From Actinomycetes bacterium (GTDB taxonomy: Bacteria; Actinomycetota; Acidimicrobiia; Acidimicrobiales; Ilumatobacteraceae), in assembly GCA_027491335.1 (NCBI GenBank), contig JAIXWJ010000074.1, positions 80,732 through 144,731 on the forward strand: a DNA stretch of 64,000 nucleotides, in the 5' to 3' direction. Below the pieces are notes generated by a model. The model had not been told where the DNA came from and ran no database searches. It was given only the letters and a program-made list of their open reading frames with translations. This document shows, in pieces, positions 1 to 64,000 of the stretch. The translations under genes and the position numbers were made by a program. Position 1 is the first letter of the stretch. Each line of letters begins with the position of its first letter.

Positions 1-80
1 GTGACACCGTGTTCGGACACGATGCGTACGGTATCGGCGGGGATTCTCCGCGCCACGTGACCGTGGGCGAGAATGAACTC

Positions 81-989
81 ATGTCTCGTTCGTTCGGTCG
101 CTTCACCCTGCTGTCGCTGGCGGCGGTCTGGGTGATCTGGGGATCGACTTATCTGGCCATCAAGATCGGTTTGGAGACTCTGCCTCCGTTCTTCATGCAG
201 GGCTGCCGTTTCGTCGTGGCCGCCGCGGTGATGGCCATCTTCCTGCGAACGCGCGGCCATGCCTGGCCGACGCGTCGCCAAATGCGCAACGCGTCGATGA
301 TCGGCGTGATGCTGCTCATCGGAGGTCTCGGCATGGTGACGTTGGCCGAGGATCGCGGAGTGGACTCCGGGCTGGTGGCGACGATCATCGCGATCCAGCC
401 CATGATGATGGCGATGTGGGGTGGTCTCTGGAAGTCCTGGCCCAATCGAATGCAGTGGGTCGGAATGTTCATCGGTATGGGAGGCGTCGCCATTCTCGTG
501 GCCGACGACGGCTTGTCCGGCTCGTGGAGCGGTGTGTCGTTGGTGTTCGTCGCCTGCGTGTCATGGAGTTTCGGGTCGGCGCTCAGTCGACGGATCGACA
601 TGCCGGACGGACCCATGACGACGACCTTCGAAATGGCCGCCGCGGCGGTGGCGTTCATGGTTTTGTCGTTCGTGTCGGGCGAGGGGATCGAGGCCCCGAG
701 CTTGCGCAGTGGTTTGGCGGTCGCGTATCTGGTGGTGTTCGGTTCGATCGTGGCCTTCTCGGCATTCACGTATCTCATCTCCAACGTCAGTGGTCCACTC
801 GCGATGAGTTATGCCTACGTCAATCCGGCCATCGCGGTGCTGCTCGGGGTGGTGTTCAGCGACGAATCGGTGTCGGCCAACATGGCGATGGCGCTCCCGG
901 TGATTCTGGTCGGGGTGGCCATCGTCACGAACGCGTCCCGGCCGTCCACCGAGACCACCCGCGAGGATGCGTCTAGCGTGACGTCATGA
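81..989 (+). CDS. EamA/DMT-family permease
   Basis: Predicted inner-membrane metabolite or drug transporter of the DMT superfamily, 302 aa. The protein is almost entirely hydrophobic helices in two EamA halves (about residues 8-140 and 155-285). The first helix carries the typical WGSTYLAIK motif. I start at ATG 81 because the family begins just before this helix. An in-frame GTG at position 9 would add 24 residues unlike the family. The stop overlaps the ATG of the next gene (ATGA). The substrate cannot be read from sequence; amino-acid export or carboxylate uptake are known roles of relatives. Confidence 0.85.
   Translation: MSRSFGRFTLLSLAAVWVIWGSTYLAIKIGLETLPPFFMQGCRFVVAAAVMAIFLRTRGHAWPTRRQMRNASMIGVMLLIGGLGMVTLAEDRGVDSGLVATIIAIQPMMMAMWGGLWKSWPNRMQWVGMFIGMGGVAILVADDGLSGSWSGVSLVFVACVSWSFGSALSRRIDMPDGPMTTTFEMAAAAVAFMVLSFVSGEGIEAPSLRSGLAVAYLVVFGSIVAFSAFTYLISNVSGPLAMSYAYVNPAIAVLLGVVFSDESVSANMAMALPVILVGVAIVTNASRPSTETTREDASSVTS
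974..979 (+). promoter_or_regulatory. -10 hexamer TAGCGT, leaderless-type promoter of the Sec gene
   Basis: TAGCGT lies inside the 3' end of the EamA gene, 6 nt before ATG 986. This matches the TANNNT spacing seen before many other starts in the window. It suggests the thioredoxin-like gene has its own leaderless transcript and supports ATG 986 as the true start. Confidence 0.5.
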
Positions 990-1525
990 GTCGGATGCGC
1001 ACGTTCTCGATGGCCGTGTCGGTCGTCGTGGCGATGACCGGCTTCTCCATGATGGGTGCCGGATGCGGCTCGGATCCCGTCGACTCGGGTGCCACCTCCG
1101 ACATCACATCGTCCGACAACACATCGACGGGGTCCATCTCGAGCGAGTTGTTGATCGAGCCGACCGTGGATCTCGTTGCGTCGGGACGTCCGGTGGTGTT
1201 GTGGTTCTGGGCGCCCGGTTGAGCGCAGTGCAACGTCGAAGCCCCCTCGGTCGAGGAGGCCCACACCACGTACGGCGAGTCGGTCGACTTCTACGGAGTC
1301 GCATGGAACGGATCCGACGAGTACATGCTCGACTTCATCTCCCGTCATGGGTTGTCGTTCCCCAGCCTGCGCGACAACGCGGGTGACGTCTTCGCTCGTT
1401 ACGACGTTCCTTTCCAGCCGGCTTGGGTGTTTATCGCCGCAAACGGAGATGTCACCAGAGTCCAGGGAAGTCTGGACGCGGAGTCACTCGAGTCGTTGAT
1501 CGACGACGTGTTGGCGACGGCCTGA
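986..1525 (+). CDS. Predicted selenocysteine-containing DsbE/MPT53-like thioredoxin lipoprotein (in-frame TGA at 1220-1222)
   Basis: Predicted extracytoplasmic thiol-disulfide (here selenol) oxidoreductase. Read through TGA 1220-1222 it is 179 aa. Residues 1-27 form a lipoprotein signal peptide with Cys27, followed by a Ser/Thr linker and then a thioredoxin-fold domain from about residue 58. The active site reads WFWAPG-U-AQC, with Sec79 and Cys82. The UGA falls exactly on the first Cys of the family WCxxC motif, and the family Trp before it is Gly. The frame downstream of TGA keeps a full domain, including the cis-Pro segment VPFQPAW, which resembles mycobacterial MPT53/DsbF. A SECIS-like hairpin follows. 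Without recoding, the product would be a 78-residue stub lacking the fold. No selA, selB, selC or selD is visible here. A nonsense mutation or sequencing error at that exact codon is the alternative. Confidence 0.85.
1241..1260 (+). promoter_or_regulatory. Bacterial SECIS-like hairpin
   Basis: CCTC (1245-1248) pairs with GAGG (1253-1256) around an apical GGTC loop (1249-1252). Below are a bulged A (1257) and a C1243-C1244/G1258-G1259 continuation. The loop starts 27 nt after the last base of TGA 1220-1222. Bacterial SECIS elements sit immediately downstream of UGA inside the coding region and carry G in the apical loop. The E. coli fdhF loop also contains GGUC. Seen directly: the pairing and loop. 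Inferred: SelB binding. Confidence 0.65.
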
Positions 1526-2560
1526 TCAACCGAGTCGCGGACGAATCGAGCCGATGGCTCGCAAGGTTTCGCCGAAGCGTTCGTCCAGCGCCGGGTCGTC
1601 GGGCGGTTGAATCAGGAGTCCGTCCACGAGGCCCGAGTACCACTGTTCGAGAATGGCGGGGAGTTCGTCCCACGTTCCGGTGGGTAGCACGGTGTCCAAG
1701 ACCTCGTCGGTCATGAGAGAGCCGAGCGAACCCCAATCCCCGTTGCGGGTCATGGTGCGAAGGCGGGGTCCGAGCTCGGGCCACCCGAACAATTCGAGGG
1801 AACGTTGATAGGCGGGCGTCGAGTACAAGAACGCCAACACCGCGCGCTGGGCCTCGCGACTGCGGTCGACCTCGGCCGAGGTGGGGCCGGTGATGAGCGG
1901 TGAGGCGGTGATGATTCGAGGTGACGTGCCGCGTCGCGCGCTCTCGATTCCGGATTCGAGTGCGGGCATCGCCAACTCGCGAACGAATCGCGGGTGCGAG
2001 TTCGTCGGATGCGTCACGAACCAATCGGCACAGCGACCGGCCAGTTCGATGGCCCCACGATTCACGCCGCCGAGCAGGATCGTCGGAGGATCGTGGGGGA
2101 GGGGCCCCGGGTTGAAGAACGGCTGAAGCCGGTCGAGTGTGTACGAGTCCGTGCGAACGTTCAGGGGCGAGCCGTCGGTGAAGGACTTCCAGATCGCGCG
2201 CACGACCGTGACGTAGTCCTCCATTCGTCGCAACGGATCGGTCCATGCGACGCCGAAGCGTCCTTCGATGTTTTGGCGAATCTGCGTGGCCAATCCGAGG
2301 TCGAATCGACCGCCGCCGGCGGCGGAGGCATCCCACGCTTGAAGTGCCAACAACATGGGGCTGCGGGGGAAGGCCAAGGTCAGGCTGGTCTGCACGCGCA
2401 AGCGTCCGGTGGACATGAGGGCCAGCAACGACACCGCCATGGAGTCGTGCACCGTCTCGGGCACGTGAAGAACGTCGAAGCCCAGCGCTTCGACCCGCCT
2501 CGCGTACGCCCCAACCTCGGTCAGCGGCACGCGGTCGCTCATTCCGGCGATCAGCAGCAT
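1526..2560 (-). CDS. LLM-class F420-dependent oxidoreductase (TIGR03617-like)
   Basis: A 344-aa TIM-barrel flavin/F420 enzyme of the bacterial luciferase-like superfamily. The N-terminal layout resembles the MSMEG_2256-type F420 subfamily: A-x-x-x-E-x-L-G-F-D, then an ET-HD segment near residue 36, then AWDASAAGGGRFDLGLATQ. Cytosolic; substrate unknown. It is convergent with the thioredoxin-like gene and the two stops abut with no spacer. It starts at ATG 2560. No TANNNT hexamer or clear Shine-Dalgarno was found in front of it. F420 rather than FMN use is inferred from family and phylum. Confidence 0.82.
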   Translation of the reverse strand: MLLIAGMSDRVPLTEVGAYARRVEALGFDVLHVPETVHDSMAVSLLALMSTGRLRVQTSLTLAFPRSPMLLALQAWDASAAGGGRFDLGLATQIRQNIEGRFGVAWTDPLRRMEDYVTVVRAIWKSFTDGSPLNVRTDSYTLDRLQPFFNPGPLPHDPPTILLGGVNRGAIELAGRCADWFVTHPTNSHPRFVRELAMPALESGIESARRGTSPRIITASPLITGPTSAEVDRSREAQRAVLAFLYSTPAYQRSLELFGWPELGPRLRTMTRNGDWGSLGSLMTDEVLDTVLPTGTWDELPAILEQWYSGLVDGLLIQPPDDPALDERFGETLRAIGSIRPRLG

Positions 2561-2723
2561 CGTCGAGAACCACCGAGAGAGCGCGAACGAAGAGAGTCGG
2601 ACATGTTTCGATTCTTGCCGACGTGGTGCGCGAGGGCACGAACATCGTGGTCAGAACACGATTTTTCCTCTTCATAGAAGAAATCGATCAAGGTCCGCGA
2701 AGACGGGCCCGATACCTCAGCTC

Positions 2724-3692
2724 GTGAAACGGAAGATGACTCGACTCGGACGCGCGGCACTGTTGTCGTTGTCGTCGGCGGTGGCTCTCGGTTTCGTCGG
2801 TGTCCCCGGAGCGATGGCCCAGAGTGGTCGTGGTTCGAACTCCTCCTCATCATCGGCGACGTCCTCGATGGGTCTCACCTACGTGGTGGTCAACAACGAC
2901 TCCCTCAGTCGCATCGCCTCGCGAATCAATGTGCCGATCAACGATTTGTTGGCGGTCAACGGGTTCGTTCGCTCGAGCGTGATCGTTCCCGGTCAGGTGA
3001 TCAAGCTCCCCGACACCGCATCGAATGCACCGGCGAATCAGACCTCGGCCGCGTCCGTCGCCTCCTCCAGCGTCTCCGCGAGCGCCACCTCGTCGTCGGT
3101 GGCGGGCCCGACCTACGTGGTGCAACGCAACGATTCGCTCTCGTTGATCGCATCGAAGAACAAGGTGTCGCTGAGCGCGCTTTTGTCCGCCAACAAGTTC
3201 ACCCGCACGAGCGTCATCGTCCCCGGACAGGTCATCAAGTTGCCCGCGAGTGCATCGGTCATGAATGCGTCGTCGGTGTCGGGGTCGTCGGCGTCGGGGT
3301 CGGCAAACACGTCGACACCCACGAAGTTGCAACAGGTCCTCGACTTCGCTCACGCCCAGGTGGGCAAGCCGTACAAGTTCGCCGCGGCGGGCCCCGTCAG
3401 TTACGACTGCTCCGGTTTGACCAAGGCCAGCTTGGCCATCGCCGGTGTGAAGTTGCCGCATCAGAGCCTCGCTCAATCGAAGTTGGGAACGGCCATCGAC
3501 TGGAAGACCACTCCCATTCAGGCCGGCGACTTGGTCTTCACTTTCTCCAGCAAGAGCCCGACGGTGATCAGTCACGTGGGCATCGCGATCAGCTCGACGC
3601 ATTGGATCGAGGCTCCCAACACCGGTTCGGTCGTGCGCATCGGCAAGTTGCCCTCCAGCACGCGCATTCAGGCCGTGCGACGCTTCCTCTGA
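2724..3692 (+). CDS. Secreted NlpC/P60 endopeptidase with two LysM domains
   Basis: A 322-aa exported peptidoglycan hydrolase. Residues 1-32 are a Sec signal peptide ending AMA-QS. Two LysM wall-binding repeats follow (about 51-95 and 128-172), each with YVV-x-N-DSLS-IAS and VPGQVIKLP and separated by Ser/Ala-rich linkers. The NlpC/P60 domain occupies about 205-320, with catalytic Cys in YDCSG, His in SHVGIAI and a third polar position in THWIEAP. These enzymes cut the stem peptide, usually between D-Glu and mDAP. It starts at GTG 2724. The gene stands alone and is divergent from the luciferase-like gene across a 163-bp intergenic stretch in which I see no further gene. Confidence 0.9.
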   Translation: MKRKMTRLGRAALLSLSSAVALGFVGVPGAMAQSGRGSNSSSSSATSSMGLTYVVVNNDSLSRIASRINVPINDLLAVNGFVRSSVIVPGQVIKLPDTASNAPANQTSAASVASSSVSASATSSSVAGPTYVVQRNDSLSLIASKNKVSLSALLSANKFTRTSVIVPGQVIKLPASASVMNASSVSGSSASGSANTSTPTKLQQVLDFAHAQVGKPYKFAAAGPVSYDCSGLTKASLAIAGVKLPHQSLAQSKLGTAIDWKTTPIQAGDLVFTFSSKSPTVISHVGIAISSTHWIEAPNTGSVVRIGKLPSSTRIQAVRRFL

Positions 3693-3733
3693 TCGACGCA
3701 TCGTGTGAATTCCCGGATGATTGACTGACGATC

Positions 3734-4537
3734 ATGAGCGACTCCGCGGCCTCGACATCCCTTGCGACTCCGACGCTGGAATGTCTGCGTTGGTCGGAGG
3801 ATGGCCCGGTCGGTCGGATCACCTTGGCGCGACCCGAAAAGCTGAACGCGCTGTCGGCGCGGCTGCTGGGCGAGTTGATCGAGTTGTGTGGTTGGTTGCA
3901 TCGACGCGCCGACATTCGGGTGGTCGTGGTGGCCGGTGAGGGTCGTGCGTTCTCGGCGGGTTTCGATCTTGGCGACTTCTCCGCACCGGCGTCCGGCGAC
4001 CCGCGCGATGGAGCCGATCTGGGTCGATTGGCGACCAACGCGCTCACCGACGTCCCCCAACTCACCATCGCCGCGGTGCACGGACGCTGCATCGGAGGTG
4101 GAGCGGTGTTGGTCGCGGCGTGCGACCTGCGGGTTGCGTCCGAGGACGCGTTGTTCTCCATTCCCGAGGTGGATCTCGGCATTCCGTTGGCGTGGGGTGG
4201 AATTCCCCGTCTGGTGCGCGAGCTCGGTCCGGCCATCACCAAGGAGTTGGTGCTCACGTGCCGCCCGTTCACGGCCGACGAGGCCCGTTCGTTGCGATGG
4301 ATCAACACGGTCGTGACGCGTGACGAGTTGGATCGTCACGTCACCGATCTGGCGAGTTCACTGGCGGCCAAGCCGCTCTATGCGTTGCGGACCACCAAGG
4401 CCCACGTGAACGCGGTGACCGAGGAGATGATCGGCACCGGCCGCAGCGTGCTGGACGCCGATTCTTTGGTGTACGCCATGCGCGATCCCGAAAGTCGACG
4501 GGCATCGGCGAGTTATCTCTCGGCGCGCAAGAAGTAA
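3734..4537 (+). CDS. Enoyl-CoA hydratase/isomerase family protein
   Basis: A 267-aa crotonase-fold protein. Visible family features are RITLARPEKLNALS near residue 32, the oxyanion-hole segment GRAFSAGFDLGDF, and HGRCIGGGAVLVAACDLR. In the second acidic segment FSIPEVDLGIPLAWGG, Glu at the usual catalytic position is kept. Probable role: hydration or isomerisation of an acyl-CoA in fatty-acid or side-chain catabolism. The precise substrate is not readable. It starts at ATG 3734 and is convergent with ddaH, with 14 bp between stops. No beta-oxidation partner genes are adjacent. Confidence 0.85.
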   Translation: MSDSAASTSLATPTLECLRWSEDGPVGRITLARPEKLNALSARLLGELIELCGWLHRRADIRVVVVAGEGRAFSAGFDLGDFSAPASGDPRDGADLGRLATNALTDVPQLTIAAVHGRCIGGGAVLVAACDLRVASEDALFSIPEVDLGIPLAWGGIPRLVRELGPAITKELVLTCRPFTADEARSLRWINTVVTRDELDRHVTDLASSLAAKPLYALRTTKAHVNAVTEEMIGTGRSVLDADSLVYAMRDPESRRASASYLSARKK

Positions 4538-4551
4538 AACGTCGTCGAACC

Positions 4552-5343
4552 TCAGGGAAGTTCGCGAACCCGCACCGACAGACAGGTCACGCAACCTTCG
4601 AGTTTGATGAACTCGCTGATGTCCACCTCGATGGTGCGATAGCCACGAGCGCGGTACGAGGCCGCCACGTCGGGGGCATCGGCGGCCATGAGGATGAGAT
4701 CGGGTTCCAGTAACACGACGTGCGCGCCGGATTCCTGACTGACGGCTTCGAAGCGGGGGAAGGTTTCGGTGGAGTCCAGCCCCGGCTCCCAACCGACGAT
4801 GGTGCCGTCCGACAGGGCGGTGGCGGCGGACTTGAGATGCAGAACCTTGGTGAGCGGAACCCCGATCACCTTGGCACCCATCGGTTCGACGATGGCCGCG
4901 AATTGACGCAGGCCCTCCGGATTGGTGCGGCCGCCGAGACCGACGTAGATGGTGTCGCCATCGGGATGCGGGACCTTCAGCACGTCACCACCGTCCATGG
5001 TTCCGGGGGCGACGATGCGTTCGATGCGGCAACCCAATTCGGTCACGATGGGCTCCACGCCGATGGTTTCGGGCTTGCGCGCATCGTCGCCGGGACGGGT
5101 GATGATGGCCGTGCCGCGATACAACACCACCGGATCCTCGATGAAGACGGCGTCGGGGCAATCGTCGGCGGGCGGAACCTCGATGATTCTCCAACCGGCG
5201 TCGCGCACGGCGTCGACGTAGTTTGTCCATTGCGTCAGCGCAAGATCGATATCTATGGGCGAGCGATCGATGTGGGTGACGATGCCCTCGGTCAATCGGG
5301 GGCCGGGGCGTCGAACGAGAGCGATGCGAGTCTGATTGGGCAC
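4552..5343 (-). CDS. ddaH: Dimethylargininase (NG,NG-dimethylarginine dimethylaminohydrolase)
   Basis: A 263-aa pentein-fold enzyme of the amidinotransferase superfamily, hydrolysing methylated arginines to citrulline plus methylamines. Visible features are DAVFIEDP near residue 63, GTMDGGDVL with the substrate-binding acids, catalytic His in LHLKSA, and the C-terminal nucleophile Cys in EGCVTCLSVR. Length is normal for the family. Some relatives act on other guanidino compounds. It starts at GTG 5343, six nt after a TAGTCT hexamer. It is divergent from the esterase gene. Cytosolic and single-gene. Confidence 0.85.
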   Translation of the reverse strand: MPNQTRIALVRRPGPRLTEGIVTHIDRSPIDIDLALTQWTNYVDAVRDAGWRIIEVPPADDCPDAVFIEDPVVLYRGTAIITRPGDDARKPETIGVEPIVTELGCRIERIVAPGTMDGGDVLKVPHPDGDTIYVGLGGRTNPEGLRQFAAIVEPMGAKVIGVPLTKVLHLKSAATALSDGTIVGWEPGLDSTETFPRFEAVSQESGAHVVLLEPDLILMAADAPDVAASYRARGYRTIEVDISEFIKLEGCVTCLSVRVRELP

Positions 5344-5349
5344 GCGCCA

Positions 5350-5355
5350 AGACTA
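5350..5355 (-). promoter_or_regulatory. -10 hexamer TAGTCT, leaderless-type promoter of ddaH
   Basis: TAGTCT on the minus strand lies 6 nt before GTG 5343. It supports a GTG start with little or no leader. Confidence 0.45.
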
Positions 5356-5385
5356 GAGGTTGATTCTCGGGCGCCGACGTCTCAC

Positions 5386-5398
5386 TAATGTGACGTCA
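5386..5398 (+). promoter_or_regulatory. Possible promoter and TGACGTCA palindrome upstream of the esterase
   Basis: A TAATGT hexamer (5386-5391) overlaps the 8-bp palindrome TGACGTCA (5391-5398), about 50 nt before ATG 5442. The palindrome would cover the transcription start and could be an operator. No convincing -35 was found. Confidence 0.3.
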
Positions 5399-5441
5399 CG
5401 AGTGTGTCGCCCTACGTGTGTTGGCGACTCGAGGGGGAGCC

Positions 5442-6473
5442 ATGACCGTCAATCCAGCCGAAGACCCGCGCATCGATCCGCGCATCAAGGCCCTGTTGGC
5501 CCTGATGCCGAGTTTCCAAGCGCCGGACGTGCCGAACCGCGAGGCGTTGTTGGAGCGAAGCAACACGCCCGAAGGGATGGCGGCCGCGGAGATGTACCGC
5601 TCGATGATGGCCATCTGCGACACCGAAGAGAGTGCACCCACCAAGGGCCTGCGCATTCACAACGAGACCGTGACATCGCAACCCGATGGCAACTCCATAA
5701 CTCTTCGTGTTCTGCGCCCCGACACCGATGAGGTTCTGCCCTGCATCTATTACATCCATGGTGGTGGCATGGCGTCCTTGTCGTGCTTCGACGGCAATTA
5801 CAGCGGTTGGGGCAAGTTGCTCGCGGCCAAGGGCGTGGTCGTCGTGATGGTGGAATTCCGCAACGCGGTGACTCCGTCGTCGTTGCCCGAGGTCGCACCA
5901 TTCCCCGCCGGTCTGAACGATTGCGTGTCGGGAGTTCGATGGGTGGTGGCCAACACATCGGCGTTGGGCATTGATCCTCGCCGCATCGTGGTGGCCGGGG
6001 AAAGTGGTGGCGGAAACCTGACCTTGTCGACCGGCATGAAACTTCTGAGGGACGGAGACATCGGCACCATTTCCGGTCTCTACGCGTTCTGTCCGTACAT
6101 CGCCGGGCAGTGGCCCACGCCGGAGTGCCCGTCATCGACGGAGAACAACGGAATCTTCCTGAATCTGCACAACAACAACGGCCGCATGGGTTACGGGATC
6201 GATGCGTTCGATCGACGCGATCCTTTGGCTTGGCCCAGTTTCGCCACCGAGGACGACGTGCGGGGCTTGCCCCGCACCGTGATCAGCGTGAACGAATGCG
6301 ATCCCCTGCGCGACGAAGGCATCAACTTCTTCCGACTGTTGTTGCGCGCCGGTGTGCCGGCGCGGGCCAAGACGATCCTGGGCACCACCCATGGCATCGA
6401 GCTGATGCCCATCGCGTGTCCGGAGATCACCGAAGCCGCTCAGGTGGATCTGGTGGCGTTCGCCTCGGCCTGA
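5442..6473 (+). CDS. Alpha/beta-hydrolase, HSL-type carboxylesterase
   Basis: A 343-aa hydrolase of the hormone-sensitive-lipase group. The oxyanion motif HGGGMAS, the nucleophile elbow GESGGGN, an Asp in NECDPLRDEG and a His in GTTHGIE form a complete triad. It probably hydrolyses short acyl or aryl esters; the substrate is unknown. I choose ATG 5442 because a strong Shine-Dalgarno (GGGGGAG) sits just before it. An upstream in-frame start at 5418 would add eight residues. No signal peptide is visible, so it is likely cytosolic. It is convergent with the 2OG-oxygenase gene. Confidence 0.87.
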   Translation: MTVNPAEDPRIDPRIKALLALMPSFQAPDVPNREALLERSNTPEGMAAAEMYRSMMAICDTEESAPTKGLRIHNETVTSQPDGNSITLRVLRPDTDEVLPCIYYIHGGGMASLSCFDGNYSGWGKLLAAKGVVVVMVEFRNAVTPSSLPEVAPFPAGLNDCVSGVRWVVANTSALGIDPRRIVVAGESGGGNLTLSTGMKLLRDGDIGTISGLYAFCPYIAGQWPTPECPSSTENNGIFLNLHNNNGRMGYGIDAFDRRDPLAWPSFATEDDVRGLPRTVISVNECDPLRDEGINFFRLLLRAGVPARAKTILGTTHGIELMPIACPEITEAAQVDLVAFASA

Positions 6474-6503
6474 GCGGTCGCATCGGCCAATCACGATCGG
6501 CAA

Positions 6504-7442
6504 TCAGATCGTGTTCACCGTGGAAGCGAACTTCTGCATCAGATGCGGACCGGCGGCGATCGGGGCATGTCGCGGTTTCTCCCCCGGCGCGATGCAGGAG
6601 GGCAGACATTCGATGACCGCATCCCAATTCGCGTTGTGAAAGAAGGCGATCGACTGTCGACGTCCACGCGGAATCTCGACGCGGTGCAGGGTGGATTTCC
6701 AACGATCGTTGGTCCAACGTTCCATGGCATCACCCAGATTCACGATCAGGACGTCGGGCTCCGGGCGAACGTCCACCCATCCCGAACTCGTGAGAACCTG
6801 CAGACCCGCCTGCTCGGGGTCGACCTCCAGAATCGTGAGCGTTCCGTAATCGGTGTGCGCGCTTGCTCCCCATTGACCATCGTGGGTGGGAATCGTCGTG
6901 TCGCCGGAACCGGGATAGTTCAATGCTCGCATGGCGCTGGTGTGTCGGTCGATGAGCGGCGCGAAGTGGTCATCGGCGAGTCCGAGTGACTCGGCCATCA
7001 TCGACAGCAGTCGCGCGGACAGGTCGGCCATCGCGACGTATCGTTCCGACCACGTCGCTCGCATGGTTGCGGGTTGGTCGGGCCACAGGTTCGGTGACCA
7101 AGCGAAGGCCTCATCGGGATCGAGGATCGAATGTTGGGGTGGCTGAATCGGCCCGATCGCGAAACTCTCCTTGCGATCGGGTGGCGCCACGCGACCGAGG
7201 GATTTGGCCAGTGTTTCGCCCGACATCGGAGACCATCCGTAGGGATAGCCGGGTCGGGGCATGGCCACCAGTTCTTTCTCGGACCGGGCGAGGTCGAAAA
7301 ACGTCGTGGCGTCGGTCCAGGCCGCGCGCAAGAGGTCTTGGTCGACCCCGTGATTTCGTAGACCGAAGAACCCCCAGCCCTCACATGCCGCGGCAATCCG
7401 TCGAGCGCAATCGGCGCTCGACGCATCGATGACCGGAATCAT
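6504..7442 (-). CDS. Isopenicillin N synthase-like 2OG-Fe(II) oxygenase
   Basis: A 312-aa double-stranded beta-helix oxygenase. The N-terminal DIOX_N part (IPVIDAS, then GFFGLRNHGV) is followed by the 2OG-Fe(II) domain with HTDYGTL (His and Asp ligands), a distal His in STLHRVEIP, and the 2OG-binding R-x-S in RRQSIAFF. The substrate is unknown; such proteins oxidise small molecules in secondary metabolism or purine and plant-type pathways. ATG 7442 fits the family start. The upstream in-frame extension does not look coding. Single gene. Confidence 0.87.
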   Translation of the reverse strand: MIPVIDASSADCARRIAAACEGWGFFGLRNHGVDQDLLRAAWTDATTFFDLARSEKELVAMPRPGYPYGWSPMSGETLAKSLGRVAPPDRKESFAIGPIQPPQHSILDPDEAFAWSPNLWPDQPATMRATWSERYVAMADLSARLLSMMAESLGLADDHFAPLIDRHTSAMRALNYPGSGDTTIPTHDGQWGASAHTDYGTLTILEVDPEQAGLQVLTSSGWVDVRPEPDVLIVNLGDAMERWTNDRWKSTLHRVEIPRGRRQSIAFFHNANWDAVIECLPSCIAPGEKPRHAPIAAGPHLMQKFASTVNTI

Positions 7443-7552
7443 GGTCGACCCCCGCGCGACGTCACGCCCGAACGGTAGTCCGGCACGATGGTGGGTCGGA
7501 AAGTTCCGAGAACATGCCGACACCCGAAGATGGCGCGACCGGAACATGCCGG

Positions 7553-7558
7553 TACAAT
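7553..7558 (+). promoter_or_regulatory. -10 box TACAAT of tRNA-Gly
   Basis: TACAAT ends 11 nt before the first base of the tRNA, the expected distance. No clear -35 hexamer was found at 17-18 bp. Confidence 0.5.
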
Positions 7559-7569
7559 CTTCCCCCGTT

Positions 7570-7644
<75 letters not shown>

Positions 7645-7659
7645 ATTCGTTCAGGATTC

Positions 7660-7686
7660 GATGACCGCTCCACGGGGGCGGTCATC
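7660..7686. terminator. Hairpin between tRNA-Gly and a convergent lipoprotein gene
   Basis: GATGACCGC (7660-7668) pairs perfectly with GCGGTCATC (7678-7686), a 9-bp stem with a C/G-rich loop. It lies between the tRNA and the convergent stop at 7691, so it could serve both directions. There is no long T tract, as is common in high-GC actinobacteria. Confidence 0.6.
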
Positions 7687-7690
7687 GTCG

Positions 7691-8362
7691 TTATCGGAGA
7701 GCGATCGACTCCACCCGCACGACGAATTCGCCCTCCTGTTTGTCCACCAAATAGATGGACACCTGTCGCACCGCTTCGGACGTCAGGGGCGGCCGATTGG
7801 CGATGGGCGCGAGTCGCCAGTCGGTGGCGACGAAGTCGGCCAGAGGCAGTGCGGACGTCGACATGACATTCGACGGCGTGAAACGTTGGATGTAGCTGTC
7901 GGTGGTGGTCCGGACCTGCATCAGGTAGGTGCGCCCGTCGCCCTCGGCCATGACGGCGATCGCTCCGAGTCCGGCCGATGGCCCGTCGAGCAACAGCGGA
8001 CCGCGCACGGAGGTGAAACCGCCGTTGTTGTCGGTGGAGAGGATTCCGGAGAAAACCATCGCGCCATTGTCGAGGGACACCGAACTGCTGGAGACGCCGC
8101 CCATCACCGTGTCGTTCTGCACGAACCATCCCTCGATCGACGCCGGCTCGGCGAAATTCGCCAACATGGTCGATTCCACGACTCCGGGAACGGTCGTGGG
8201 ATCGACCGTTGTTGTTGTCGTTGTTGCTGCTGTTGTTGTCGTGGTGACGAATGTCGTCGCGACGGACGGTGTCGCCGTCGTGGACGCTGGGGTTCCCTGG
8301 GGGGAGTTCGCACAACTCGTGGCGCCGATCAGGATCGTCGCCAACATGACGGGTCCGCGCAT
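7691..8362 (-). CDS. CIA30-family lipoprotein
   Basis: A 223-aa predicted lipoprotein. A short hydrophobic signal (LATILIGATSC) is followed by a Thr-rich linker (about residues 35-60) and then a CIA30-like (NADH:ubiquinone oxidoreductase intermediate-associated protein 30) beta-sandwich. The domain shows GWFVQNDTVMGGVSSSS and FSGILSTDNNGGFTSVRG. Bacterial CIA30 domains are galactose-binding-like folds of unknown role. ATG 8362 is chosen because the signal peptide begins there. The upstream in-frame extension contains no export signal. It is divergent from another lipoprotein gene. Confidence 0.78.
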   Translation of the reverse strand: MRGPVMLATILIGATSCANSPQGTPASTTATPSVATTFVTTTTTAATTTTTTVDPTTVPGVVESTMLANFAEPASIEGWFVQNDTVMGGVSSSSVSLDNGAMVFSGILSTDNNGGFTSVRGPLLLDGPSAGLGAIAVMAEGDGRTYLMQVRTTTDSYIQRFTPSNVMSTSALPLADFVATDWRLAPIANRPPLTSEAVRQVSIYLVDKQEGEFVVRVESIALR

Positions 8363-8481
8363 GCCACTTCGTATCACCGTGTGCCTGGCAAAGTCCACGC
8401 CGACGGGCAGGAGGCTCGCGCATCCGCCACTTCGAGTCGGCCGTGGACGTAGGGTGCGGTCGACGAACGAGAGGAAATGAC

Positions 8482-9060
8482 ATGAAGAATTCGACGACAG
8501 CACGTTTCGGGGCCGCGGTCGCGGCCATCGCCCTCATGGGTGCGGCCTGCGGTGGCGACGATTCCGGTTCCTCGGGTGCCGACAACGCGGAGAAGAAGGC
8601 CTACTCCGAAGCTCTGGCGGTGGCGTTGGGCTCCGATGCGGACTTCCCGTTCGATGAGAAGGAAACGCTGTGCATCTCCGAAGGGATCGTCGACGTGATG
8701 GGACTGCAGATGTTCGTCGACGCCGGTGTGTCCGCCGAGGACATCACCGCCGACGCCGAGTTCGACTTCCCCGATCTCACCGATGAGCAGAACACCGACC
8801 TGGTGAACGTCTTCCTCGACGGAGAGTGCGTCGACATGGGGCAAATGATGGCCGACACGATGATGGAGCAATCCGATGGGGCGCTTACCGAAGAGCAGGC
8901 ATCGTGCATCGGTGACGGAATCGCGTCGTCGGAGGGATTCGGTCAGGTTCTCACCGCCGAGATCACCGGTGCCGATAGCACCGAAGCCGATGCCGCCATG
9001 GAGGACGAGATTCTCGGCCTCATCATGGAGTGCGACATTCCGCTCGACTCGCTGGGTTGA
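8482..9060 (+). CDS. Lipoprotein of unknown function with internal Cys-motif duplication
   Basis: A 192-aa predicted lipoprotein with a signal peptide and lipobox GAAC (lipidated Cys23). The mature part is very acidic and contains two similar blocks, ETLCISEGIVDVMG and ASCIGDGIASSEG. Two further cysteines lie in DGECVDM and MECDIP, so two disulfides are plausible. I do not recognise a named family; similar acidic Cys-pair lipoproteins seem typical of Acidimicrobiia (inference). The start is ATG 8482, preceded by GAGGAA. A TAGGGT hexamer at 8450-8455 may be the -10. Confidence 0.7.
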   Translation: MKNSTTARFGAAVAAIALMGAACGGDDSGSSGADNAEKKAYSEALAVALGSDADFPFDEKETLCISEGIVDVMGLQMFVDAGVSAEDITADAEFDFPDLTDEQNTDLVNVFLDGECVDMGQMMADTMMEQSDGALTEEQASCIGDGIASSEGFGQVLTAEITGADSTEADAAMEDEILGLIMECDIPLDSLG

Positions 9061-10500
9061 TCAGGTCGCGCTCGCGCGCGGACGAGGCCGCATGGTTCGG
9101 GCCGCGTCCGTGTCGCGGATGCGCGTCCAACTCCAGACCGCACCGATCAGGAAGATGATCGACGCACCGACGAAGCCCCAGTGGTATCCGCTCAGCGTCG
9201 CGTCGACCACGTCGCGCCCGGCGTCGATTTCGTGGTTGCTTCGACTGATGAACACCGTGGCCAGGATCGCCACCCCGAGAGCGGCCGACGTTTGTCGTTG
9301 GGTCGAGAAGATGGCCGAGGCTCGGCCGGTGTCGGGTGCGTCGATGTTGGAATACGTGGCGGCCTGAATGGGCATGAAACAGAACGCCATGAAGCAACCG
9401 CGCAGGAACATCAGCACGGCGACCACGAGCAGTGACGAGTTCTGATCCAACAGAGCGAACGGCAGCGTGGCCATGGCCGCCATGGTCATGCCGAAGGTGA
9501 TCAAGCGGCGCGGACCGATGGTGTGATACCAGCGGCCGACGAACTGGCTCATCGCGATGACTCCGATGGCTTGCGGAAACGTGGCGAGCCCCGACTCGAA
9601 AGCCGACGCCCCCAACAGTCCTTGGATGAACTGCGGCAACAGAAAGATGAAGCCGATGAAGCTTCCGTACGACAGCGTGCCCGCGATGTTGCCGTTGCGG
9701 AAGATGCGGTCGCGATACAGCCGTAGCGCCAACATCGGTTCGGCGACCGTGGTCTCCACCTTCACCATGATCGCCAAGAGCATCAGTCCACCGAGGCCGG
9801 TGATCAACACCGGTCCCGACAACCAACCGTGCGTGGGTGCGTGCGACAGTGCGTACAGCAGTCCGGCCAGTCCGGCACCGGACAATAGGAATCCGGCCCC
9901 GTCGAAGCGAGCCGATCGCAACTCGCGATGTTCCTTCAGGAACGTGGCGGCGAACAGAATTCCGAACACGCCCACCGGGATGTTCACGTAGAAGATCCAT
10001 CGCCACGAGAAGTGAGTGACGATGAATCCGCCCACGAGGGGTCCGAGGGCCGGAGCGATCACGGTGGGGACGATGAGAATGGCCGACGCGCGAGCTCGCT
10101 CTTCCGGTGGGAATGCTCGGTAGAGCATGGCGGTCCCGATGGGGGTGAGCATTCCGCCACCCACACCTTGCAGAAGTCGGAAGCCGATCAACTGTTCCAA
10201 CGATTGAGCGAAGCCGCACAGAACCGAGGCGCCGGTGAACACCGTGAGAGCGAAGAGGAACGTCTTCTTGGTGCCGAAACGGTCACCGATCCATCCCGAC
10301 GCGGGAATGAAGACCGCCAGAGCCAGCAGGTACCCCAGGATGACCCACTCGATGCCGGCCGGTGTGGCGTCGAATTCCTCGGTGAGTGTCGGGATGGCGG
10401 TGTTGATGATCGTCGTGTCGAGGATCTCCATGAACAACCCGGTGACGAAGCAGATCGCCACGAGCCACTTGTATTCGATGCGTCCGAAAAGTCGTTTCAT
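9061..10500 (-). CDS. MFS multidrug exporter, DHA2 (EmrB/QacA) family
   Basis: A 479-aa integral membrane proton antiporter, with about 14 predicted helices. DHA2 features are LDTTIINTAIPTL in helix 1, GWIGDRFGTKKTF in the loop 2-3 signature, and RLLQGVGGGMLTPIG near residue 110. ATG 10500 precedes KRLFGRIEYKW and helix 1 directly. A much longer in-frame extension overlaps the divergent DinB-fold gene and is not coding. Substrate unknown. No regulator gene is adjacent. Confidence 0.88.
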   Translation of the reverse strand: MKRLFGRIEYKWLVAICFVTGLFMEILDTTIINTAIPTLTEEFDATPAGIEWVILGYLLALAVFIPASGWIGDRFGTKKTFLFALTVFTGASVLCGFAQSLEQLIGFRLLQGVGGGMLTPIGTAMLYRAFPPEERARASAILIVPTVIAPALGPLVGGFIVTHFSWRWIFYVNIPVGVFGILFAATFLKEHRELRSARFDGAGFLLSGAGLAGLLYALSHAPTHGWLSGPVLITGLGGLMLLAIMVKVETTVAEPMLALRLYRDRIFRNGNIAGTLSYGSFIGFIFLLPQFIQGLLGASAFESGLATFPQAIGVIAMSQFVGRWYHTIGPRRLITFGMTMAAMATLPFALLDQNSSLLVVAVLMFLRGCFMAFCFMPIQAATYSNIDAPDTGRASAIFSTQRQTSAALGVAILATVFISRSNHEIDAGRDVVDATLSGYHWGFVGASIIFLIGAVWSWTRIRDTDAARTMRPRPRASAT

Positions 10501-10561
10501 GGTGAACACATCCGTTCGTGAAAGAGGGCGCGAGGGGCGTGGGCATGGTAGACGGAAAGGC

Positions 10562-11095
10562 ATGGAGCGATGGGTGATCGAGAAGAAGTTGAACGACGAC
10601 CGGGCGTGGTTGCTCGAGACGTATTCGAAATTGTCCGACGAGCAACTGTTCGGCGACCTGACGCCCAGTGAGCACGACCCCGCCAACCACTGGTCGGCGC
10701 TGGACCATTTGGCCCATTTGGCTCTGATCGAACGCAACTTCGCGGCCATGATCCGTCGACACATCGAAGGTCATCACAATCCGGTCGGTTTGCGCGAGGA
10801 CGACGCCGGTCGCCCGCGCACGATGGAGCAGATCATGGCCTCGGTGCACGCCATGACCGAGGAGTGGCAGAGGGAGCACCACGGTAAGTCGTTCGACGAG
10901 GTGGTGGCACTCGGCGCCTCGGCGCGGGCGGTCACTCTGCAGTTGCTGTCGGAATTGACCGACGAGCAGTTGAACGAGCGTTTGCCGGGTGCGCCGTGGG
11001 CCGACGGCACGATCGGGGGAGTGTTGGCGGCCAACGCAGATCATGGCCGCATGCATTGGAAGTGGGCCAAAGACGCGGGCGTCCTGGAGAAGTGA
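10562..11095 (+). CDS. DinB/YfiT-fold protein
   Basis: A 177-aa four-helix-bundle protein of the DinB/DfsB superfamily. The pattern is an N-terminal helix with WLLETYSKLSDEQLF, then HWSALDHLAHLALIERN, and a C-terminal helix ending NADHGRMHWKWAKD. The two His-containing helices suggest the metal site of thiol-dependent DinB transferases. In actinobacteria several relatives use mycothiol, but I cannot show that here. It starts at ATG 10562 and is divergent from the MFS exporter, so a detoxification link is possible. Confidence 0.72.
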   Translation: MERWVIEKKLNDDRAWLLETYSKLSDEQLFGDLTPSEHDPANHWSALDHLAHLALIERNFAAMIRRHIEGHHNPVGLREDDAGRPRTMEQIMASVHAMTEEWQREHHGKSFDEVVALGASARAVTLQLLSELTDEQLNERLPGAPWADGTIGGVLAANADHGRMHWKWAKDAGVLEK

Positions 11096-11120
11096 CGCGG
11101 GCGTCTTGGAGACGTGACGA

Positions 11121-11897
11121 TCAGTCGCCGAGATCGGGAGCCCACGCGGAGCCGTTGATGTGGCTTCCACCGTCGACGAACAAGGTGTTTCCCGTCATGT
11201 AGCGACAGTCGTCGCCCGCCAAGAACGACACCACGGGCGCGATGTCGGCGTACGGATCGCCGATGCGTCCCATGGGGTTGCTGGCATCGGCGGCCGCGAT
11301 CAACTCCGGGTGGGCGCCCATCACCTTGTGAAAGGCCGCGCTCTTGGCCGCCGGACACACGGCGTTCACCACCACACCGGTGGGAGCCCACTCGCGGGCC
11401 GCGGTGCGGGTGAGGGTGCGCAACGACTCCTTGGCCACGTTGTATTCGAGGGTTCCCATGTGGGCGTTGACTCCGTTGAGAGAACACATGTTGACCACGC
11501 GGCCCCAGCCACGGGCCTTCATGTCGGGGAAGACCTCGCGCATGGCCCAAAAGGCGCCGTAGAACGCGATGTCCAAGCCATGTTGCAGCAAGGCGTTCGT
11601 CTTCTTTTCCACGCGGCCCATGCCACCGCCGCCCCAAGCATTGTTCACCAGCACGTCGACCGACCCGAAAGCCTCGCGAGCGTGGGCGATCATGTCGACC
11701 ACGTCGCTTTCTCGAGAGACATCCGCGCGCACGAAGGTCGCGCGGTCACCGTGGTCGAGAATCGACGCACGACCACGTTCTTCGTCGATGTCGACGGCGA
11801 CGACGCGAAGTCCGTCCTCCACCAATCGGCGCACGACACCGGCGCCGATGCCATCGGCCGCACCGGTGACGACCGCGACGCGCGTTGTTCCCATCAT
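11121..11897 (-). CDS. Short-chain dehydrogenase/reductase
   Basis: A 258-aa classical SDR. The cofactor motif TGAADGIG lies near residue 10, Asp in VAVDID suggests NAD(H) preference, and NNAW stands for the NNAG motif. The catalytic Ser is in CSLNG and the Tyr-x-x-x-Lys is YNVAK. Substrate unknown. I start at ATG 11897. A TTG two codons upstream is possible but weaker. It follows the glutathione peroxidase gene on the same strand with a 9-nt gap, so the two are probably co-transcribed. Confidence 0.85.
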   Translation of the reverse strand: MMGTTRVAVVTGAADGIGAGVVRRLVEDGLRVVAVDIDEERGRASILDHGDRATFVRADVSRESDVVDMIAHAREAFGSVDVLVNNAWGGGGMGRVEKKTNALLQHGLDIAFYGAFWAMREVFPDMKARGWGRVVNMCSLNGVNAHMGTLEYNVAKESLRTLTRTAAREWAPTGVVVNAVCPAAKSAAFHKVMGAHPELIAAADASNPMGRIGDPYADIAPVVSFLAGDDCRYMTGNTLFVDGGSHINGSAWAPDLGD

Positions 11898-11906
11898 CGG
11901 CAACGG

Positions 11907-12395
11907 TCAGGCGTCGAGAAACTTCTCGATGGTGGCCACCAAGTTGGCGTCATTGGGCGCCACCATGGGGCTGAATCGCACGATGGTCTTGCCGCCATCG
12001 GCGATCACGAACTTCTCGAAGTTCCAGCGAATGTCGCCACTGGTTCCCTCGGCATCGGCCACCGCCGTGAGTTCGTCGTAAATGGCGTGACGTCCATCGC
12101 CGTTCACCTCGATCTTCTCCATGAGAGGGAAGGTGACTCCGTAGGTGGTGGAGCAAAACGTGGCGATCTCGTCGGGCGAACCGGGCTCTTGTGCGCCGAA
12201 CTGGTTGCAGGGGAAGCCCACCACCGAGAATCCGCGAGCCGAATAACTCTCGTGCAGTTGCTCGAGCCCGGTGTACTGCGGAGTGAGCCCGCACTTGCTG
12301 GCCACGTTCACGACCAGCATGACCTTGGCCGGAAGATCGGCCAACGTCGTGGGTTGGCCGGACAGCGTGTTGATGGATTGGCTCAGAATGCTCAT
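11907..12395 (-). CDS. Glutathione peroxidase family protein (Cys type)
   Basis: A 162-aa thioredoxin-fold peroxidase. The peroxidatic residue is Cys in NVASKCGLTPQY, with FPCNQFG supplying Gln and RWNFEKF supplying Trp and Asn of the tetrad. The second Cys in FPCNQ can act as the resolving Cys of thioredoxin-dependent forms. It reduces hydroperoxides; in actinobacteria the reductant is likely thioredoxin rather than glutathione. This protein uses Cys even though another gene in the window appears to use Sec. It is first in a two-gene unit with the SDR. Confidence 0.9.
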   Translation of the reverse strand: MSILSQSINTLSGQPTTLADLPAKVMLVVNVASKCGLTPQYTGLEQLHESYSARGFSVVGFPCNQFGAQEPGSPDEIATFCSTTYGVTFPLMEKIEVNGDGRHAIYDELTAVADAEGTSGDIRWNFEKFVIADGGKTIVRFSPMVAPNDANLVATIEKFLDA

Positions 12396-12452
12396 GCCTA
12401 AGCGTGGCACACCGGAGACGTGGTCCCGAACACGGGAATCCAACTCGAAATG

Positions 12453-12527
12453 TGGTCGGGGAGGGGAGATTTGAACTCCCGACCGCCTGCACCCAAAGCA
12501 GGAACGCTACCACTGCGCCACTCCCCG
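12453..12527 (-). tRNA. tRNA-Pro (anticodon TGG)
   Basis: Cloverleaf on the minus strand. The acceptor stem is CGGGGAG/CTCCCCG, the anticodon stem CCTGC/GCAGG encloses TTTGGGT with anticodon TGG, and the T-arm contains GAGTTCAAATC. CCA is encoded (12453-12455). A TAGGCT hexamer lies about 11 nt upstream. Confidence 0.95.
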
Positions 12528-12623
12528 GTCGGAGGGCAAGCCTAGCGAGGTCGACCCACGAGTGCTTCGCGACATCCGGCATGCGCGAGGGACGCGGGCG
12601 TACGATTTGGCATCGCCACAGCC

Positions 12624-15440
12624 TTGGACTCCGACACGGTCGACGAAACCGGGACGACCAACGCTTATCGCAACGTCTCCCGGACGCGTTTCGCGTCTCG
12701 ATTCGCCACTCGAATCATGTGGATCGTCCTCGCCGCGAGCGCGGGTCTCGTGGCGTCGCTCGGCTTCGATGTGCGACTCGCTCTGGCGGTGGTCATCGTG
12801 GCGCGAGTGTTGCATGGCCTGCCCGCCGGCGCGCTCGCCTTGGTGTCGGGCGCCGTGGTCACCTTCGTCGTGAGCGGTCACATCTTGTCGTCGGAGCCGG
12901 ATGTGACGCCGGCGGTGTTGGCCACGCTGTTTCTCGTGATCCACGCCGTGGCCTTGTCGCATCTCGTGTTGTTCCTGACGAATCGTGTCGGGCGTCGTGA
13001 ACGGCCGGTTCGGCGATTCTTCGTGCTCTCCGCAACGTTGGTGACGGCCTCGTTGTTGCTGGCGCTGTTCGAGTGGTTCGTGGCCGATCTCGTTCTGGAC
13101 GGGCCGACCACGTCTTTCTGGGAGCGCGGCGCGGCCGTGGTCGTGGGCGCGCTTCTCGGATTGTGCGGCGCCATTCTCGTGCGCGGGCGGTGGTTCCGTT
13201 ACCGAGGGCTTTCCTTCGACGAGTTGGCGGCACCGCTGGCGGCTCTCGTGGTGGTGGTTCTGGCTCTGCAAGCGACCGGGGAATTGTGGCGGTCGGCCGA
13301 TCAGGAACGGTTGCGTGATGCCGCACGAGTCACGATGGCGGGATTCCTCGACGACCTCACGTCCGAGGTGAACGGGGTGATCGTCGCGTTGGAAGCCGAC
13401 GTCGAGACGTTCGACTCTCTCGATTCGCTCGGTTCCGTGGCGGCGTTGATGTTGCGAGGTGAGCGAACCGACGACGAGGTTCTCGTCGGAGACGAGCGGT
13501 TTCTCGCGGACGTCATCTCCGCGGTTCCGGAGGCGAGCGAGCGCTCCGACGAGTCGGGTCCGGGCACCCGTCTGCTCGGCGACGGTCCGATCCTCGTCGA
13601 TGAACGCAACGTGTTGGTTCTGGAAGTGGTCCTCGACGGTGGCGCGATCACGTCGGACAACTGGTTCCTTCTGGTGATCGACGCCGAACGATTGCTCGCG
13701 GGTGTGAACGATGCGTTGGACGCTTCGTTCGGTGACGTGAACGTGACGTTCGCCGCGCCGACGGATTCGGTGACCGCCGTCGGTGTCGTCGATGGCGTTC
13801 GATTGCTCATGACCGCGCGCCCCGGTTCGGGCTTCGGAGTCGATGGGCAGCAAGCGACACTCGTTCTGGCCTTCGAGGTGGTGCTCGGTGCGGCGATCGT
13901 GGCGGTGTTGTTGCTGGGCGCGTCGTCACAGGTCCGCGTGGCGCTCGAACGACGTCGTCGAGAGTCGTTGCTGGAAGCCGCCCTCGACGCCACGCCCGGT
14001 CTGTCGGTCGTCTTCGACGACGACATGACCGTGTTGGCGGGCAATCGGGCCGTGCGCGACGACTTCGGCGAGCGCATTCCGGGCATCCCGGTCATCGAGG
14101 TGCTCGGCTTCGGACCCGAGACGGTGCGAGCGCGCATCGCCGGAGAACTGCTCGCCAAGGTTCTTGCGGGGGAGAGCGGTCACGCCGAGGTCTCGGGGGG
14201 TGAAGGCGACGAGATGCGCATTCTCGAACTCGAGGCGTATCCGGTGTCGGTTCCGGGGGACGAACGAATCGGTTTTCTCCACGTCGCGGACGCCACCGAG
14301 CGTCGCAGCATGGCCATGCGCACGGCGCAAGCCGAACGAATGGAGTCGCTCGGAGCATTGGCCGGTGGACTGGCCCACGACTTCAACAACCTTCTCTTCG
14401 TCACGTTGGGAAATCTGCAGTTGATGGCCATGAACGAGACCGTCACGAAGGACGAGAAGTTGGCCAAGTTCCTCTCGCGTTCGATGGCCGCGGTCGAGCG
14501 GGGTGCGGAGATCACGAAGTCGTTGCTCGCGGTGGCACGCAGTCAGCCACTGGAGGAGACCGCGGTGTCTCTCGCCGATCTCATCAAGGGCTTGTTGCCC
14601 TTGGTGAAGCAAGCCGTGGGCGCGGGGCGCACGGTGGAAGTGGACATTCCCGACCCCAATCTCCACCTCATGGTCGACGCCGGTCGCTTGCAGAGCTGCA
14701 TTCTCAATCTGGCGTTCAACTCGCGCGACGCGATGGGGCCCACCGGGTGCGTGCGCATCGCGGCGCGACGACGCGACGACATGATCGAACTGTCCGTGTC
14801 CGATGACGGTGCCGGCATGCCGGCCGACGTGGTGGCGCGGGCCTTCGAACCTTTCTTCACCACCAAGAAGGCCGGTAGCGGCACGGGTCTGGGTCTGGCC
14901 ACCGTGTACGCGTTCGCTCAGCAAAGCGGTGGAACCGCCACCCTCGAGAGTCGACCCGGTGCGGGAACCACGGTCACTTTGGTCCTTCCCTTGCACGTGC
15001 CGGGGGCCGCATCCGAGCGGGTGACGTCCGCCCGACGCGCGGGTCGCCGCGTGGTGGTGGCCGACGACGAGCAGGCTCTGGCCGAGATGGTGGCGGCGTG
15101 GTTGATGGACGTCGGAATCGACGCGCGGTTCGCTCTCTCGCCGCGCGAGGCTCTGGAATTGATCTCGGAGTTCCGGCCCGACGTCTTGGTGTCCGACGCC
15201 AACTTCGGTGAGGAACAAGATGGCCTCGACCTGGCGCGACTGGCGACGGCGGATCAACCCGATCTTGCCGTGATCTTCATGACGGGCTACTCGTCCAGCA
15301 TGAAGCAGTTGCAAGAGTTGGGGGAGCGCACGCTCGCCAAACCGTTCTCCCGCGAGGACCTTTACGCGGCGGTGCTTCCCCTCGTGGCCGACGAGAACGC
15401 GACATCCACCGCTGTGCCGGGAGGTGAGGAACATGGCTGA
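12624..15440 (+). CDS. Membrane hybrid histidine kinase with PAS and C-terminal receiver
   Basis: A 938-aa sensor kinase. An N-terminal bundle of about seven helices (residues 31-215) is followed by an extracytoplasmic sensor region (215-405) and a further helix (about 412-433). A PAS-like domain (448-565) leads to a HisKA domain with phospho-acceptor His585 in GGLAHDFNNLL. The HATPase domain shows NLAFNSRDAM, DDGAGM and GTGLGL. A receiver follows (about 811-925), with phospho-acceptor Asp858 in VSDANF and Lys in LAKPF. The HDFNNLL box is typical of hybrid kinases. The start is TTG 12624, the best available but weakly supported. It overlaps the REC-EAL gene by 8 bp, so the two form one signalling unit. 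Confidence 0.88.
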   Translation: MDSDTVDETGTTNAYRNVSRTRFASRFATRIMWIVLAASAGLVASLGFDVRLALAVVIVARVLHGLPAGALALVSGAVVTFVVSGHILSSEPDVTPAVLATLFLVIHAVALSHLVLFLTNRVGRRERPVRRFFVLSATLVTASLLLALFEWFVADLVLDGPTTSFWERGAAVVVGALLGLCGAILVRGRWFRYRGLSFDELAAPLAALVVVVLALQATGELWRSADQERLRDAARVTMAGFLDDLTSEVNGVIVALEADVETFDSLDSLGSVAALMLRGERTDDEVLVGDERFLADVISAVPEASERSDESGPGTRLLGDGPILVDERNVLVLEVVLDGGAITSDNWFLLVIDAERLLAGVNDALDASFGDVNVTFAAPTDSVTAVGVVDGVRLLMTARPGSGFGVDGQQATLVLAFEVVLGAAIVAVLLLGASSQVRVALERRRRESLLEAALDATPGLSVVFDDDMTVLAGNRAVRDDFGERIPGIPVIEVLGFGPETVRARIAGELLAKVLAGESGHAEVSGGEGDEMRILELEAYPVSVPGDERIGFLHVADATERRSMAMRTAQAERMESLGALAGGLAHDFNNLLFVTLGNLQLMAMNETVTKDEKLAKFLSRSMAAVERGAEITKSLLAVARSQPLEETAVSLADLIKGLLPLVKQAVGAGRTVEVDIPDPNLHLMVDAGRLQSCILNLAFNSRDAMGPTGCVRIAARRRDDMIELSVSDDGAGMPADVVARAFEPFFTTKKAGSGTGLGLATVYAFAQQSGGTATLESRPGAGTTVTLVLPLHVPGAASERVTSARRAGRRVVVADDEQALAEMVAAWLMDVGIDARFALSPREALELISEFRPDVLVSDANFGEEQDGLDLARLATADQPDLAVIFMTGYSSSMKQLQELGERTLAKPFSREDLYAAVLPLVADENATSTAVPGGEEHG

Positions 15441-16620
15441 CGCCGCACGAGTGTTGGTGATCGACGACGAAGAGGCCATCTGCGAACTGATCGAGGCCGT
15501 GGCCGAGTCCGCGGGTTTCAGCGCCCGGTCGGCGAGCACCCCCACCGACATCGAGCGAGCGATCGAGGGTCGCTTCGATCTGGTGGTGTTGGACCTGTCG
15601 CTCGGTGAAATGGATGGCATCGAGGTGATGAGTCGCTTGGGCTCACTGCATCGTGGGATGCCCGTGATTCTCGTGAGTGGCGCCGATCAATCGCTGTTGG
15701 ACACCGCCGGCCGGATCGCCGAGATGCACAAGTTGCGCGTCATCGGAACGTTCGCCAAGCCGTTCTCGCTCGACGTTCTGCGCACGGCGATGTTGGAGTG
15801 GTCGCAGGTGTCCGATCAGGCCAACGACCCCACCGGACCCAAGATCATGGTGGGTCCGGACGAGTTGCTGAATCCCGACTTCCTCCATCTGGTGTATCAA
15901 CCGAAGGTCTCCACCGCGACCGGAGAGGTCACCGGAGTGGAGGCTCTCGTTCGGTGGCGACACCCCACGCACGGTGACGTGTCGCCGTCGGTGTTCGTCG
16001 CCCTCATCGAGGAAGCGGGACGAACGTCGGAGTTGCTCGATTCGGTCATGACGATGGCGGCCAGGGATCGATTGCGATATCGGGCCCTCAGGTCGATGCC
16101 CGACGTCAGCGTGAACATCTCGGTTCTGGATCTGAACGACGACGAGTTGCCGCGTCGCGCGCAACGCATGCTCACCGAAGCGGCGCCGGCTGAGGCATGG
16201 ACGTTCGAGGTGACCGAGACCGCGCCCATCACCGAGGCCGCGCCGGCGTTGTCGATATTGACCCGTCTGCGACTCGCCGGGTTTCGTCTGGCCGTCGACG
16301 ACTTCGGCACGGGCAGCAGCAATTACGAGCGGGTGTTGGCCGCGCCGTTCACCGAACTCAAGATCGACCGAGCGATGGTGGGGCGACTCGACATCGAAGC
16401 CGCCGAGCCGGACCCGATGGTGAAGTCGGGGGTGGAGGTGGGGCACTCTCTCGGACTGCACGTGGTGGCCGAAGGGGTGGAGACGCCCGATCAATTCCGC
16501 ATGGTTCGCGAGATCGGGTGCGACGCCGCGCAGGGTTACTTGATCTCGGCGCCGGTGGCGCCCGTGCAGATCGACGTCGCCCTCGACGAATGGCGTCGCA
16601 AGTTCGACTTCCTCGGGTGA
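15433..16620 (+). CDS. REC-EAL response regulator, c-di-GMP phosphodiesterase
   Basis: A 395-aa protein. The receiver domain (about 5-125) has DD at 11-12, phospho-acceptor Asp54 in VVLDLSLG and Lys in FAKPFS. The EAL domain (about 145-390) has EAL at 170-172. The metal and catalytic signature looks complete: VSVNIS (Asn), FEVTET (Glu), DDFGTG, KIDR, AEGVET and AQGY. It should therefore hydrolyse c-di-GMP to pGpG on phosphorylation. It starts at ATG 15433 inside the kinase 3' end, which indicates translational coupling. The kinase carries its own receiver, so phosphate may flow to either. Confidence 0.9.
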   Translation: MADAARVLVIDDEEAICELIEAVAESAGFSARSASTPTDIERAIEGRFDLVVLDLSLGEMDGIEVMSRLGSLHRGMPVILVSGADQSLLDTAGRIAEMHKLRVIGTFAKPFSLDVLRTAMLEWSQVSDQANDPTGPKIMVGPDELLNPDFLHLVYQPKVSTATGEVTGVEALVRWRHPTHGDVSPSVFVALIEEAGRTSELLDSVMTMAARDRLRYRALRSMPDVSVNISVLDLNDDELPRRAQRMLTEAAPAEAWTFEVTETAPITEAAPALSILTRLRLAGFRLAVDDFGTGSSNYERVLAAPFTELKIDRAMVGRLDIEAAEPDPMVKSGVEVGHSLGLHVVAEGVETPDQFRMVREIGCDAAQGYLISAPVAPVQIDVALDEWRRKFDFLG

Positions 16621-16648
16621 ACCCGACGTTGATCGGCTCCCGTCGGGT
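16621..16648. terminator. Hairpin between convergent REC-EAL and TetR genes
   Basis: ACCCGACG (16621-16628) pairs with CGTCGGGT (16641-16648), a perfect 8-bp stem with a 12-nt loop. It starts right after the REC-EAL stop and faces the TetR stop at 16652. Probably a shared terminator without a T tract. Confidence 0.5.
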
Positions 16649-16651
16649 GCG

Positions 16652-17257
16652 TCAGGTCAGCGCGAGACGCAACGCGGTCATCAACGTGTCACGAGTGCGG
16701 TTGCGCGACAGGCCCACGCTCGAGCGCAGGTACTCGATGTTCTCGATGCTCAACGTGTAGTCGACGATGCGCGACACGGCGTCGGGTTGGGTGCTGGCCG
16801 CGATCTCGGGGGCGAATTGTTCGATGGCCTGATTGCGCAGGATCGTGCGCCGCTGGTTCATGGCGGTGGCCACGGTGGCCGACCGGGCGGAAACCACCGC
16901 CGAGGCTCGTCCGACGCCGATGGTCTTGTCGAAGAGGCGCAAGCGGTGTTCGATCATGGCGTCGAGTCGCTGTTCGAAATCGCCCGATCCATCGAGGCCC
17001 TCGTAGAACTGATGGATGCGTTCCCACTGAATGACGATGGCGGTGGCGGCGAGATCTTCCATGTCGTCGAAGTAGCGGAACACGGAACGTTCGGAGACCC
17101 CGGCGATCTCGGCGATGCGCGCGGCCGACGGTTGAATCTCGCCGGCCTCGTACAACTGGAGCAGGGCTTGCACGACGGCGGCCTTGTTGCGGGCACCGCG
17201 CTCACGGCGACCATCGAGGGGAATGGCGTCTTGTTGGGGTTGGGCGCTGGGGGGCAC
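16652..17257 (-). CDS. TetR/AcrR-family transcriptional regulator
   Basis: A 201-aa regulator. The N-terminal HTH (about residues 25-70) shows ARIAEIAGVSERSVFRYFDDM, the classic TetR recognition helix. The C-terminal ligand domain is unassigned. It starts at GTG 17257, six nt after a TACACT hexamer. It lies downstream of the small KOW-like gene on the same strand but has its own promoter. Its target is unknown. Confidence 0.85.
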   Translation of the reverse strand: MPPSAQPQQDAIPLDGRRERGARNKAAVVQALLQLYEAGEIQPSAARIAEIAGVSERSVFRYFDDMEDLAATAIVIQWERIHQFYEGLDGSGDFEQRLDAMIEHRLRLFDKTIGVGRASAVVSARSATVATAMNQRRTILRNQAIEQFAPEIAASTQPDAVSRIVDYTLSIENIEYLRSSVGLSRNRTRDTLMTALRLALT

Positions 17258-17263
17258 GGCGAG

Positions 17264-17269
17264 AGTGTA
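17264..17269 (-). promoter_or_regulatory. -10 hexamer TACACT, leaderless-type promoter of the TetR gene
   Basis: TACACT on the minus strand lies 6 nt before GTG 17257. The spacing matches the leaderless class in this window. Confidence 0.5.
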
Positions 17270-17328
17270 GGGGTCGCGCGGTGCTCTCGTCCGAGCGGTT
17301 CACGCGTCGGGTCGCGTCGTCGGGGCCC

Positions 17329-17595
17329 TCAGCCCCGCTTGGCCTTCTTTGCCAAACGCTTGGCGGTGCGGCCCACCGGAGCGAGATGACGGTGATCAAG
17401 GTCGCCCAGTTCCACCCCATTGGCAAACAACACGCGATAGCGCTGCCAGTTGAACCCGTTGGCGAGAATCACCTTGCCCTCGGTTCCGGCCACCACGTCG
17501 GCCAAATCCACCGTCGCCACCACCTTGTCGCCCAGTCGAAGGTCGATCTGGTCCGAGTGCGGCTTGGCGAGGGCATGGGGCTTCCACGTGGGCAT
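17329..17595 (-). CDS. Small conserved-looking basic protein, unknown function
   Basis: An 88-aa protein predicted from coding-like composition. A central beta-rich stretch (GDKVVATVDLADVV, then GTEGKVILANGFNWQRYRVLFANG) resembles a KOW/SH3-like barrel. The tail is very basic (AKRLAKKAKRG), which suggests nucleic-acid or ribosome contact. I do not recognise a named family. I start at ATG 17595; a GTG six codons upstream is possible. It is divergent from tig across 60 bp, so the two share a regulatory region. Confidence 0.55.
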   Translation of the reverse strand: MPTWKPHALAKPHSDQIDLRLGDKVVATVDLADVVAGTEGKVILANGFNWQRYRVLFANGVELGDLDHRHLAPVGRTAKRLAKKAKRG

Positions 17596-17640
17596 ACACC
17601 AATCATGCCCCACCGTGGGGCCCCGATGCGACACCGCCGG

Positions 17641-17646
17641 TACACT
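17641..17646 (+). promoter_or_regulatory. -10 hexamer TACACT, promoter of tig
   Basis: TACACT ends 9 nt before GTG 17656 and no Shine-Dalgarno lies between them. This is consistent with a leaderless or near-leaderless tig transcript. Confidence 0.5.
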
Positions 17647-17655
17647 CGGCTCCCT

Positions 17656-19071
17656 GTGAAGACGACAAGTGAAACCCTCGAGGGCAATCGCGTCAAGCTC
17701 TCCGTCGAAGTCGACGAGGCTGATTTTGCCCGTGACATCGATGCCGCATTCTCCAAGATCGCCCAGGAGGTGCGCCTGCCCGGCTTCCGTGCCGGCAAGG
17801 CCCCCCGCAAGGTTCTGGAGGCCCGAATCGGAATCGCCGCGGCCCGCGAGCAGGCGTTGCGCGACGGTGTGCCCCGCCATCTGGCCTCGGCGGTGCGCGA
17901 ACTGAACGTGGACATCATCGCCACGCCCGAGATCGAGATCACCGGCGGTCAGGAATTCGGTCCCGTGACCTTCGACGCAACCTGCGAGGTGCGTCCCGTG
18001 ATCACGGTTCCCGGTTACGGCGGACTCCGCGTGGAGGTTTCGGCCATCGAAGTGACCGATGCCGAAGTCGACGAAGTCGTCGACGCCGAGCGTCGTCGTC
18101 TGGGCAAGCTCACGACCGTCGACCGCGTGGCCGCGGTGGGCGACTACGTGGTGGTCGACCTCATCGGACGTCGCGATGGCGAGCCGGTGGCCGGATTGGC
18201 CGTCGACGAGTGGTCGTACGAGATCGGCAAGAAGTGGGTGGCCCCGTCGTTCGACGACCAGCTGGTGGGCAGCACCGCGGGAACGAAGTTGTCGTTCACC
18301 GACACCCCGTCGGGCACCGACACCCCGGCCGACTTCGAGGTGACGGTCACCGCGGTCCAAGAGTTGGTCATCGCCGAAGCCACCGATGCGTGGGTCGCCG
18401 AGAACATCGATGGGCACGACGCCGTCGAAGCGTGGCGCGACTCGGTGCGAACCCGTTTGTCGAACAACCGTCTGAACCAGGTGCGCAACAGCGTGGTGGA
18501 GAAGGTCACCGATGCCCTGGCGGCGTTGGTCGAGATCGACGCTCCCGAATCGATGGTGGCCGCCGACCTGCAGCGTCGCGTCGAGAACACCATTCGCCAG
18601 TTCCAGATGCAGGGCATCAACATCGATCAGTGGCTCCAGGCCACCGGTCAGGACGCGGCCTCGTTCGTCGAGGGCATTCGTCCGCAGAGCATCAAGGCCT
18701 GCAAGGTCGATTTGGCGTTGCGCGCGGTGGTGTTGGCCGAGGGACTCGAGGCCAGCGAGGACGACATCGAGCGTGAGTTCGAGGGCATGGCCGACCGCAG
18801 CAACGAGGCCGCCATCCGCCAGGCCGAAATGCAGGGCGGCGGCAAGAACAAGAAGATCCGTTTGTACTCGGCCGAGCAGGTGCGTGCGGCGTATCAGGCC
18901 AACGACGCCATCGTCGATCTGGCCGCCGAGATCGCCAAGTCGAAGGCCCTCGACTGGTTGATCCACCGAGTCGAGTACGTCGATCCCGCCGGCAACGTGC
19001 TCGATCGCGACACCGTGATCGGACATTCCGAGGCCGACCACCACAACCACGACCATTCTGATCACGACTGA
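17656..19071 (+). CDS. tig: Trigger factor
   Basis: A 471-aa ribosome-associated chaperone and peptidyl-prolyl isomerase. The N-terminal ribosome-binding domain contains [21 protein letters not shown], the signature loop. The FKBP-like PPIase part (about 150-245) begins [15 protein letters not shown] and the C-terminal chaperone arms follow. It starts at GTG 17656, just after a TACACT hexamer; the long in-frame extension upstream is not coding. The protein ends in a His/Asp-rich tail ([13 protein letters not shown]), which could bind metal. clpP follows after 10 nt, giving the tig-clpP-clpX order common in bacteria. Confidence 0.95.
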
Positions 19072-19081
19072 CTGGACCATC

Positions 19082-19714
19082 ATGAACCTCGAGGCCTTCA
19101 ACTACTACGTGCCCACCGTGGTCGAGCAGACCAACCGTGGCGAGCGCGCCTACGACTTGTACAGCCGCTTGTTGAAGGAGAACATCCTCTTTCTCGGCAC
19201 GCCCATCGACGACACCATCGCGAACCTCGTTTGTGCGCAGTTGATCCACCTCGAGAGCGAGAATCCCGACAAGGACATCAACATCTACATCAACAGCCCC
19301 GGTGGAGACATCACGGCGCTGTTCGCGATCTACGACACGATGCAGTTCATCAAGAACGACATCGCCACCATCTGTCTCGGCCAGGCGGCCAGTGCCGCGG
19401 CCGTGCTTTTGGCGGCGGGCACCAAGGGCAAGCGCCTCGCGTTGCCGCACAGCCGTGTGCTGTTGCACCAGCCCTACGGTCAGGTGGGCTACGGCCAGGT
19501 GACCGACCTCGAGATCGCCGCCAAGGAGATCTTCCGCATGCGTGACATCCTCGAGGAGATCCTGGCCCAGCACACCGGCCAGCCGATCGAGCGCATTCAC
19601 GCCGACACCGATCGTGACTTCGTGATGGAAGCCAGCGAGGCTCTGGCCTACGGAATCATCGACGACGTCATTTCCTCGCGCACCGTCGTCGACCGCACCG
19701 GCCCCATCCGCTGA
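19082..19714 (+). CDS. clpP: ATP-dependent Clp protease proteolytic subunit
   Basis: A 210-aa serine protease of family S14. The catalytic Ser is in [14 protein letters not shown], His in LLHQPYG and Asp in DTDRDF. The usual AASMGA is AASAAA here, which leaves the Ser intact. Subunits assemble as barrel-shaped tetradecamers fed by ClpX or ClpC. It sits 10 nt after tig, probably in one transcript. Many actinobacteria carry a clpP1-clpP2 pair at this locus; only one copy is visible here, so a second copy would have to be elsewhere. Confidence 0.95.
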
Positions 19715-19753
19715 CCAGCGGTTCTCGCCGACCTTTCGGGAATCCTCAAGTCA

Positions 19754-19772
19754 CATCGGTATCCAACCGATG
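19754..19772. promoter_or_regulatory. Inverted repeat between clpP and clpX
   Basis: CATCGGT (19754-19760) and ACCGATG (19766-19772) form a perfect 7-bp inverted repeat with a 5-nt spacer, followed by a second partial copy (ATCGGTCGG). It could be a terminator for tig-clpP or an operator for clpX; sequence alone does not decide. Confidence 0.4.
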
Positions 19773-19817
19773 ATCGGTCGGTATGTGTAAGGCTGTCGAC
19801 CTGAAGGGAGGGCGATC

Positions 19818-21101
19818 GTGGCGAAATTCGGAGACACCGGAGAAATCCTGAAGTGCTCGTTCTGCGGAAAGTCGCAGAAGCAGGTCAAGAAACTGATCGC
19901 CGGTCCCGGCGTCTACATCTGCGACGAATGCATCGACCTGTGCAACGAGATCATCGAAGAAGAGGTCGGCGAGGCCGCCGATCTTCGGCTCGAAGAACTC
20001 CCCAAGCCGCGTGAGATCTGCTCGTTCCTCGACGAATACGTCGTCGGACAAGGACAGGCCAAGAAGGTTCTGGCCGTGGCGGTCTACAACCACTATCGCC
20101 GTCTGCAGTATCAGAAGGAGACCGGCGTCTCGCGTCGCGACGAGGTTGAACTGGCCAAGAGCAACATTCTCTTGTTGGGTCCCACCGGATGCGGAAAGAC
20201 ACACTTGGCTCAGACGTTGGCGCGCATGCTCAACGTTCCGTTCGCCATCGCCGACGCCACGGCTCTCACCGAGGCCGGCTACGTGGGCGAGGACGTGGAG
20301 AACATCCTGCTCAAGTTGATTCAGGCCGCGGACTTCGACGTGAAGAAGGCCGAGACCGGAATCATCTACATCGACGAGATCGACAAGATCGCCCGCAAGA
20401 GCGAGAACCCTTCCATCACGCGCGACGTGTCCGGCGAGGGCGTGCAGCAGGCGCTTCTCAAGATCCTCGAAGGAACGGTGGCTTCGGTTCCGCCGCAGGG
20501 TGGACGCAAGCATCCTCATCAGGAGTTCATCCAGATCGACACCACCAACGTGCTGTTCATCTGCGGTGGAGCGTTCGCCGGCCTCGACAAGATCATCGAA
20601 CAGCGCATCGGCCACAAGGGCGTCGGTTTTCATGCCACCGTGCGCAGCAAGGCCGAGAAGGACGCCGGTGATCTCTTCGCCCAGGTGCTGCCCGAGGATT
20701 TGTTGGCCTTCGGGCTCATCCCCGAGTTCGTGGGTCGTTTGCCCATGGTCGGCGCGGTGCACAACCTCGACAAGGCGGCGCTCGTGCAGATCCTGATCGA
20801 GCCCAAGAACGCGTTGGTGAAGCAGTTCCAGAAGTTCTTCGAGTTCGAGGACGTGGAACTGGAGTTGACGCCCGCGGCCCTCGATGCCATCGCCGAGCAG
20901 GCTCTCGAACGGGGAACCGGTGCTCGCGGCCTTCGCGCCATTCTCGAAGAGACGTTGCTCAACGTCATGTTCGACCTTCCCGGTCGTGCCGACGTGGCCA
21001 AGGTCGTCATCGACGAGGGTTCGGTGCGTCACAAGTCGGCGCCCGAGTTGGTGTTGCGCACCGCGACTCGAGCGGCGCGTCCGCGTCGCGCGGCCAGCTG
21101 A
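19818..21101 (+). CDS. clpX: ATP-dependent Clp protease ATP-binding subunit ClpX
   Basis: A 427-aa AAA+ unfoldase that delivers substrates to ClpP. The N-terminal zinc-binding domain has C13, C16, C35 and C38. Walker A is GPTGCGKT near residue 119, Walker B lies in [11 protein letters not shown], and the pore segment GYVGEDVE plus the sensor region IPEFVGRLP are present. GTG 19818 is preceded by a strong Shine-Dalgarno, GGGAGGG. The 103-bp gap after clpP holds an inverted repeat, so clpX may have its own control. Confidence 0.96.
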
Positions 21102-21118
21102 CCTCCGATTCGATCGCC

Positions 21119-22414
21119 GTGTCGTACGAGCAAGCCCTAGCGTATCTCGACGATCGTGCCTCGTACCAAAAGACGGGGCGAATCGAGTCACCGTCGCTCG
21201 ACGTGATCACGCGACTGTGCGAGTTGATGGGCGATCCACAGCATTGTGCGCCCGTCGTGCACATCACCGGCACCAACGGCAAGGGCTCCACGGCTCAGAT
21301 GATCACGCGTCTGCTGATGGCGAGCGGGTTACGGGTGGGTACCTACACCAGCCCGCACCTCGAGCGAGTGAACGAACGCTTCACCATTGATGGTTCACCC
21401 ATTTCCGACGACGCGTTCGCCGAGCAGATCGCCGCGGTCTCCGACCTCGAGATGTTGTCCGGAATCCGGCCCGGTTACTTCGACATCTGCACCGCCGCCG
21501 CGTTCCGTTGGTTCGCCGACGAGGCGGTCGACGTCATGGTGATCGAGGTCGGGCTACTCGGTCGCTGGGACGCGACGAACGTGGTGAACGCTCAGGTGGC
21601 CGTCATCACCAACATCGGTCTGGATCACACCGAATTTGCCGGACCCACCAAGGCCGACGTGGCCCGCGAGAAGGCCGGCATCATCAAGTCCGGCAGTGCG
21701 GTGGTGTGCGGCGAGACCGCTCCCGAGATCGTGGATATCTTCGCCAATGCGGGTGGTGCGTCGTTGTTGGTTCGTGGCACCGACTTCGACGTCGACAGCA
21801 ATCAATTGGCGCTCGGTGGTCGACTCGTCTCATTGCGGACTCCCACCACTATCTACTCCGACGTGGTCGTTCCGCTTCATGGTCGTCACCAGGCCGACAA
21901 CGCGGCGGTGGCCATCACCGCGGTGGAGACGTTCTTCGCGCGACCTCTCGATCAAGAGATCATCGACGAGGCCATGGCATCCGTGCGCATGGCGGGTCGG
22001 TTCGAGGTGATGGGTCATCAACCATTGGTGATCATCGACGGTGCGCACAATCCCGCCGGCGCCGACGTGTGCGCGGCCGTTTTCTTCGAGGACTTCGACC
22101 CGGCCGGTCGTCGAGTTTTGGTGGTCGGATGCCTGAAGGGGCGCGACCCCGACGACATGCTGTCGGCGTTGCGGGCCGATGAGTTCGATCTCGTGGTGTG
22201 TTGTCCGGCCCCGTCGCCACGCGGGATGCCCGCCACCGACCTGGTGGAGGCCGCCCGGCGTGTGGGTTGCGACACCGTGGAGTCGGCGGTCTCGGTCGAG
22301 CGCGCCATCGACCGCGCGTTGAACGAGGCCGGCCCGGATGACGCGATTCTCGTGACCGGGTCGCTCTACGTGGTGGGTGCGGCCCGTCCCCACGTGGCCA
22401 AGGCCCTTCCCTGA
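21119..22414 (+). CDS. folC: Bifunctional dihydrofolate synthase/folylpolyglutamate synthase
   Basis: A 431-aa Mur-ligase-superfamily enzyme that adds glutamate to dihydropteroate and folates using ATP. The P-loop is TGTNGKGSTAQM. TSPHLERVNERF binds folate, and IDGAHNPAGADV lies in the C-terminal domain. It starts at GTG 21119, 17 nt after clpX, and likely belongs to the same transcript. Confidence 0.92.
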   Translation: MSYEQALAYLDDRASYQKTGRIESPSLDVITRLCELMGDPQHCAPVVHITGTNGKGSTAQMITRLLMASGLRVGTYTSPHLERVNERFTIDGSPISDDAFAEQIAAVSDLEMLSGIRPGYFDICTAAAFRWFADEAVDVMVIEVGLLGRWDATNVVNAQVAVITNIGLDHTEFAGPTKADVAREKAGIIKSGSAVVCGETAPEIVDIFANAGGASLLVRGTDFDVDSNQLALGGRLVSLRTPTTIYSDVVVPLHGRHQADNAAVAITAVETFFARPLDQEIIDEAMASVRMAGRFEVMGHQPLVIIDGAHNPAGADVCAAVFFEDFDPAGRRVLVVGCLKGRDPDDMLSALRADEFDLVVCCPAPSPRGMPATDLVEAARRVGCDTVESAVSVERAIDRALNEAGPDDAILVTGSLYVVGAARPHVAKALP

Positions 22415-22435
22415 GGGCGCAACGGGTGGCGCCGG

Positions 22436-22441
22436 TAGCCT
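22436..22441 (+). promoter_or_regulatory. -10 hexamer TAGCCT, leaderless-type promoter of ndk
   Basis: TAGCCT lies 6 nt before ATG 22448 and no Shine-Dalgarno is present. Confidence 0.5.
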
Positions 22442-22447
22442 GACCCC

Positions 22448-22858
22448 ATGTCTGATCGCACCCTCGTTCTTCTGAAGCCCGACACCGTCGAACGGGGCCT
22501 CGTCGGTTCCGTCTTGTCCCGTTTCGAGTCCAAGGGACTCACGCTGGTGGCCATGGAACTGCGTCGCCTCGACGCCGACACGTTGGCTCGTCACTACGAG
22601 GAGCACGTGGGCAAGGGCTTCTATGCCGATCTGGTGCAGTTCATGTCGCGGGGCCCCGTGGTGGCTCTCGTACTCGAGGGTCCGGAGAACACCTGGGAGG
22701 TCGTGCGCACGATGATGGGCGCCACGAACCCCAAGACGGCGGCTCCCGGCACGATTCGTGGCGATTTGGGCATCCTTTTCACCGAAAACCTGGTCCACGG
22801 CAGCGATTCATTGGAGTCGGCGGCCCGCGAGATCAGCATTTTCTTCCCCAATCTGTAA
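22448..22858 (+). CDS. ndk: Nucleoside diphosphate kinase
   Basis: A 136-aa enzyme that transfers the gamma phosphate from NTP to NDP through a phosphohistidine. The active-site His117 lies in NLVHGSDS. RTLVLLKPDTVERGLVG at the N-terminus carries the conserved Lys, and ATNPKTAAPGTIRGD contains the phosphate contacts. The residues before His are ENLV rather than RN-x-x, similar to other actinobacterial forms. It has its own TAGCCT promoter. A weak GC hairpin (22881-22886 with 22895-22900) follows before mreB. Confidence 0.95.
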   Translation: MSDRTLVLLKPDTVERGLVGSVLSRFESKGLTLVAMELRRLDADTLARHYEEHVGKGFYADLVQFMSRGPVVALVLEGPENTWEVVRTMMGATNPKTAAPGTIRGDLGILFTENLVHGSDSLESAAREISIFFPNL

Positions 22859-22942
22859 CATTTCGGGGATTCACCCGGTTCGCCGGCGCCGTTCCCGGCG
22901 TCGACACTCGACCCGGTCTCGACACCGTAGGAGGCTCAGGCC

Positions 22943-23974
22943 ATGGCCCGCAGTAACCCGCTGGCCCTCGGGCGCGACATAGCGATCGACCTCGGGACGG
23001 CCAACACCCTGATCTACGTGCGTGGACAGGGTGTGGTGCTGAACGAGCCCTCGGTGGTGGCCCTCGACGTGGCCGACGGCCGGCCGGTCGCGGTGGGAGA
23101 AGAGGCCAAGCGCATGATGGGCCGCACGCCCGGCCACATCCGAGCCGTGCGCCCCCTGAAGGACGGCGTCATCGCCGACTTCGAGGTCTGCGAGAAAATG
23201 CTTCGCTACTTCATCCAGCGGGTTCACAGCAGCCGTTGGAGCAAGCCGCGCATGGTGATCTGCGTGCCATCCGGAATCACGGGCGTCGAGCAACGCGCCG
23301 TCCAGGACGCCGCCGAGTACGCGGGAGCGCGCAAGCCGGTGCACATCATCGAAGAGCCCATGGCGGCCGCCATCGGTGCGGATCTGCCGGTGCACGAACC
23401 CAGCGGCAACATGATCGTCGACATCGGTGGCGGCACCACGGAAGTGGCCGTCATTTCGCTCGGCGGAATCGTCACGGCCCAGTCGTTGCGCGTCGCCGGC
23501 GACGAACTCGACGAAGCGGTGGTGGCGTTCCTCAAGAAGGAGTTCTCGCTCGCCGTTGGCGAGCGCACCGCCGAGGACATCAAGATCCAGATGGGATCGG
23601 CATGGCCGTTCGCCGAGGAGATGAAGGCCGAGATCCGTGGTCGCGACCTCATCAGCGGATTGCCGCGAACCATCACCTTGTCCACCGACCAGGTGCGTGA
23701 GGCGATCGCCGAACCCGTGGCGGCCATCGTCGACGCGGTGCGCACCACGCTCGACAAGACGCCGCCCGAACTGGCGGCCGACATCATGCACCAGGGAATC
23801 ACGATCACCGGCGGTGGTGCGTTGCTGGCCGGCATCGATCGGCGATTGGCCCACGAAACGGGAATGCCCATCAACATCGCTCCCGACCCGTTGTACTCGG
23901 TCGTCATCGGTTCGGGACGCGCGCTCGAGAACATCGAGATGATGGGCGGATTGCTCTCCCAGAGCGGCGACTAG
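22943..23974 (+). CDS. mreB: Rod shape-determining protein MreB
   Basis: A 343-aa actin-like filament protein that organises lateral wall synthesis. The phosphate-1 motif is DLGTANTLIYVRGQG, phosphate-2 is VDIGGGTTEVAVIS, and the adenosine motif is ITGGGALLAG. A perfect Shine-Dalgarno (TAGGAGG) precedes ATG 22943. It is first in mreB-mreC-mreD-mrdA-rodA. Presence of the full set implies a rod or elongating cell by this route rather than polar-only growth. Confidence 0.96.
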   Translation: MARSNPLALGRDIAIDLGTANTLIYVRGQGVVLNEPSVVALDVADGRPVAVGEEAKRMMGRTPGHIRAVRPLKDGVIADFEVCEKMLRYFIQRVHSSRWSKPRMVICVPSGITGVEQRAVQDAAEYAGARKPVHIIEEPMAAAIGADLPVHEPSGNMIVDIGGGTTEVAVISLGGIVTAQSLRVAGDELDEAVVAFLKKEFSLAVGERTAEDIKIQMGSAWPFAEEMKAEIRGRDLISGLPRTITLSTDQVREAIAEPVAAIVDAVRTTLDKTPPELAADIMHQGITITGGGALLAGIDRRLAHETGMPINIAPDPLYSVVIGSGRALENIEMMGGLLSQSGD

Positions 23975-23988
23975 GGGCGAGCGAACCG

Positions 23989-25143
23989 ATGCCGATCTAT
24001 TCGGTCAGCCGACGTCGAGCCGTGGCTCTGCTCGCCCTGACGTCGATTCTGTTGATCACGCTGGATCAGCAGGGCAACGGCATCGTCGGGGGAGCGCGCA
24101 ACGTCTTCGGATTCGTCTTCCATCCCGTGGAGGAGGCCACGCGCGTGGTCACCCGACCGATCCAGAATGCGTGGCGTGGTGTCACCAACTACGGCGAGTT
24201 GGAAGCGGAGAACGAGCGTCTGCGCGACCAGCTCGATCAGCAAGAGGGCGCGTTCATCGCCGCCTTGGCGATCGTGCGTGACGCACAGGAATTGCTGGCC
24301 CTCAACGGCATCGACAACCTCGCCGACGTCTCGTCGGTGACCGCCCAAGTGATCGGCGGATCGCCGTCCAACTTCTCGCAGACGGTGGAGATCAACCAGG
24401 GATCGGATCGGGGTCTGCAAGTGGGTATGGCCGTGGTCAACGCGGCCGGACTGGTGGGCAAGGTCACCCAGGTCTTCCCCAATCGATCGGTCGTGATGCT
24501 CACGAGCGATGTTCAGTACGCCATTCCGGTGCAGATCGTGAACCAGGGCGAGGACCCCGCCACGACGACCACCACCACGACGACATCGACCACGACGACA
24601 TCCACGTCCACATCGACCACGACCACGACCTCGACCACCACCACGGTGGCCCGTCCCGTGGCCAGCGTCGCGACCGGACCCACCGCTGTGACCACGGTTC
24701 CCGTGCCGTCGAGCACGACGACCACGACCGTGGATCTCAGCGGTGTCGACTTCGGTGCGTTGACGCCCCCACCATCGTCGGTGTCGGTGTCGACCATCGC
24801 ACCGGGCGAGACCACGCAGGCGCCCACCACCACGATCGACATCAACAATCTGCCCTCGGTGGAGACCGGCATCTTCCGTGGCCGCGGACCGGACAAGGCG
24901 CCGGTGGTGGAGTTCATCGATCAGAACGCTCGATTCGGCGAGGTTCGCGTGGGTGCGCTCGTCATCACCTCCGGAGGATCGAGCAGCTTGGCTCCTCGTG
25001 GCATCGTCGTCGGTCGGGTCATCAAGATCGTCGAGCGCACCGGCACGGCGGGAGCGGTTCTCGAGGTGCGCCTCACCGCTCGTCTCACCACGTTGAACTT
25101 CGTGCGCGTGTTGTTGTACCAGCCGGTGGTGTCGGGCGGATGA
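23989..25143 (+). CDS. mreC: Rod shape-determining protein MreC with Thr-rich insertion
   Basis: A 384-aa elongasome scaffold. A single membrane helix (about residues 11-25) is followed by a coiled coil (about 65-103, YGELEAENERLRDQLDQQ) and the beta-barrel domain. The first barrel half (118-185) and the second (about 303-380) are separated by about 104 residues that are nearly all Thr, Ser, Pro and Val, including an unbroken Thr/Ser run at 192-219. MreC is usually about 270-300 aa, so the insertion explains the excess length. The stop overlaps the mreD start. Confidence 0.92.
   Translation: MPIYSVSRRRAVALLALTSILLITLDQQGNGIVGGARNVFGFVFHPVEEATRVVTRPIQNAWRGVTNYGELEAENERLRDQLDQQEGAFIAALAIVRDAQELLALNGIDNLADVSSVTAQVIGGSPSNFSQTVEINQGSDRGLQVGMAVVNAAGLVGKVTQVFPNRSVVMLTSDVQYAIPVQIVNQGEDPATTTTTTTTSTTTTSTSTSTTTTTSTTTTVARPVASVATGPTAVTTVPVPSSTTTTTVDLSGVDFGALTPPPSSVSVSTIAPGETTQAPTTTIDINNLPSVETGIFRGRGPDKAPVVEFIDQNARFGEVRVGALVITSGGSSSLAPRGIVVGRVIKIVERTGTAGAVLEVRLTARLTTLNFVRVLLYQPVVSGG
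24559..24645 (+). repeat. ACG/ACC/TCG trinucleotide tract encoding Thr/Ser
   Basis: A low-complexity run of ACN and TCN codons encodes residues 191-219 of MreC. Because all units are triplets, length changes would keep the frame. Confidence 0.8.
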
Positions 25144-25676
25144 TCGATCTCGTCAATCGCCCGTTGGTACGGCTGCTGATGGTCGGTCTGCCCGCGCTCG
25201 CGTTGCAAACCACCTTGTTGTCCGAACTCACGCCGTTCGGCATCGTCATTCAGTTGCTGTTGTGCATGTCGATCGGAGCGGGGGTCGCGGCCGGACCCGA
25301 AGGCGGCGCGCTGGCCGGTTTCGTTCTCGGTCTGATGTTCGATTTCGTTCTCACGTCTCCGCTCGGTTTGTCCGCACTCGTCTACGGTCTCGCCGGATTC
25401 GTCGGAGGATTCGCATTTTCCGCGTCGTTGGCCAACCCGCGTTGGTTGAACGCGGTCACCTGTGCCGGTCTGTCCGCGATGGCCATGTTCGTTCAGCCCG
25501 TGGTGGCCAATTGGATCGGGGTCGAAGGGTGGATTTCGGCTCGTCTCGTGAAGGTGATGATCGTTGTGGCGATCTTCAACGGGATCGCGAGTTACGCGGT
25601 CGTGCCCGCGATGAGATGGTGCCTGGCGGTGCGGCGATCACAGCGTCTCGCACCTCCGTCGGAGGTGTTCCTGTGA
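25140..25676 (+). CDS. mreD: Rod shape-determining protein MreD
   Basis: A 178-aa polytopic membrane protein with about five helices, the usual size for MreD. Sequence conservation in this family is low, so the call rests on hydrophobic profile, length and position. The start overlaps the mreC stop (ATGA) and mrdA follows after 54 bp. Confidence 0.85.
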   Translation: MIDLVNRPLVRLLMVGLPALALQTTLLSELTPFGIVIQLLLCMSIGAGVAAGPEGGALAGFVLGLMFDFVLTSPLGLSALVYGLAGFVGGFAFSASLANPRWLNAVTCAGLSAMAMFVQPVVANWIGVEGWISARLVKVMIVVAIFNGIASYAVVPAMRWCLAVRRSQRLAPPSEVFL

Positions 25677-25730
25677 GCGTCGTGCGTCGGGTGAATTCCC
25701 CGAGCCACTCATCGATGGCAGGCTGTTCGC

Positions 25731-27935
25731 ATGGCGACTGATCGGAGATCCTCTCGTCTGGTGGCGCTGGGCGTGGTGGCCACCGTCATCTTCACGGCGC
25801 TCGGATTGCGCATGTGGTTCCTGCAGGTCGTCGATTCGTCGTCCCTCGAGTTGAAGGTGCAGTCGAACAAGACCCGCACCGTGAAGTTGCTTCCCGAGCG
25901 AGGCCGCATCTTCGACCGCGAGGGTCGGATCATGGCCGACAACGAGCGCATCGTCGCGGTCACGGTGGCGTGGGAAGCCATGCGCAACGACGAGGACCGA
26001 CTGGAACTCTTCTCCCGCTTGGCTCCGGTGCTCGACATGGCGGTCGAGGACATGGAGACCCGCTACGCGGGGCCGATCGGGTCCACCGGTGAGCGCACGG
26101 GTTCGCGTTACAGCCCCTTGCTCCCGATGCCGCTGAAGGAGGGCGTGAGCGAGGAAACGGTCGCGTATCTGCTCGAACGTTCCGAGGACTTTCCCGGCGT
26201 GGACGCCACCATTCAATGGAAGCGCGAATACCCGTACGCGCCTTTGGCGGCCCACGTGGTGGGTTATCTGGGGGCGATCACCAAGAGCGATGCCGCGCAA
26301 TACAAGGACCTCGGCTACGACCTCAACGAGCGAGTCGGACAGTTCGGAGTGGAGAAGATATTCGAGCCCTACCTACGTGGCACGCCCGGATTCGTGCGGT
26401 ACGAAGTCGACTCTCGTGGTGCCATCCTTCGCGTCGTCGAAAGAGTGGAACCCACCCCGGGCAACGACCTGCAGCTCGCGATCGATCTCGACTACCAACA
26501 GTTCGCCGAGCAGGCTCTGGAGACCCAGCTTCGTTTGAACCGCTTCATCGTCGCGTGTCAGGCCAAGGACGACAAGAAGCAGTTGGTGAAGCCCCAGTTC
26601 CCGGAGTGCGCCAATCTGAAGGCCCCGGCGGGCTCGGTGGTCATGATGGACTACTCGAACGGCGAGGTGTTGGCTCTCGCCAGTTATCCGACCTTCGACA
26701 ATCGATGGTTCAACTCCGGAATCTCCGGCGACAAGTTCGCCCAGATATTCCCCAACACCAAGGATCCGGATCAGTCGTTGCTCGTGAATCGCGCGATCTC
26801 GGGTCAGTACAACTTGGGTTCGAGTTTCAAGCCGTTCGTCGCCTACGCCGCGTTGGCCACCGGACAGTTGCCCGGTGGAGCCAGCTACCGCTATCTGGAC
26901 CAGGGTTCGTACACCTTGGTCAGCATCGACCAGGACACGTGTCAGGTCGTCAAGTGCGTGTTCCGCAACGCGTTGTGTGGCGGCGGAAACTACGCCTGTC
27001 GTTACGGTTCGGTCACGGTGGAGGACGCGCTCGCGGTGTCCACCGACACCTTCTTCTACAAGATTGGCGAGGAGATCTTCTCCGAGCGCGGTGGCCAGCC
27101 CATCATGCAAGAGGAAGTCCGCAAGTTCGGTTTCGGTTCGCGCACCGGCATCGACCTCCCTTACGAGTCCGCCGGTCGCGTTCCCGACAAGGAGAGCAAG
27201 CGTCAACTCGTCGAGGACGGCGTGCTGATGGAGGGCGAGAGTCCGAACTACTTGGTCGGAGACAACGTGCAGTTGTCGGTGGGCCAGGGTCTGTTGGCGG
27301 CATCGCCCATTCAGTTGGCTCAGGCGTACGGAGCTTTGGGCAACGGGGGTGACGTCAATCGTCCGTTGATCGCGTTGGCTCTTCTGTCGCCCAGCACCCC
27401 GGATTCGGATCAGGTGGGTGTGGCCGATCTGTCGCAGTCCTCGGTGGTGTTGAACCTCGGGATGAAGAACACCATCCGGTCGTTGAACATTCCGCCCGAT
27501 GTGTTGGACCCCATCGTGAAGGGGCTCGCCCGCGTGATCACGGGGCCGGGAACCGACAACGGCAGCTATCACGCCACCACCGGCGAAAGACTGTTCAAGA
27601 GTTACCCCTACAAGGACCTGCCCATCGCGGGCAAGACGGGCACGGCACAGGGTGCGGCCAGCCTTCCCTGGAACGACTCGTCGGCGTTCGGGGCGTTCAG
27701 CTTGGATCCCACGCGCCCCATCGTGGTGTCGGCCTACCTCGAGAAGGCCGGTTACGGCGCCAAGGCCGCCGCGCCGGTGGTGAAGTGCATGTTCATGGCG
27801 GTCGCCGGTGCCGCGACCATGGGGCCGGTGGTGCCGTCGAATCCCTTGAACACCGAGTCCTTGGTGGCGGCGCCCGAACGTCGACTTCCGAGCACGCGTT
27901 GTCTGGGTGGCGCGGCCTACGGCGGACGCGACTGA
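25731..27935 (+). CDS. mrdA: Penicillin-binding protein 2 (elongation transpeptidase)
   Basis: A 734-aa class B PBP. One N-terminal membrane helix (about 11-30) is followed by a dimerisation domain with ERGRIFDREGRIMADN. The transpeptidase domain has nucleophile Ser364 in SSFK (364-367), S-x-D at 437-439 in VSTDTFFYK, and KTGT at 635-638. It cross-links peptidoglycan with RodA supplying glycan polymerisation. The protein is longer than E. coli PBP2 (633 aa). Two pairs of extra cysteines (near CQAKDD, and the CQVVKCVF/CGGGNYACR stretch) suggest extracellular disulfides. Its TGA overlaps the rodA ATG. Confidence 0.94.
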   Translation: MATDRRSSRLVALGVVATVIFTALGLRMWFLQVVDSSSLELKVQSNKTRTVKLLPERGRIFDREGRIMADNERIVAVTVAWEAMRNDEDRLELFSRLAPVLDMAVEDMETRYAGPIGSTGERTGSRYSPLLPMPLKEGVSEETVAYLLERSEDFPGVDATIQWKREYPYAPLAAHVVGYLGAITKSDAAQYKDLGYDLNERVGQFGVEKIFEPYLRGTPGFVRYEVDSRGAILRVVERVEPTPGNDLQLAIDLDYQQFAEQALETQLRLNRFIVACQAKDDKKQLVKPQFPECANLKAPAGSVVMMDYSNGEVLALASYPTFDNRWFNSGISGDKFAQIFPNTKDPDQSLLVNRAISGQYNLGSSFKPFVAYAALATGQLPGGASYRYLDQGSYTLVSIDQDTCQVVKCVFRNALCGGGNYACRYGSVTVEDALAVSTDTFFYKIGEEIFSERGGQPIMQEEVRKFGFGSRTGIDLPYESAGRVPDKESKRQLVEDGVLMEGESPNYLVGDNVQLSVGQGLLAASPIQLAQAYGALGNGGDVNRPLIALALLSPSTPDSDQVGVADLSQSSVVLNLGMKNTIRSLNIPPDVLDPIVKGLARVITGPGTDNGSYHATTGERLFKSYPYKDLPIAGKTGTAQGAASLPWNDSSAFGAFSLDPTRPIVVSAYLEKAGYGAKAAAPVVKCMFMAVAGAATMGPVVPSNPLNTESLVAAPERRLPSTRCLGGAAYGGRD

Positions 27936-29098
27936 TGGCGCTCCCCATCATGAAGCGCCGTCCCAACAGTGGATTGGGCAACATCCGTTCGAGCCTCGGC
28001 TCGCCGACGCGCAACATCGATTGGGTTCTCATCTCGACGGTCGTGATCCTGGCCGTCGTTGGGGCTTTCTCGATTTACAGCGCCACCTTTTGGAAGATCG
28101 ACGCCGACCCGTATTGGTTCGCCACCCGCCAGGTGGTGTTCCTCATCGTGTCGGCGGTGGTGTTGGCCGTGGTGATGTCGTTCGACTACACGTTGCTCAA
28201 CGACCGCGCGTACTTCTTGTATGGCGTTTCGGTCATCGCGTTGTTGTTGGTGTTGTCGGCGGGTGCGTTGCGTGGGGGAGCCCGCCTGTCGTTCGACCTC
28301 GGTCCGATCTCGTTCCAGCCCGCCGAGTTCGCCAAGCCGGCGGTTCTCGTGGCGTTGGCCGCGTATTACAGCGAGTCGCGCGAATCGGTCATGAGTTACT
28401 CGCAGTTCATCACCGGGCTCTTGTTGGTGGGCGTGCCGGTGGCGCTCATCATCGTGCAGCCCGACCTGGGTTCGGCCTTCGTGATGATCGTTGGAGCCAT
28501 CTGTGTGCTGGTGATGGCCGGCGCCAAATTGCGATATCTCGCGTTGATCTCGATGCTCACCGTGGCCACCATCGCCGCCGCCATCATCGCGGGCATCGTC
28601 GATCGCTATCAGTTGCGTCGCATCGAGGCTTTCATCAACCAGAACTCCACCGAGGAGAGCCTGCAGCAGTACGTGTTCCAGGTTCGCTACGCGAAACGAG
28701 CGGTGGCCACGGGCGGTTGGTTCGGCAAGGGCTACTTGCAGGGGCCACTCACGAACGGCAAGTTCATCCCGGTGCAGCAGAGCGACTTCATCTTCTCGGC
28801 GGTGGCCGAGCAGTTCGGTTTGCTCGGCGGGGGACTGGTGGTCGGCCTGTTCGGCCTGATGTTGTTCCGAATCTGGCGCGTGGCCAACCTGGCTCGGGAC
28901 ACTTTCGGGTCGTATCTCTGCGCGGGAATCTTCGGCGTCATCCTCTGGCACGTGTTCCAGAACATCGGAATGACCATGGGCATCATGCCCGTCACCGGCG
29001 TGCCCCTGCCCTTCGTCAGCTACGGCGGATCATCGCTGATCGCCTTCGCCATCATGATCGGGCTGGTCGAGAGCGTCCACATGCGGCGACTCCGGTAG
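27935..29098 (+). CDS. rodA: Rod shape-determining SEDS glycosyltransferase RodA
   Basis: A 387-aa SEDS-family peptidoglycan polymerase with about ten helices. SEDS features are ISFQPAEFAKPAVLVALAAY, VQPDLGSAFVMI, and the C-terminal GIMPVTGVPLPFVSYGGSS. ATG 27935 overlaps the mrdA stop. An upstream in-frame region overlaps mrdA and is not used. Last gene of the mre operon. Confidence 0.94.
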   Translation: MALPIMKRRPNSGLGNIRSSLGSPTRNIDWVLISTVVILAVVGAFSIYSATFWKIDADPYWFATRQVVFLIVSAVVLAVVMSFDYTLLNDRAYFLYGVSVIALLLVLSAGALRGGARLSFDLGPISFQPAEFAKPAVLVALAAYYSESRESVMSYSQFITGLLLVGVPVALIIVQPDLGSAFVMIVGAICVLVMAGAKLRYLALISMLTVATIAAAIIAGIVDRYQLRRIEAFINQNSTEESLQQYVFQVRYAKRAVATGGWFGKGYLQGPLTNGKFIPVQQSDFIFSAVAEQFGLLGGGLVVGLFGLMLFRIWRVANLARDTFGSYLCAGIFGVILWHVFQNIGMTMGIMPVTGVPLPFVSYGGSSLIAFAIMIGLVESVHMRRLR

Positions 29099-29102
29099 CG
29101 GT

Positions 29103-29111
29103 TTATCCACA
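29103..29111 (+). promoter_or_regulatory. Perfect DnaA-box sequence
   Basis: TTATCCACA matches the strict DnaA 9-mer and lies 47 nt before ATG 29158. It is a single box with no AT-rich element or neighbouring boxes, so it is a candidate regulatory site and not an origin. A TACACT hexamer lies at 29143-29148, with GGAGG following at 29151-29155. Confidence 0.35.
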
Positions 29112-29157
29112 GGTTCGGGCTCCCGCGGGGCGGGGTCGCCGGTACACTTCGGAGGTC

Positions 29158-31134
29158 ATGTCATCCCTCTGGCCGCGGCTCGAACCGCTCCTCGCGAGGG
29201 TGCGCAAACCAGCCCGCTACATCGGCTGCGAGGACGGGGCAGCGTCGCCCCAGCATGGTCACGGCAAAGTGGCCTGGCTCCTCGCTTACCCCGATGTGTA
29301 CGAGGTCGGCCTGCCCAATCAGGGCTTGCAGATCCTGTACGAGATCCTGAATGAGCGCCCCGACGCCGTCGCCGAGCGTACGTACGCGCCCTGGGTCGAC
29401 CTCGAGGCCCTCATGCGGGAACGGGGCATCCCGTTGTTCTCGGTCGACACGCACCGTTCGGCCGACGAGTTCGACATCTTGGCCTTCAACCTGTCGGCCG
29501 AGCTGGTGTACACGAACGTGTTGAACATGGTCGACCTGGCCGGAAGTCCGGTGCGCGCCGCCGACCGTCGACCGACCGACCCGCTCGTCATCATCGGCGG
29601 GCATGCGGCCTTCAACCCCGAGCCCATGGCGGACTTCATCGACTGCGCGGTACTCGGCGAAGGCGAAGAGGTCATCGGCGAGATCACCGAGATCGTGCGC
29701 GAGTGGAAGGCGTCGGGTCGCACGGAAGGCTCGCGTCAGGCAGTGCTTCGTGAATTGTCCAAGATCCCCGGGGTGTACGTGCCCTCGATGTACGAGGTGG
29801 CCTTCGACGGTGATCGGGTGGTGGGCATCACGCCGGCATTCCCCGACGTGCCCGAATTGGTCACGAAGCGCACGGTCTCCGATCTCGGTCAGTGGCAGTA
29901 CCCCAAGAGCCCACTGGCGCCGCTCACCGAGGTGGTCCACGATCGATTGGCCGTCGAGGTCTTCCGTGGTTGCACCCGTGGCTGCCGCTTCTGTCAGGCC
30001 GGCATGATCACCCGACCGGTTCGTGAGCGCCCGGCCGAGCAGGTTCGCACGATGATCACCGAGGGTCTGAAGCGCACCGGCTACAACGAAGTCAGCCTGA
30101 CGTCGTTGTCCACCGCCGACTTCAGTGGGATCGAATCCGTGGTCACCTCCGTGGTCCCCGACCCTACGGCGTGCGGTGCACCGACGGTCAGTCTTCCGTC
30201 GCTTCGCGTGGACGCGTTCACCGTGGGATTGGCGGCCAAGGTGGCCAGCGGACGCCGCAGTGGTCTGACCTTCGCGCCCGAGGCGGGCACGTGGCGCTTG
30301 CGCACCGTGATCAACAAGCTCATCACCGAAGAGGATCTCTACGGTGCCGTCGAGTCGGCGTTCTCGTCGGGCTGGTCGCGCATGAAGTTGTACTTCCTCA
30401 CCGGACTTCCCACCGAGACCGACATCGACACCGAGGGCATCGTCGACCTGGCCGCGGGATGCGTGTCGATCGGCAAGAAGTACACGAACCGTGCCAGCGT
30501 CACGGTGAGCGTCGGAGGGTTCGTTCCCAAGGCGCACACGCCGTTCCAGTGGTTCGGTCAGAACGGTGTTCCGGAATTGCGTCGCAAGATCGGTCTGGTG
30601 CGCGAAGCGGCCGGACGAGCCAAAGGCGTGCAGGTGAAGTGGCACGATCCGGCGGCGACCTTGGCCGAGGGCATCGCGAGCCGCGGTGATCGTCGCGTCG
30701 GCGCGGTGATCGAACGCGTGTGGCGCGAAGGTGGCGTCTTCCAGGAATGGTCCGAGTTCTTCGTGCTCGACCGTTGGCTCGACGCCATGGCCGCCGAAGG
30801 GCTGTCGCCCGATTGGTTCGTCACGCGGCATCGCGACGAGGACGAAGTGTTCCCGTGGCACCATCTCTCGGCCGGTTTGCACCACGACTTCTTGTGGCAG
30901 GACTGGCGTTCGGCTCTGGCCGAAGCCGGCCTCGAGGACTGCCGTTGGACTCCGTGCTACGACTGTGGCGTGTGCACCGGCGACGGTCTGGAACACATCG
31001 TGGCCTCACCGGTGGCACCGGCGGGCGGTAGCCAGGGGACCGGTCAGAATCTGGCTCTCGGCGGGTCGGTGCCCATCAGTTTGCGGCCGAAGTCGTTGCG
31101 TGATCCCGCGCCCATGGCGAAGGTGTCGTCGTGA
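29158..31134 (+). CDS. TIGR03960-family B12-binding-like radical SAM protein
   Basis: A 658-aa protein. The N-terminal part (about 60-190) looks like a B12-binding-type Rossmann domain (GKVAWLLAYPDVYEVG). The radical SAM core has its cluster motif at about 264-271 (FRGCTRGCRFCQ). Near the end is WTPCYDCGVCTGDG, a possible extra metal site. The family is widespread and almost always adjacent to the DUF2344 gene and RNase E/G, as here. Its reaction is not established; a role in RNA or ribosome maturation is only inferred from context. The start ATG 29158 has GGAGG 2 nt upstream. Confidence 0.88.
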   Translation: MSSLWPRLEPLLARVRKPARYIGCEDGAASPQHGHGKVAWLLAYPDVYEVGLPNQGLQILYEILNERPDAVAERTYAPWVDLEALMRERGIPLFSVDTHRSADEFDILAFNLSAELVYTNVLNMVDLAGSPVRAADRRPTDPLVIIGGHAAFNPEPMADFIDCAVLGEGEEVIGEITEIVREWKASGRTEGSRQAVLRELSKIPGVYVPSMYEVAFDGDRVVGITPAFPDVPELVTKRTVSDLGQWQYPKSPLAPLTEVVHDRLAVEVFRGCTRGCRFCQAGMITRPVRERPAEQVRTMITEGLKRTGYNEVSLTSLSTADFSGIESVVTSVVPDPTACGAPTVSLPSLRVDAFTVGLAAKVASGRRSGLTFAPEAGTWRLRTVINKLITEEDLYGAVESAFSSGWSRMKLYFLTGLPTETDIDTEGIVDLAAGCVSIGKKYTNRASVTVSVGGFVPKAHTPFQWFGQNGVPELRRKIGLVREAAGRAKGVQVKWHDPAATLAEGIASRGDRRVGAVIERVWREGGVFQEWSEFFVLDRWLDAMAAEGLSPDWFVTRHRDEDEVFPWHHLSAGLHHDFLWQDWRSALAEAGLEDCRWTPCYDCGVCTGDGLEHIVASPVAPAGGSQGTGQNLALGGSVPISLRPKSLRDPAPMAKVSS

Positions 31135-31880
31135 AGGCCCGCATCAGTTATTCGAAGTTGGGAAAGATCCGCTTCACGGGTCATCGCGACGTGGCCCGCA
31201 TCTGGGAGCGCAGTCTGCGCAAGGCCGAGGTTCCGGTGGCCATGTCCACGGGGTTCACGCCGCGCATCAAGATGGCTTTCGGACTCGCTCTGCCCACCGG
31301 CGCCGAGTCCTTGGTCGAGTTGCTCGACGTCACCTTCGCCGAGGATTCCGGTCTGGGCGTGGACGACCTCGACGAAGTGGCCCGCCGGATCGACGCCAGT
31401 TTGCCCGTCGGCATGTCGGTGACCGGCGTGCGTGAGTGCGCCGCGTCGGAGGCTTCGTTGCAAGAAGACGTGGTGGCCACCACGTGGCTGATGGCCGTCG
31501 ACGCCCCCGATGTCATGGCCCACATGGATCGCGTCAACGCCTCGACCGAGGTGTGGCTCGACCGCGAACGCAAGGGCGAGACCCGTCGTGACGACATACG
31601 GGCCGGCATCTTGCACCTCGGCCCCGCAAGCTTGGCCGAGTATTCCGACGTTCTTCCGCCGCAGTGGTTGGGTGAGTCCCGCGGCGAACTCATCGAAGCA
31701 GTCCTCACCACCGCCGGCCGCGGAATTCGGCCGACCGAGTTAATCGAAGCCCTGGTGCCCGGATGTGAGCCGTGGAATCACCTCACCCGGGTGCTCCGAA
31801 TCAACCAATGGATTGAGCGGGAAGGAGAGCGCGTCGACGTGCTCACCGCCCGCCCTGCGCACCCACCGGTGTGCGCATGA
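31131..31880 (+). CDS. TIGR03936/DUF2344 protein
   Basis: A 249-aa cytosolic protein that begins with the family hallmark YSKLGKIRFTGHRDVARIWER and FTPRIKMAFGLALPTGAES. GTG 31131 overlaps the radical SAM stop, implying coupled translation. In some genomes this domain is fused to the radical SAM partner, so the two probably act together. Function unknown. Confidence 0.88.
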   Translation: MKARISYSKLGKIRFTGHRDVARIWERSLRKAEVPVAMSTGFTPRIKMAFGLALPTGAESLVELLDVTFAEDSGLGVDDLDEVARRIDASLPVGMSVTGVRECAASEASLQEDVVATTWLMAVDAPDVMAHMDRVNASTEVWLDRERKGETRRDDIRAGILHLGPASLAEYSDVLPPQWLGESRGELIEAVLTTAGRGIRPTELIEALVPGCEPWNHLTRVLRINQWIEREGERVDVLTARPAHPPVCA

Positions 31881-31895
31881 GAAAGGAACAACATC

Positions 31896-34025
31896 ATGTC
31901 CGACGTCCCCGAGACCCCCGACACCACCAACGCCTCCGACGCACCGGAGACGAACACGGCACCTCAGGCACCCGACACAGCTGAAACACCGGCCGGCGGC
32001 AACGAGAACGTCGCGGCTGAGGATGGTGGCGCGACTGACGTCGCGGCTGAGGATGGTGGCGCGACTGACGTCGCGGCCGTGGCAGCACGCAAGAAGCGTC
32101 GACGTGGTTCGCGCGGTGGACGCAACCGTCCCCGAGCCAATGGATCGGCCTCCACCGGCGAGGCTGGCGGCGACGCGGCATCGAACGAACTCGACGATGA
32201 TTTCGACGACGATGTCGATGACGAGCAGGACGACGTTTCCGGTGATGACGTTTCTGGAAATGTCGTGTCCGGCGACGCGGCGCCCGGGGCGGGTGCGAAC
32301 CCGGTCGAGTTGCCCGAGCGCATGAGCGAGGGCCGCCCGTCTCCCGAGGCCGCGGCCCGAGCGGTGGTGCCGCGTCCCAAGATCGGCGACACCCGACCGG
32401 CCCCGCCGTCGGGCCCGGCGGTCACCATGCCCGGCGGCACGCGCGCCGGTGCCCCCGCATCCGGTCGGGGCAAGGGAGCCAAGAGCCCCAAGTCCTCGGC
32501 CGCATCCGGCGCCGGTGCGAGTGCGGCGGCTTCGCCCGCATCATCGAACACCGCGGCTTCGAACACCGCGGCAACGAACACCGCTGCATCGAACCCGGGT
32601 TCCGGGTCCACCGACGGGGCCGGGTCCGACGGGGGAGCGCGCAAGAAGCGTCGTCGTAACGGACGAGGTCGTGGCGCGGGTTCCGAAGATCGTGGCACGA
32701 CCCGATCCACCGACGCCGACGTGGTCGAGCGTCGCCGGGGTCGCGAGCGCAACGGTCGCCCCATTGGGCGCCATTTCATGTGCGTTCAGGTCCGACCCAA
32801 CCTCACCCAGGTCGCGGTGTTGGAAGGGCGCAGTCTCATCGAGCATTACGTCAGTCGCCCCGCCGACGACGTGGCCCAGATCCACGGCAACATCTACGTG
32901 GGCAAGGTGCAGAACGTTCTTCCGGGAATGGAGGCGGCCTTCGTCGACATCGGCACACCGAAGAACGCGGTGCTGTACCGCGGTGACGTTCAGTACGACG
33001 CGGAGGACATCGTCGACAGTCAGCCGCGCATCGAGCAGATCCTGAAGGGCAAGCAGCTCATCGTGTGTCAGGTCACCAAGAATCCCATCGGGGTGAAAGG
33101 TGCGCGTCTCACCCAAGAGGTGTCGTTGCCCGGACGTTTCGTGGTGTTGATTCCGAACTCCAGGACGTACGGCATCTCGAAGCGTCTTCCCGATGCCGAA
33201 CGCAAGCGTTTGCGCAACATCCTCGATCGCGTCAAGCCGGCCGAGCACGGATTGATCGTGCGCACCGCGGCCGAAACCGCCACCGAGCACGAGTTGCGGG
33301 CCGACATGACCCGCTTGGTCGAGCAATGGAACGACATCGAAGCCAAGGCCAAGAAGGCCAATGGCCCGACGCTTCTCTACCGCGAGCCTCCGTTGGCCGT
33401 GCGCGTCATCCGCGAGGAGTTCAACAGCGACTACCGCGGCGTCGTCATCGACGATCGACAGTTGTTCGAGGACGTGCGCGACTACGTGCAGGCGTTCAAT
33501 CCGGAACTGGCTGATCGAGTGGAGTACTTCGACCCCACCGCCGAGGGGCTTCCGATCTTCGAGAAGCATCACGTCCACGAGCAGATCCACAAGGCACTCG
33601 ATCGCAAGGTTTGGTTGCCGTCGGGTGGGTCGCTGATCATCGAGCACACCGAGGCCCTCACGGTCATCGACGTCAACACCGGTCGCAACGTGGGTACCTC
33701 CAACCTGGAAGCCACGGTGTTCCAGAACAACCTGGAGGCCGCCGAGGAGGTGGCCCACCAGCTGCGTCTGCGTGACATCGGTGGAATCATCGTCATCGAC
33801 TTCATCGACATGGAGATCAAGGAGAATCGCCGCAAGGTGGTGGAGGCGTTCCGGTCGGCCCTGTCGCGGGACAAGACCCGCACGCAGGTGTTCGACATCT
33901 CCGAGTTGGGCCTGGTCGAGATGACCCGCAAGCGGATCGGGGAGGGCCTGCTCACCAGCTTCGCCGGCCAATGTCCGGACTGTCATGGGCGCGGTGTGCT
34001 GGTCAATCACGATCTGTTGCTCTGA
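31896..34025 (+). CDS. rng: Ribonuclease E/G family endoribonuclease
   Basis: A 709-aa RNase E/G-type enzyme. Residues 1-285 are a disordered acidic, Ala/Gly/Pro-rich extension with two basic clusters (KKRRRGSRGGRNR and KKRRRNGRGRG). The conserved catalytic region starts near 290 with an S1 domain (VLEGRSLIEHYVS, VQNVLPGMEAAFVDIG). The DNase I-like catalytic Asp residues lie in VIDVNTGRN and IIVIDFIDME, and the Zn-link is CPDCHGRG near the C-terminus. It processes rRNA and degrades mRNA. The N-terminal extension may be a scaffold, as in other actinobacterial RNase E. Shine-Dalgarno AAGGAA precedes ATG 31896. Confidence 0.92.
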   Translation: MSDVPETPDTTNASDAPETNTAPQAPDTAETPAGGNENVAAEDGGATDVAAEDGGATDVAAVAARKKRRRGSRGGRNRPRANGSASTGEAGGDAASNELDDDFDDDVDDEQDDVSGDDVSGNVVSGDAAPGAGANPVELPERMSEGRPSPEAAARAVVPRPKIGDTRPAPPSGPAVTMPGGTRAGAPASGRGKGAKSPKSSAASGAGASAAASPASSNTAASNTAATNTAASNPGSGSTDGAGSDGGARKKRRRNGRGRGAGSEDRGTTRSTDADVVERRRGRERNGRPIGRHFMCVQVRPNLTQVAVLEGRSLIEHYVSRPADDVAQIHGNIYVGKVQNVLPGMEAAFVDIGTPKNAVLYRGDVQYDAEDIVDSQPRIEQILKGKQLIVCQVTKNPIGVKGARLTQEVSLPGRFVVLIPNSRTYGISKRLPDAERKRLRNILDRVKPAEHGLIVRTAAETATEHELRADMTRLVEQWNDIEAKAKKANGPTLLYREPPLAVRVIREEFNSDYRGVVIDDRQLFEDVRDYVQAFNPELADRVEYFDPTAEGLPIFEKHHVHEQIHKALDRKVWLPSGGSLIIEHTEALTVIDVNTGRNVGTSNLEATVFQNNLEAAEEVAHQLRLRDIGGIIVIDFIDMEIKENRRKVVEAFRSALSRDKTRTQVFDISELGLVEMTRKRIGEGLLTSFAGQCPDCHGRGVLVNHDLLL
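32011..32070 (+). repeat. Exact 30-bp tandem duplication in the rng 5' region
   Basis: Two identical 30-bp units (32011-32040 and 32041-32070) encode a duplicated acidic decapeptide ending GGATD. Identical copies imply a recent in-frame duplication in the disordered N-terminus. Confidence 0.9.
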
Positions 34026-34050
34026 TCGGACAAGAGATCCCGGGCGGGCG

Positions 34051-34080
34051 TTGGTTTGCTCCCATTCCGGCAGGTAGAGT
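34051..34080 (+). promoter_or_regulatory. Promoter of rplU-rpmA
   Basis: TTGGTT (34051-34056) and TAGAGT (34075-34080) are separated by 18 bp. The -10 ends 11 nt before ATG 34092. It fits a housekeeping sigma promoter with a very short leader. Confidence 0.5.
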
Positions 34081-34091
34081 CGCTATTCGCT

Positions 34092-34403
34092 ATGTACGCA
34101 GTGATCGCAACCGGTGGCAAGCAGGTCCGTGTGACCGAGGGCCAGCAAGTGCATGTGGAGCTTCTTGGTGCCGAACAGGGCGCCACGGTGGACTTCACGG
34201 CCGTGCTGGTCGTCGACGGCGACACTGTTCTGGCCACACCTACCCAACTCGCCGGAACCAAGGTTTCGGGTCGCATCGTCGGCTCGGCCGCGGGCCCCAA
34301 GATCGATGGCTTCACCTACAAGCGTCGCACCAACCAGCGTCGTCGCTACGGTCATCGTCAGCACTACCAGGTGGTCGAGATCACCTCCATCGCGAAAGGC
34401 TGA
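34092..34403 (+). CDS. rplU: 50S ribosomal protein L21
   Basis: A 103-aa ribosomal protein. The start MYAVIATGGKQVRV and the C-terminal block TYKRRTNQRRRYGHRQ-Y are diagnostic. ATG 34092 is the family start. It is followed 3 nt later by rpmA. Proximity to rng and obgE is the standard arrangement. Confidence 0.97.
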   Translation: MYAVIATGGKQVRVTEGQQVHVELLGAEQGATVDFTAVLVVDGDTVLATPTQLAGTKVSGRIVGSAAGPKIDGFTYKRRTNQRRRYGHRQHYQVVEITSIAKG

Positions 34404-34406
34404 GAC

Positions 34407-34661
34407 ATGTCGAAGACAAAGGGCGGCGGCTCAACCCGCAACGGTCGTGACTCCAACGCACAGCGCCTCGGCGTGAAGGCATTCGCGGGCACCAGCATCA
34501 CCGCTGGCACCATCGTGATCCGTCAGCGTGGCACCAAGTTCCATCCCGGCAAGAACGTCGGTCGCGGTGGCGACGACACGTTGTTCGCTTTGGTCGATGG
34601 TGTGGTGAAGTTCGGTGAGCGCAAGGGACGTCGCGTCATCGACGTCATTCCCGCCAGCTGA
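34407..34661 (+). CDS. rpmA: 50S ribosomal protein L27
   Basis: An 84-aa ribosomal protein with the typical block [19 protein letters not shown] and IVRQRGT-like [13 protein letters not shown]. The N-terminus is MSKTKGGGS with no cleavable Firmicute-type extension. Co-transcribed with rplU. Confidence 0.97.
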
Positions 34662-34675
34662 GAGTTTCTTCTCTC
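34660..34675. terminator. Weak hairpin between convergent rpmA and dgt
   Basis: GAGAG (34660-34664) and CTCTC (34671-34675) flank TTTCTT. The 5-bp stem fills most of the 20-bp gap between convergent stops. Weak. Confidence 0.3.
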
Positions 34676-34681
34676 GCTCGT

Positions 34682-35812
34682 TCAGATGTCGATGCCTCGT
34701 GGGAGGCGGTCGGCGTCCCAACCCAGTAGGGCCATGCCCTGTCGACAGGCGAATCGGTCCGTCATTCCCGCGACGTAGCTGACCGCGGCGAAGCAGGCGG
34801 ATTCCGTGCCACTCTCGAGGTTTTCTCCCGCGGGGAGCAATGACGGTGTGGCGGTGTAATGCTCGACCAAGGCCCGTAGCAGGTCGATGACCGCTCCGGC
34901 TTGAGCCTTGCTCTCGGGACGCAAGTACACCTGCTCGTAGTTGAAGCGCCGGAATTCTGCCAACGCCTCGGCGACCGCGGGCTCCATTCCGATGCGTCCG
35001 GTGTTCATGGCGGCTCGAATCATGGACGTGATGAAGGCGCTCAATTGCGACCCACGAGCGGTTCCGCATCGCGATTGGACGAGAGCCGGCAATCGATCCG
35101 CATCGACGATTCCGGCGTCGACGGCATCCTCGAAGTCGTGGCAGACATAGGCGATGCGATCGGCCCAACTGACGACTTCGCCTTCGGGGGTGCGCGGAGC
35201 GGGACGACTCCAGGAGTGGTTGCGAATGCCGTCCAGCGTTTGACGACACAGGTTGAGATGGCTGAGCGTGACGTCGGCTCCCCACACGGCGTGATCGAAT
35301 CCGGACGACACGTACGGCGCCAACGCATCTTCCGACGCGTGTCCACCGGGCCCGTGGCCGCAGTCGTGGCCCAAGGCGATGGCCTCGGTGAGAGCCACGT
35401 TCAATCCGAGTGGTCGGGCCACCGCCACGGCGACCTGAGCGACCTCGAGCGCATGCGTGAGTCGCGTGCGTTGATGATCGTCGGGGAAGACGAACACTTG
35501 CGTTTTGCCGGCCAAACGACGAAAGGCGGGGGCGTGCAAGATGCGGTCGCGGTCACGCTCGAAACACGTGCGGAACTCGTCGGGCTCTTCGGGGCGTTCG
35601 CGATCACCGCCACCCACGGCTCGGGTGGCGAGCCGACTGAGCATGGTGTCTTCGGTGCTCTCGCGCGCCTCGCGAGGCAGGGTGGAGGTCTCGCCGGTTC
35701 CGGCCCACGAGTCGGCGTGGGCGAGGGTGATTCCGTCGGCGGAATCGGATCCGGACATGGTGCTCGCCCAACGCTCGGCTCGCTCTTGCATGTCGCGGTC
35801 GGGCTCGTTCAC
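34682..35812 (-). CDS. dgt: dGTPase-like HD-domain triphosphohydrolase
   Basis: A 376-aa enzyme of the dNTP triphosphohydrolase family, releasing deoxynucleoside plus triphosphate. HD-domain ligands are in RTRLTHALEVAQV (His), ALGHDCGHGPGGH (HD pair) and SWADRIAYVCHDFEDA (Asp). FRRLAGKTQVF is the family lead-in. I start at GTG 35812 because a TATCGT hexamer lies exactly 6 nt upstream. The in-frame extension beyond it runs through the promoter and palindromes. It is divergent from obgE. Confidence 0.86.
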   Translation of the reverse strand: MNEPDRDMQERAERWASTMSGSDSADGITLAHADSWAGTGETSTLPREARESTEDTMLSRLATRAVGGGDRERPEEPDEFRTCFERDRDRILHAPAFRRLAGKTQVFVFPDDHQRTRLTHALEVAQVAVAVARPLGLNVALTEAIALGHDCGHGPGGHASEDALAPYVSSGFDHAVWGADVTLSHLNLCRQTLDGIRNHSWSRPAPRTPEGEVVSWADRIAYVCHDFEDAVDAGIVDADRLPALVQSRCGTARGSQLSAFITSMIRAAMNTGRIGMEPAVAEALAEFRRFNYEQVYLRPESKAQAGAVIDLLRALVEHYTATPSLLPAGENLESGTESACFAAVSYVAGMTDRFACRQGMALLGWDADRLPRGIDI

Positions 35813-35818
35813 GATTCC

Positions 35819-35824
35819 ACGATA
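35819..35824 (-). promoter_or_regulatory. -10 hexamer TATCGT, leaderless-type promoter of dgt
   Basis: TATCGT on the minus strand lies 6 nt before GTG 35812 and decides that start. Confidence 0.5.
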
Positions 35825-35837
35825 CGACACCGCTGTG

Positions 35838-35869
35838 GCATCGATGCGGCGTCGACACGGCATCGATGC
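35838..35869. promoter_or_regulatory. Two identical 10-bp palindromes in the dgt-obgE intergenic region
   Basis: GCATCGATGC occurs at 35838-35847 and 35860-35869, 22 bp apart (about two helical turns on the same face). The first copy overlaps the expected -35 region of dgt. It is a candidate dimer-binding operator. Confidence 0.4.
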
Positions 35870-35931
35870 GGTGGCGACGCTCGCCGGCAAACACCGTTTC
35901 GGATCGGTAGCGTGAGCGTCGAGGTCGTCCC

Positions 35932-37182
35932 ATGAGCCAGTTCGTCGATGAGTGCCAGTTGAACGTGAAAGCCGGCGACGGTGGAGCCGGATGCGTGTCG
36001 TTCCGTCGCGAAGGTCCCGTGGCGATGGGCGGACCCAACGGCGGCGACGGCGGACGTGGTGGCGACATCTGGTTGGTCGCCGACCGCAACGTGGCGTCGT
36101 TGCTGGCGTTTCGCGATCACCCGCACCGCATCGGTGGCAACGGCGTGCACGGCATGGGCAAAGACCAGCACGGCAAGCGCGGCGAGACGCTCGAGGTGAA
36201 GGTGCCCGAGGGCACCGTGGTTCGCGACATGTACACCGGAGAGGTGTTGGCCGACCTCGTGGATTCGGGCGACCGGTGGCTGGCCGCCCACGGCGGGCGC
36301 GGTGGCCGAGGCAACGCCCGATTCCTCACCAACCGTCGCCGTGCACCATCGTTCGCCGAACAGGGCGAGCATGGCGAGGAGCGCTGGCTGAAGCTCGAAT
36401 TGAAGCTGATGGCCGATGTGGCCTTGGTCGGTTTCCCGAACGCCGGCAAGAGCACCTTGATCTCGGTGATCTCGGCGGCCAAGCCCAAGATCGCCGCGTA
36501 TCCCTTCACGACCCTCGAGCCGAACCTGGGCGTTGTGCGACTCGACGACACCACCGAGTTCGTCGTGGCCGACATCCCCGGTCTGATCGAGGGAGCATCA
36601 GAAGGCAAGGGTTTGGGTCATCGTTTCCTGCGGCACATCGAGCGCGCGCGTGCGCTGTGCGTCCTCATCGACCTGGCTCCCGTGGACGACACGTCGCCGG
36701 CGGAGCAGTTGGAGATCCTGTTGCGCGAACTTGAGAGCTACGACCACACGTTGCTGGAACGTCCGCGCGTCATCGTGGGCACCAAGACCGACTCGGCCAC
36801 CCCCGAGATGCTCGAGTCGTGGAACGAGATGATGATCTCGTCGGTGACCAATCAAGGCGTGCGCGATCTCGTGGGTCGGTTGGCCAGCTTGGTTCACGAT
36901 GCTCGACAGGACCAGCCGGTCACCGAGGGTCGCGTGATCCTGAAGCCCGAATCCGACGGGGCTTGGGTCGAGCGTCTCGCCACCGGTGGTTTCCGTGTGC
37001 ATGGCCGCAAGGCCGAACGCGCCGTTCACCTCAACGACGTCACCACACCCGAAGCGATGACCTACATCGAGGAACGACTGAAGAAGCTCGGCGTTCCGCG
37101 TTTGTTGGCTCGCGCCGGCGCCCGCGAGGGTGACGTGGTCTGGATCGCCGACTTCTCGTTCGACTATTCGCCCGACAACTGA
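35932..37182 (+). CDS. obgE: Obg GTPase
   Basis: A 416-aa ribosome-associated GTPase. The glycine-rich Obg fold (1-158) has GDGGAGCVSFRRE and GGRGGRGNARF. The G domain (about 160-325) has G1 GFPNAGKST, G3 DIPGLIEGA and G4 GTKTD. A C-terminal OCT domain (about 340-410) follows. It acts in 50S assembly and growth control. ATG 35932 lies 17 nt after a TAGCGT hexamer with GAGG between, so this gene probably has a short leader. Confidence 0.96.
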   Translation: MSQFVDECQLNVKAGDGGAGCVSFRREGPVAMGGPNGGDGGRGGDIWLVADRNVASLLAFRDHPHRIGGNGVHGMGKDQHGKRGETLEVKVPEGTVVRDMYTGEVLADLVDSGDRWLAAHGGRGGRGNARFLTNRRRAPSFAEQGEHGEERWLKLELKLMADVALVGFPNAGKSTLISVISAAKPKIAAYPFTTLEPNLGVVRLDDTTEFVVADIPGLIEGASEGKGLGHRFLRHIERARALCVLIDLAPVDDTSPAEQLEILLRELESYDHTLLERPRVIVGTKTDSATPEMLESWNEMMISSVTNQGVRDLVGRLASLVHDARQDQPVTEGRVILKPESDGAWVERLATGGFRVHGRKAERAVHLNDVTTPEAMTYIEERLKKLGVPRLLARAGAREGDVVWIADFSFDYSPDN

Positions 37183-37195
37183 TCGGCCCAACCGG

Positions 37196-37201
37196 TACCG
37201 T
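37196..37201 (+). promoter_or_regulatory. -10 hexamer TACCGT, leaderless-type promoter of proB
   Basis: TACCGT lies 7 nt before ATG 37209, within the 26-bp obgE-proB gap. proB may thus be transcribed separately from obgE. Confidence 0.5.
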
Positions 37202-37208
37202 CCTCGTC

Positions 37209-38312
37209 ATGCGCATCGTGGCCAAGATCGGAAGTTCGTCGCTCACCGACGACCTCGGCGTCATCGATCGCGCCATCATCGCCGACGTGTGCCGTCAGAT
37301 CGCTCGGCTGCGCGCCGAGGGTCACGAGGTCGTTTTGGTCACCTCGGGTGCCGTCTCGGCCGGGGTGTCGGCGTTGGGTCTGTCCGAACGACCCTCCGAC
37401 ATGCGCACGCTGCAGGCCCTGGCGGCCGCGGGTCAGAGCCGCTTGATGGAGGTCTACAACTCCGAATTCGCGTCCCACTCTCTGGTGGCCGCTCAGGTGT
37501 TGTTGGTTCCTCACGATTTCATCGACCGCACCCAGTACCTGCACGCGCGCAGCACGCTGGAGCGACTGCTGGAGTTGGGTTGCGTTCCCGTGGTGAACGA
37601 GAACGACGCCATCGCGAACGATGAGATTCGGTTCGGCGACAACGACCACATCTCGGCGCTGTTGTCGCATTTGTTGCGGGCCGATCTGCTCATCCTGCTC
37701 ACCGACACCGAGGGCCTCTACACCAGCGATCCTCGGATGGATCCGGACGCGACTCTCATCACCGACGTTCACGAGAGCGACCCCCTCATGAGCGTCACCG
37801 CCGGGTCCACGGGCTCGAACCGGGGAAGCGGGGGAATGGCGTCCAAGCTCTCGGCGGCCCGCATCGCCTCGTGGTCGGGAATCCGTGCGGTGATCGCACG
37901 AGCCACCATCGCCGACGTGTTGGTGTCCGTCACTCGGGCCGCGGTCGAGGGCACCTCGGGGATCGGCACCACTTTCCATGGTTCCGACCGCGCCCTGTCC
38001 GCTCGTCAGTTGTGGGTGGCATTCGCCAGTGAGGTGCGCGGAGCGGTGACGGTCGATGACGGGGCGGCCCGAGCGTTGTTGAAGGGCACGGTGTCGTTGT
38101 TGCCGGCCGGCGTTGTGGCCGTCGACGGGGCTTTCGAAGTCGGAGAGACCGTCGACATCCGTGGCGTCGATGGAACCGTTCTGGCTCGCGGCCTGGCGCA
38201 GATGTCGGCGGGACAGGCACGTGAGGCGATGGGTCGTCGGTCGTCGCAGCTCGACGACGATTCGCCGTCGGTCGTTGTGCACCGCGACGAACTCGTGTTG
38301 TTGCCCCGCTGA
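37209..38312 (+). CDS. proB: Glutamate 5-kinase
   Basis: A 367-aa enzyme for the first step of proline synthesis, ATP plus glutamate to glutamyl-5-phosphate. The kinase domain begins VAKIGSSSLTDD and contains PVVNENDAIANDEIRFGDND and LTDTEGLYT. A C-terminal PUA domain (about 280-360) is present. proA is not adjacent; murJ follows convergently, 11 bp away. Confidence 0.95.
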   Translation: MRIVAKIGSSSLTDDLGVIDRAIIADVCRQIARLRAEGHEVVLVTSGAVSAGVSALGLSERPSDMRTLQALAAAGQSRLMEVYNSEFASHSLVAAQVLLVPHDFIDRTQYLHARSTLERLLELGCVPVVNENDAIANDEIRFGDNDHISALLSHLLRADLLILLTDTEGLYTSDPRMDPDATLITDVHESDPLMSVTAGSTGSNRGSGGMASKLSAARIASWSGIRAVIARATIADVLVSVTRAAVEGTSGIGTTFHGSDRALSARQLWVAFASEVRGAVTVDDGAARALLKGTVSLLPAGVVAVDGAFEVGETVDIRGVDGTVLARGLAQMSAGQAREAMGRRSSQLDDDSPSVVVHRDELVLLPR

Positions 38313-38323
38313 ATTCGTTCCGG

Positions 38324-39979
38324 TCAGGGCGCGCCGCGTCGCAAGGACCGAACCCGGTCCCGCAACACGCGAAGATGTTCCACTTCGGGCGCTCGTAGAA
38401 CCGTGAGCGCTCCAATGTAGGTGAGCACGCCCACGGCCGAACCCACCACGAGTTTCACGAGAGCTCCGCCTCCCGAGTTCGCACCGATGGGTCGCAGCAC
38501 CACCCACATGACGATGCCCATGCTGGCCGCGGCGATCACCAAACGGGCCAGACCCAACAGCACCTCGAGAGCCGAGAAGCCACGAACCTTCACCTTCAGG
38601 ACGTACAAAGCGGCGATGGCGGCGATCACGTAGGAAACCGAGAAGGCGATTCCGAGTCCGAGCACGTCGAACGCGGGAGACAGAGCGAAGGCCAGGATGA
38701 TGTTGAGCACGTTCTGGAAGCAGTTGATGACGAACGGCGTGCGGGTGTCCTGATGCGCGTAGAAGCCGCGAAGAGCGAACAGGTAGATGGAGTACCCGAC
38801 GAGACCGAGAGCGAGACCCGCCAGAGCCCGCGCCGTGGTGTCGGCGGCGACGGCGTCGAACTCGCCGTGTTGCAACAGCAGTCCGATGATGGGGCGAGCC
38901 AACACGAGGAACGCGAACGCCGCCGGGAAAGTGAGCAAACCGACCAAGCGGATGCCCAGGTTCGTGCGCTCGATGAACGCGGTCTTGTCGCGCCGTGAGA
39001 CCGCGCGAGCCATCTCGGGAATGAACGTGGTGGCGATGCTCATCGCCAGAAGCCCGTGGGGAAAGTAGAAGAACGTGGAAGCCTTGGCGAAGGCGTCCTG
39101 GCCGCCCGAACCCGGTTCGGCCAGGTTCTTCACGACGATGACGGTCAACTGGTTCGCCATGACGTAGCCGAAGGTCCATCCGGACAGTGCGATCAGTCGT
39201 TTCACCGCCGGGTGTCGGGGTCGGAAACGGAATCGGAAGTTCAGTCCGGCGCGATGAATGGCCGGGAGCAGCACGAGTGCCTGCAACGCGATGCCGCCCG
39301 TGGCGCCGAGTCCGAGCAACCAGCGGAACGATGGACTGTTGAGCACCTCGGCCAAGGGGATGCCGTCGTCGGGATGATGGAGCAGGATCGGCACGTAGAG
39401 GAGCGTGCAGATGATCACGATGTTGGCCAGCACCGGTGACCACGCCGCGGCGAAGAATCGTCGTTGCGCGTTGAGCAACGAGCCGAGCAACGCCGACACT
39501 CCGTAGAAGAAGATCTGAAGCAGGAAGATTCGAGTGAGCGCGGTGCCGACCGTGCGGAATTGGTTCACGTCGATGCCCTCGGCCGGATTCAGCGAGAAGA
39601 CGCGGAACACCCACGGGGCGAAGAACGTGGCGATGGCCGTGAGCGCCGCCAGGGCGATGATGGCCGTGCCCACGATGGCCTCGGCCGATTCGCGGTCGTC
39701 CTCCTCGAGCATGCGGCTGAACATGGGAACGAGGGCCGCCGAGAGCACGCCTCCCAACAACAGCTCGTAGACGGCGTTGGGGGAGTTGTTGGCTCCGTCG
39801 TACGCGTCGGCGAGGGCGGTCTGGCCGATCACGACGCCGAAGACGATGACCCGCAACATTCCCGTGAATCGCGACAGGCCGGTGCCGAGGGCGACGATGG
39901 CGTTGCTACGCAGGATGTTGCTCATCCCGTCATGTTCGTCGACGCCTTCGTCGGCGCTTTTCGCCACCGTTTCCCCCAC
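38324..39979 (-). CDS. murJ: Lipid II flippase MurJ (MviN)
   Basis: A 551-aa MOP-superfamily membrane protein with about 14 helices that moves lipid II across the membrane. The N-terminal block SNILRSNAIVALGTGLSRFTGMLRV is family-typical, and NSPNAVYELLLGGVLSAALVPMF lies in helix 2. I start at GTG 39979 because TAATCT lies 7 nt upstream; this adds 18 residues before the ATG at 39925 that homology alone would suggest. It is divergent from the MoxR gene. Confidence 0.92.
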   Translation of the reverse strand: MGETVAKSADEGVDEHDGMSNILRSNAIVALGTGLSRFTGMLRVIVFGVVIGQTALADAYDGANNSPNAVYELLLGGVLSAALVPMFSRMLEEDDRESAEAIVGTAIIALAALTAIATFFAPWVFRVFSLNPAEGIDVNQFRTVGTALTRIFLLQIFFYGVSALLGSLLNAQRRFFAAAWSPVLANIVIICTLLYVPILLHHPDDGIPLAEVLNSPSFRWLLGLGATGGIALQALVLLPAIHRAGLNFRFRFRPRHPAVKRLIALSGWTFGYVMANQLTVIVVKNLAEPGSGGQDAFAKASTFFYFPHGLLAMSIATTFIPEMARAVSRRDKTAFIERTNLGIRLVGLLTFPAAFAFLVLARPIIGLLLQHGEFDAVAADTTARALAGLALGLVGYSIYLFALRGFYAHQDTRTPFVINCFQNVLNIILAFALSPAFDVLGLGIAFSVSYVIAAIAALYVLKVKVRGFSALEVLLGLARLVIAAASMGIVMWVVLRPIGANSGGGALVKLVVGSAVGVLTYIGALTVLRAPEVEHLRVLRDRVRSLRRGAP

Positions 39980-39986
39980 GGCGATC

Positions 39987-39992
39987 AGATTA
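39987..39992 (-). promoter_or_regulatory. -10 hexamer TAATCT, leaderless-type promoter of murJ
   Basis: TAATCT on the minus strand lies 7 nt before GTG 39979, favouring that start over ATG 39925. Confidence 0.5.
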
Positions 39993-40060
39993 GGTCCCAG
40001 AACGCGACGTTGACCCCTCGATGCGTTCGTCCGAACTGGTTGGCGCTTCGGATGGGACAG

Positions 40061-40066
40061 TAGGGT
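40061..40066 (+). promoter_or_regulatory. -10 hexamer TAGGGT, leaderless-type promoter of the MoxR/VWA operon
   Basis: TAGGGT lies 7 nt before ATG 40074. The intervening GCGGGGA could also be read as a weak Shine-Dalgarno. Confidence 0.4.
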
Positions 40067-40073
40067 GCGGGGA

Positions 40074-40943
40074 ATGGCTCCCCGTTTCACATCGGTTCAA
40101 CAGGTCCGCGAGGGATTGCGCGACGTCAACTATCTCGCCGATGACGGCATCGCCGGGGTCGCGTTCCTCGCCGATCGTCTCGCCAAGCCGATCCTGGTCG
40201 AGGGTCCCGCCGGTACGGGCAAGACCCAGCTGGCCAAGAGCATCGCCGACATGACCGGAGCGCGGTTGATTCGTCTGCAGTGCTACGAGGGTCTCGACGA
40301 GTCGAAGGCGCTCTACGAGTGGAACTACAAGAAGCAGTTGCTCCGCATCCAGGCCGACAAGAACAGTGACGGCTGGAGCGAGATCCACGACGACATCTTC
40401 AGTCGCGAGTTCCTCCTCACCCGTCCGTTGCTGGAGGCCATCAGCGCGCCGGATCCGGTCGTGCTGCTCATCGACGAAGTCGATCGCGTCGAAGTGGAGA
40501 CCGAAGCGCTCCTGCTCGAGATCCTCTCCGAGTATCAGGTGTCCATCCCCGAACTGGGAACCATCACCGCGACCCAGATCCCGATGGTGTTCCTCACCTC
40601 GAACAACACCCGCGAGCTCTCCGAAGCCTTGAAGCGCCGTTGTCTCTACTTGCACGTCGACTACCCGTCGATGGAGCGCGAGAAGGAGATCGTCCTCACC
40701 AAGGTCGAGGGCATCACCGAGAATCTGGCCGATCAGGTGGCTCGCATCGTTCGCAGCATCCGTCAGTTGGACCTGAAGAAGTCGCCGAGTGTCAGCGAGA
40801 CCCTCGACTGGGCTCGCACCATCATGTTGCTCAACATCGACACCATCGACGCTCAGGTCGCCAAGGACACCTTGCACGTTCTGCTGAAGTATCAGACGGA
40901 CATCGCCAAGGCCGCCAAGGAACTGTCCGTCGACCTCGTCTGA
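40074..40943 (+). CDS. MoxR-type AAA+ ATPase
   Basis: A 289-aa AAA+ protein. Walker A is GPAGTGKTQ near residue 47, Walker B is VVLLIDEVDRVE and sensor 1 is FLTSNNTRELSEALKRRC. MoxR ATPases act as chaperones that insert metals or assemble complexes with a von Willebrand A partner, which here follows 16 nt downstream. The pair resembles CoxD/CoxE-type modules. No dehydrogenase is nearby, so the client is unknown. Confidence 0.9.
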   Translation: MAPRFTSVQQVREGLRDVNYLADDGIAGVAFLADRLAKPILVEGPAGTGKTQLAKSIADMTGARLIRLQCYEGLDESKALYEWNYKKQLLRIQADKNSDGWSEIHDDIFSREFLLTRPLLEAISAPDPVVLLIDEVDRVEVETEALLLEILSEYQVSIPELGTITATQIPMVFLTSNNTRELSEALKRRCLYLHVDYPSMEREKEIVLTKVEGITENLADQVARIVRSIRQLDLKKSPSVSETLDWARTIMLLNIDTIDAQVAKDTLHVLLKYQTDIAKAAKELSVDLV

Positions 40944-40959
40944 GGCCAGGACCGCCACC

Positions 40960-42396
40960 GTGCTCGACCTTCTCGCCGGCTTCGTCACAGAGCTCCGCAA
41001 CGCCGGGCTTCCGGTGTCGTTGACCGAGAATCTCGACGCCATGGAGGCGGTGCAGCACATCCCGATCGAGGATCGCGACGCCTTCAAGTACGCGTTGGGA
41101 GCCACGTTGGTCAAGAACAGCGCGCATTGGCGCTCGTTCGAGACCGTGTTCGAGGTCTATTTCTCGATGCGCGGCCCGGAGTACAAGCTCGTCGAGGGCT
41201 CCGAGGACGAACTCGAGCAGATGTGGCGCGAGATGCAGGAGCAGATGAAGCAGGGCGATGGCCGTGGTTCGTCGGGCGGCATGGACGCGCTCACCCCCGA
41301 AGAGATCGCGCAAATGCTGATGCAGGCCCTCATGAACGGGGACCAGGCGCTCATGCGCGCTTTGGCCAAGCAGTCGGTGCAACGTTTCGCCGGCATGGAG
41401 CCCGGCCGACCGGTGGGCGGCACCTACTACTTGTATCGCACGTTGCGGAACCTCGATCTCGAGGGCATGTTGCAGAAGTTGATGGATGCCAGCCGCCAGG
41501 AAGTCGGTGGCGAACTCACCGCCCTCGAGGAGCGTCTCGAGAAGGACGAATACGAGAGCCGCATCGAGCAGTTCAAGAAAGAGATCGAGGCCGAGATCCG
41601 TCGTCGTCTGGTGGCCGATCGCGGCGCCGAGGCCATGGCCAAGACGCTGCGCAAGCCGTTGCCGGAGGACGTGGAGTTCATGCACGCCAGCCGCGACGAG
41701 ATGCAGGCCCTGAAGAAGTCGTTGTACCCGCTCACACGCAAGTTGGCCGCTCGGTTGGCTCGCAAGCGTCGTCATGGACGCAAGGGCCCGCTCGACTTCC
41801 GCAACACCGTTCGGCACTCGCTGTCCTACGGAGGCACGCCGGCCGAACCCAAGTTCAAGTACCCGCGCCCGGCCAAGCCCGAGTTGATGGTGGTGGCCGA
41901 CATTTCCGGAAGCGTGGCGGCGTTCGCCCGCTTCACCTTGATGTTGGTGTACGCGATCCAGAATCAGTTCTCCAAGGTGCGCTCGTTCGTGTTCATCGAC
42001 GGCATCGACGAGGTCACCGATTTCTTCAAGGGCACCGAGGACATCAGCGAAGCCATCCATCGCGTGAACACCGAGGCCGACGTGGTGTGGGTCGACGGAC
42101 ACAGCGATTACGGGCACGCCTTCGAGGTGTTCTGGGAGAAGTACGGCAAGGACGTCGGACCCAAGACCACGGTTCTGTTCCTCGGGGACGCGCGCAACAA
42201 CTACCACGCATCGCAGGCCTGGGTGATCAAGGAGATCCGCCAGAAGGCCCGTCAGGTGTACTGGTTGAATCCGGAGCCCCGCTCCTACTGGAACACCGGT
42301 GACTCCATCGTCGGCGAGTACGGCGCGCACACCGACGGCACCTACGAATGTCGCAATCTGCGGCAGTTGGAAGCCTTCGTCGAGAAGTTGGTGTGA
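40960..42396 (+). CDS. CoxE-like von Willebrand factor A protein
   Basis: A 478-aa protein of the CoxE/VWA family. The N-terminal part is helical and charged (LGATLVKNSAHWRSFETVFEVYF, then many KE/RE helices). The C-terminal VWA domain starts near 305 with VVADISGSVAAF, which supplies the MIDAS D-x-S-x-S. Length agrees with VWA partners of MoxR. It starts at GTG 40960. It ends 4 nt before the histidine phosphatase gene. Confidence 0.88.
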   Translation: MLDLLAGFVTELRNAGLPVSLTENLDAMEAVQHIPIEDRDAFKYALGATLVKNSAHWRSFETVFEVYFSMRGPEYKLVEGSEDELEQMWREMQEQMKQGDGRGSSGGMDALTPEEIAQMLMQALMNGDQALMRALAKQSVQRFAGMEPGRPVGGTYYLYRTLRNLDLEGMLQKLMDASRQEVGGELTALEERLEKDEYESRIEQFKKEIEAEIRRRLVADRGAEAMAKTLRKPLPEDVEFMHASRDEMQALKKSLYPLTRKLAARLARKRRHGRKGPLDFRNTVRHSLSYGGTPAEPKFKYPRPAKPELMVVADISGSVAAFARFTLMLVYAIQNQFSKVRSFVFIDGIDEVTDFFKGTEDISEAIHRVNTEADVVWVDGHSDYGHAFEVFWEKYGKDVGPKTTVLFLGDARNNYHASQAWVIKEIRQKARQVYWLNPEPRSYWNTGDSIVGEYGAHTDGTYECRNLRQLEAFVEKLV

Positions 42397-42400
42397 TCCG

Positions 42401-43048
42401 GTGACTCGGTTGATCCTCGTGCGTCACGGTGAGTCGCAGGTGACCGTCAAGAGGTTGGTGGGTGGTCCTCGAAGTTGTGTCGGGCTGTCCGACCTCGGTC
42501 GCGTGCAGGCCGAACGACTGCGGGATCGTTGGGCCGCGCACCCCGAGATCGAAGCTGACGCGGTGTACGCGAGCCACTATCCGCGCGCCCGCGAAACGGG
42601 AGACATCGTGTTGCCGGCTCTCGGACACGCCGAGATGGTCGAGGAATCGGGTTTCGGCGAGCACGATCCCGGTCCGATCTGTGACGGTCTCACCTACGAC
42701 GAATTCGAGCGACGTTTCGGCGACCCCGACTGGGAGAACGATCCCCATGGCGAGACGTTCCCGGGTGGCGAGAGCATCGCCGCGTTCCAGTTGCGGGTGG
42801 GCGATGCGGTCCGCGGAGTGATGGAGCGGTATCCCGGTGGTCGGATCGTGGTCTTCTGCCATGGCGGGGTGATCGACACCGTGTTGCGTCAATCGTTGCG
42901 CACGTCCGGCACGGGTATCTTCGAGGTATGGACCAAGAACACCTCGATCACCGAGGTCGAACTTGTGAAACCCGGTCGTTGGCGACTGATTCGGTACAAC
43001 GACGCGGCGCACTTGGCCGGCTTGCCGGCGTCCACGAACTCCCACTAG
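42401..43048 (+). CDS. Histidine phosphatase (phosphoglycerate mutase-like)
   Basis: A 215-aa protein. The phospho-acceptor motif is LVRHGES at residues 6-12, and the second His lies in VFCHGGVIDT. GFGEHDPG supplies the catalytic acid. It may be a broad phosphatase or act on a sugar or nucleotide phosphate. GTG 42401 gives the family start VTRLILVRHGES. It probably continues the MoxR/VWA transcript. Confidence 0.87.
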   Translation: MTRLILVRHGESQVTVKRLVGGPRSCVGLSDLGRVQAERLRDRWAAHPEIEADAVYASHYPRARETGDIVLPALGHAEMVEESGFGEHDPGPICDGLTYDEFERRFGDPDWENDPHGETFPGGESIAAFQLRVGDAVRGVMERYPGGRIVVFCHGGVIDTVLRQSLRTSGTGIFEVWTKNTSITEVELVKPGRWRLIRYNDAAHLAGLPASTNSH

Positions 43049-43085
43049 TCCCGTGGCGAACGCCGATGGATCCGGGAGTCGATCG

Positions 43086-44504
43086 ATGATCGACGTGCTC
43101 GTCGTCGGCGCCGGATCCGCGGGTTGCGTTCTCGCCGACCGTCTGTCGTCCAAGGGACTCTCCGTGTGCGTGGTGGAGGCCGGGCCCGATCTGCGATCGG
43201 CGACCACCCCCGCTTCGATCACCGGAGAATCGTTCTTCGATGCCCTGGCCGAACCCGGGTTGATCCATCGCGACCTCGAGGCGCGTCGCGTCGACGGTCA
43301 AGCACCACGGCCGTATCTACGAGGTCGGGGAGTGGGTGGCTCCTCGGCGGTGAACGCCATGGTGGGGCTCTGGGGCGAGATGGACGACTACGACTCCTGG
43401 GAGCGCGACTTCGGGTGCGTCGGATGGGGATGGCGCGACGTCGAGCGGTGTTTCCGTCGGATCGAGGTGCCGTTGCGGCGCGCCGAACCGGAGGGGCCGG
43501 GTTCGGTCGCGGGTTCGTTGGTGGAGGCGTGCATCATGAGCGGATGGGCCCTGCATCGGGGTCCGTTCCCCTTGGCGGGAATCCCCGCCGACGCGGGCCC
43601 GGCGATGTTGACGCGGGATGCGAACGGTCGCCGGGTGACGGCGGCCGATGCGTATCTGGAGCGAGCGCGCGAGAGGGGCAACGTGGTCGTGCGCACCGAC
43701 GTGGCCGTGGATCGGGTCGTGCTCGAAGGTGATCGGGCCGTCGGTGTGCTGCTGGTCGACGGCACCGAGATCGGGGCGCGCGAGGTCGTGCTGTGCGCCG
43801 GGGCCATCCATTCGCCGACGATTCTCTTGCGCAGTGGCATCGACCGGCCCGGTATCGGGCGTGGGCTACAGGATCATCCCTCGGTGCCCGTCACGGTGGG
43901 GCTGCAACATGAGCGTGACCCGCATTCGTTGGCGGTGTCGGCGATCACGCGCTTCAGCAGCGGACGACACGATGCCGATCTGCAACTGCTACCCATCAAT
44001 CATCTCGGCCCCGATGCGCTCGGTTACGGGTCGATCAGCGTCGCTCTGATGAAGGTCTCGTCACGAGGATCGGTGCGACTGAACCCGAACGATCCGTTGG
44101 CGGAGCCGTTCGTCGACTTCGATCTGTTGTCCCGCGACGAGGACGTGGAATCGTTGACGGTCGGAGTCGGTGTGCTGTTGGAGTTGTTGGAGTCACCCTC
44201 CTTGGCCTCGTTGGCTCGGGGATTCTTCGTCGACGATCGCGGCACCGCACTGGCCGAGATCGCCGATTCTCCCGATTCCGTGCGCGCGTGGATGCGCGAA
44301 GCCACGGGGGATTACGTGCATGCCGCGGGCACATGCGCCATGGGTGACCCCCGCTCGGAGTCGACCGTCGTGGATTCCGACGCACGGGTGATCGGAGTGG
44401 CGGGTCTGCGGGTGTGCGACGCCTCGATCTTTCCGAGTTTGCCCCGGGCCAACACTCACTTTCCGGTCATGATGGCGGCCGAAATGGTGGCCGGACGCTG
44501 GTGA
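43086..44504 (+). CDS. GMC-family FAD oxidoreductase
   Basis: A 472-aa flavoprotein related to choline dehydrogenase and glucose oxidase. The FAD motif is VVGAGSAGCVLADRLS at the N-terminus, the GMC signature is RGRGVGGSSAVNAM, and the C-terminal His/Asn-type pair lies in HAAGTCAMGD and ANTHFPVMMAAE. It is slightly shorter than typical GMC members (500-550 aa). I choose ATG 43086 because GGGAG lies about 8 nt upstream; GTG 43053 would add 11 residues. Substrate unknown, probably an alcohol. Confidence 0.86.
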   Translation: MIDVLVVGAGSAGCVLADRLSSKGLSVCVVEAGPDLRSATTPASITGESFFDALAEPGLIHRDLEARRVDGQAPRPYLRGRGVGGSSAVNAMVGLWGEMDDYDSWERDFGCVGWGWRDVERCFRRIEVPLRRAEPEGPGSVAGSLVEACIMSGWALHRGPFPLAGIPADAGPAMLTRDANGRRVTAADAYLERARERGNVVVRTDVAVDRVVLEGDRAVGVLLVDGTEIGAREVVLCAGAIHSPTILLRSGIDRPGIGRGLQDHPSVPVTVGLQHERDPHSLAVSAITRFSSGRHDADLQLLPINHLGPDALGYGSISVALMKVSSRGSVRLNPNDPLAEPFVDFDLLSRDEDVESLTVGVGVLLELLESPSLASLARGFFVDDRGTALAEIADSPDSVRAWMREATGDYVHAAGTCAMGDPRSESTVVDSDARVIGVAGLRVCDASIFPSLPRANTHFPVMMAAEMVAGRW

Positions 44505-44567
44505 CCGCTCTGGTGACCGGGAACTGGTCGTCGAATTCCTGCCACACCCCGTTGGCATGGTGAGGCC

Positions 44568-44837
44568 ATGAGCAGCTTCCCGCGCCGCATCCCCGTCGAA
44601 TCCACTTCTCGTGTTCATGACGAACATGGCAATCCCGTCGATCCGCTCGTGATCGACTGTGACACCTGTGTCATGCAGGAGTCCGACGCCTGCGCCGATT
44701 GCGTGGTGTCGTTCCTCCTCGATCGGGATTCCGTCGAAACCACGGCGGTCGTACTGGACCTGAACGAGATTCGGGCCTTGAAGGCGCTCGGCGACGCGGG
44801 TTTGGTGCCTACGCTTCGTCATCGTGCATCGGGCTGA
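44568..44837 (+). CDS. Small conserved actinobacterial-type protein with two CxxC motifs
   Basis: An 89-aa protein of unknown function. Cys31, Cys34, Cys42 and Cys45 form CDTC...CADC and could bind zinc or an Fe-S cluster. A hydrophobic stretch (VVSFLLDRD) follows. Similar short proteins with a CDTCV...CxDCVV core are familiar from actinobacteria, but I know no name. It overlaps the start of queG by 14 bp in another frame, so expression may be linked. Confidence 0.7.
   Translation: MSSFPRRIPVESTSRVHDEHGNPVDPLVIDCDTCVMQESDACADCVVSFLLDRDSVETTAVVLDLNEIRALKALGDAGLVPTLRHRASG
44810..44815 (+). promoter_or_regulatory. -10 hexamer TACGCT, leaderless-type promoter of queG
   Basis: TACGCT lies 8 nt before GTG 44824, inside the 3' end of the small Cys protein. 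Confidence 0.45.
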
Positions 44838-45984
44838 CCAGAACTCCTCACCGGAATCGGTGTCGCCCGAGTACGCGGCCTCCATCGTCGACATGGCCCG
44901 CGCGTTGGGTCTGGACCGCATCGGATTCACCGACGCATCGGTCCTCGAACGGGCCCGGGTGGCGTTGCACGACCGCAAGGATCGTGGTCTCAGCGACACC
45001 ATGGGCTTCACGTTCCGTAATCCGGAGCGCTCCACCGATCCGCGACGGGCGGTCGAGGGCGCACGTTCGGTCATCGTGGCCGCGCGCAGTTACAACGTCC
45101 CCGACGCCGAGGCTCCCGGATCGTTGGTGGCCACGATCGCTCGATACGCGCGCGTCGATCAGTACACACCCTTGCGTCAGGCGCTGCAAAAGATCGCGTT
45201 GCGACTTCGAGCCGATGGTCATCGAGCCGTGGTGTTCGCCGACGAGAACGATCTCGTCGATCGCGAGGTGGCCCATCGGGCCGGGTTGGGTTGGTTCGGA
45301 AAGAACGCGAACTTGTTGTTGCCCGGAGCCGGAAGCTTCTTCAGCCTCGGCTCGATCGTCACCACCGCGATCTTCCCGCCGGCAACTCAGCCGGCCCCCG
45401 ATGGTTGCGGCACCTGTCGCATCTGCATCGATGCCTGTCCGACCGCGGCCATCGTCGACAACGGGGTCGTGGATGCGCGCCGGTGCCTGGCGTGGCTGGT
45501 GCAAAAGCCGGGGGTCTTCCCGGTGGAGTTCCGTGAATCCCTGGGCGATCGCATTTATGGGTGCGACGACTGTCAGAGCACGTGCCCGCCCAACGTTCGG
45601 TTGTCGGCGCGTCATCGGCCCCGCGACTCGGCGGATCTTCCGGCGGCGATCGGACCGGGTCAGTTCGTCGATCTGCTCGAACTGCTGTGGGCCGACGATG
45701 AACGATTGATCGAAATGTACGGACGCTGGTATCTGGCCGACCGGGACCCCGTGTGGTTGCGACGCAACGCCCTCGTGATCCTGGGCAATGTGGCACCCGT
45801 CCCCGTCGATGACTCGGTTCGATCGGTGCTTCGCCACTACCTTGGAAGCGATGTTCCGGTCCTGCGTGCCCATGCCCTGTGGGCGGCGAGACGAGTCGGT
45901 TGGGTCAACATGGTCGACTCCATGCGCGACGATCCCGAGCCCATGGTCCGGGCCGAATGCGACTCCGCGGTGACCCCGAGGTGA
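44824..45984 (+). CDS. queG: Epoxyqueuosine reductase
   Basis: A 386-aa cobalamin- and Fe-S-dependent enzyme that reduces epoxyqueuosine to queuosine in tRNA. Two 4Fe-4S motifs are CGTCRICIDACPT and CDDCQSTCPPN. WFGKNANLLL is the QueG lead motif. A C-terminal HEAT-like tail is present (ALVILGNVAPV). tRNA-guanine transglycosylase is not adjacent. It is followed 7 nt later by the GT4 gene. Confidence 0.93.
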   Translation: MHRADQNSSPESVSPEYAASIVDMARALGLDRIGFTDASVLERARVALHDRKDRGLSDTMGFTFRNPERSTDPRRAVEGARSVIVAARSYNVPDAEAPGSLVATIARYARVDQYTPLRQALQKIALRLRADGHRAVVFADENDLVDREVAHRAGLGWFGKNANLLLPGAGSFFSLGSIVTTAIFPPATQPAPDGCGTCRICIDACPTAAIVDNGVVDARRCLAWLVQKPGVFPVEFRESLGDRIYGCDDCQSTCPPNVRLSARHRPRDSADLPAAIGPGQFVDLLELLWADDERLIEMYGRWYLADRDPVWLRRNALVILGNVAPVPVDDSVRSVLRHYLGSDVPVLRAHALWAARRVGWVNMVDSMRDDPEPMVRAECDSAVTPR

Positions 45985-45991
45985 GCGTCTC

Positions 45992-47113
45992 GTGAAGCAC
46001 TTGTTGGTCACCAACGACTTCCCGCCCAAGATCGGTGGTATCCAGTCGTTGCTGTGGGAATGGTGGCGACGCTTGCCTCCCGAATCCTTCGCGGTGTTGA
46101 CGAGCCCCTACGAGGGTTCGGAGGAGTTCGATGCCTCCCAGCCGTTCTTGATCGAACGCACGCGCGAGCCGGTTCTGCTTCCCCAACCCTTCATGGTGCG
46201 TCGCATCAACGAGATGGCCGATCGCGTGGGGGCCGAACGGGTGGTGCTCGACCCGGCACTGCCCTTGGGTTTGGTCGGCCCATGGATCGATCGCCCGTAC
46301 GACGTCGTGTTGCACGGTGCCGAGGTGACCGTGCCGGGGCGACTGCCGGGATCCAAACAGGTGCTGGGTCGCGTGTTGCGCGGGGCGCGCCATGTCATCG
46401 CCGCCGGCGGCTATCCGGCCAGCGAGGCCGAGCACGCCGCGGGTCGCTCGTTGCCCATGACCGTGGTGCCACCGGGAGTCGACGTCGAGCGCTTTCGACC
46501 GTTGAACGACGACGAGCGACGAGCGACCCGTGAGCATTTCGGTTTCGCGGCCGACGCCGAGATCGTCGTCGGAATCAGCCGCCTCGTTCCCCGCAAGGGT
46601 TTCGACACGGTCATTCGCGCCGTGGCCGCTTTGGCTCCGTTTCGTCCCTCGTTGGTGTTGGCCATCGCCGGGGCGGGTCGTGATCGCGAGCGACTCGAGA
46701 AATTGGCCGCATCGTTGTCCGCGCCGGTGCGGTTCCTCGGTCGGGTGTCCCACGACGACCTTCCCCGTCTGTACGGGTGCGCCGACGTCTCGGCGATGAT
46801 GTGTCGGAACCGGTGGGGAGGGCTGGAGCAGGAAGGCTTCGGCATCGTGTTCGTGGAAGCCGCCGCCTGCGGTGTTCCGCAGATCGCCGGACAGAGTGGC
46901 GGGGCGGCCGAGGCGGTGGCGCACGGTGAGACCGGATTCGTGGTCGAGGACCCGTCCGACGTGAACGAGGTCGTGCGTCGCATCGCCCAACTCCTCGACG
47001 ACGACGAATTGCGCGCGGCCATGGGTCGTGCTTCGCGGGCGCGAGCGATCGCCGAGTTCTCCTACGAGATGTTGGCCACGCGTCTCGGTGACGCACTGGG
47101 GGTGAGGGAATGA
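45992..47113 (+). CDS. GT4 glycosyltransferase, PimB'-like
   Basis: A 373-aa retaining glycosyltransferase. The acceptor-side loop PPKIGGIQSLLW is typical of mannosyltransferases such as PimB'. The donor domain has GISRLVPRKGFDTVIRA and the EGFGIVFVEAAACGVP motif with the catalytic Glu. Probable role: mannosylation of phosphatidylinositol or a related polar lipid with GDP-mannose. The downstream membrane and cyclase-like genes recall the pimB' neighbourhood of mycobacteria, which supports this. GTG 45992, preceded by GAGG. Confidence 0.82.
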   Translation: MKHLLVTNDFPPKIGGIQSLLWEWWRRLPPESFAVLTSPYEGSEEFDASQPFLIERTREPVLLPQPFMVRRINEMADRVGAERVVLDPALPLGLVGPWIDRPYDVVLHGAEVTVPGRLPGSKQVLGRVLRGARHVIAAGGYPASEAEHAAGRSLPMTVVPPGVDVERFRPLNDDERRATREHFGFAADAEIVVGISRLVPRKGFDTVIRAVAALAPFRPSLVLAIAGAGRDRERLEKLAASLSAPVRFLGRVSHDDLPRLYGCADVSAMMCRNRWGGLEQEGFGIVFVEAAACGVPQIAGQSGGAAEAVAHGETGFVVEDPSDVNEVVRRIAQLLDDDELRAAMGRASRARAIAEFSYEMLATRLGDALGVRE

Positions 47114-47613
47114 GTGGATCCGAGTTCTTGTCGAGTCGGCGCATCGTGCGCCTCGATGTGATCGGCACCGTGTTGTTCACGGTGTCGGCGGTGTTGGCGG
47201 CCGTGGTGTTCGACGGCCCGGCCAAGGTGCAAGGGGTCGTGGTGGACCTCGCGCTGTTCGCCATCGGAGTGGCGGCGTTCTTGTGGGGCTACTGGGTGGC
47301 GGTGCAGCGGAGTCGTCAGGACGAGTTGTCGGTCGCCGAGCTCTACTTTCTTCTCGGCGCCGCCATTCCCCGCGACGTCAAGAGAACGATGAACCTGTGT
47401 TTGCTCGTTCAGACCGTGGTGGCCGTTGCCACCGCGATGACCCGTTTGACCACACCGTCGGACACCGCATCTTCGGGTTCGTCGGCGGGCTCCACGTTGG
47501 CTTTCGGGGTGTTGGTGCCGATGTTCGGATTGGGTCTCAACGGTTTGTGGGCCGCGGTGCACGGGAACTTCGGCCCGCGTCGGAAGCGCTCCGATGACGA
47601 CGAGATCGGCTAG
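47110..47613 (+). CDS. Four-helix membrane protein, unknown function
   Basis: A 167-aa protein with four predicted helices (about 17-34, 41-65, 95-115 and 127-151) and a charged C-terminus. I recognise no family. The start overlaps the GT4 stop (ATGA), so it is translationally coupled, and a role linked to the mannolipid enzyme is possible. Confidence 0.75.
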   Translation: MSGSEFLSSRRIVRLDVIGTVLFTVSAVLAAVVFDGPAKVQGVVVDLALFAIGVAAFLWGYWVAVQRSRQDELSVAELYFLLGAAIPRDVKRTMNLCLLVQTVVAVATAMTRLTTPSDTASSGSSAGSTLAFGVLVPMFGLGLNGLWAAVHGNFGPRRKRSDDDEIG

Positions 47614-47622
47614 AAATAGAAC

Positions 47623-48060
47623 ATGGCCGACACGGCGTCACTGACGATTTCCATCGATGCACCCCTCGAGACATGTTGGGCCATCGCCACCGATTACGAG
47701 CGTTACCCCGAGTGGACCGACGTGAAGTCGGCCGTGGTGTTGGCGCGCGACGATCAGGGTCGGGCGACCGAGGTGGAGTACCGAACGTCCGCGCTCGGTC
47801 GCAGCACGCACTACACCTTGGAATACGACTACAGCGCCGCGCCACATCGTTTGTCGTGGCGTCTGATCAAGGGTGACATCATGCGTGGTGTCGACGGTGC
47901 GTACATGTTCGCTCCCGACACCAGTGGTGGTGTCGTGCTCACCTACAACCTGTCGATCGAACTGATCATTCCTCTGCCCGGTTTCGTGAAGCGGCGCGCC
48001 GAAGTGCGCATTCTCAACACCGTCAAGGAGTTGAAGGTTCGCGCCGAAGCTCGCCGATGA
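47623..48060 (+). CDS. SRPBCC/cyclase-dehydrase family protein
   Basis: A 145-aa START-like helix-grip protein. The N-terminal strand SLTISIDAPLETCWAIATDYERYPEWTDVKSA is characteristic of polyketide cyclase/COQ10-like proteins such as mycobacterial TB16.3. It probably binds a hydrophobic ligand. Its stop overlaps the ROK gene start. Confidence 0.85.
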   Translation: MADTASLTISIDAPLETCWAIATDYERYPEWTDVKSAVVLARDDQGRATEVEYRTSALGRSTHYTLEYDYSAAPHRLSWRLIKGDIMRGVDGAYMFAPDTSGGVVLTYNLSIELIIPLPGFVKRRAEVRILNTVKELKVRAEARR

Positions 48061-49001
48061 CGTCGAAGCCGTCGAAGCCGTCCATCGGCATCGACGTCGG
48101 TGGCACGAAATGTCTGGGTGTGGTCCTCGACGACGATCGCGTGGTGGCCGAGGTGCGCCACCCGACGCCGCGGTCCACGATGGGAATCATCGACACCCTC
48201 GCGTCCATCGTTCGCGAACTCGGTGACCTGCCCAACGTCGGAGTGGGGGTGCCCGGTCTCGTGACGCGCGAGGGTGTCATTCGGGCCTCGCCGAATCTGA
48301 CCGATGTGGCCGACTTCGATGTGGCCGGATTGCTGTCGGCCCAACTCGGGCGAGCGGTGGCCGTGGACAACGACGCCACCTGTGCCGCCGTCGCCGAATG
48401 GCGCGCCGGTGCCGCGCGCGGTCATCGGGACGCGGTGATCGTCACTCTCGGGACGGGAATCGGTGGTGGGCTCATCGTCGACGATCGGGTCGTTCGCGGC
48501 GCCAATGGCTTCGCCGGTGAGGTGGGCCACATGGTGGTTGACCCGAACGGCCCGTCGTGCCCGTGCGGTCGCCGGGGCTGCTGGGAGCGATTCGCCTCCG
48601 GAACGGCCTTGGGGGCGATGGGGCGAGCCGTGGTGCGCGGGGGCGGTTTGGCGGCGATCTCATCCCTGGTCGATGACGTCGCCGACCTTCGTGGCGAGCA
48701 AATCTGCGAATTGGCCGCTCGTGGCGACGCCGAAGCGGTGGGCATCATCGACGAGTTCGCTCATTGGGTGGCGCTCGGTTTGGTGGGGTTGGCCAACATC
48801 CTCGATCCGTCGTGCATCGTGATCGGGGGAGGACTCACCGCGTCGCGCGAGGTGCTCATGGAACCGGTGCGGCGCCACTTCGCCGCGTTGTTGTATTCCC
48901 CCGAACTTCGGCCTCACCCCCGACTGGAGGTCGCTCGTTTCGGCGAGGTGGCCGGTGCGGTGGGGGCGGCGTCGCTCGCGAACATGTCGCCAGCCGTGTA
49001 A
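48057..49001 (+). CDS. ROK-family sugar kinase (glucokinase-like)
   Basis: A 314-aa ROK kinase. The ATP motif is IGIDVGGTKCLGVV, the catalytic Asp lies in VAVDNDATCAAVAE, and GTGIGGGLIVDD and the ROK zinc motif CPCGRRGCWE follow. The EVGHM motif with the zinc His is present. It most likely phosphorylates glucose with ATP or polyphosphate. No HTH domain is fused, so it is an enzyme and not a repressor. It overlaps the SRPBCC gene. Confidence 0.88.
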   Translation: MTSKPSKPSIGIDVGGTKCLGVVLDDDRVVAEVRHPTPRSTMGIIDTLASIVRELGDLPNVGVGVPGLVTREGVIRASPNLTDVADFDVAGLLSAQLGRAVAVDNDATCAAVAEWRAGAARGHRDAVIVTLGTGIGGGLIVDDRVVRGANGFAGEVGHMVVDPNGPSCPCGRRGCWERFASGTALGAMGRAVVRGGGLAAISSLVDDVADLRGEQICELAARGDAEAVGIIDEFAHWVALGLVGLANILDPSCIVIGGGLTASREVLMEPVRRHFAALLYSPELRPHPRLEVARFGEVAGAVGAASLANMSPAV

Positions 49002-49025
49002 TCGTCCGTCATCGTCGGTCGTCGT

Positions 49026-49041
49026 CCGTCGTCGTCGACGG
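49026..49041. terminator. Hairpin in GTC-rich gap after the ROK gene
   Basis: CCGTCG (49026-49031) and CGACGG (49036-49041) pair around TCGT within a GTC-rich simple sequence at about 49005-49041. Possible terminator. Confidence 0.35.
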
Positions 49042-49078
49042 TCGGAAAAGTCGAACCAGTTCGATGCTCGGGGCTGGT

Positions 49079-49084
49079 TAGTCT
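49079..49084 (+). promoter_or_regulatory. -10 hexamer TAGTCT, leaderless-type promoter of the ACT gene
   Basis: TAGTCT lies 6 nt before GTG 49091 and there is no Shine-Dalgarno. Confidence 0.5.
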
Positions 49085-49090
49085 CGCAAC

Positions 49091-49726
49091 GTGTCCACCG
49101 TGGTGATGCGTCTGTGGCTTCCGGACCTTCCGGGAACGTTGGGTCGGGTGGCGGCGGCGATCGGTCGCGCCAACGGCGACGTCATCGGAATCGAAATCCT
49201 GGAGCGCGGAGCGGGAATGGCGATCGACGAATTGACCGTCGTTCTTCCCGATGAGGTGACCCATGAGACCCTGATCGCCGAGGTGGCCACGGTGGAGGGG
49301 GTTGCGATCGAGGACGTGCACGCCGTGGCCCCGGGTCGACCGGACCAGAGTGTGCTGGCCCTCGAGGTGGCGGCACGCATCATGGAGTCGGCTCCCGTCG
49401 ATCGGGCGCGAACCGCGTGCGAAGCCGTTCGCGGAATGTTGGAGTCGGATTGGTGCGTGATGGTCGTCGACGGCCATGACGAACCGTTGGCCTCCAGCGG
49501 CGAGGTGCCGGACCTCGCTTGGCTGGCCGCGTTCATCGAGGGTGCCGCGCACCTATCGGACGATGCGGCGCACGAACACACGCCGAGCGACATGGCATGG
49601 GCTCGGTTGCGCGACGCGGGGGCGACGATCGTGTGCGGGCGAGTGAAGGGCGCGTTTCGTCTTCGTGAGCGACGTCACCTCACATTGATCGCGCGCATCG
49701 TGGCCGCCGCCGTGTCGACTCAGTGA
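49091..49726 (+). CDS. ACT-domain protein
   Basis: A 211-aa cytosolic protein. The N-terminal ACT domain (1-75) begins VVMRLWLPDLPGTLGRVAAAIGRANGDVIGIEI, the amino-acid-binding signature. The C-terminal part (from about 90) resembles a GAF-like fold but is not diagnostic. It may be a small-ligand sensor or regulator. Its end overlaps the convergent glpK stop by 7 bp. Confidence 0.75.
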   Translation: MSTVVMRLWLPDLPGTLGRVAAAIGRANGDVIGIEILERGAGMAIDELTVVLPDEVTHETLIAEVATVEGVAIEDVHAVAPGRPDQSVLALEVAARIMESAPVDRARTACEAVRGMLESDWCVMVVDGHDEPLASSGEVPDLAWLAAFIEGAAHLSDDAAHEHTPSDMAWARLRDAGATIVCGRVKGAFRLRERRHLTLIARIVAAAVSTQ

Positions 49727-51216
49727 TCGGCCCAGTGGCGCGAGCGTTCCACGGCTCGCAGCCATTGCGCGTGCAGCGCGTCGGCGGCGATTCGCTCCGT
49801 CGATCCCGGTCCGTTCGGCTCGACCACCGCATCCGTCCGCCAACGTTCGGCGATGGCGTCCATCGAGGGCCAGATTCCCTCGGCCAGACCGGCGAGATAC
49901 GCGGCGCCCAAGGCGGTCGTCTCTTGGTCCACGGGCCGACGGACCGTGATGCCCAACTGGTCGGCTTGTAGGCGCAAAAGCAGATCCATCACCGACGCTC
50001 CACCATCCACGCGCAGATCCTCGATGCGTCGACCACTGGCCGACTCCATCGCCGTGATGGCGTCGCGAGTCTGCAGGGCCATGGCCTCCACGACGGCGCG
50101 CGCGATGTGCGCGCGAGTCGATCCTCGGGTGATGCCGATGATGCTCCCGCGAGCGTACGGGTCCCACCAAGGACTACCGAGACCGGTGAACGCCGGCACC
50201 ACGAAGACGCCGCCGCTGTCGGTCACTGTTTCGGCCAGTGGTCCGATCTCGGCCGATGACGCGATGATTCCCAGACCGTCGCGGAGCCACTGCACCGCGG
50301 CTCCGGTGACGAAGATGGAGCCTTCCAACGCGTAGGCGGTGTCGACGGTGCCATCCGCACCACGCACGGACCATGCCACGGTCGTGAGCAGACCCGGCGA
50401 CGGAGCCGGACAATCGGCTCCCACGTTCATGAGCACGAAACTGCCCGTGCCGTAGGTGTTCTTGGCCATGCCCGGGCGAAAACACGCTTGTCCGAACAGT
50501 GCGGCTTGTTGATCACCGGCGATTCCTGACACCGGAACGCCCGTGGGCAGGCCTTCGGCTCGGGTCACCCCGAATCGACCGCTGGAGGGCAACACGTCGG
50601 GAAGGTTCGACACGGGAACTCCGAGCAGATCGCCCAGCGGCTCGCTCCACCGCAACGTTCGAATGTCGAACAGCATGGTTCGACTGGCGTTCGATGGATC
50701 GGTGGCCAGAACGTCGCCGCCGGTGAGGTTCCACAAGATCCAACTGTCGATGGTTCCAAAGACGACGTCGGGATGTCGCGGGACGCCGTTGGCGAGCATC
50801 CATGCCATCTTGGTGCCCGAGAAGTACGGGTCCAGCACGAGGCCGGTGATCGAGCGGACCGTGTCGAGGGCGCCGTCGCGCGCGAGTCGTTCGCAGTGCT
50901 CTGCGGTTCTACGGTCCTGCCACACGATCGCGCGACCATGCACCTCTCCGGTCGCTCGATTCCACGCCACGACGGTCTCGCGTTGATTGGTGATTCCGAT
51001 GGCCGCCGGAACGCCTTCGGTGGCCACCACCTCGGCGAAGGTGATTCGCACGGCGTTCCAGATCTCGATGGGGTCGTGTTCCACCCAACCCGGTTCGGGA
51101 AAGTGTTGGGTGAACTCGCGATACGACGACACGCTCGGGCGACCGTCGGAATGGACGGCGCGACACCGAACGCCGGTCGTGCCAGCGTCGATGGCCAGCA
51201 CGTAGGAGTTGCTCAT
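49720..51216 (-). CDS. glpK: Glycerol kinase
   Basis: A 498-aa FGGY-family kinase making sn-glycerol 3-phosphate. The N-terminal motif is AIDAGTTGVRCRAV, NQRETVVAWNRATG contacts substrate, FSGTKMAWML and SWILWNLTGG follow, and the C-terminal signature is RVDGGASVMDLLLRLQADQLG. Length is normal. The start overlaps the preceding membrane gene by 4 bp. No glpF or glpD is adjacent. Confidence 0.93.
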   Translation of the reverse strand: MSNSYVLAIDAGTTGVRCRAVHSDGRPSVSSYREFTQHFPEPGWVEHDPIEIWNAVRITFAEVVATEGVPAAIGITNQRETVVAWNRATGEVHGRAIVWQDRRTAEHCERLARDGALDTVRSITGLVLDPYFSGTKMAWMLANGVPRHPDVVFGTIDSWILWNLTGGDVLATDPSNASRTMLFDIRTLRWSEPLGDLLGVPVSNLPDVLPSSGRFGVTRAEGLPTGVPVSGIAGDQQAALFGQACFRPGMAKNTYGTGSFVLMNVGADCPAPSPGLLTTVAWSVRGADGTVDTAYALEGSIFVTGAAVQWLRDGLGIIASSAEIGPLAETVTDSGGVFVVPAFTGLGSPWWDPYARGSIIGITRGSTRAHIARAVVEAMALQTRDAITAMESASGRRIEDLRVDGGASVMDLLLRLQADQLGITVRRPVDQETTALGAAYLAGLAEGIWPSMDAIAERWRTDAVVEPNGPGSTERIAADALHAQWLRAVERSRHWADH

Positions 51217-51566
51217 CGACGCTTGCGCTTGTTGTTGGGGCGATGTTGCGACGGCCCGGTGGAGGTTCGACTGGTGCGTGCCGGCTTGGATCGAACCGGA
51301 GATGACGTCGACGACGATGACGAGGTTTGTGTCGTTCGGGCGACGGACTTCAGGTCGCGCAACGTCTTGCGCTGATATCCGAACTTGGCCAGCACGTAGC
51401 CGGCGATCAAGTACATCGGTAACGAGGCGAACAATCCCACGATCGAGCCGGTGGTCACCGTGTCACGCAGGAACAACACGAACACGATCGCCATGACCGC
51501 CACGTACACCAGCCACTCGCGAACGAGTCGACCCCACGGAACCGTACGAGATGCATCCCAAGCCAT
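51213..51566 (-). CDS. Small membrane protein with basic tail
   Basis: A 117-aa protein with two helices (about 18-34 and 41-61) followed by a Ser/Thr/Arg-rich cytoplasmic tail ending RPNNKRKRR. I recognise no family. ATG 51566 has GGAAAG about 9 nt upstream; an ATG at 51575 is adjacent to that sequence and less likely. It is upstream of and overlaps glpK. Confidence 0.65.
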   Translation of the reverse strand: MAWDASRTVPWGRLVREWLVYVAVMAIVFVLFLRDTVTTGSIVGLFASLPMYLIAGYVLAKFGYQRKTLRDLKSVARTTQTSSSSSTSSPVRSKPARTSRTSTGPSQHRPNNKRKRR

Positions 51567-51640
51567 GCGGTCCATCTTTCCACGCGTGCTTTCGTCGTCA
51601 CCACTTCGCGGGCCGAAGACCGACGGGTATCGGAACGGTT

Positions 51641-51646
51641 TAGGCT
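51641..51646 (+). promoter_or_regulatory. -10 hexamer TAGGCT, leaderless-type promoter of pfkA
   Basis: TAGGCT lies 6 nt before ATG 51653 and there is no Shine-Dalgarno. Confidence 0.5.
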
Positions 51647-51652
51647 CCGACC

Positions 51653-52687
51653 ATGCGGATCGGCGTGCTCACCGGCGGTGGCGATTGCCCCGGGCTCAAC
51701 GCGGTGATTCGTGCGATCGTGCGCGCCGGCGAGGTCGAACACGGTGACGAGGTGTGGGGTTTCCTCGATTCGTGGGACGGCGTCATGGATCAGCGCTTCG
51801 TGCGACTGGACGTGGCCAGCGTTCGCGGTCTTTTGCCGCGCGGTGGGACGGTGATCGGGACTCGGCGTGGGAGCCCCTACGACCGACCCGACGGTGTGGA
51901 GCGCGTGCGGGCCTGTTTCGCCGAACAGCACCTCGACGCGCTGGTGGTGATCGGAGGCAACGGTTCGCTCACGGTGGCGGCCAAGTTGGTGGCCGAGACC
52001 GGACTGCCGATCGTCGGAGTTCCCAAGACCATCGACAACGATGTGGTCGGCACCGACATCACCTTCGGATTCCACACCGCGGTTCAGATCGCCACCGACG
52101 CCATCGATCGTCTGCACACCACCGCCGAAAGCCACGATCGAGTGATGGTCGTCGAGGTGATGGGTCGCGACACCGGCTGGATCGCCACCTACGCCGGCAT
52201 GGCCGGAGGTGCGACGGTCATTCTGATCCCCGAGATCCCCTTCGACATCGCCGATGTCTGCGAGGTCGTGTCCGCACGACACAAGCGGGGTCGTTACGCA
52301 TCGATCGTCGTGGTGGCCGAGGGCGCTCAACCGATTCCGGGCACCATGGTCGTCCCCGATTACGAAACGGACCACATCGGTCGCCCTCGACTGGGTGGCG
52401 TGAGCGTCGAGATCGCTCGCGAGATCGAAACCCGAACCGGTTTCGAGGCTCGCGTCGTGCAGATCGGTCATGTGCAACGGGGCGGAACCCCCACGGCGTA
52501 CGACCGCATTCTCTCCACGCGCTTCGGCGTGGCCGCCGTCGAGGCGATGCACCGACGGGAGTTCGGTTCCATGGTGGCATTGCGATGCTCGAAGGTGGTC
52601 ACCGTTCCTCTCGGTGACGTCGATGGTCGCGCGCGAACCGTGGATCTCGATCTGTATCGCGACGTGGCCAGCATCTTCTTCGGCTGA
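51653..52687 (+). CDS. pfkA: 6-phosphofructokinase
   Basis: A 344-aa glycolytic kinase making fructose 1,6-bisphosphate. The phosphate-binding start is GVLTGGGDCPGLNAVIR, the catalytic motif is PKTIDND (Asp128), and substrate motifs are VEVMGRDTGW and VQIGHVQRGG. At the donor site the sequence is G-G-N-G-S (101-105). Gly104 suggests ATP use, but position 103 is Asn where E. coli has Asp and other actinobacteria usually have Glu. Lys125 replaces the Gly of E. coli, as in other actinobacterial enzymes. Confidence 0.92.
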   Translation: MRIGVLTGGGDCPGLNAVIRAIVRAGEVEHGDEVWGFLDSWDGVMDQRFVRLDVASVRGLLPRGGTVIGTRRGSPYDRPDGVERVRACFAEQHLDALVVIGGNGSLTVAAKLVAETGLPIVGVPKTIDNDVVGTDITFGFHTAVQIATDAIDRLHTTAESHDRVMVVEVMGRDTGWIATYAGMAGGATVILIPEIPFDIADVCEVVSARHKRGRYASIVVVAEGAQPIPGTMVVPDYETDHIGRPRLGGVSVEIAREIETRTGFEARVVQIGHVQRGGTPTAYDRILSTRFGVAAVEAMHRREFGSMVALRCSKVVTVPLGDVDGRARTVDLDLYRDVASIFFG

Positions 52688-52701
52688 CGCAGGACCCGCG
52701 A

Positions 52702-53319
52702 TCAGTCGATCGTCTCCACGATCGCCGGATAGTCGGGTTGGGAACTGACCGCACGGCCGGGGAAGTCGAACTCGGTCAGTGCCCGCGAGGTCAGCGTTCC
52801 GTCCCCTCGGGGCCATTCGGTGGAGTCACCATCGACGGTCAACGACACACGGTCGATGCCTTCGAGGTCGGTCAGAGTGAGAACGATCTGAGCAACGGCC
52901 CCGACCAGGTCGTCGCCGGTCGCATCGAAGATCGAGGCGGTGACGTCGATTTCCACGGTGCCCGAGGCGATGAAACGCGTCGAGAGAAGCTCGGTGTCTC
53001 GGGGGATCGCGCTACGCAGTCCCGACCGTTGTTCGTCGCTGGTTGGTCCATCGAACAGCACCCGCAACGCTTCGTTGGGATCGAGGGTGAGATCCCGCTG
53101 AACCGCGACGAGCACCGAGGTGCCCGAGGCATCGGATCGCTGCAGATACACGCGTCCGATGCCGGATGTTCGACCTTCGTCGTCGGATCCGTCGGACGAC
53201 TGGCGCATCGGATCCTCGGCGATTTGCCTCGGGGTGGACTCGGCATCCAGGGCGCAGCCGGTCGACGCGGCGATGACACACAGGAGCGCGCCGGTGCGGC
53301 CGAGGATTCGAGGTTTCAT
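52702..53319 (-). CDS. GerMN-domain lipoprotein (LpqB-like position)
   Basis: A 205-aa predicted lipoprotein. The signal peptide ends at Cys22 (AASTGC). A GerMN (sporulation/spore germination) domain spans about residues 55-165, with VYLQRSDASGTSVLVAVQRDL and ALRVLFDGPTSDEQRSGLRSAIP. In mycobacteria mtrA-mtrB is followed by lpqB, which has the same domain plus a beta-propeller; only the GerMN part is present here. The start overlaps the mtrB stop by 4 bp. It probably modulates the MtrB sensor. Confidence 0.82.
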   Translation of the reverse strand: MKPRILGRTGALLCVIAASTGCALDAESTPRQIAEDPMRQSSDGSDDEGRTSGIGRVYLQRSDASGTSVLVAVQRDLTLDPNEALRVLFDGPTSDEQRSGLRSAIPRDTELLSTRFIASGTVEIDVTASIFDATGDDLVGAVAQIVLTLTDLEGIDRVSLTVDGDSTEWPRGDGTLTSRALTEFDFPGRAVSSQPDYPAIVETID

Positions 53320-54773
53320 GCTCGCTCCGCCGGTAGCTCGATCACGAAACGCGCCCCTTCGAGACCGTCGGGGCGATCATCGACCCAGACGCGGCCACGG
53401 TGAAGTCGCACGTGTTCGTCGACGAGCGCCAAGCCGAGACCGGCGCCCTCCGATCCGCTGCGTCGGCCCGCCACGCCACCGCGAGCGAATCGCTCGAAGA
53501 TGAGATCGCGTTCCGATGGCGCCACGCCCGGACCGTGGTCCTCGACAGTGATCCAGATTTGTGTGACGGGATCCTCGTCGTCGGGGACGAACACCTTGAC
53601 CTCTATGTCGCCGCCGCCGTACGCGCGCCCGTTGTCGATGAGATTCGCGATGACGCGCGCCAGTCGCCGACGGTCGCCCCGAATCACCACGTCCTCGGCG
53701 TCGGAGGCCACCCGCACGGGAGTCTCGGCGGCACTGCTGATTCCCACCGCTTGTCGGACGAATTCGCCCACCAACAGTTCCTCGACAACCAGCTTCACGC
53801 CACCGGCGTCGAGGCGCGAGATCTCCAGAAGGTCCTCCACCAAGCCCTGGAATCGGGCCACGTCGGCCACCATCAGATCGAGTGCGGCTTGGGCCCGCTC
53901 GGGAAGTTCGTCGCGTCGAGCCTGCATCACCTCGACGGACGCCTTCAGGGTCTGCAAGGGCGAGCGAAGTTCGTGGCTCACGTCGGAGGTGAAGCGAGCG
54001 TCGCGCTCGACGCGTTGCTCGAGTGCGATGGCCATCGCGTTGAACGACGCGGTGAGTGCCGAGAGGTCGGGGTCGTTGGAGTCGACGAGTCGCGTGTCGA
54101 GGCGCCCGCCGGCGATGGCCTGCGCGGCCTGGCTCGCGGCGACCAGTGGTCGCACCGCTCGCGAGGCCGCGATGGCTCCCAGGACGATTCCGACGAGAGT
54201 CGTGATTCCGGCGGCGAAGATCAACGCGAGACCGACGCTGTTGAGCGTGGAGCGAATGTCGTCGATGGTGGGAAAGCCGAAGTAGGCGCCGTCGACGTCG
54301 GTGAGGGGAACGCCGATGAGGATCACGAGTTCGCCGTCGACCTCGGTGCGCATCACGGACGGTCGTCGCTGCTCGAGGACGGCGGTGAGCAGGGACGGCG
54401 GAATCGCGGTGGAGGAGAACCGCGCGTCGTCGCCGGTCCAGGTGCCACGGAAATAGACGAGCGGCCGTTCCGCGCCGAGTCGCTCGATGGCGGCCTGGAC
54501 GTTCGTGGGGTTCGACGTCAGATCGGACTGGAGACGTTCGGCGTCCTGGTACACCTGGGCGATCGCCGTGGACTCGCGCTCGTCGACGAGATTCGATCGC
54601 GTGAAGTTGTAGGTCGACAACGCGAGAAACGTCGACAACGCCAGGCTTCCCAAACCGAAGGTGGAGAGGATTCGGGTTCGCAGTCCGAACGAGCGTCGCC
54701 TCCGTCGCGGCCGACGCTGGCCACGTGCGTTCGGGATCGAGTCGTCCGACGACGGGGCGGCGACGGCCTCCAC
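53316..54773 (-). CDS. mtrB: MtrB-like sensor histidine kinase
   Basis: A 485-aa membrane kinase. Helices flank an extracytoplasmic region (about 30-50 and 180-205), then HAMP (about 205-260). HisKA has the phospho-acceptor His in DVSHELRSPLQTL. HATPase motifs are NLIDNGRAYG, DHGPGV, FERFARGG and GAGLGLALV. By analogy with MtrB it would sense envelope or division state. It sits 5 nt after the response-regulator gene. Confidence 0.87.
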   Translation of the reverse strand: MEAVAAPSSDDSIPNARGQRRPRRRRRSFGLRTRILSTFGLGSLALSTFLALSTYNFTRSNLVDERESTAIAQVYQDAERLQSDLTSNPTNVQAAIERLGAERPLVYFRGTWTGDDARFSSTAIPPSLLTAVLEQRRPSVMRTEVDGELVILIGVPLTDVDGAYFGFPTIDDIRSTLNSVGLALIFAAGITTLVGIVLGAIAASRAVRPLVAASQAAQAIAGGRLDTRLVDSNDPDLSALTASFNAMAIALEQRVERDARFTSDVSHELRSPLQTLKASVEVMQARRDELPERAQAALDLMVADVARFQGLVEDLLEISRLDAGGVKLVVEELLVGEFVRQAVGISSAAETPVRVASDAEDVVIRGDRRRLARVIANLIDNGRAYGGGDIEVKVFVPDDEDPVTQIWITVEDHGPGVAPSERDLIFERFARGGVAGRRSGSEGAGLGLALVDEHVRLHRGRVWVDDRPDGLEGARFVIELPAERA

Positions 54774-54778
54774 GGTCG

Positions 54779-55459
54779 TCAGGCCTGCAGTCGGTAGCCG
54801 AGACCGCGCACCGTCACGACGTGACGGGGGTTCGCCGGATCGACCTCGACCTTGGTGCGCAGTCGGCGAACGTGAACGTCGACGAGACGACCATCACCGA
54901 AATAGCCGTATCCCCAGACGTGATCCAGAAGTTGCTCGCGGCTGAAGACCCGTCCGGGATTCTGGGCCAACTCGCAGAGAAGCCTGAACTCGGTCTTGGT
55001 GAGGTGGATCTCGGTTCCACCCCGCACCACTTTGCCTTCGTCGGGAATGACTTCGAGGTCACCGAAAATGAGTTTGGGGTGAGCCGGGTGCGCCGGGCGG
55101 GCGCGTCGCAGGAGCGCGCGAATACGAGCCGACAGTTCTTTGGGAGCGAAGGGCTTGGTGAGGTAGTCGTCGGCACCCGCTTCGAGGCCGGCGACCACGT
55201 CGTGGGTGTCGGCGCGGGCGGTGACCATCACGATGGGCACGTCACTGGAGCGTCGAATCGTGCGGCACAACTCGAAGCCGTCGATGCCGGGCAACATGAT
55301 GTCGATCAGAACGACGTCGGCGGGCTCGCGCAGGAAGAGCACCACGGCTTCTTCTCCGCTGGATGCCTCATCGACGATCCACCCCTCGTCTTCGAGGGCC
55401 AGTTTCACGGCGGTGCGGATTCGCTCGTCGTCCTCGACCGCCAGAATTCGTGTGCCCAC
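54779..55459 (-). CDS. mtrA: MtrA-like OmpR-family response regulator
   Basis: A 226-aa regulator. The receiver has VEDDERI, phospho-acceptor Asp in VVLIDIMLPG, and Lys in YLTKPF. The winged-helix domain (about 130-225) has LTKTEFRLLCELAQNPGRVFSR and VHVRRLRTKVE. MtrA homologues control wall hydrolases, division and replication genes. GTG 55459 is the start. Four 10-bp direct repeats lie upstream (55512-55551), possibly an autoregulatory site. Confidence 0.88.
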   Translation of the reverse strand: MGTRILAVEDDERIRTAVKLALEDEGWIVDEASSGEEAVVLFLREPADVVLIDIMLPGIDGFELCRTIRRSSDVPIVMVTARADTHDVVAGLEAGADDYLTKPFAPKELSARIRALLRRARPAHPAHPKLIFGDLEVIPDEGKVVRGGTEIHLTKTEFRLLCELAQNPGRVFSREQLLDHVWGYGYFGDGRLVDVHVRRLRTKVEVDPANPRHVVTVRGLGYRLQA

Positions 55460-55511
55460 GTCTCCATCTTGCCCGATGGAGGACCTCGCCGTGCGTCTTG
55501 CCGGATCCCGT

Positions 55512-55551
55512 GGACTCCGTAGGACTTCGAAGGACTTCGTTGGACCTCGTT
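55512..55551. repeat. Four 10-bp direct repeats upstream of mtrA
   Basis: GGACTCCGTA, GGACTTCGAA, GGACTTCGTT and GGACCTCGTT follow each other without gaps, 53 nt upstream of the mtrA start. A 10-bp period puts all copies on one DNA face. It may bind an OmpR-family regulator, possibly MtrA itself. Confidence 0.5.
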
Positions 55552-55563
55552 GAAGCTCGGCGG

Positions 55564-56337
55564 TCAGGTCAAGTGTTCGAGCAGTGCCGCGTGAATGCCG
55601 GGTGCGCAGACGACCGTTTGCTCGGGCCGCACCGAATCACCTCGGAAATCACTCGCGATCGCCCCCGCTTCGGTGGCGATCAACAGACCCGCGGCGAGAT
55701 CCCACGACTGAAGGTGTTCCTCGAAGTAGCCATCCACGCGACCGCACGCCACGTGGCACAGATCGACCGCCGCGGCACCCAATCGACGAATGTCCCGCAC
55801 GTGGGGAAGCAGAGCGCCCACGCGCGCGCCCTGGACGGCGCGACGTGATGCGTCGTAGGAGAACCCGGTCGCCACCAGTGCCGTCGAGAGTTCGGAACTC
55901 GTGGAGCACGAGATGGGGGTCGAACCGAGATAGGCACCCTTGCCTCGCGCGGCCGTGAAGAGTTCGCGCGACGTCGGTAGGTACACGGCGGCGGCGAGCG
56001 GTCCGGTCGGATCGGCCGCCGCGATGGAGACCGCGTATCCGCCGAGTCCGTAGAGGAAATTCGTCGTGCCGTCGATCGGATCGATGTACCAGTCGATACC
56101 GGAGGTGCCCTCGATGCGGGAGCCTTCCTCGCCGACGATTCCGTCGGTCGGTCTGGCCGCGCGCAACGCGCCGACGATGTGCGTCTCGGACGCCGAGTCC
56201 CAGCGGGTGACCATGTCGGTCGCGGTCGACTTGGAGCGAGCGTCGAGATCTCCGCAACGACGTCCGTTCGCCACGAGATCCCCGGCCTCGCGCGCGAGTC
56301 GAGCGGCGAGATTGACGAGACTCGTGGGCGCGTCCAT
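55564..56337 (-). CDS. Inositol monophosphatase family protein
   Basis: A 257-aa Mg-dependent phosphatase. The metal motif is GEEGS, then DWYIDPIDGTTNFLYGL, with the second metal Asp in QSWDLAAGLLIATEAGA. It hydrolyses inositol-1-phosphate or a related sugar phosphate and would supply inositol for phosphatidylinositol, in line with the mannolipid genes in the window. The start overlaps the preceding small membrane gene (ATGA). Confidence 0.9.
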   Translation of the reverse strand: MDAPTSLVNLAARLAREAGDLVANGRRCGDLDARSKSTATDMVTRWDSASETHIVGALRAARPTDGIVGEEGSRIEGTSGIDWYIDPIDGTTNFLYGLGGYAVSIAAADPTGPLAAAVYLPTSRELFTAARGKGAYLGSTPISCSTSSELSTALVATGFSYDASRRAVQGARVGALLPHVRDIRRLGAAAVDLCHVACGRVDGYFEEHLQSWDLAAGLLIATEAGAIASDFRGDSVRPEQTVVCAPGIHAALLEHLT

Positions 56338-56600
56338 CAGCTCGTGCGGTCGTTGATGGTGCGCCATTCGCCGATGGCGCGCAGCACGAGGATGGCCACG
56401 ATCGCGGTTCCGCCGGCGGTGACGATCGCTCCGACCAACAGGCCGATTCCCAGGGCGACGTCGCTGGCGTTCTCGGCTTGGATGTCGACGAGCGCGTAAC
56501 CGATCAGGGCTCCCGCCACACCGCCCACCAGGATCGAGACGAACGCGAGGATTCGGGCCAATGGTGAGGGAAGGGCGGAGAGAGGTCGTTCGGTCGCCAT
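56337..56600 (-). CDS. Small two-helix membrane protein
   Basis: An 87-aa protein with two hydrophobic helices (about 17-38 and 49-71). No family recognised. It overlaps the inositol phosphatase gene and is divergent from the mannosyltransferase with only 23 bp between starts. Confidence 0.65.
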   Translation of the reverse strand: MATERPLSALPSPLARILAFVSILVGGVAGALIGYALVDIQAENASDVALGIGLLVGAIVTAGGTAIVAILVLRAIGEWRTINDRTS

Positions 56601-56610
56601 CTCGACATCG

Positions 56611-56616
56611 TAGGCT
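56611..56616 (+). promoter_or_regulatory. -10 hexamer TAGGCT, leaderless-type promoter of the mannosyltransferase
   Basis: TAGGCT lies 7 nt before GTG 56624 and favours that start over the upstream in-frame alternative at 56561. Confidence 0.5.
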
Positions 56617-56623
56617 CGGAGCC

Positions 56624-57376
56624 GTGGATTCGAACGGTCGTCGGGTTGTCGTGGTGATCCCCACGTACAACGAGGCCGGCAACATCGAACGACTGCTCGA
56701 CGGAATTCGCGCGGTCGTCGATGCGAACATTCTCGTCGTCGACGATTCCAGCCCCGACGGCACCGCCGACATCGTCGACCGGTACGCCGAACGAAACGGG
56801 GACTCGGTAGGGGTCCTGCGTCGACCGAGCAAGTCGGGACTCGGCACCGCGTATCGGGCCGGCTTCGCCGAGGCCCTTCGCTCGGGGGACTGCATCTGCG
56901 TGCAGATGGACGCCGACCTCTCTCACGATCCGTCGTACCTTCCCGCGTTGATCTCGGCCGTCGAGTTGGGTGCCGACGCATCGTTGGGGAGTCGATACGT
57001 TCCCGGCGGCCGCATCGAGAACTGGCCGAAACTTCGACTGTTCCTGTCGCGTTGGGGCAACCGCTACGCGGCCGGAATGCTCGGCCTCGCGGTCAACGAC
57101 GCCACCAGTGGGTTTCGGGCGTATTCGCCGCAGTTGTTGCGTCGGATCGACTTCGCTTCGGTGGGGGCCGAGGGGTACGGATTCCAGATCGAGATGACGC
57201 ATCGTGCCGTTCGCAGTGGCGCTCGCATCGTCGAGGTCCCGATCACGTTCGTCGACCGGGTGGTGGGGGAGAGCAAGTTGAGTCACCACATCATCAACGA
57301 GGCCTTCGGGCTGGTGAATCGCCTGTGGTTCACGGACCGGATGCTTGGTCGCTTTCGGTCGAGTCGATCGTCGTAA
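56624..57376 (+). CDS. Polyprenol-phosphate mannosyltransferase (DPM1/Ppm1-like GT2)
   Basis: A 250-aa GT2 enzyme making polyprenyl-phosphate mannose from GDP-mannose. Visible features are VVVIPTYNEAGNIERLL, VVDDSSPDGTADIV, QMDADLSHDP (D-x-D metal motif) and SRYVPGG. The C-terminus lacks the membrane domain found in some DPM1 forms. GTG 56624 is chosen from the TAGGCT spacing; the upstream extension is basic and unlike the family. Fits with the PimB'-like enzyme as a mannolipid supply gene. Confidence 0.88.
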   Translation: MDSNGRRVVVVIPTYNEAGNIERLLDGIRAVVDANILVVDDSSPDGTADIVDRYAERNGDSVGVLRRPSKSGLGTAYRAGFAEALRSGDCICVQMDADLSHDPSYLPALISAVELGADASLGSRYVPGGRIENWPKLRLFLSRWGNRYAAGMLGLAVNDATSGFRAYSPQLLRRIDFASVGAEGYGFQIEMTHRAVRSGARIVEVPITFVDRVVGESKLSHHIINEAFGLVNRLWFTDRMLGRFRSSRSS

Positions 57377-57385
57377 CCGAACCTC

Positions 57386-58687
57386 ATGTCGGCCTCGACG
57401 CACCGCATCATCCTGCACGTCGACATGGACGCCTTTTACGTGTCGGTCGAGATGCGTCGCCATCCCGAATTGGCGGGTCGGCCGGTGGTGGTGGGCGGAT
57501 CCGGCTCCCGAGGAGTGGTGGCCGCGGCGAACTACGAGGCTCGTCGATACGGAGTCTTCTCCGCGATGTCGTCGTCGAAGGCCCGACGATTGTGTCCGGA
57601 CGCGGTGTTTCTCTCGGGTGATCACTCGCTGTACTCCGAAGTGAGTCGGCAAGTGCATTCGATCTTCGCCGACTTCACACCGCACATCGAGCCCATCGCC
57701 CTCGACGAGGCGTTTCTCGACGTGTCGGGTTCCCGCAACCTCTTCGGCGATGGCACCGCGATGGGGCACCTCATCAGGAATCGCATCGCCGATGAACTCG
57801 ATCTGCCGTGCAGCGTGGGGGTGGCGACGTCGAAGTTCATCGCGAAGTTGGCGTCCAAGCGCGCCAAGCCGATCGTCACCGATGGTGGGGTCCGCCCGGG
57901 GCCCGGGGTCCTGGAGATCGAACCCGGCACCGAGCTGGACTTCCTTCATCCACTCCCGATTCAAGCGTTGTGGGGGGTCGGGCCGGTGACCTTCTCCAAG
58001 CTCGATCGCATCGGAGTTCGACACGTCGGCGACCTGGTGGCCCTCGGTCGTGACGCACTGGAGGTGGCGGTCGGTCGTGCGGCCGGCCGGCACTTGTTCG
58101 ACCTCGCGAACGGCGTGGACGCTCGGCCCGTGGAGTCCACGCGCGACGTGAAGTCCATCAGCCACGAGGAGACTTTCACGCACGACATCGTCGATCGTGA
58201 TTCGATGCGGGTCGAGGTGGTGCGTTTGGCCGATGCGGTGGCGACTCGCTTGCGACGGCACGGTTCCGCCGCGCGAACCATTCACCTGAAAGTGCGTTTC
58301 GCCAACTTCGAGAACATCACTCGGTCCATCACTCCGGGCTCCCCGGTGTCGTCGGCACCGGCGCTGGTGCGGGCCCTCGACGAGATTCTGGAGGCCATCG
58401 ATCCATCCAATGGAGTGCGACTGGTGGGGGTCGGGGTCTCGGGCTTCGTGGAGCCGGTCGAACAGTTGTCTCTTTTGGATCTAATGGATGAGGACGGCCG
58501 TCGATCGACCGCCGACACCGATCGCGACTGGTCGCCGGCCAGTTCCGCCGTCGATCGGATACGAGATCGATTCGGACGTGACGCCATCAATCCGGCCAGT
58601 GTGTTGCGCGAGAAGGGATCGGCTCCCGGTTCACGGCCGTGGGGCCCCAACACGCCCGACGAGTCGGAGGGGCCCACGGGACTGTGA
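57386..58687 (+). CDS. dinB: DNA polymerase IV
   Basis: A 433-aa Y-family translesion polymerase. HVDMDAFYVSVE supplies the first catalytic Asp and ALDEAFLDVSGS the second acidic pair. LPCSVGVATSKFIAKLASKRAKP is the family finger/palm signature. The little-finger domain spans about 250-360. EQLSLLDL near residue 365 is a beta-clamp-binding motif, so it should work at the replication fork. A tail of about 65 residues follows. It starts 9 nt after the mannosyltransferase. Confidence 0.94.
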   Translation: MSASTHRIILHVDMDAFYVSVEMRRHPELAGRPVVVGGSGSRGVVAAANYEARRYGVFSAMSSSKARRLCPDAVFLSGDHSLYSEVSRQVHSIFADFTPHIEPIALDEAFLDVSGSRNLFGDGTAMGHLIRNRIADELDLPCSVGVATSKFIAKLASKRAKPIVTDGGVRPGPGVLEIEPGTELDFLHPLPIQALWGVGPVTFSKLDRIGVRHVGDLVALGRDALEVAVGRAAGRHLFDLANGVDARPVESTRDVKSISHEETFTHDIVDRDSMRVEVVRLADAVATRLRRHGSAARTIHLKVRFANFENITRSITPGSPVSSAPALVRALDEILEAIDPSNGVRLVGVGVSGFVEPVEQLSLLDLMDEDGRRSTADTDRDWSPASSAVDRIRDRFGRDAINPASVLREKGSAPGSRPWGPNTPDESEGPTGL

Positions 58688-58706
58688 CATACCTCCGCGT
58701 GGTGCG

Positions 58707-58735
58707 TTGCCAAGCGCCGCGCGTTCTGGGACAAT
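58707..58735 (+). promoter_or_regulatory. Promoter of the DUF3040 gene
   Basis: TTGCCA (58707-58712) and GACAAT (58730-58735) are separated by 17 bp. A very strong Shine-Dalgarno AGGAGGTGA (58742-58750) follows. It resembles a classical housekeeping promoter with a leader, unlike most promoters in this window. Confidence 0.5.
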
Positions 58736-58753
58736 GATCGCAGGAGGTGACCC

Positions 58754-59083
58754 ATGGCCCTGTCCGAGGACGAACAGCGAATACTTCGTCAGATCGAAGC
58801 CGAGTTGCAGAACGACGAGCGTTTCGCTCAGGCGGTGTCGCCCGCGGGTCTGTACACGCACTCGGTGCGCACGGTTCGATGGGCGATCGTCGGACTGGTT
58901 GCGAGCCTCGCTCTTCTGGTGGTGGGCCTGCGTTTCCATTACATCGCCGCGTTCGCGGTCTTCGTGGTGATGTTGGCTCTTCTGGGCGTGATCGAACGCA
59001 ACGCGCGCGCCATGGGCAAGGCCGGACTTCAGGACGTGGCCGGCGCGATTCGCAAGGTTCGCGCGAGCGGACCGAGGTCATAG
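58754..59083 (+). CDS. DUF3040 membrane protein
   Basis: A 109-aa actinobacterial protein. The N-terminal MALSEDEQRILRQIEAELQND is the family hallmark, with two helices (about 42-60 and 63-80) after it. Function unknown; in other actinobacteria it often lies near dinB and the division cluster. The ATG is preceded by a perfect nine-base Shine-Dalgarno. Its last eight codons and stop form the first copy of a 26-bp tandem repeat. Confidence 0.88.
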   Translation: MALSEDEQRILRQIEAELQNDERFAQAVSPAGLYTHSVRTVRWAIVGLVASLALLVVGLRFHYIAAFAVFVVMLALLGVIERNARAMGKAGLQDVAGAIRKVRASGPRS

Positions 59084-59189
59084 TTCGCGCGAGCGGACCG
59101 AGGTCATAGTCCGCGCGAGCGGACTGTGTTGAATCTCCGCGCGAGCGGACGGTGTTGAATCTCCGCGAGCGCGGAACGTGTCCTAGATC
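59060..59189. repeat. Five-copy 26-bp tandem array of mini-hairpins
   Basis: The core CGCGCGAGCGGAC starts at 59060, 59086, 59112 and 59138, with a degenerate fifth copy at 59164, so the period is exactly 26 bp. Each core can fold as C-G-C stems closing a GCGA (GNRA) loop; copies 3 and 4 form CCGC-GCGA-GCGG. Copy 1 is the 3' end of the DUF3040 gene and copy 5 runs into the convergent stop codon at 59183. The array fills the whole intergenic region. Confidence 0.9.
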
Positions 59190-61366
59190 TCTGTGGCCGA
59201 ACGTAAACCGGCCAGTTCCATTGCCGCGGATGGCGACAGGTGGCGCATCACGCGTCGCCGCGCGGGCAACACCTTGAGCGTTCGCCGATGTTGGATTCGC
59301 GCTTCGACCGCCGCGGTGAGGGCCTCCAGCTCATCGGGAGACGGAGAGCGTTCGGCGAACAGCAGTCGTTCGACTGCCAACGCCACCCGATCGGCGACGT
59401 CGTCATCGGTGCCGGTTCGGTTCAGTTCTCGGGCGATCTCCGACGGAGTCAATTCCGAGCCACGGCCGAAGCCTTCCTCGGCGAGCAATCGTCGCCACAG
59501 AATCAGCAGCGGCGGCACCGTCGTGGTGCGAGCGGCCCGGGACACCAACAGGCGAACCACGACCGGCCACGCCAGAGCCACCAACATCAGGATCACGAAG
59601 ATCACCACGAGACCGTTTGGTCCCGAATCCGAGGGTGCCGCAACGAGGTCGTTGTTCGACTGACCGGGCAACGTGGTGGGGGTCGCGCCGGAGGAAACGG
59701 TGGTGGATGGCGCGACCGCGATCGTGGTCGTCGGTGCCACGGTGGTGGCCACCGGTGCCGGAGTCGATTCGTCCTGTTGCGGTTCGACACCGGTGTAGCC
59801 ACGATCCGGAGCCCCGCGCCCGGGAGTGGGTTCGAACATCAGCCAGCCGAGTCCGTCGAACCACACCTCGGGCCACGCGTGGGCGTGTTGGCTACGCACC
59901 GTGTACGAGCCCTGACCGTTGCTCTCTCCGGGAGTGAATCCGATGGCGACGCGCGACGGAAGCCCGATGGCCCGCGCCATGGCGGCGAAGGTGGAGGCGA
60001 ACTGTTCGCAATAGCCCGAACCGCGTTCGAGGAAGTCGAGGTAGGCGTCGTCGCCCTCGAGCGCCGGCACATCCAACGAATACGTGAAGTTGTCGCGGAA
60101 GAACGTCTGCAGATCGATGGCCGCTTGATACCCGGTGGCCGATCCCGCGGTGATGTCGCGGGCGATGTCTCCAAGAGCACGCATCTCGTCGTTGTCGGGG
60201 TAGTCCAGGTATCGCGTTGAGGGTGGCGCCAGCGACGACGCGGAGTCGAGCACGAATGGTGGAGGATCGGCCACCGCGGAGACGATGGTGTAGGAATCCG
60301 ATGTCGCGAGATCGGTGCCGCTCACCAGCAGGGTTCCGGACTCGAGCGCGTAATAGAGGCTGCGCGACGCGGCTCGGAGTTCCGTCGCCTCGTGAGCGGC
60401 GGGCGTCAGGTTGCCGCGCAGGTTCTCGATGGTCACCGTCTGGGTCACGAACCACGAGGAACTCGGATCGGCGCCGATGGCCAGTCGTCCGCCCGCGCCG
60501 TCGAGTTCCTCGTCCTTGATTCCCCAAGTGGTCCCGTCGAATTCGGCGAGCGAGGTGAGTCGCCAGTACGCCGGGCGATCGGAGACGACTCGGAACAGCA
60601 CGGTGTCCGATCGATCGCCGAGTCGACCTCGAACATCCACGAGGGGTTCCACGATCCGCCCGGAGTCCGCGTCTCGTCCGATGAGCGCTTCGGCGTCGGC
60701 GCCCGGAAGTCGCGGACCGATCCATGCCGACAAGATGGCGATCGTGGCGGCCAGCGCGATGGTCGCGGGGAGCGCACGGGATCGGCGAAGAGTGGCGACG
60801 GCGACGATCGCCGTGGTGAACCAGAGCACCGTGACGAGTAGGCGGTGTCGGTCTTCGCCCACGATCGCGGCCACGGCGAACACCACCGATGACGGCACCA
60901 GTGCCTCGCCCCGCCCGGCGGCGCGAAAGGCGAAGGCGTCGGCCAGCACCGCGGCCGCTCCGACCGCGAGGCCCGCGACGAAGCCGAAACCGGTGGCGAA
61001 CTCCAGAGGCGGGGTCACGTCGCCCAACAGGTCCGCGGACTCGCCGATGCGCGCGGAGACTTCGGTCCAGGTTCGGCCGAGCGGTAGACCGAACCACAGC
61101 GTGTCGCGCACGTGGATCCAAGCGTTGAACACGTACACCAACGCCAACTGAACTATGAGGGCGGCGAGCGTGGGAACGGTCCGCTGTCGCATGATGAAGG
61201 CGACCACATGGGCCACCAAGGCCACCGACACCAATCCGGGCAGGTACTCCCCGGCTTCGAACACGCGGGAGAACGACACCGCGAGGGCCACGGACGTGGT
61301 CGCCAACAGCAACGTGGCCACGGGTCGGGTGGTCGACGACCGGATGGCTCGACTGGTCGCGGTCAT
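59183..61366 (-). CDS. TgpA-like transglutaminase membrane protein
   Basis: A 727-aa protein. About six N-terminal helices (residues 15-215, DUF3488-like) precede an extracytoplasmic transglutaminase-like domain. Its Cys lies in GYCEQFASTFAAMARAIGLP, His in SQHAHAWPEVWFD, and a third position in WLMFEPTPG. A Thr/Pro-rich linker, one more helix (about 615-635) and a DUF4129-like tail follow. It may modify or cleave wall-associated peptides. ATG 61366 follows the DUF58 stop by one base. Last gene of MoxR-DUF58-TgpA. Confidence 0.87.
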   Translation of the reverse strand: MTATSRAIRSSTTRPVATLLLATTSVALAVSFSRVFEAGEYLPGLVSVALVAHVVAFIMRQRTVPTLAALIVQLALVYVFNAWIHVRDTLWFGLPLGRTWTEVSARIGESADLLGDVTPPLEFATGFGFVAGLAVGAAAVLADAFAFRAAGRGEALVPSSVVFAVAAIVGEDRHRLLVTVLWFTTAIVAVATLRRSRALPATIALAATIAILSAWIGPRLPGADAEALIGRDADSGRIVEPLVDVRGRLGDRSDTVLFRVVSDRPAYWRLTSLAEFDGTTWGIKDEELDGAGGRLAIGADPSSSWFVTQTVTIENLRGNLTPAAHEATELRAASRSLYYALESGTLLVSGTDLATSDSYTIVSAVADPPPFVLDSASSLAPPSTRYLDYPDNDEMRALGDIARDITAGSATGYQAAIDLQTFFRDNFTYSLDVPALEGDDAYLDFLERGSGYCEQFASTFAAMARAIGLPSRVAIGFTPGESNGQGSYTVRSQHAHAWPEVWFDGLGWLMFEPTPGRGAPDRGYTGVEPQQDESTPAPVATTVAPTTTIAVAPSTTVSSGATPTTLPGQSNNDLVAAPSDSGPNGLVVIFVILMLVALAWPVVVRLLVSRAARTTTVPPLLILWRRLLAEEGFGRGSELTPSEIARELNRTGTDDDVADRVALAVERLLFAERSPSPDELEALTAAVEARIQHRRTLKVLPARRRVMRHLSPSAAMELAGLRSATEI

Positions 61367-61367
61367 G

Positions 61368-62507
61368 TCAGATTCCCCGACCCACGGGACGCACGAAGTC
61401 GGGCCAACGTCGAGCGAAATCGTCGAGGGTCGGACACACCATCGACATCCATTCGCGCGGAAGCGCCGCATCGATGGTGTCGCACGCGATGACCACCGCG
61501 GCCCCGTTCGTGGGAGTGACCGATTCGAGGGACGCGCAGAGTTCGGCGTCGACGCGACCGGTGATCACCACGCGGGCGAGCACGGCGGTGGGGTCGGGGG
61601 AGTCCGGGGCGGTCAGAGTCGGCTGGGGGTGGGTGCTGGCCGAGGCGAGGAGATCGAGGCCGACGGTGGCCGCGTCGATCCTCGTGATGGCGTCGCCCAC
61701 GCAGAGCACCACACGTGCGTCGGCGTCGGGTGAGCAATCGATCAAGGATGCGGCCACGCGCATCGCGACTTCGAACGTGTCGTCGCGATGGCGATCATGG
61801 CGGGTGTCGACGATCACCTGCAGAACGACGTCGCTGTCGGGGTCGTATTCGTTGACGAGCAACGAATCCCTCTTCGCGCTGGCCTTCCAATTCACGCGTC
61901 GGATGTCGTCACCACGTTGGTAGTCCCGCACGCCCCGAAAATCGCGTTCGGTGGGGGCGCGCCCGCGCGCGCGTCGCAACGCATTGATCAGGCGTCCCTC
62001 TCCGTTTCGCAGCGATGGGGCGATGGTCACCACGCGATCGGGGTGGATCAGAATCGAACGAACATCGTCGACCGGCACGACGCGTCGTGCCAGTGCCAGG
62101 GGATCCAGGTACATGAAACTGGTCGGGCCGATCACCATCTCGCCCCGCTCGCGAGCCGCGAGGTCGACCGTGAGCGTGCGATGCGATCCCGCGCTGAGTG
62201 GGGGAACGCGCGTGCCGGCCACGATGCGACCGTCGACGAACTGCCTCACGTCGTAGGCCGGCGTGCGACGCGACGCATCGAAACTCAGTTCGATACGGAG
62301 TCGATCACCTTCTCGCGGTTGTCGCGGCGTCGTGGAGCAGTCCACGTCGGGGATCGGTAACGGTCGTCGGACCAGAGCCATCGCGATGAGGGGGGCGATC
62401 AACATCCCGGTTCCGAGCACGAACAGTTCGAACAGGCCGAACAGTCGGGCCGCCACCAACGCCATCGCTCCGAGGACCAGCGACGTCCGTGCCGCGCGGG
62501 TCGGCAT
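61368..62507 (-). CDS. DUF58 (VWA-like) protein
   Basis: A 379-aa protein with an N-terminal membrane segment (about 10-45) and a DUF58 domain containing ERDFRGVRDYQRGDDIRRVNWKASAKRDSLLVNEYD, the family block. The remaining part is a VWA-like fold. It works with the MoxR ATPase encoded immediately upstream. ATG 62507 lies 2 nt after the MoxR stop. Confidence 0.89.
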   Translation of the reverse strand: MPTRAARTSLVLGAMALVAARLFGLFELFVLGTGMLIAPLIAMALVRRPLPIPDVDCSTTPRQPREGDRLRIELSFDASRRTPAYDVRQFVDGRIVAGTRVPPLSAGSHRTLTVDLAARERGEMVIGPTSFMYLDPLALARRVVPVDDVRSILIHPDRVVTIAPSLRNGEGRLINALRRARGRAPTERDFRGVRDYQRGDDIRRVNWKASAKRDSLLVNEYDPDSDVVLQVIVDTRHDRHRDDTFEVAMRVAASLIDCSPDADARVVLCVGDAITRIDAATVGLDLLASASTHPQPTLTAPDSPDPTAVLARVVITGRVDAELCASLESVTPTNGAAVVIACDTIDAALPREWMSMVCPTLDDFARRWPDFVRPVGRGI

Positions 62508-62509
62508 GT

Positions 62510-63460
62510 TCAGCGACCCGAGGGTGCCGGTACCGACGCGAGGATTTCGCCGATGATGTCGGCGGCGCCGAATCCGCGAGCGACGGCCTCGTGTCGAACC
62601 ATGACGCGGTGGGCCAGAGTCGGAACCGCCAGTTCCTTCACGTCGTCGGGTGTGGCGTAGTCGCGACCCCGAGCGGCGGCCAGGGCCCTCACCGCGCGCG
62701 CCAGTTGCACCGATGCGCGAGGCGACAGGCCGAGCGAGAGTCCGGGATGGCGGCGGCTGGCGTGGGCCAGATCGACGATGTACTCGCGCAACGAATCCAC
62801 CATGCGAACGCGCTCGGTGGCCTCGATCATCAGCACCACCTGGTCGCTGTCGACGACCGGTTCGAGACGGACTTCTTTCACCGAGGTGTCGTCGAGGATG
62901 TCGAACTCCGCGCGGCGGTCCGGATAGCCGATCGACACCCTCATGAGGAAACGATCCAGTTGGCTCTCGGGAAGCTGGTAGGTGCCCTCGTGCTCGACGG
63001 GGTTCTGGGTGGCGATCACGAAGAACGGCCGCGGAAGCGCTCGGGTGGTTCCGTCGGAGGTGACCTGACGTTCCTCCATGGCTTCGAGCAGAGCGGACTG
63101 CGTCTTGGGGGACGCTCGGTTGATCTCGTCGGCCAGAACGATGTTGGCGAAGATCGGTCCCGGTTGAAAGTCGAATCGTTCGCGTTCGCGGCTCCACATG
63201 GACGCACCCACCACGTCGGAGGGCAGGAGATCGGGCGTGAACTGGATGCGTTGCCACGTGCAGTCCACCGAGGTGGCGAGAGCCTTGGCCAGGCTCGTCT
63301 TGCCCACGCCGGGAACGTCCTCGATCAGCAAATGGCCATCGGCCAACAGGCTGACCACGGCCAGTTCGATCACCGATCGCTTTCCGCGCAGAACTGTTCC
63401 GACATTGTCGACGATCGAATCGAACATTCCGGCGAACGATCGGGAGGGGGACGCGGTCAT
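62510..63460 (-). CDS. MoxR-family AAA+ ATPase
   Basis: A 316-aa AAA+ chaperone. Walker A is EDVPGVGKTSLAKALA, Walker B is IVLADEINRASPKTQSALLEAMEE, and sensor 1 is FVIATQNPVEHEGTYQLPESQLDRF. First gene of a three-gene unit with DUF58 and TgpA, the usual actinobacterial arrangement. I start at ATG 63460 because TAGCGT lies 7 nt upstream. Confidence 0.93.
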   Translation of the reverse strand: MTASPSRSFAGMFDSIVDNVGTVLRGKRSVIELAVVSLLADGHLLIEDVPGVGKTSLAKALATSVDCTWQRIQFTPDLLPSDVVGASMWSRERERFDFQPGPIFANIVLADEINRASPKTQSALLEAMEERQVTSDGTTRALPRPFFVIATQNPVEHEGTYQLPESQLDRFLMRVSIGYPDRRAEFDILDDTSVKEVRLEPVVDSDQVVLMIEATERVRMVDSLREYIVDLAHASRRHPGLSLGLSPRASVQLARAVRALAAARGRDYATPDDVKELAVPTLAHRVMVRHEAVARGFGAADIIGEILASVPAPSGR

Positions 63461-63467
63461 CCTCGAC

Positions 63468-63473
63468 ACGCTA
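63468..63473 (-). promoter_or_regulatory. -10 hexamer TAGCGT, leaderless-type promoter of the MoxR operon
   Basis: TAGCGT on the minus strand lies 7 nt before ATG 63460. Confidence 0.5.
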
Positions 63474-63538
63474 GACGTTCGGATCGGACGGCCGCCGACG
63501 GTCACCTCCTATAACGGTGTCCCCACCACATCCCGGAA

Positions 63539-63544
63539 TACCGT
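63539..63544 (+). promoter_or_regulatory. -10 hexamer TACCGT, leaderless-type promoter of the ROK gene
   Basis: TACCGT lies 7 nt before ATG 63552. The spacing selects this ATG over the in-frame GTG at 63543. Confidence 0.5.
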
Positions 63545-63551
63545 GACGGTC

Positions 63552-64000
63552 ATGCTGGACAACGCCGGAGTGCTCGCGGTCGACATCGGTGGAACCAAGC
63601 TGGCGGCCGCGGTGGTGGCCCGAGATGGGACGATCGTGCGACGCGATCGCATCCCCACCCCCCAACGCGACCCGTGGAGCGCGCTGGTGGCGTTGATGCG
63701 TCGCATGCAGGCCGCCACATCCGAGATCGAGCTCGTCGCGTGCGGTGTGGCGTGCGGGGGACCGATGAGTTCCGGTGGAGAGTCCGCATCGCCCTTGCAC
63801 ATTCCGTCGTGGCGCCAGTTTCCGCTTCGTCGTTCGATCGCCGAAGCCACCGGCTTGGCGACGCACGTCGACAACGACGCCAAGGCGTTGGCGCTGTCGG
63901 AAGGCTGGTTGGGGGCCGCGTTGGATCATCAGGACTTCATGGCGGTCGTGGTGGGGACCGGCGTCGGAGCCGGCTTGGTGTCGGGCGGACGACTGGTCGA
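63552..64000 (+). CDS. ROK-family kinase or regulator, 3' end beyond the window
   Basis: 149 codons are visible and the frame is open to the window edge. The N-terminus VLAVDIGGTKLAAAVVARDG is the ROK ATP motif. VDNDAKALALSEGWLGAA carries the catalytic Asp, and VVGTGVGAGLVSGG the second phosphate motif. No N-terminal HTH is present, so a sugar kinase is likely. It is divergent from the MoxR operon across 91 bp. The zinc motif region lies outside the window. Confidence 0.85.
   Translation, partial: MLDNAGVLAVDIGGTKLAAAVVARDGTIVRRDRIPTPQRDPWSALVALMRRMQAATSEIELVACGVACGGPMSSGGESASPLHIPSWRQFPLRRSIAEATGLATHVDNDAKALALSEGWLGAALDHQDFMAVVVGTGVGAGLVSGGRLV

What the first reader, a model, noticed from the sequence alone, without database searches (positions are those of the whole stretch)
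986..1525. Probable new selenoprotein: lipoprotein thioredoxin with U-A-Q-C active site
TGA 1220-1222 replaces exactly the first Cys of the W-x-x-C motif in a DsbE/MPT53-like protein. The same frame continues for 100 codons with a full thioredoxin C-terminal half, including the cis-Pro loop VPFQPAW. A stem-loop with a GGUC apex lies about 26 nt downstream, and a -10 hexamer sits 6 nt before the ATG. Random mutation would not be expected to pick the catalytic codon while leaving everything else intact. Standard gene callers would split this into a 78-residue stub and an orphan 66-residue fragment. A Sec at the attacking position would make a low-pKa selenol reductant or oxidant outside the membrane.
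Basis: partly seen in the sequence, partly recalled or inferred. Interest (0 to 1): 0.93.

Follow-up and report, generated by a model that had tools for sequence, protein, structure and literature searches.

The report
Actinobacterial selenocysteine thioredoxin-like lipoprotein
A bacterial gene that carries the stop codon UGA in its middle is predicted to read it as the selenium amino acid selenocysteine, which would sit in the active centre of a thioredoxin-like protein likely anchored outside the cell membrane; relatives of this gene in many other actinobacteria carry the same UGA, and most of those compared have the same kind of hairpin sequence behind it.

Summary
ORF 986-1525 has one in-frame TGA (codon 79) in WFWAPG-U-AQC, followed by 100 codons of a thioredoxin fold closest to MPT53/DsbE. 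The genome has selA, selB, selD and tRNA-Sec(UCA). All 29 relatives read from its family keep TGA there, with dN below dS behind it. CCUC-GGUC-GAGG behind the UGA is invariant in these 30 loci, third codon positions included. In 121 wider matches, 93 have a GGUC apex at exactly +26 nt with a compensating stem (92% of cells paired; shuffles at most 74%); 0 of 20 Cys homologues have it. The other 28 include a clade with a different hairpin. The TGA gene co-occurs with tRNA-Sec (p 3e-6) and with SelD (p 4e-9). UxxC thioredoxin-fold selenoproteins are a known kind, so this is a new member; I found this branch in no paper searched. New points: protein databases hardly show the family, and in this genus the Sec machinery stays although no Sec form of FdhA or SelD was found. 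Not shown: selenium in the protein, redox direction, partner. The promoter remark was not supported.

The parts
986..1525 (+). selenoprotein gene: lipoprotein with thioredoxin/TlpA-like domain, 179 residues with U79, plus stop TGA
986..1066 (+). predicted lipoprotein signal, lipobox ending in Cys27 (Cys27, U79 and C82 are the only C or U of the protein)
   Evidence: own simple pattern: met in 30 of 30 family loci, but the piece reported for L039 is misplaced
1220..1222 (+). Sec codon UGA (U79), N-terminal position of the UxxC motif
1229..1231 (+). codon of the resolving cysteine C82
   Evidence: present in 30 of 30 family loci, own gene included
1241..1260 (+). bacterial SECIS hairpin, stem of 4 + 3 bp around a C.A mismatch
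1245..1256 (+). invariant SECIS core CCUC-GGUC-GAGG, apex GGUC at 1249-1252
1418..1420 (+). codon of Pro145, the cis-proline of the QPAW loop (its cis state is recalled for the fold, not examined)
   Evidence: (nearly invariant)
3..989 (+). upstream EamA-type transporter gene (reading frame open at the window's edge); its stop codon overlaps the ATG of the selenoprotein gene (ATGA, 986-989)
1526..2560 (-). convergent downstream gene, luciferase-like monooxygenase family

Best explanation
The gene at 986-1525 keeps an in-frame UGA at the first position of its WFWAPG-U-AQC motif and is predicted to be a selenoprotein: a thioredoxin-fold lipoprotein, likely anchored outside the cytoplasmic membrane, in which selenocysteine would be the attacking residue and Cys82 the resolving one. 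The UGA would be decoded by SelB carrying Sec-tRNA, recruited by the hairpin CCUC-GGUC-GAGG 26 nt downstream; selA, selB, selD and tRNA-Sec are all in this genome. Chemically it would work like the MPT53/DsbE and ResA/TlpA thiol-disulfide oxidoreductases: the selenolate attacks a substrate disulfide or sulfenate, a mixed selenenylsulfide forms, Cys82 resolves it, and the U-C bond is reset by an unknown membrane donor. I think reduction or repair of surface proteins is more likely than oxidative folding, but that direction is inference only.
For: Machinery: SelA 329 bits, SelB 289 bits, over its cut-off, next to selA, SelD 322 bits, one tRNA-Sec match over the cut-off, 67 bits, anticodon UCA by ARAGORN. 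Codon: TGA in 30 of 30 loci read, the gene itself and the 29 best-scoring relatives in 150 family genomes. Selection: dN below dS behind the UGA in 11 of 11 pairs (e.g. 0.073/0.411). SECIS: codons 8-11 have zero third-base entropy in these 30 loci (NCC TCG GTC GAG), whereas the other invariant Glu (codon 6) is GAA in 24 of 30. Covariation: GGTC at +26 in 93 of 121 named matches; the four stem pairs are standard in 91.9% of cells against a shuffle maximum of 73.6%, with stems CUGC/GCAG, CCUC/GAGG, CAAC/GUUG, CGAC/GUCG, GUGC/GCAC; 0 of 20 Cys homologues carry GGTC plus four pairs. Co-occurrence (150 genomes) with tRNA-Sec 79/17/24/30 (p 2.9e-6; in 76 genomes at least 90% complete 49/2/10/15, p 1.1e-7) and with SelD 88/8/26/28 (p 4.5e-9). 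Fold: pLDDT block means 95-98 from residue 71 on, best PDB match MPT53 1lu4 (by sequence).
Against: Longer windows around the hairpin fold no better than shuffles. Rfam has no match. 17 of 96 TGA-Trx genomes show no tRNA-Sec, 8 no SelD and 4 neither; 2 of the 17 are at least 90% complete. The tRNA-Sec model passes its cut-off in 5 of 14 control genomes, but SelA and SelD each in only 2 of 14, so some tRNA-Sec calls in the family may be wrong. 28 of 121 relatives lack GGUC at +26; 24 of these (WFWAPHU clade) have a different hairpin seen by eye only. No protein or selenium data. Of the 96 TGA genomes 30 were read at sequence level; one of the others (G131) also shows a TAG inside its match.
Confidence: 0.95

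Rival explanations
1. Pseudogene or sequencing error: the TGA is a nonsense mutation or an assembly fault in a Cys gene.
For: The assembly is fragmented, 76 contigs; Cys orthologues exist (P0003, P0004).
Against: TGA at the same codon in 29 of 29 relatives read; dN below dS downstream; invariant synonymous sites.
Confidence: 0.01
2. UGA is reassigned genome-wide, for example to Trp, or is read through without selenium.
For: One database protein (P0005) has Trp at this place, as if a gene caller had used code 4.
Against: TGA ends this gene itself and the EamA gene; a Sec pathway is present; the GGUC apex with a covarying stem is what a SelB-read SECIS needs (model in PMC13188914).
Confidence: 0.02
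3. Truncated-protein use: the 78-residue stub or a restart fragment is the real product, and read-through is minor.
For: Standard calling splits the gene in this way; P0006 in the database is a downstream fragment.
Against: The stub ends inside the active site and lacks the fold; the downstream codons are under purifying selection and the hairpin is kept.
Confidence: 0.02
4. The protein is a selenoprotein but acts as an oxidant for disulfide formation (DsbA-like direction) rather than as a reductant.
For: Its nearest solved relatives are MPT53/DsbE and DsbF; I recall, from no call, that MPT53 was described as an oxidase in vitro.
Against: No fixed partner gene: neighbours differ by clade; no search for DsbB or VKOR was made. 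The only DsbD_TM-like gene found is below cut-off and lies beside a different, Cys, paralogue.
Confidence: 0.3

Closest known systems
MPT53 / DsbE (1lu4) and DsbF (3ios), extracytoplasmic thioredoxin-fold proteins
   Same: Best sequence and fold matches (1lu4 2.2e-22 and 3ios 1.6e-16 by sequence; Foldseek 1.2e-13 and 3.0e-12); shared WFW.P..C..CN.EAPS and QPA stretches (alignment)
   Different: Sec instead of the first Cys; predicted lipoprotein anchor; in-gene SECIS
UxxC 'thiol-disulfide isomerase-like' (cd02966), 'redoxin family' (PF08534) and 'Prx-like thiol:disulfide oxidoreductase' (PF00578) selenoproteins in the 2026 inventory (PMC13188914, table passages read)
   Same: UxxC motif; PF00578 and PF08534 also match here
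   Different: Their representative sequences are not held, so identity with this branch could not be tested; 'actinomycet' and 'actinobacter' occur 0 times in its main text
Trx-like 1 selenoproteins of the Global Ocean Sampling (COG0526, UxxC, 321 sequences; PMC2398784 Table 2, passage read)
   Same: UxxC thioredoxin-like selenoproteins from ocean samples
   Different: No taxon given in the passages; they may include this branch, not testable here
Bacterial SECIS model; E. coli fdhF SECIS
   Same: [quoted passage not shown] here GGUC, 4 bp, 26 nt, -10.1)
   Different: Short stem; the likeness of GGUC to the fdhF loop is recalled, not tested

Membership tests
Bacterial selenoprotein | In-frame UGA aligned with a catalytic Cys of homologues | tested here: met
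Bacterial selenoprotein | selA, selB, selC, selD in the genome | tested here: met
   (the SelB match covers model 2-343 of 581 in a 617-aa frame)
Bacterial selenoprotein | bSECIS: apical loop 3-9 nt, stem 4-16 bp, G in the first two loop positions, 16-37 nt spacing, MFE at most -7.5 | tested here: met
   limits from PMC13188914
Bacterial selenoprotein | Covariation of the SECIS among relatives | tested here: met
   91.9% against a shuffle maximum of 73.6% in the 89 distinct rows with GGTC at +26; 28 of 121 rows lack this hairpin; relatedness not corrected
Bacterial selenoprotein | Selenium in the protein | not testable with these tools
   needs 75Se or mass spectrometry
MPT53/DsbE-like thioredoxin-fold protein | Thioredoxin fold with WxxPCxxC and QP loop | tested here: met
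NCBIfam ResA, StoA, DsbE models | Score over the curated cut-off | tested here: not met
   ResA 50.9 of 170, StoA 32.7 of 210, DsbE 24.5 of 123.15
Lipoprotein | Signal peptide with lipobox before Cys | tested here: inconclusive
   own simple pattern and no trained predictor: 30 of 30 family loci (L039 misplaced), 55 of 118 named rows of which only the 90 residues before U were looked at
Known UxxC TlpA/redoxin selenoprotein families | Sequence identity with their representatives | not testable with these tools
   representatives not held

The most novel reading that the evidence does not exclude
In this genus an envelope-anchored selenocysteine thioredoxin, not formate dehydrogenase or SelD, is the main reason why the whole selenocysteine machinery is kept, and its SECIS is a minimal GGUC hairpin that has passed through different codon contexts by compensatory change across Actinomycetota: an old actinobacterial selenoprotein lineage, nearly invisible in protein databases, with repeated Sec/Cys exchange.
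Probability: 0.45. Interest if true: 0.68.

Novelty: new member of a known kind. Interest (0 to 1): 0.52.

Why it matters
It adds a likely lineage-wide selenoprotein family, known here mostly from metagenome-assembled actinobacteria, whose genes standard annotation cuts in two: a search of 5.8 billion proteins scored 94 candidates and returned 4 relatives, none with Sec (the search needs shared 5-residue words and skips stubs by length). A 2006 survey found FdhA or SelD as a selenoprotein in every selenoproteome and proposed that they keep the trait (PMC1794560, passage read). Here 46 of 103 tRNA-Sec genomes of one family carry the TGA thioredoxin but no TGA-FdhA and no TGA-SelD by my searches (45 of the 98 that also have SelD), so that rule becomes testable. 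The short GGUC hairpin with natural compensatory variants is a ready test set for actinobacterial SelB.

Tried and rejected
Folding energy as proof: rejected, longer windows are no better than shuffles. Rfam: no match. Promoter: none found. 'Only selenoprotein of this genome': not claimed. The FdhA-like L189 reads ARTCHAP and SelD TSCGGC, both Cys, and the 55 kb around selAB, tRNA-Sec and selD, plus six smaller loci of the genome, showed one further weak place and no convincing second case. But the rest of the genome was not scanned, and 17 of 103 tRNA-Sec genomes have none of the three TGA genes (16 of the 98 with SelD too), so other selenoproteins are likely in the family. A fixed redox partner next door: rejected; EamA lies upstream in 6 of 8 own-genus loci and the luciferase-like gene downstream in 5 of 8 (short flanks), while around 30 other genes with the same SECIS type, 12 of 91 neighbour ORFs are lpdA-like and 24 TrkA-like. 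Direction of Sec/Cys change: the tree needs at least 6 changes, but most Sec rows were picked by a TGA pattern and 20 of 22 Cys rows come from one family, so no ancestral state is claimed. Invariance of W73-P77 and C82 follows from the search pattern and is not used. Rows dropped: L051, L052, L072, L132, L138 (of 126). Lists for searches were typed by hand; the match table was cut, so weak TGA relatives are missed; rows with 2 TGA there may include the end stop. The last line of the script failed and was not used.

Full report
What is there. The frame 986-1525 reads MSRMRTFSMAVSVVVAMTGFSMMGAGCGSDP...WFWAPG-U-AQCNVEAPSVEEA...VPFQPAWVF...DDVLATA with one TGA at codon 79 and a TGA stop. Read through, it matches AhpC-TSA, Redoxin and Thioredoxin in Pfam and, by sequence, MPT53 best in the PDB (1lu4, 2.2e-22). 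It reaches no NCBIfam cut-off. A model built on 48 aligned sequences has mean pLDDT 86 (block means 88-98 from residue 61 on) and matches 1lu4 and 3ios best among solved structures. U79 sits just before a helix (H80-96), and Pro145 of QPAW is nearly invariant.

Decoding machinery. The window lies in a 2.52-Mb assembly of 76 contigs, 94.6% complete. It has SelA (329 bits), SelB next to it (289 bits, cut-off 242; match 2-343 of 581 in a 617-aa frame), SelD (322 bits) and one tRNA-Sec over the gathering score (67 against 47 bits), which ARAGORN also calls, with anticodon UCA.

Relatives. A search of 150 genomes of the same family gave a match in 147. In 96 genomes the best match carries TGA inside (list typed). 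The 30 best-scoring loci, the gene itself (L019) and 29 relatives, were read: all 30 have TGA in W-F-W-A-P-x-U-x-x-C and 97-100 codons behind it. The other 66 were not read; one (G131) also shows a TAG, and rows with two TGA may include the end stop. Comparison of 11 pairs shows dN of 0.009-0.167 against dS of 0.09-1.06 behind the UGA, dN always the smaller. The 80 titles shown are mostly labelled Acidimicrobiia or groups within it (Ilumatobacteraceae, Acidimicrobiaceae, Microthrix), but also Egibacteraceae, Euzebyaceae and Nitriliruptorales; a few (e.g. Xylanibacter, Streptomyces) are evidently chance. Over the phylum 28 of 396 genomes (18 of 236 genera), own family included, have the pattern; the same pattern read backwards gave 0.

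The hairpin. In the 30 family loci (29 distinct 75-mers), CCTCGGTCGAGG is invariant: the third base of codon 8 is always C, then TCG, GTC, GAG, each 30 of 30, while third-base entropy at the other 20 of 24 codons looked at is 0.65-1.94 bits; the other invariant Glu uses GAA in 24 of 30. The named set holds 126 matches. Five rows were dropped (three with almost no C-terminus, two out of context), leaving 121; 93 have GGTC starting exactly 26 nt after the UGA, in 89 distinct sequences. The four flanking pairs are standard in 91.9% of cells; dealing out the 3' letters anew gave 67.6% on average and 73.6% at most in 1000 shuffles; slid partners gave 26-64%. All four pairs form in 75 of 89. Stems include CUGC/GCAG (27), CCUC/GAGG (26), CAAC/GUUG (4), CGGC/GCCG (3), CGAC/GUCG (2), GUGC/GCAC (2). 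Of 20 Cys homologues chosen from the list, none has GGTC with four pairs; one has GGTC without the stem. G016 holds a Cys and a Sec copy side by side, and only the Sec copy has the hairpin. Of the 28 without GGTC at 26 nt, 24 form a WFWAPHU clade with what looks like another hairpin, UCGAGC-AGUUC-GCUCGA (by eye, untested). The shuffles ignore relatedness, so the percentage is not a probability; the variety of stems around a fixed apex is the stronger point. Folding energy is no proof: -10.1 kcal/mol for the 20-mer with 11 of 200 shuffles as good, and z of +0.43 to +0.67 for three longer pieces. All limits of the bacterial SECIS model quoted in PMC13188914 (passages read) are met by the 20-mer.

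Co-occurrence. tRNA-Sec is over the cut-off in 103 of the same 150 genomes. TGA gene and tRNA-Sec: both 79, gene only 17, tRNA only 24, neither 30 (Fisher p 2.9e-6); in the 76 genomes at least 90% complete 49, 2, 10, 15 (p 1.1e-7). The tRNA-Sec model also passes its cut-off in 5 of 14 control genomes, SelA and SelD in 2 of 14, so some tRNA calls may be wrong; SelD gives the same picture: both 88, gene only 8, SelD only 26, neither 28 (p 4.5e-9), and 4 TGA genomes have neither marker. Relatedness of the genomes is not corrected for.

What keeps the machinery. In this genome the FdhA-like gene L189 reads ARTCHAP and SelD reads TSCGGC, both Cys forms (which residue is the Sec site is recalled). 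In the family, an FdhA match with TGA was found in 48 (one, G110, with further stops) and SelD with TGA in 18 of 150 genomes (the place of these TGA codons was not read). Of the 103 tRNA-Sec genomes, 46 have the TGA thioredoxin but neither TGA-FdhA nor TGA-SelD; 17 have none of the three. With SelD required as well the numbers are 45 and 16 of 98. In the own genus (12 genomes in the sample) tRNA-Sec is in 10, TGA thioredoxin in 11, TGA-FdhA and TGA-SelD in 0. This departs from the statement in PMC1794560 (passage read) that FdhA or SelD was present in every selenoproteome. It does not show that the thioredoxin is the only selenoprotein; G041 of this genus has tRNA-Sec and SelD and none of the three.

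Visibility and Sec/Cys exchange. The search of 5.8 billion predicted proteins scored 94 candidates and returned 4 relatives: two Cys orthologues, one with Trp at the UGA, one downstream fragment. It depends on shared short words and skips proteins under 0.55 of the query's length, so stubs could not appear. In a tree of 143 Sec and 22 Cys rows on 112 columns, strongly supported branches force at least 6 changes between Sec and Cys, and P0003 (Cys) lies among near-identical Sec rows. The sampling does not allow an ancestral state.

Context and mechanism. In the window the gene follows an EamA-type transporter gene, its ATG overlapping that stop codon; EamA is upstream in 6 of 8 own-genus loci and the luciferase-like gene downstream in 5 of 8, flanks being short. 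Around 30 named genes with the same SECIS type, 12 of 91 neighbouring ORFs are lpdA-like and 24 TrkA-like (four of four lpdA-like ORFs tested pass the NCBIfam cut-off; the gene calling was a simple own score). A DsbD_TM-like gene, below the cut-off, lies beside a different, Cys, thioredoxin-like paralogue. So no electron partner is identified. Shown: the codon, the invariant and covarying hairpin sequence, the selection, the machinery genes. Predicted or inferred: the fold, the insertion of Sec, export and lipid anchoring, selenolate attack with Cys82 resolving, and the reducing direction.

Literature. Searches in the held open-access library; passages of PMC13188914, PMC2398784, PMC9312934, PMC5029168, PMC1794560, PMC1088965 and PMC3792642 were seen, and PMC12013277 was searched for six terms with none found. 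UxxC thioredoxin-fold selenoproteins are well known, and actinobacterial selenoproteins as such too (12 families in PMC1794560). 'Selenoprotein' with 'Acidimicrobiia', and 'selenocysteine' with 'Ilumatobacter', each gave one paper on another subject (listings only). Subscription papers and supplements were not searched, so 'new' means not found in these searches.

Noticed in passing
G041 and 16 other genomes of the family: They have tRNA-Sec (16 of the 17 also SelD) but no TGA in the thioredoxin, FdhA or SelD by these searches; another selenoprotein is likely.
   Followed up: no
L058, L073, L080, L118, L125, L141, L162: A WFWAPHUxxC clade, in these loci with two TGA-bearing copies close together, most of them with a different hairpin (UCGAGC-AGUUC-GCUCGA) further from the UGA.
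   Followed up: partly
L106:4615-5109, L134:1646-2128: Sec forms nested among Cys forms in the tree, L106 from a Pseudonocardia-labelled MAG, with a GGUC hairpin at a larger distance from the UGA: possible separate gain of Sec.
   Followed up: no
L109, L112, L085, L130: Records titled Bifidobacterium breve or Ferrithrix thermotolerans (MAGs) carry genes that group with the own family's; the labels look wrong.
   Followed up: no
L169 (G016:C154:60200-62200): Cys and Sec copies of the protein in tandem; only the Sec copy has the hairpin.
   Followed up: yes
L190 (G000:C40:37929-39374), L191, L192: Further molybdopterin-oxidoreductase-like genes without TGA in the own genome.
   Followed up: no
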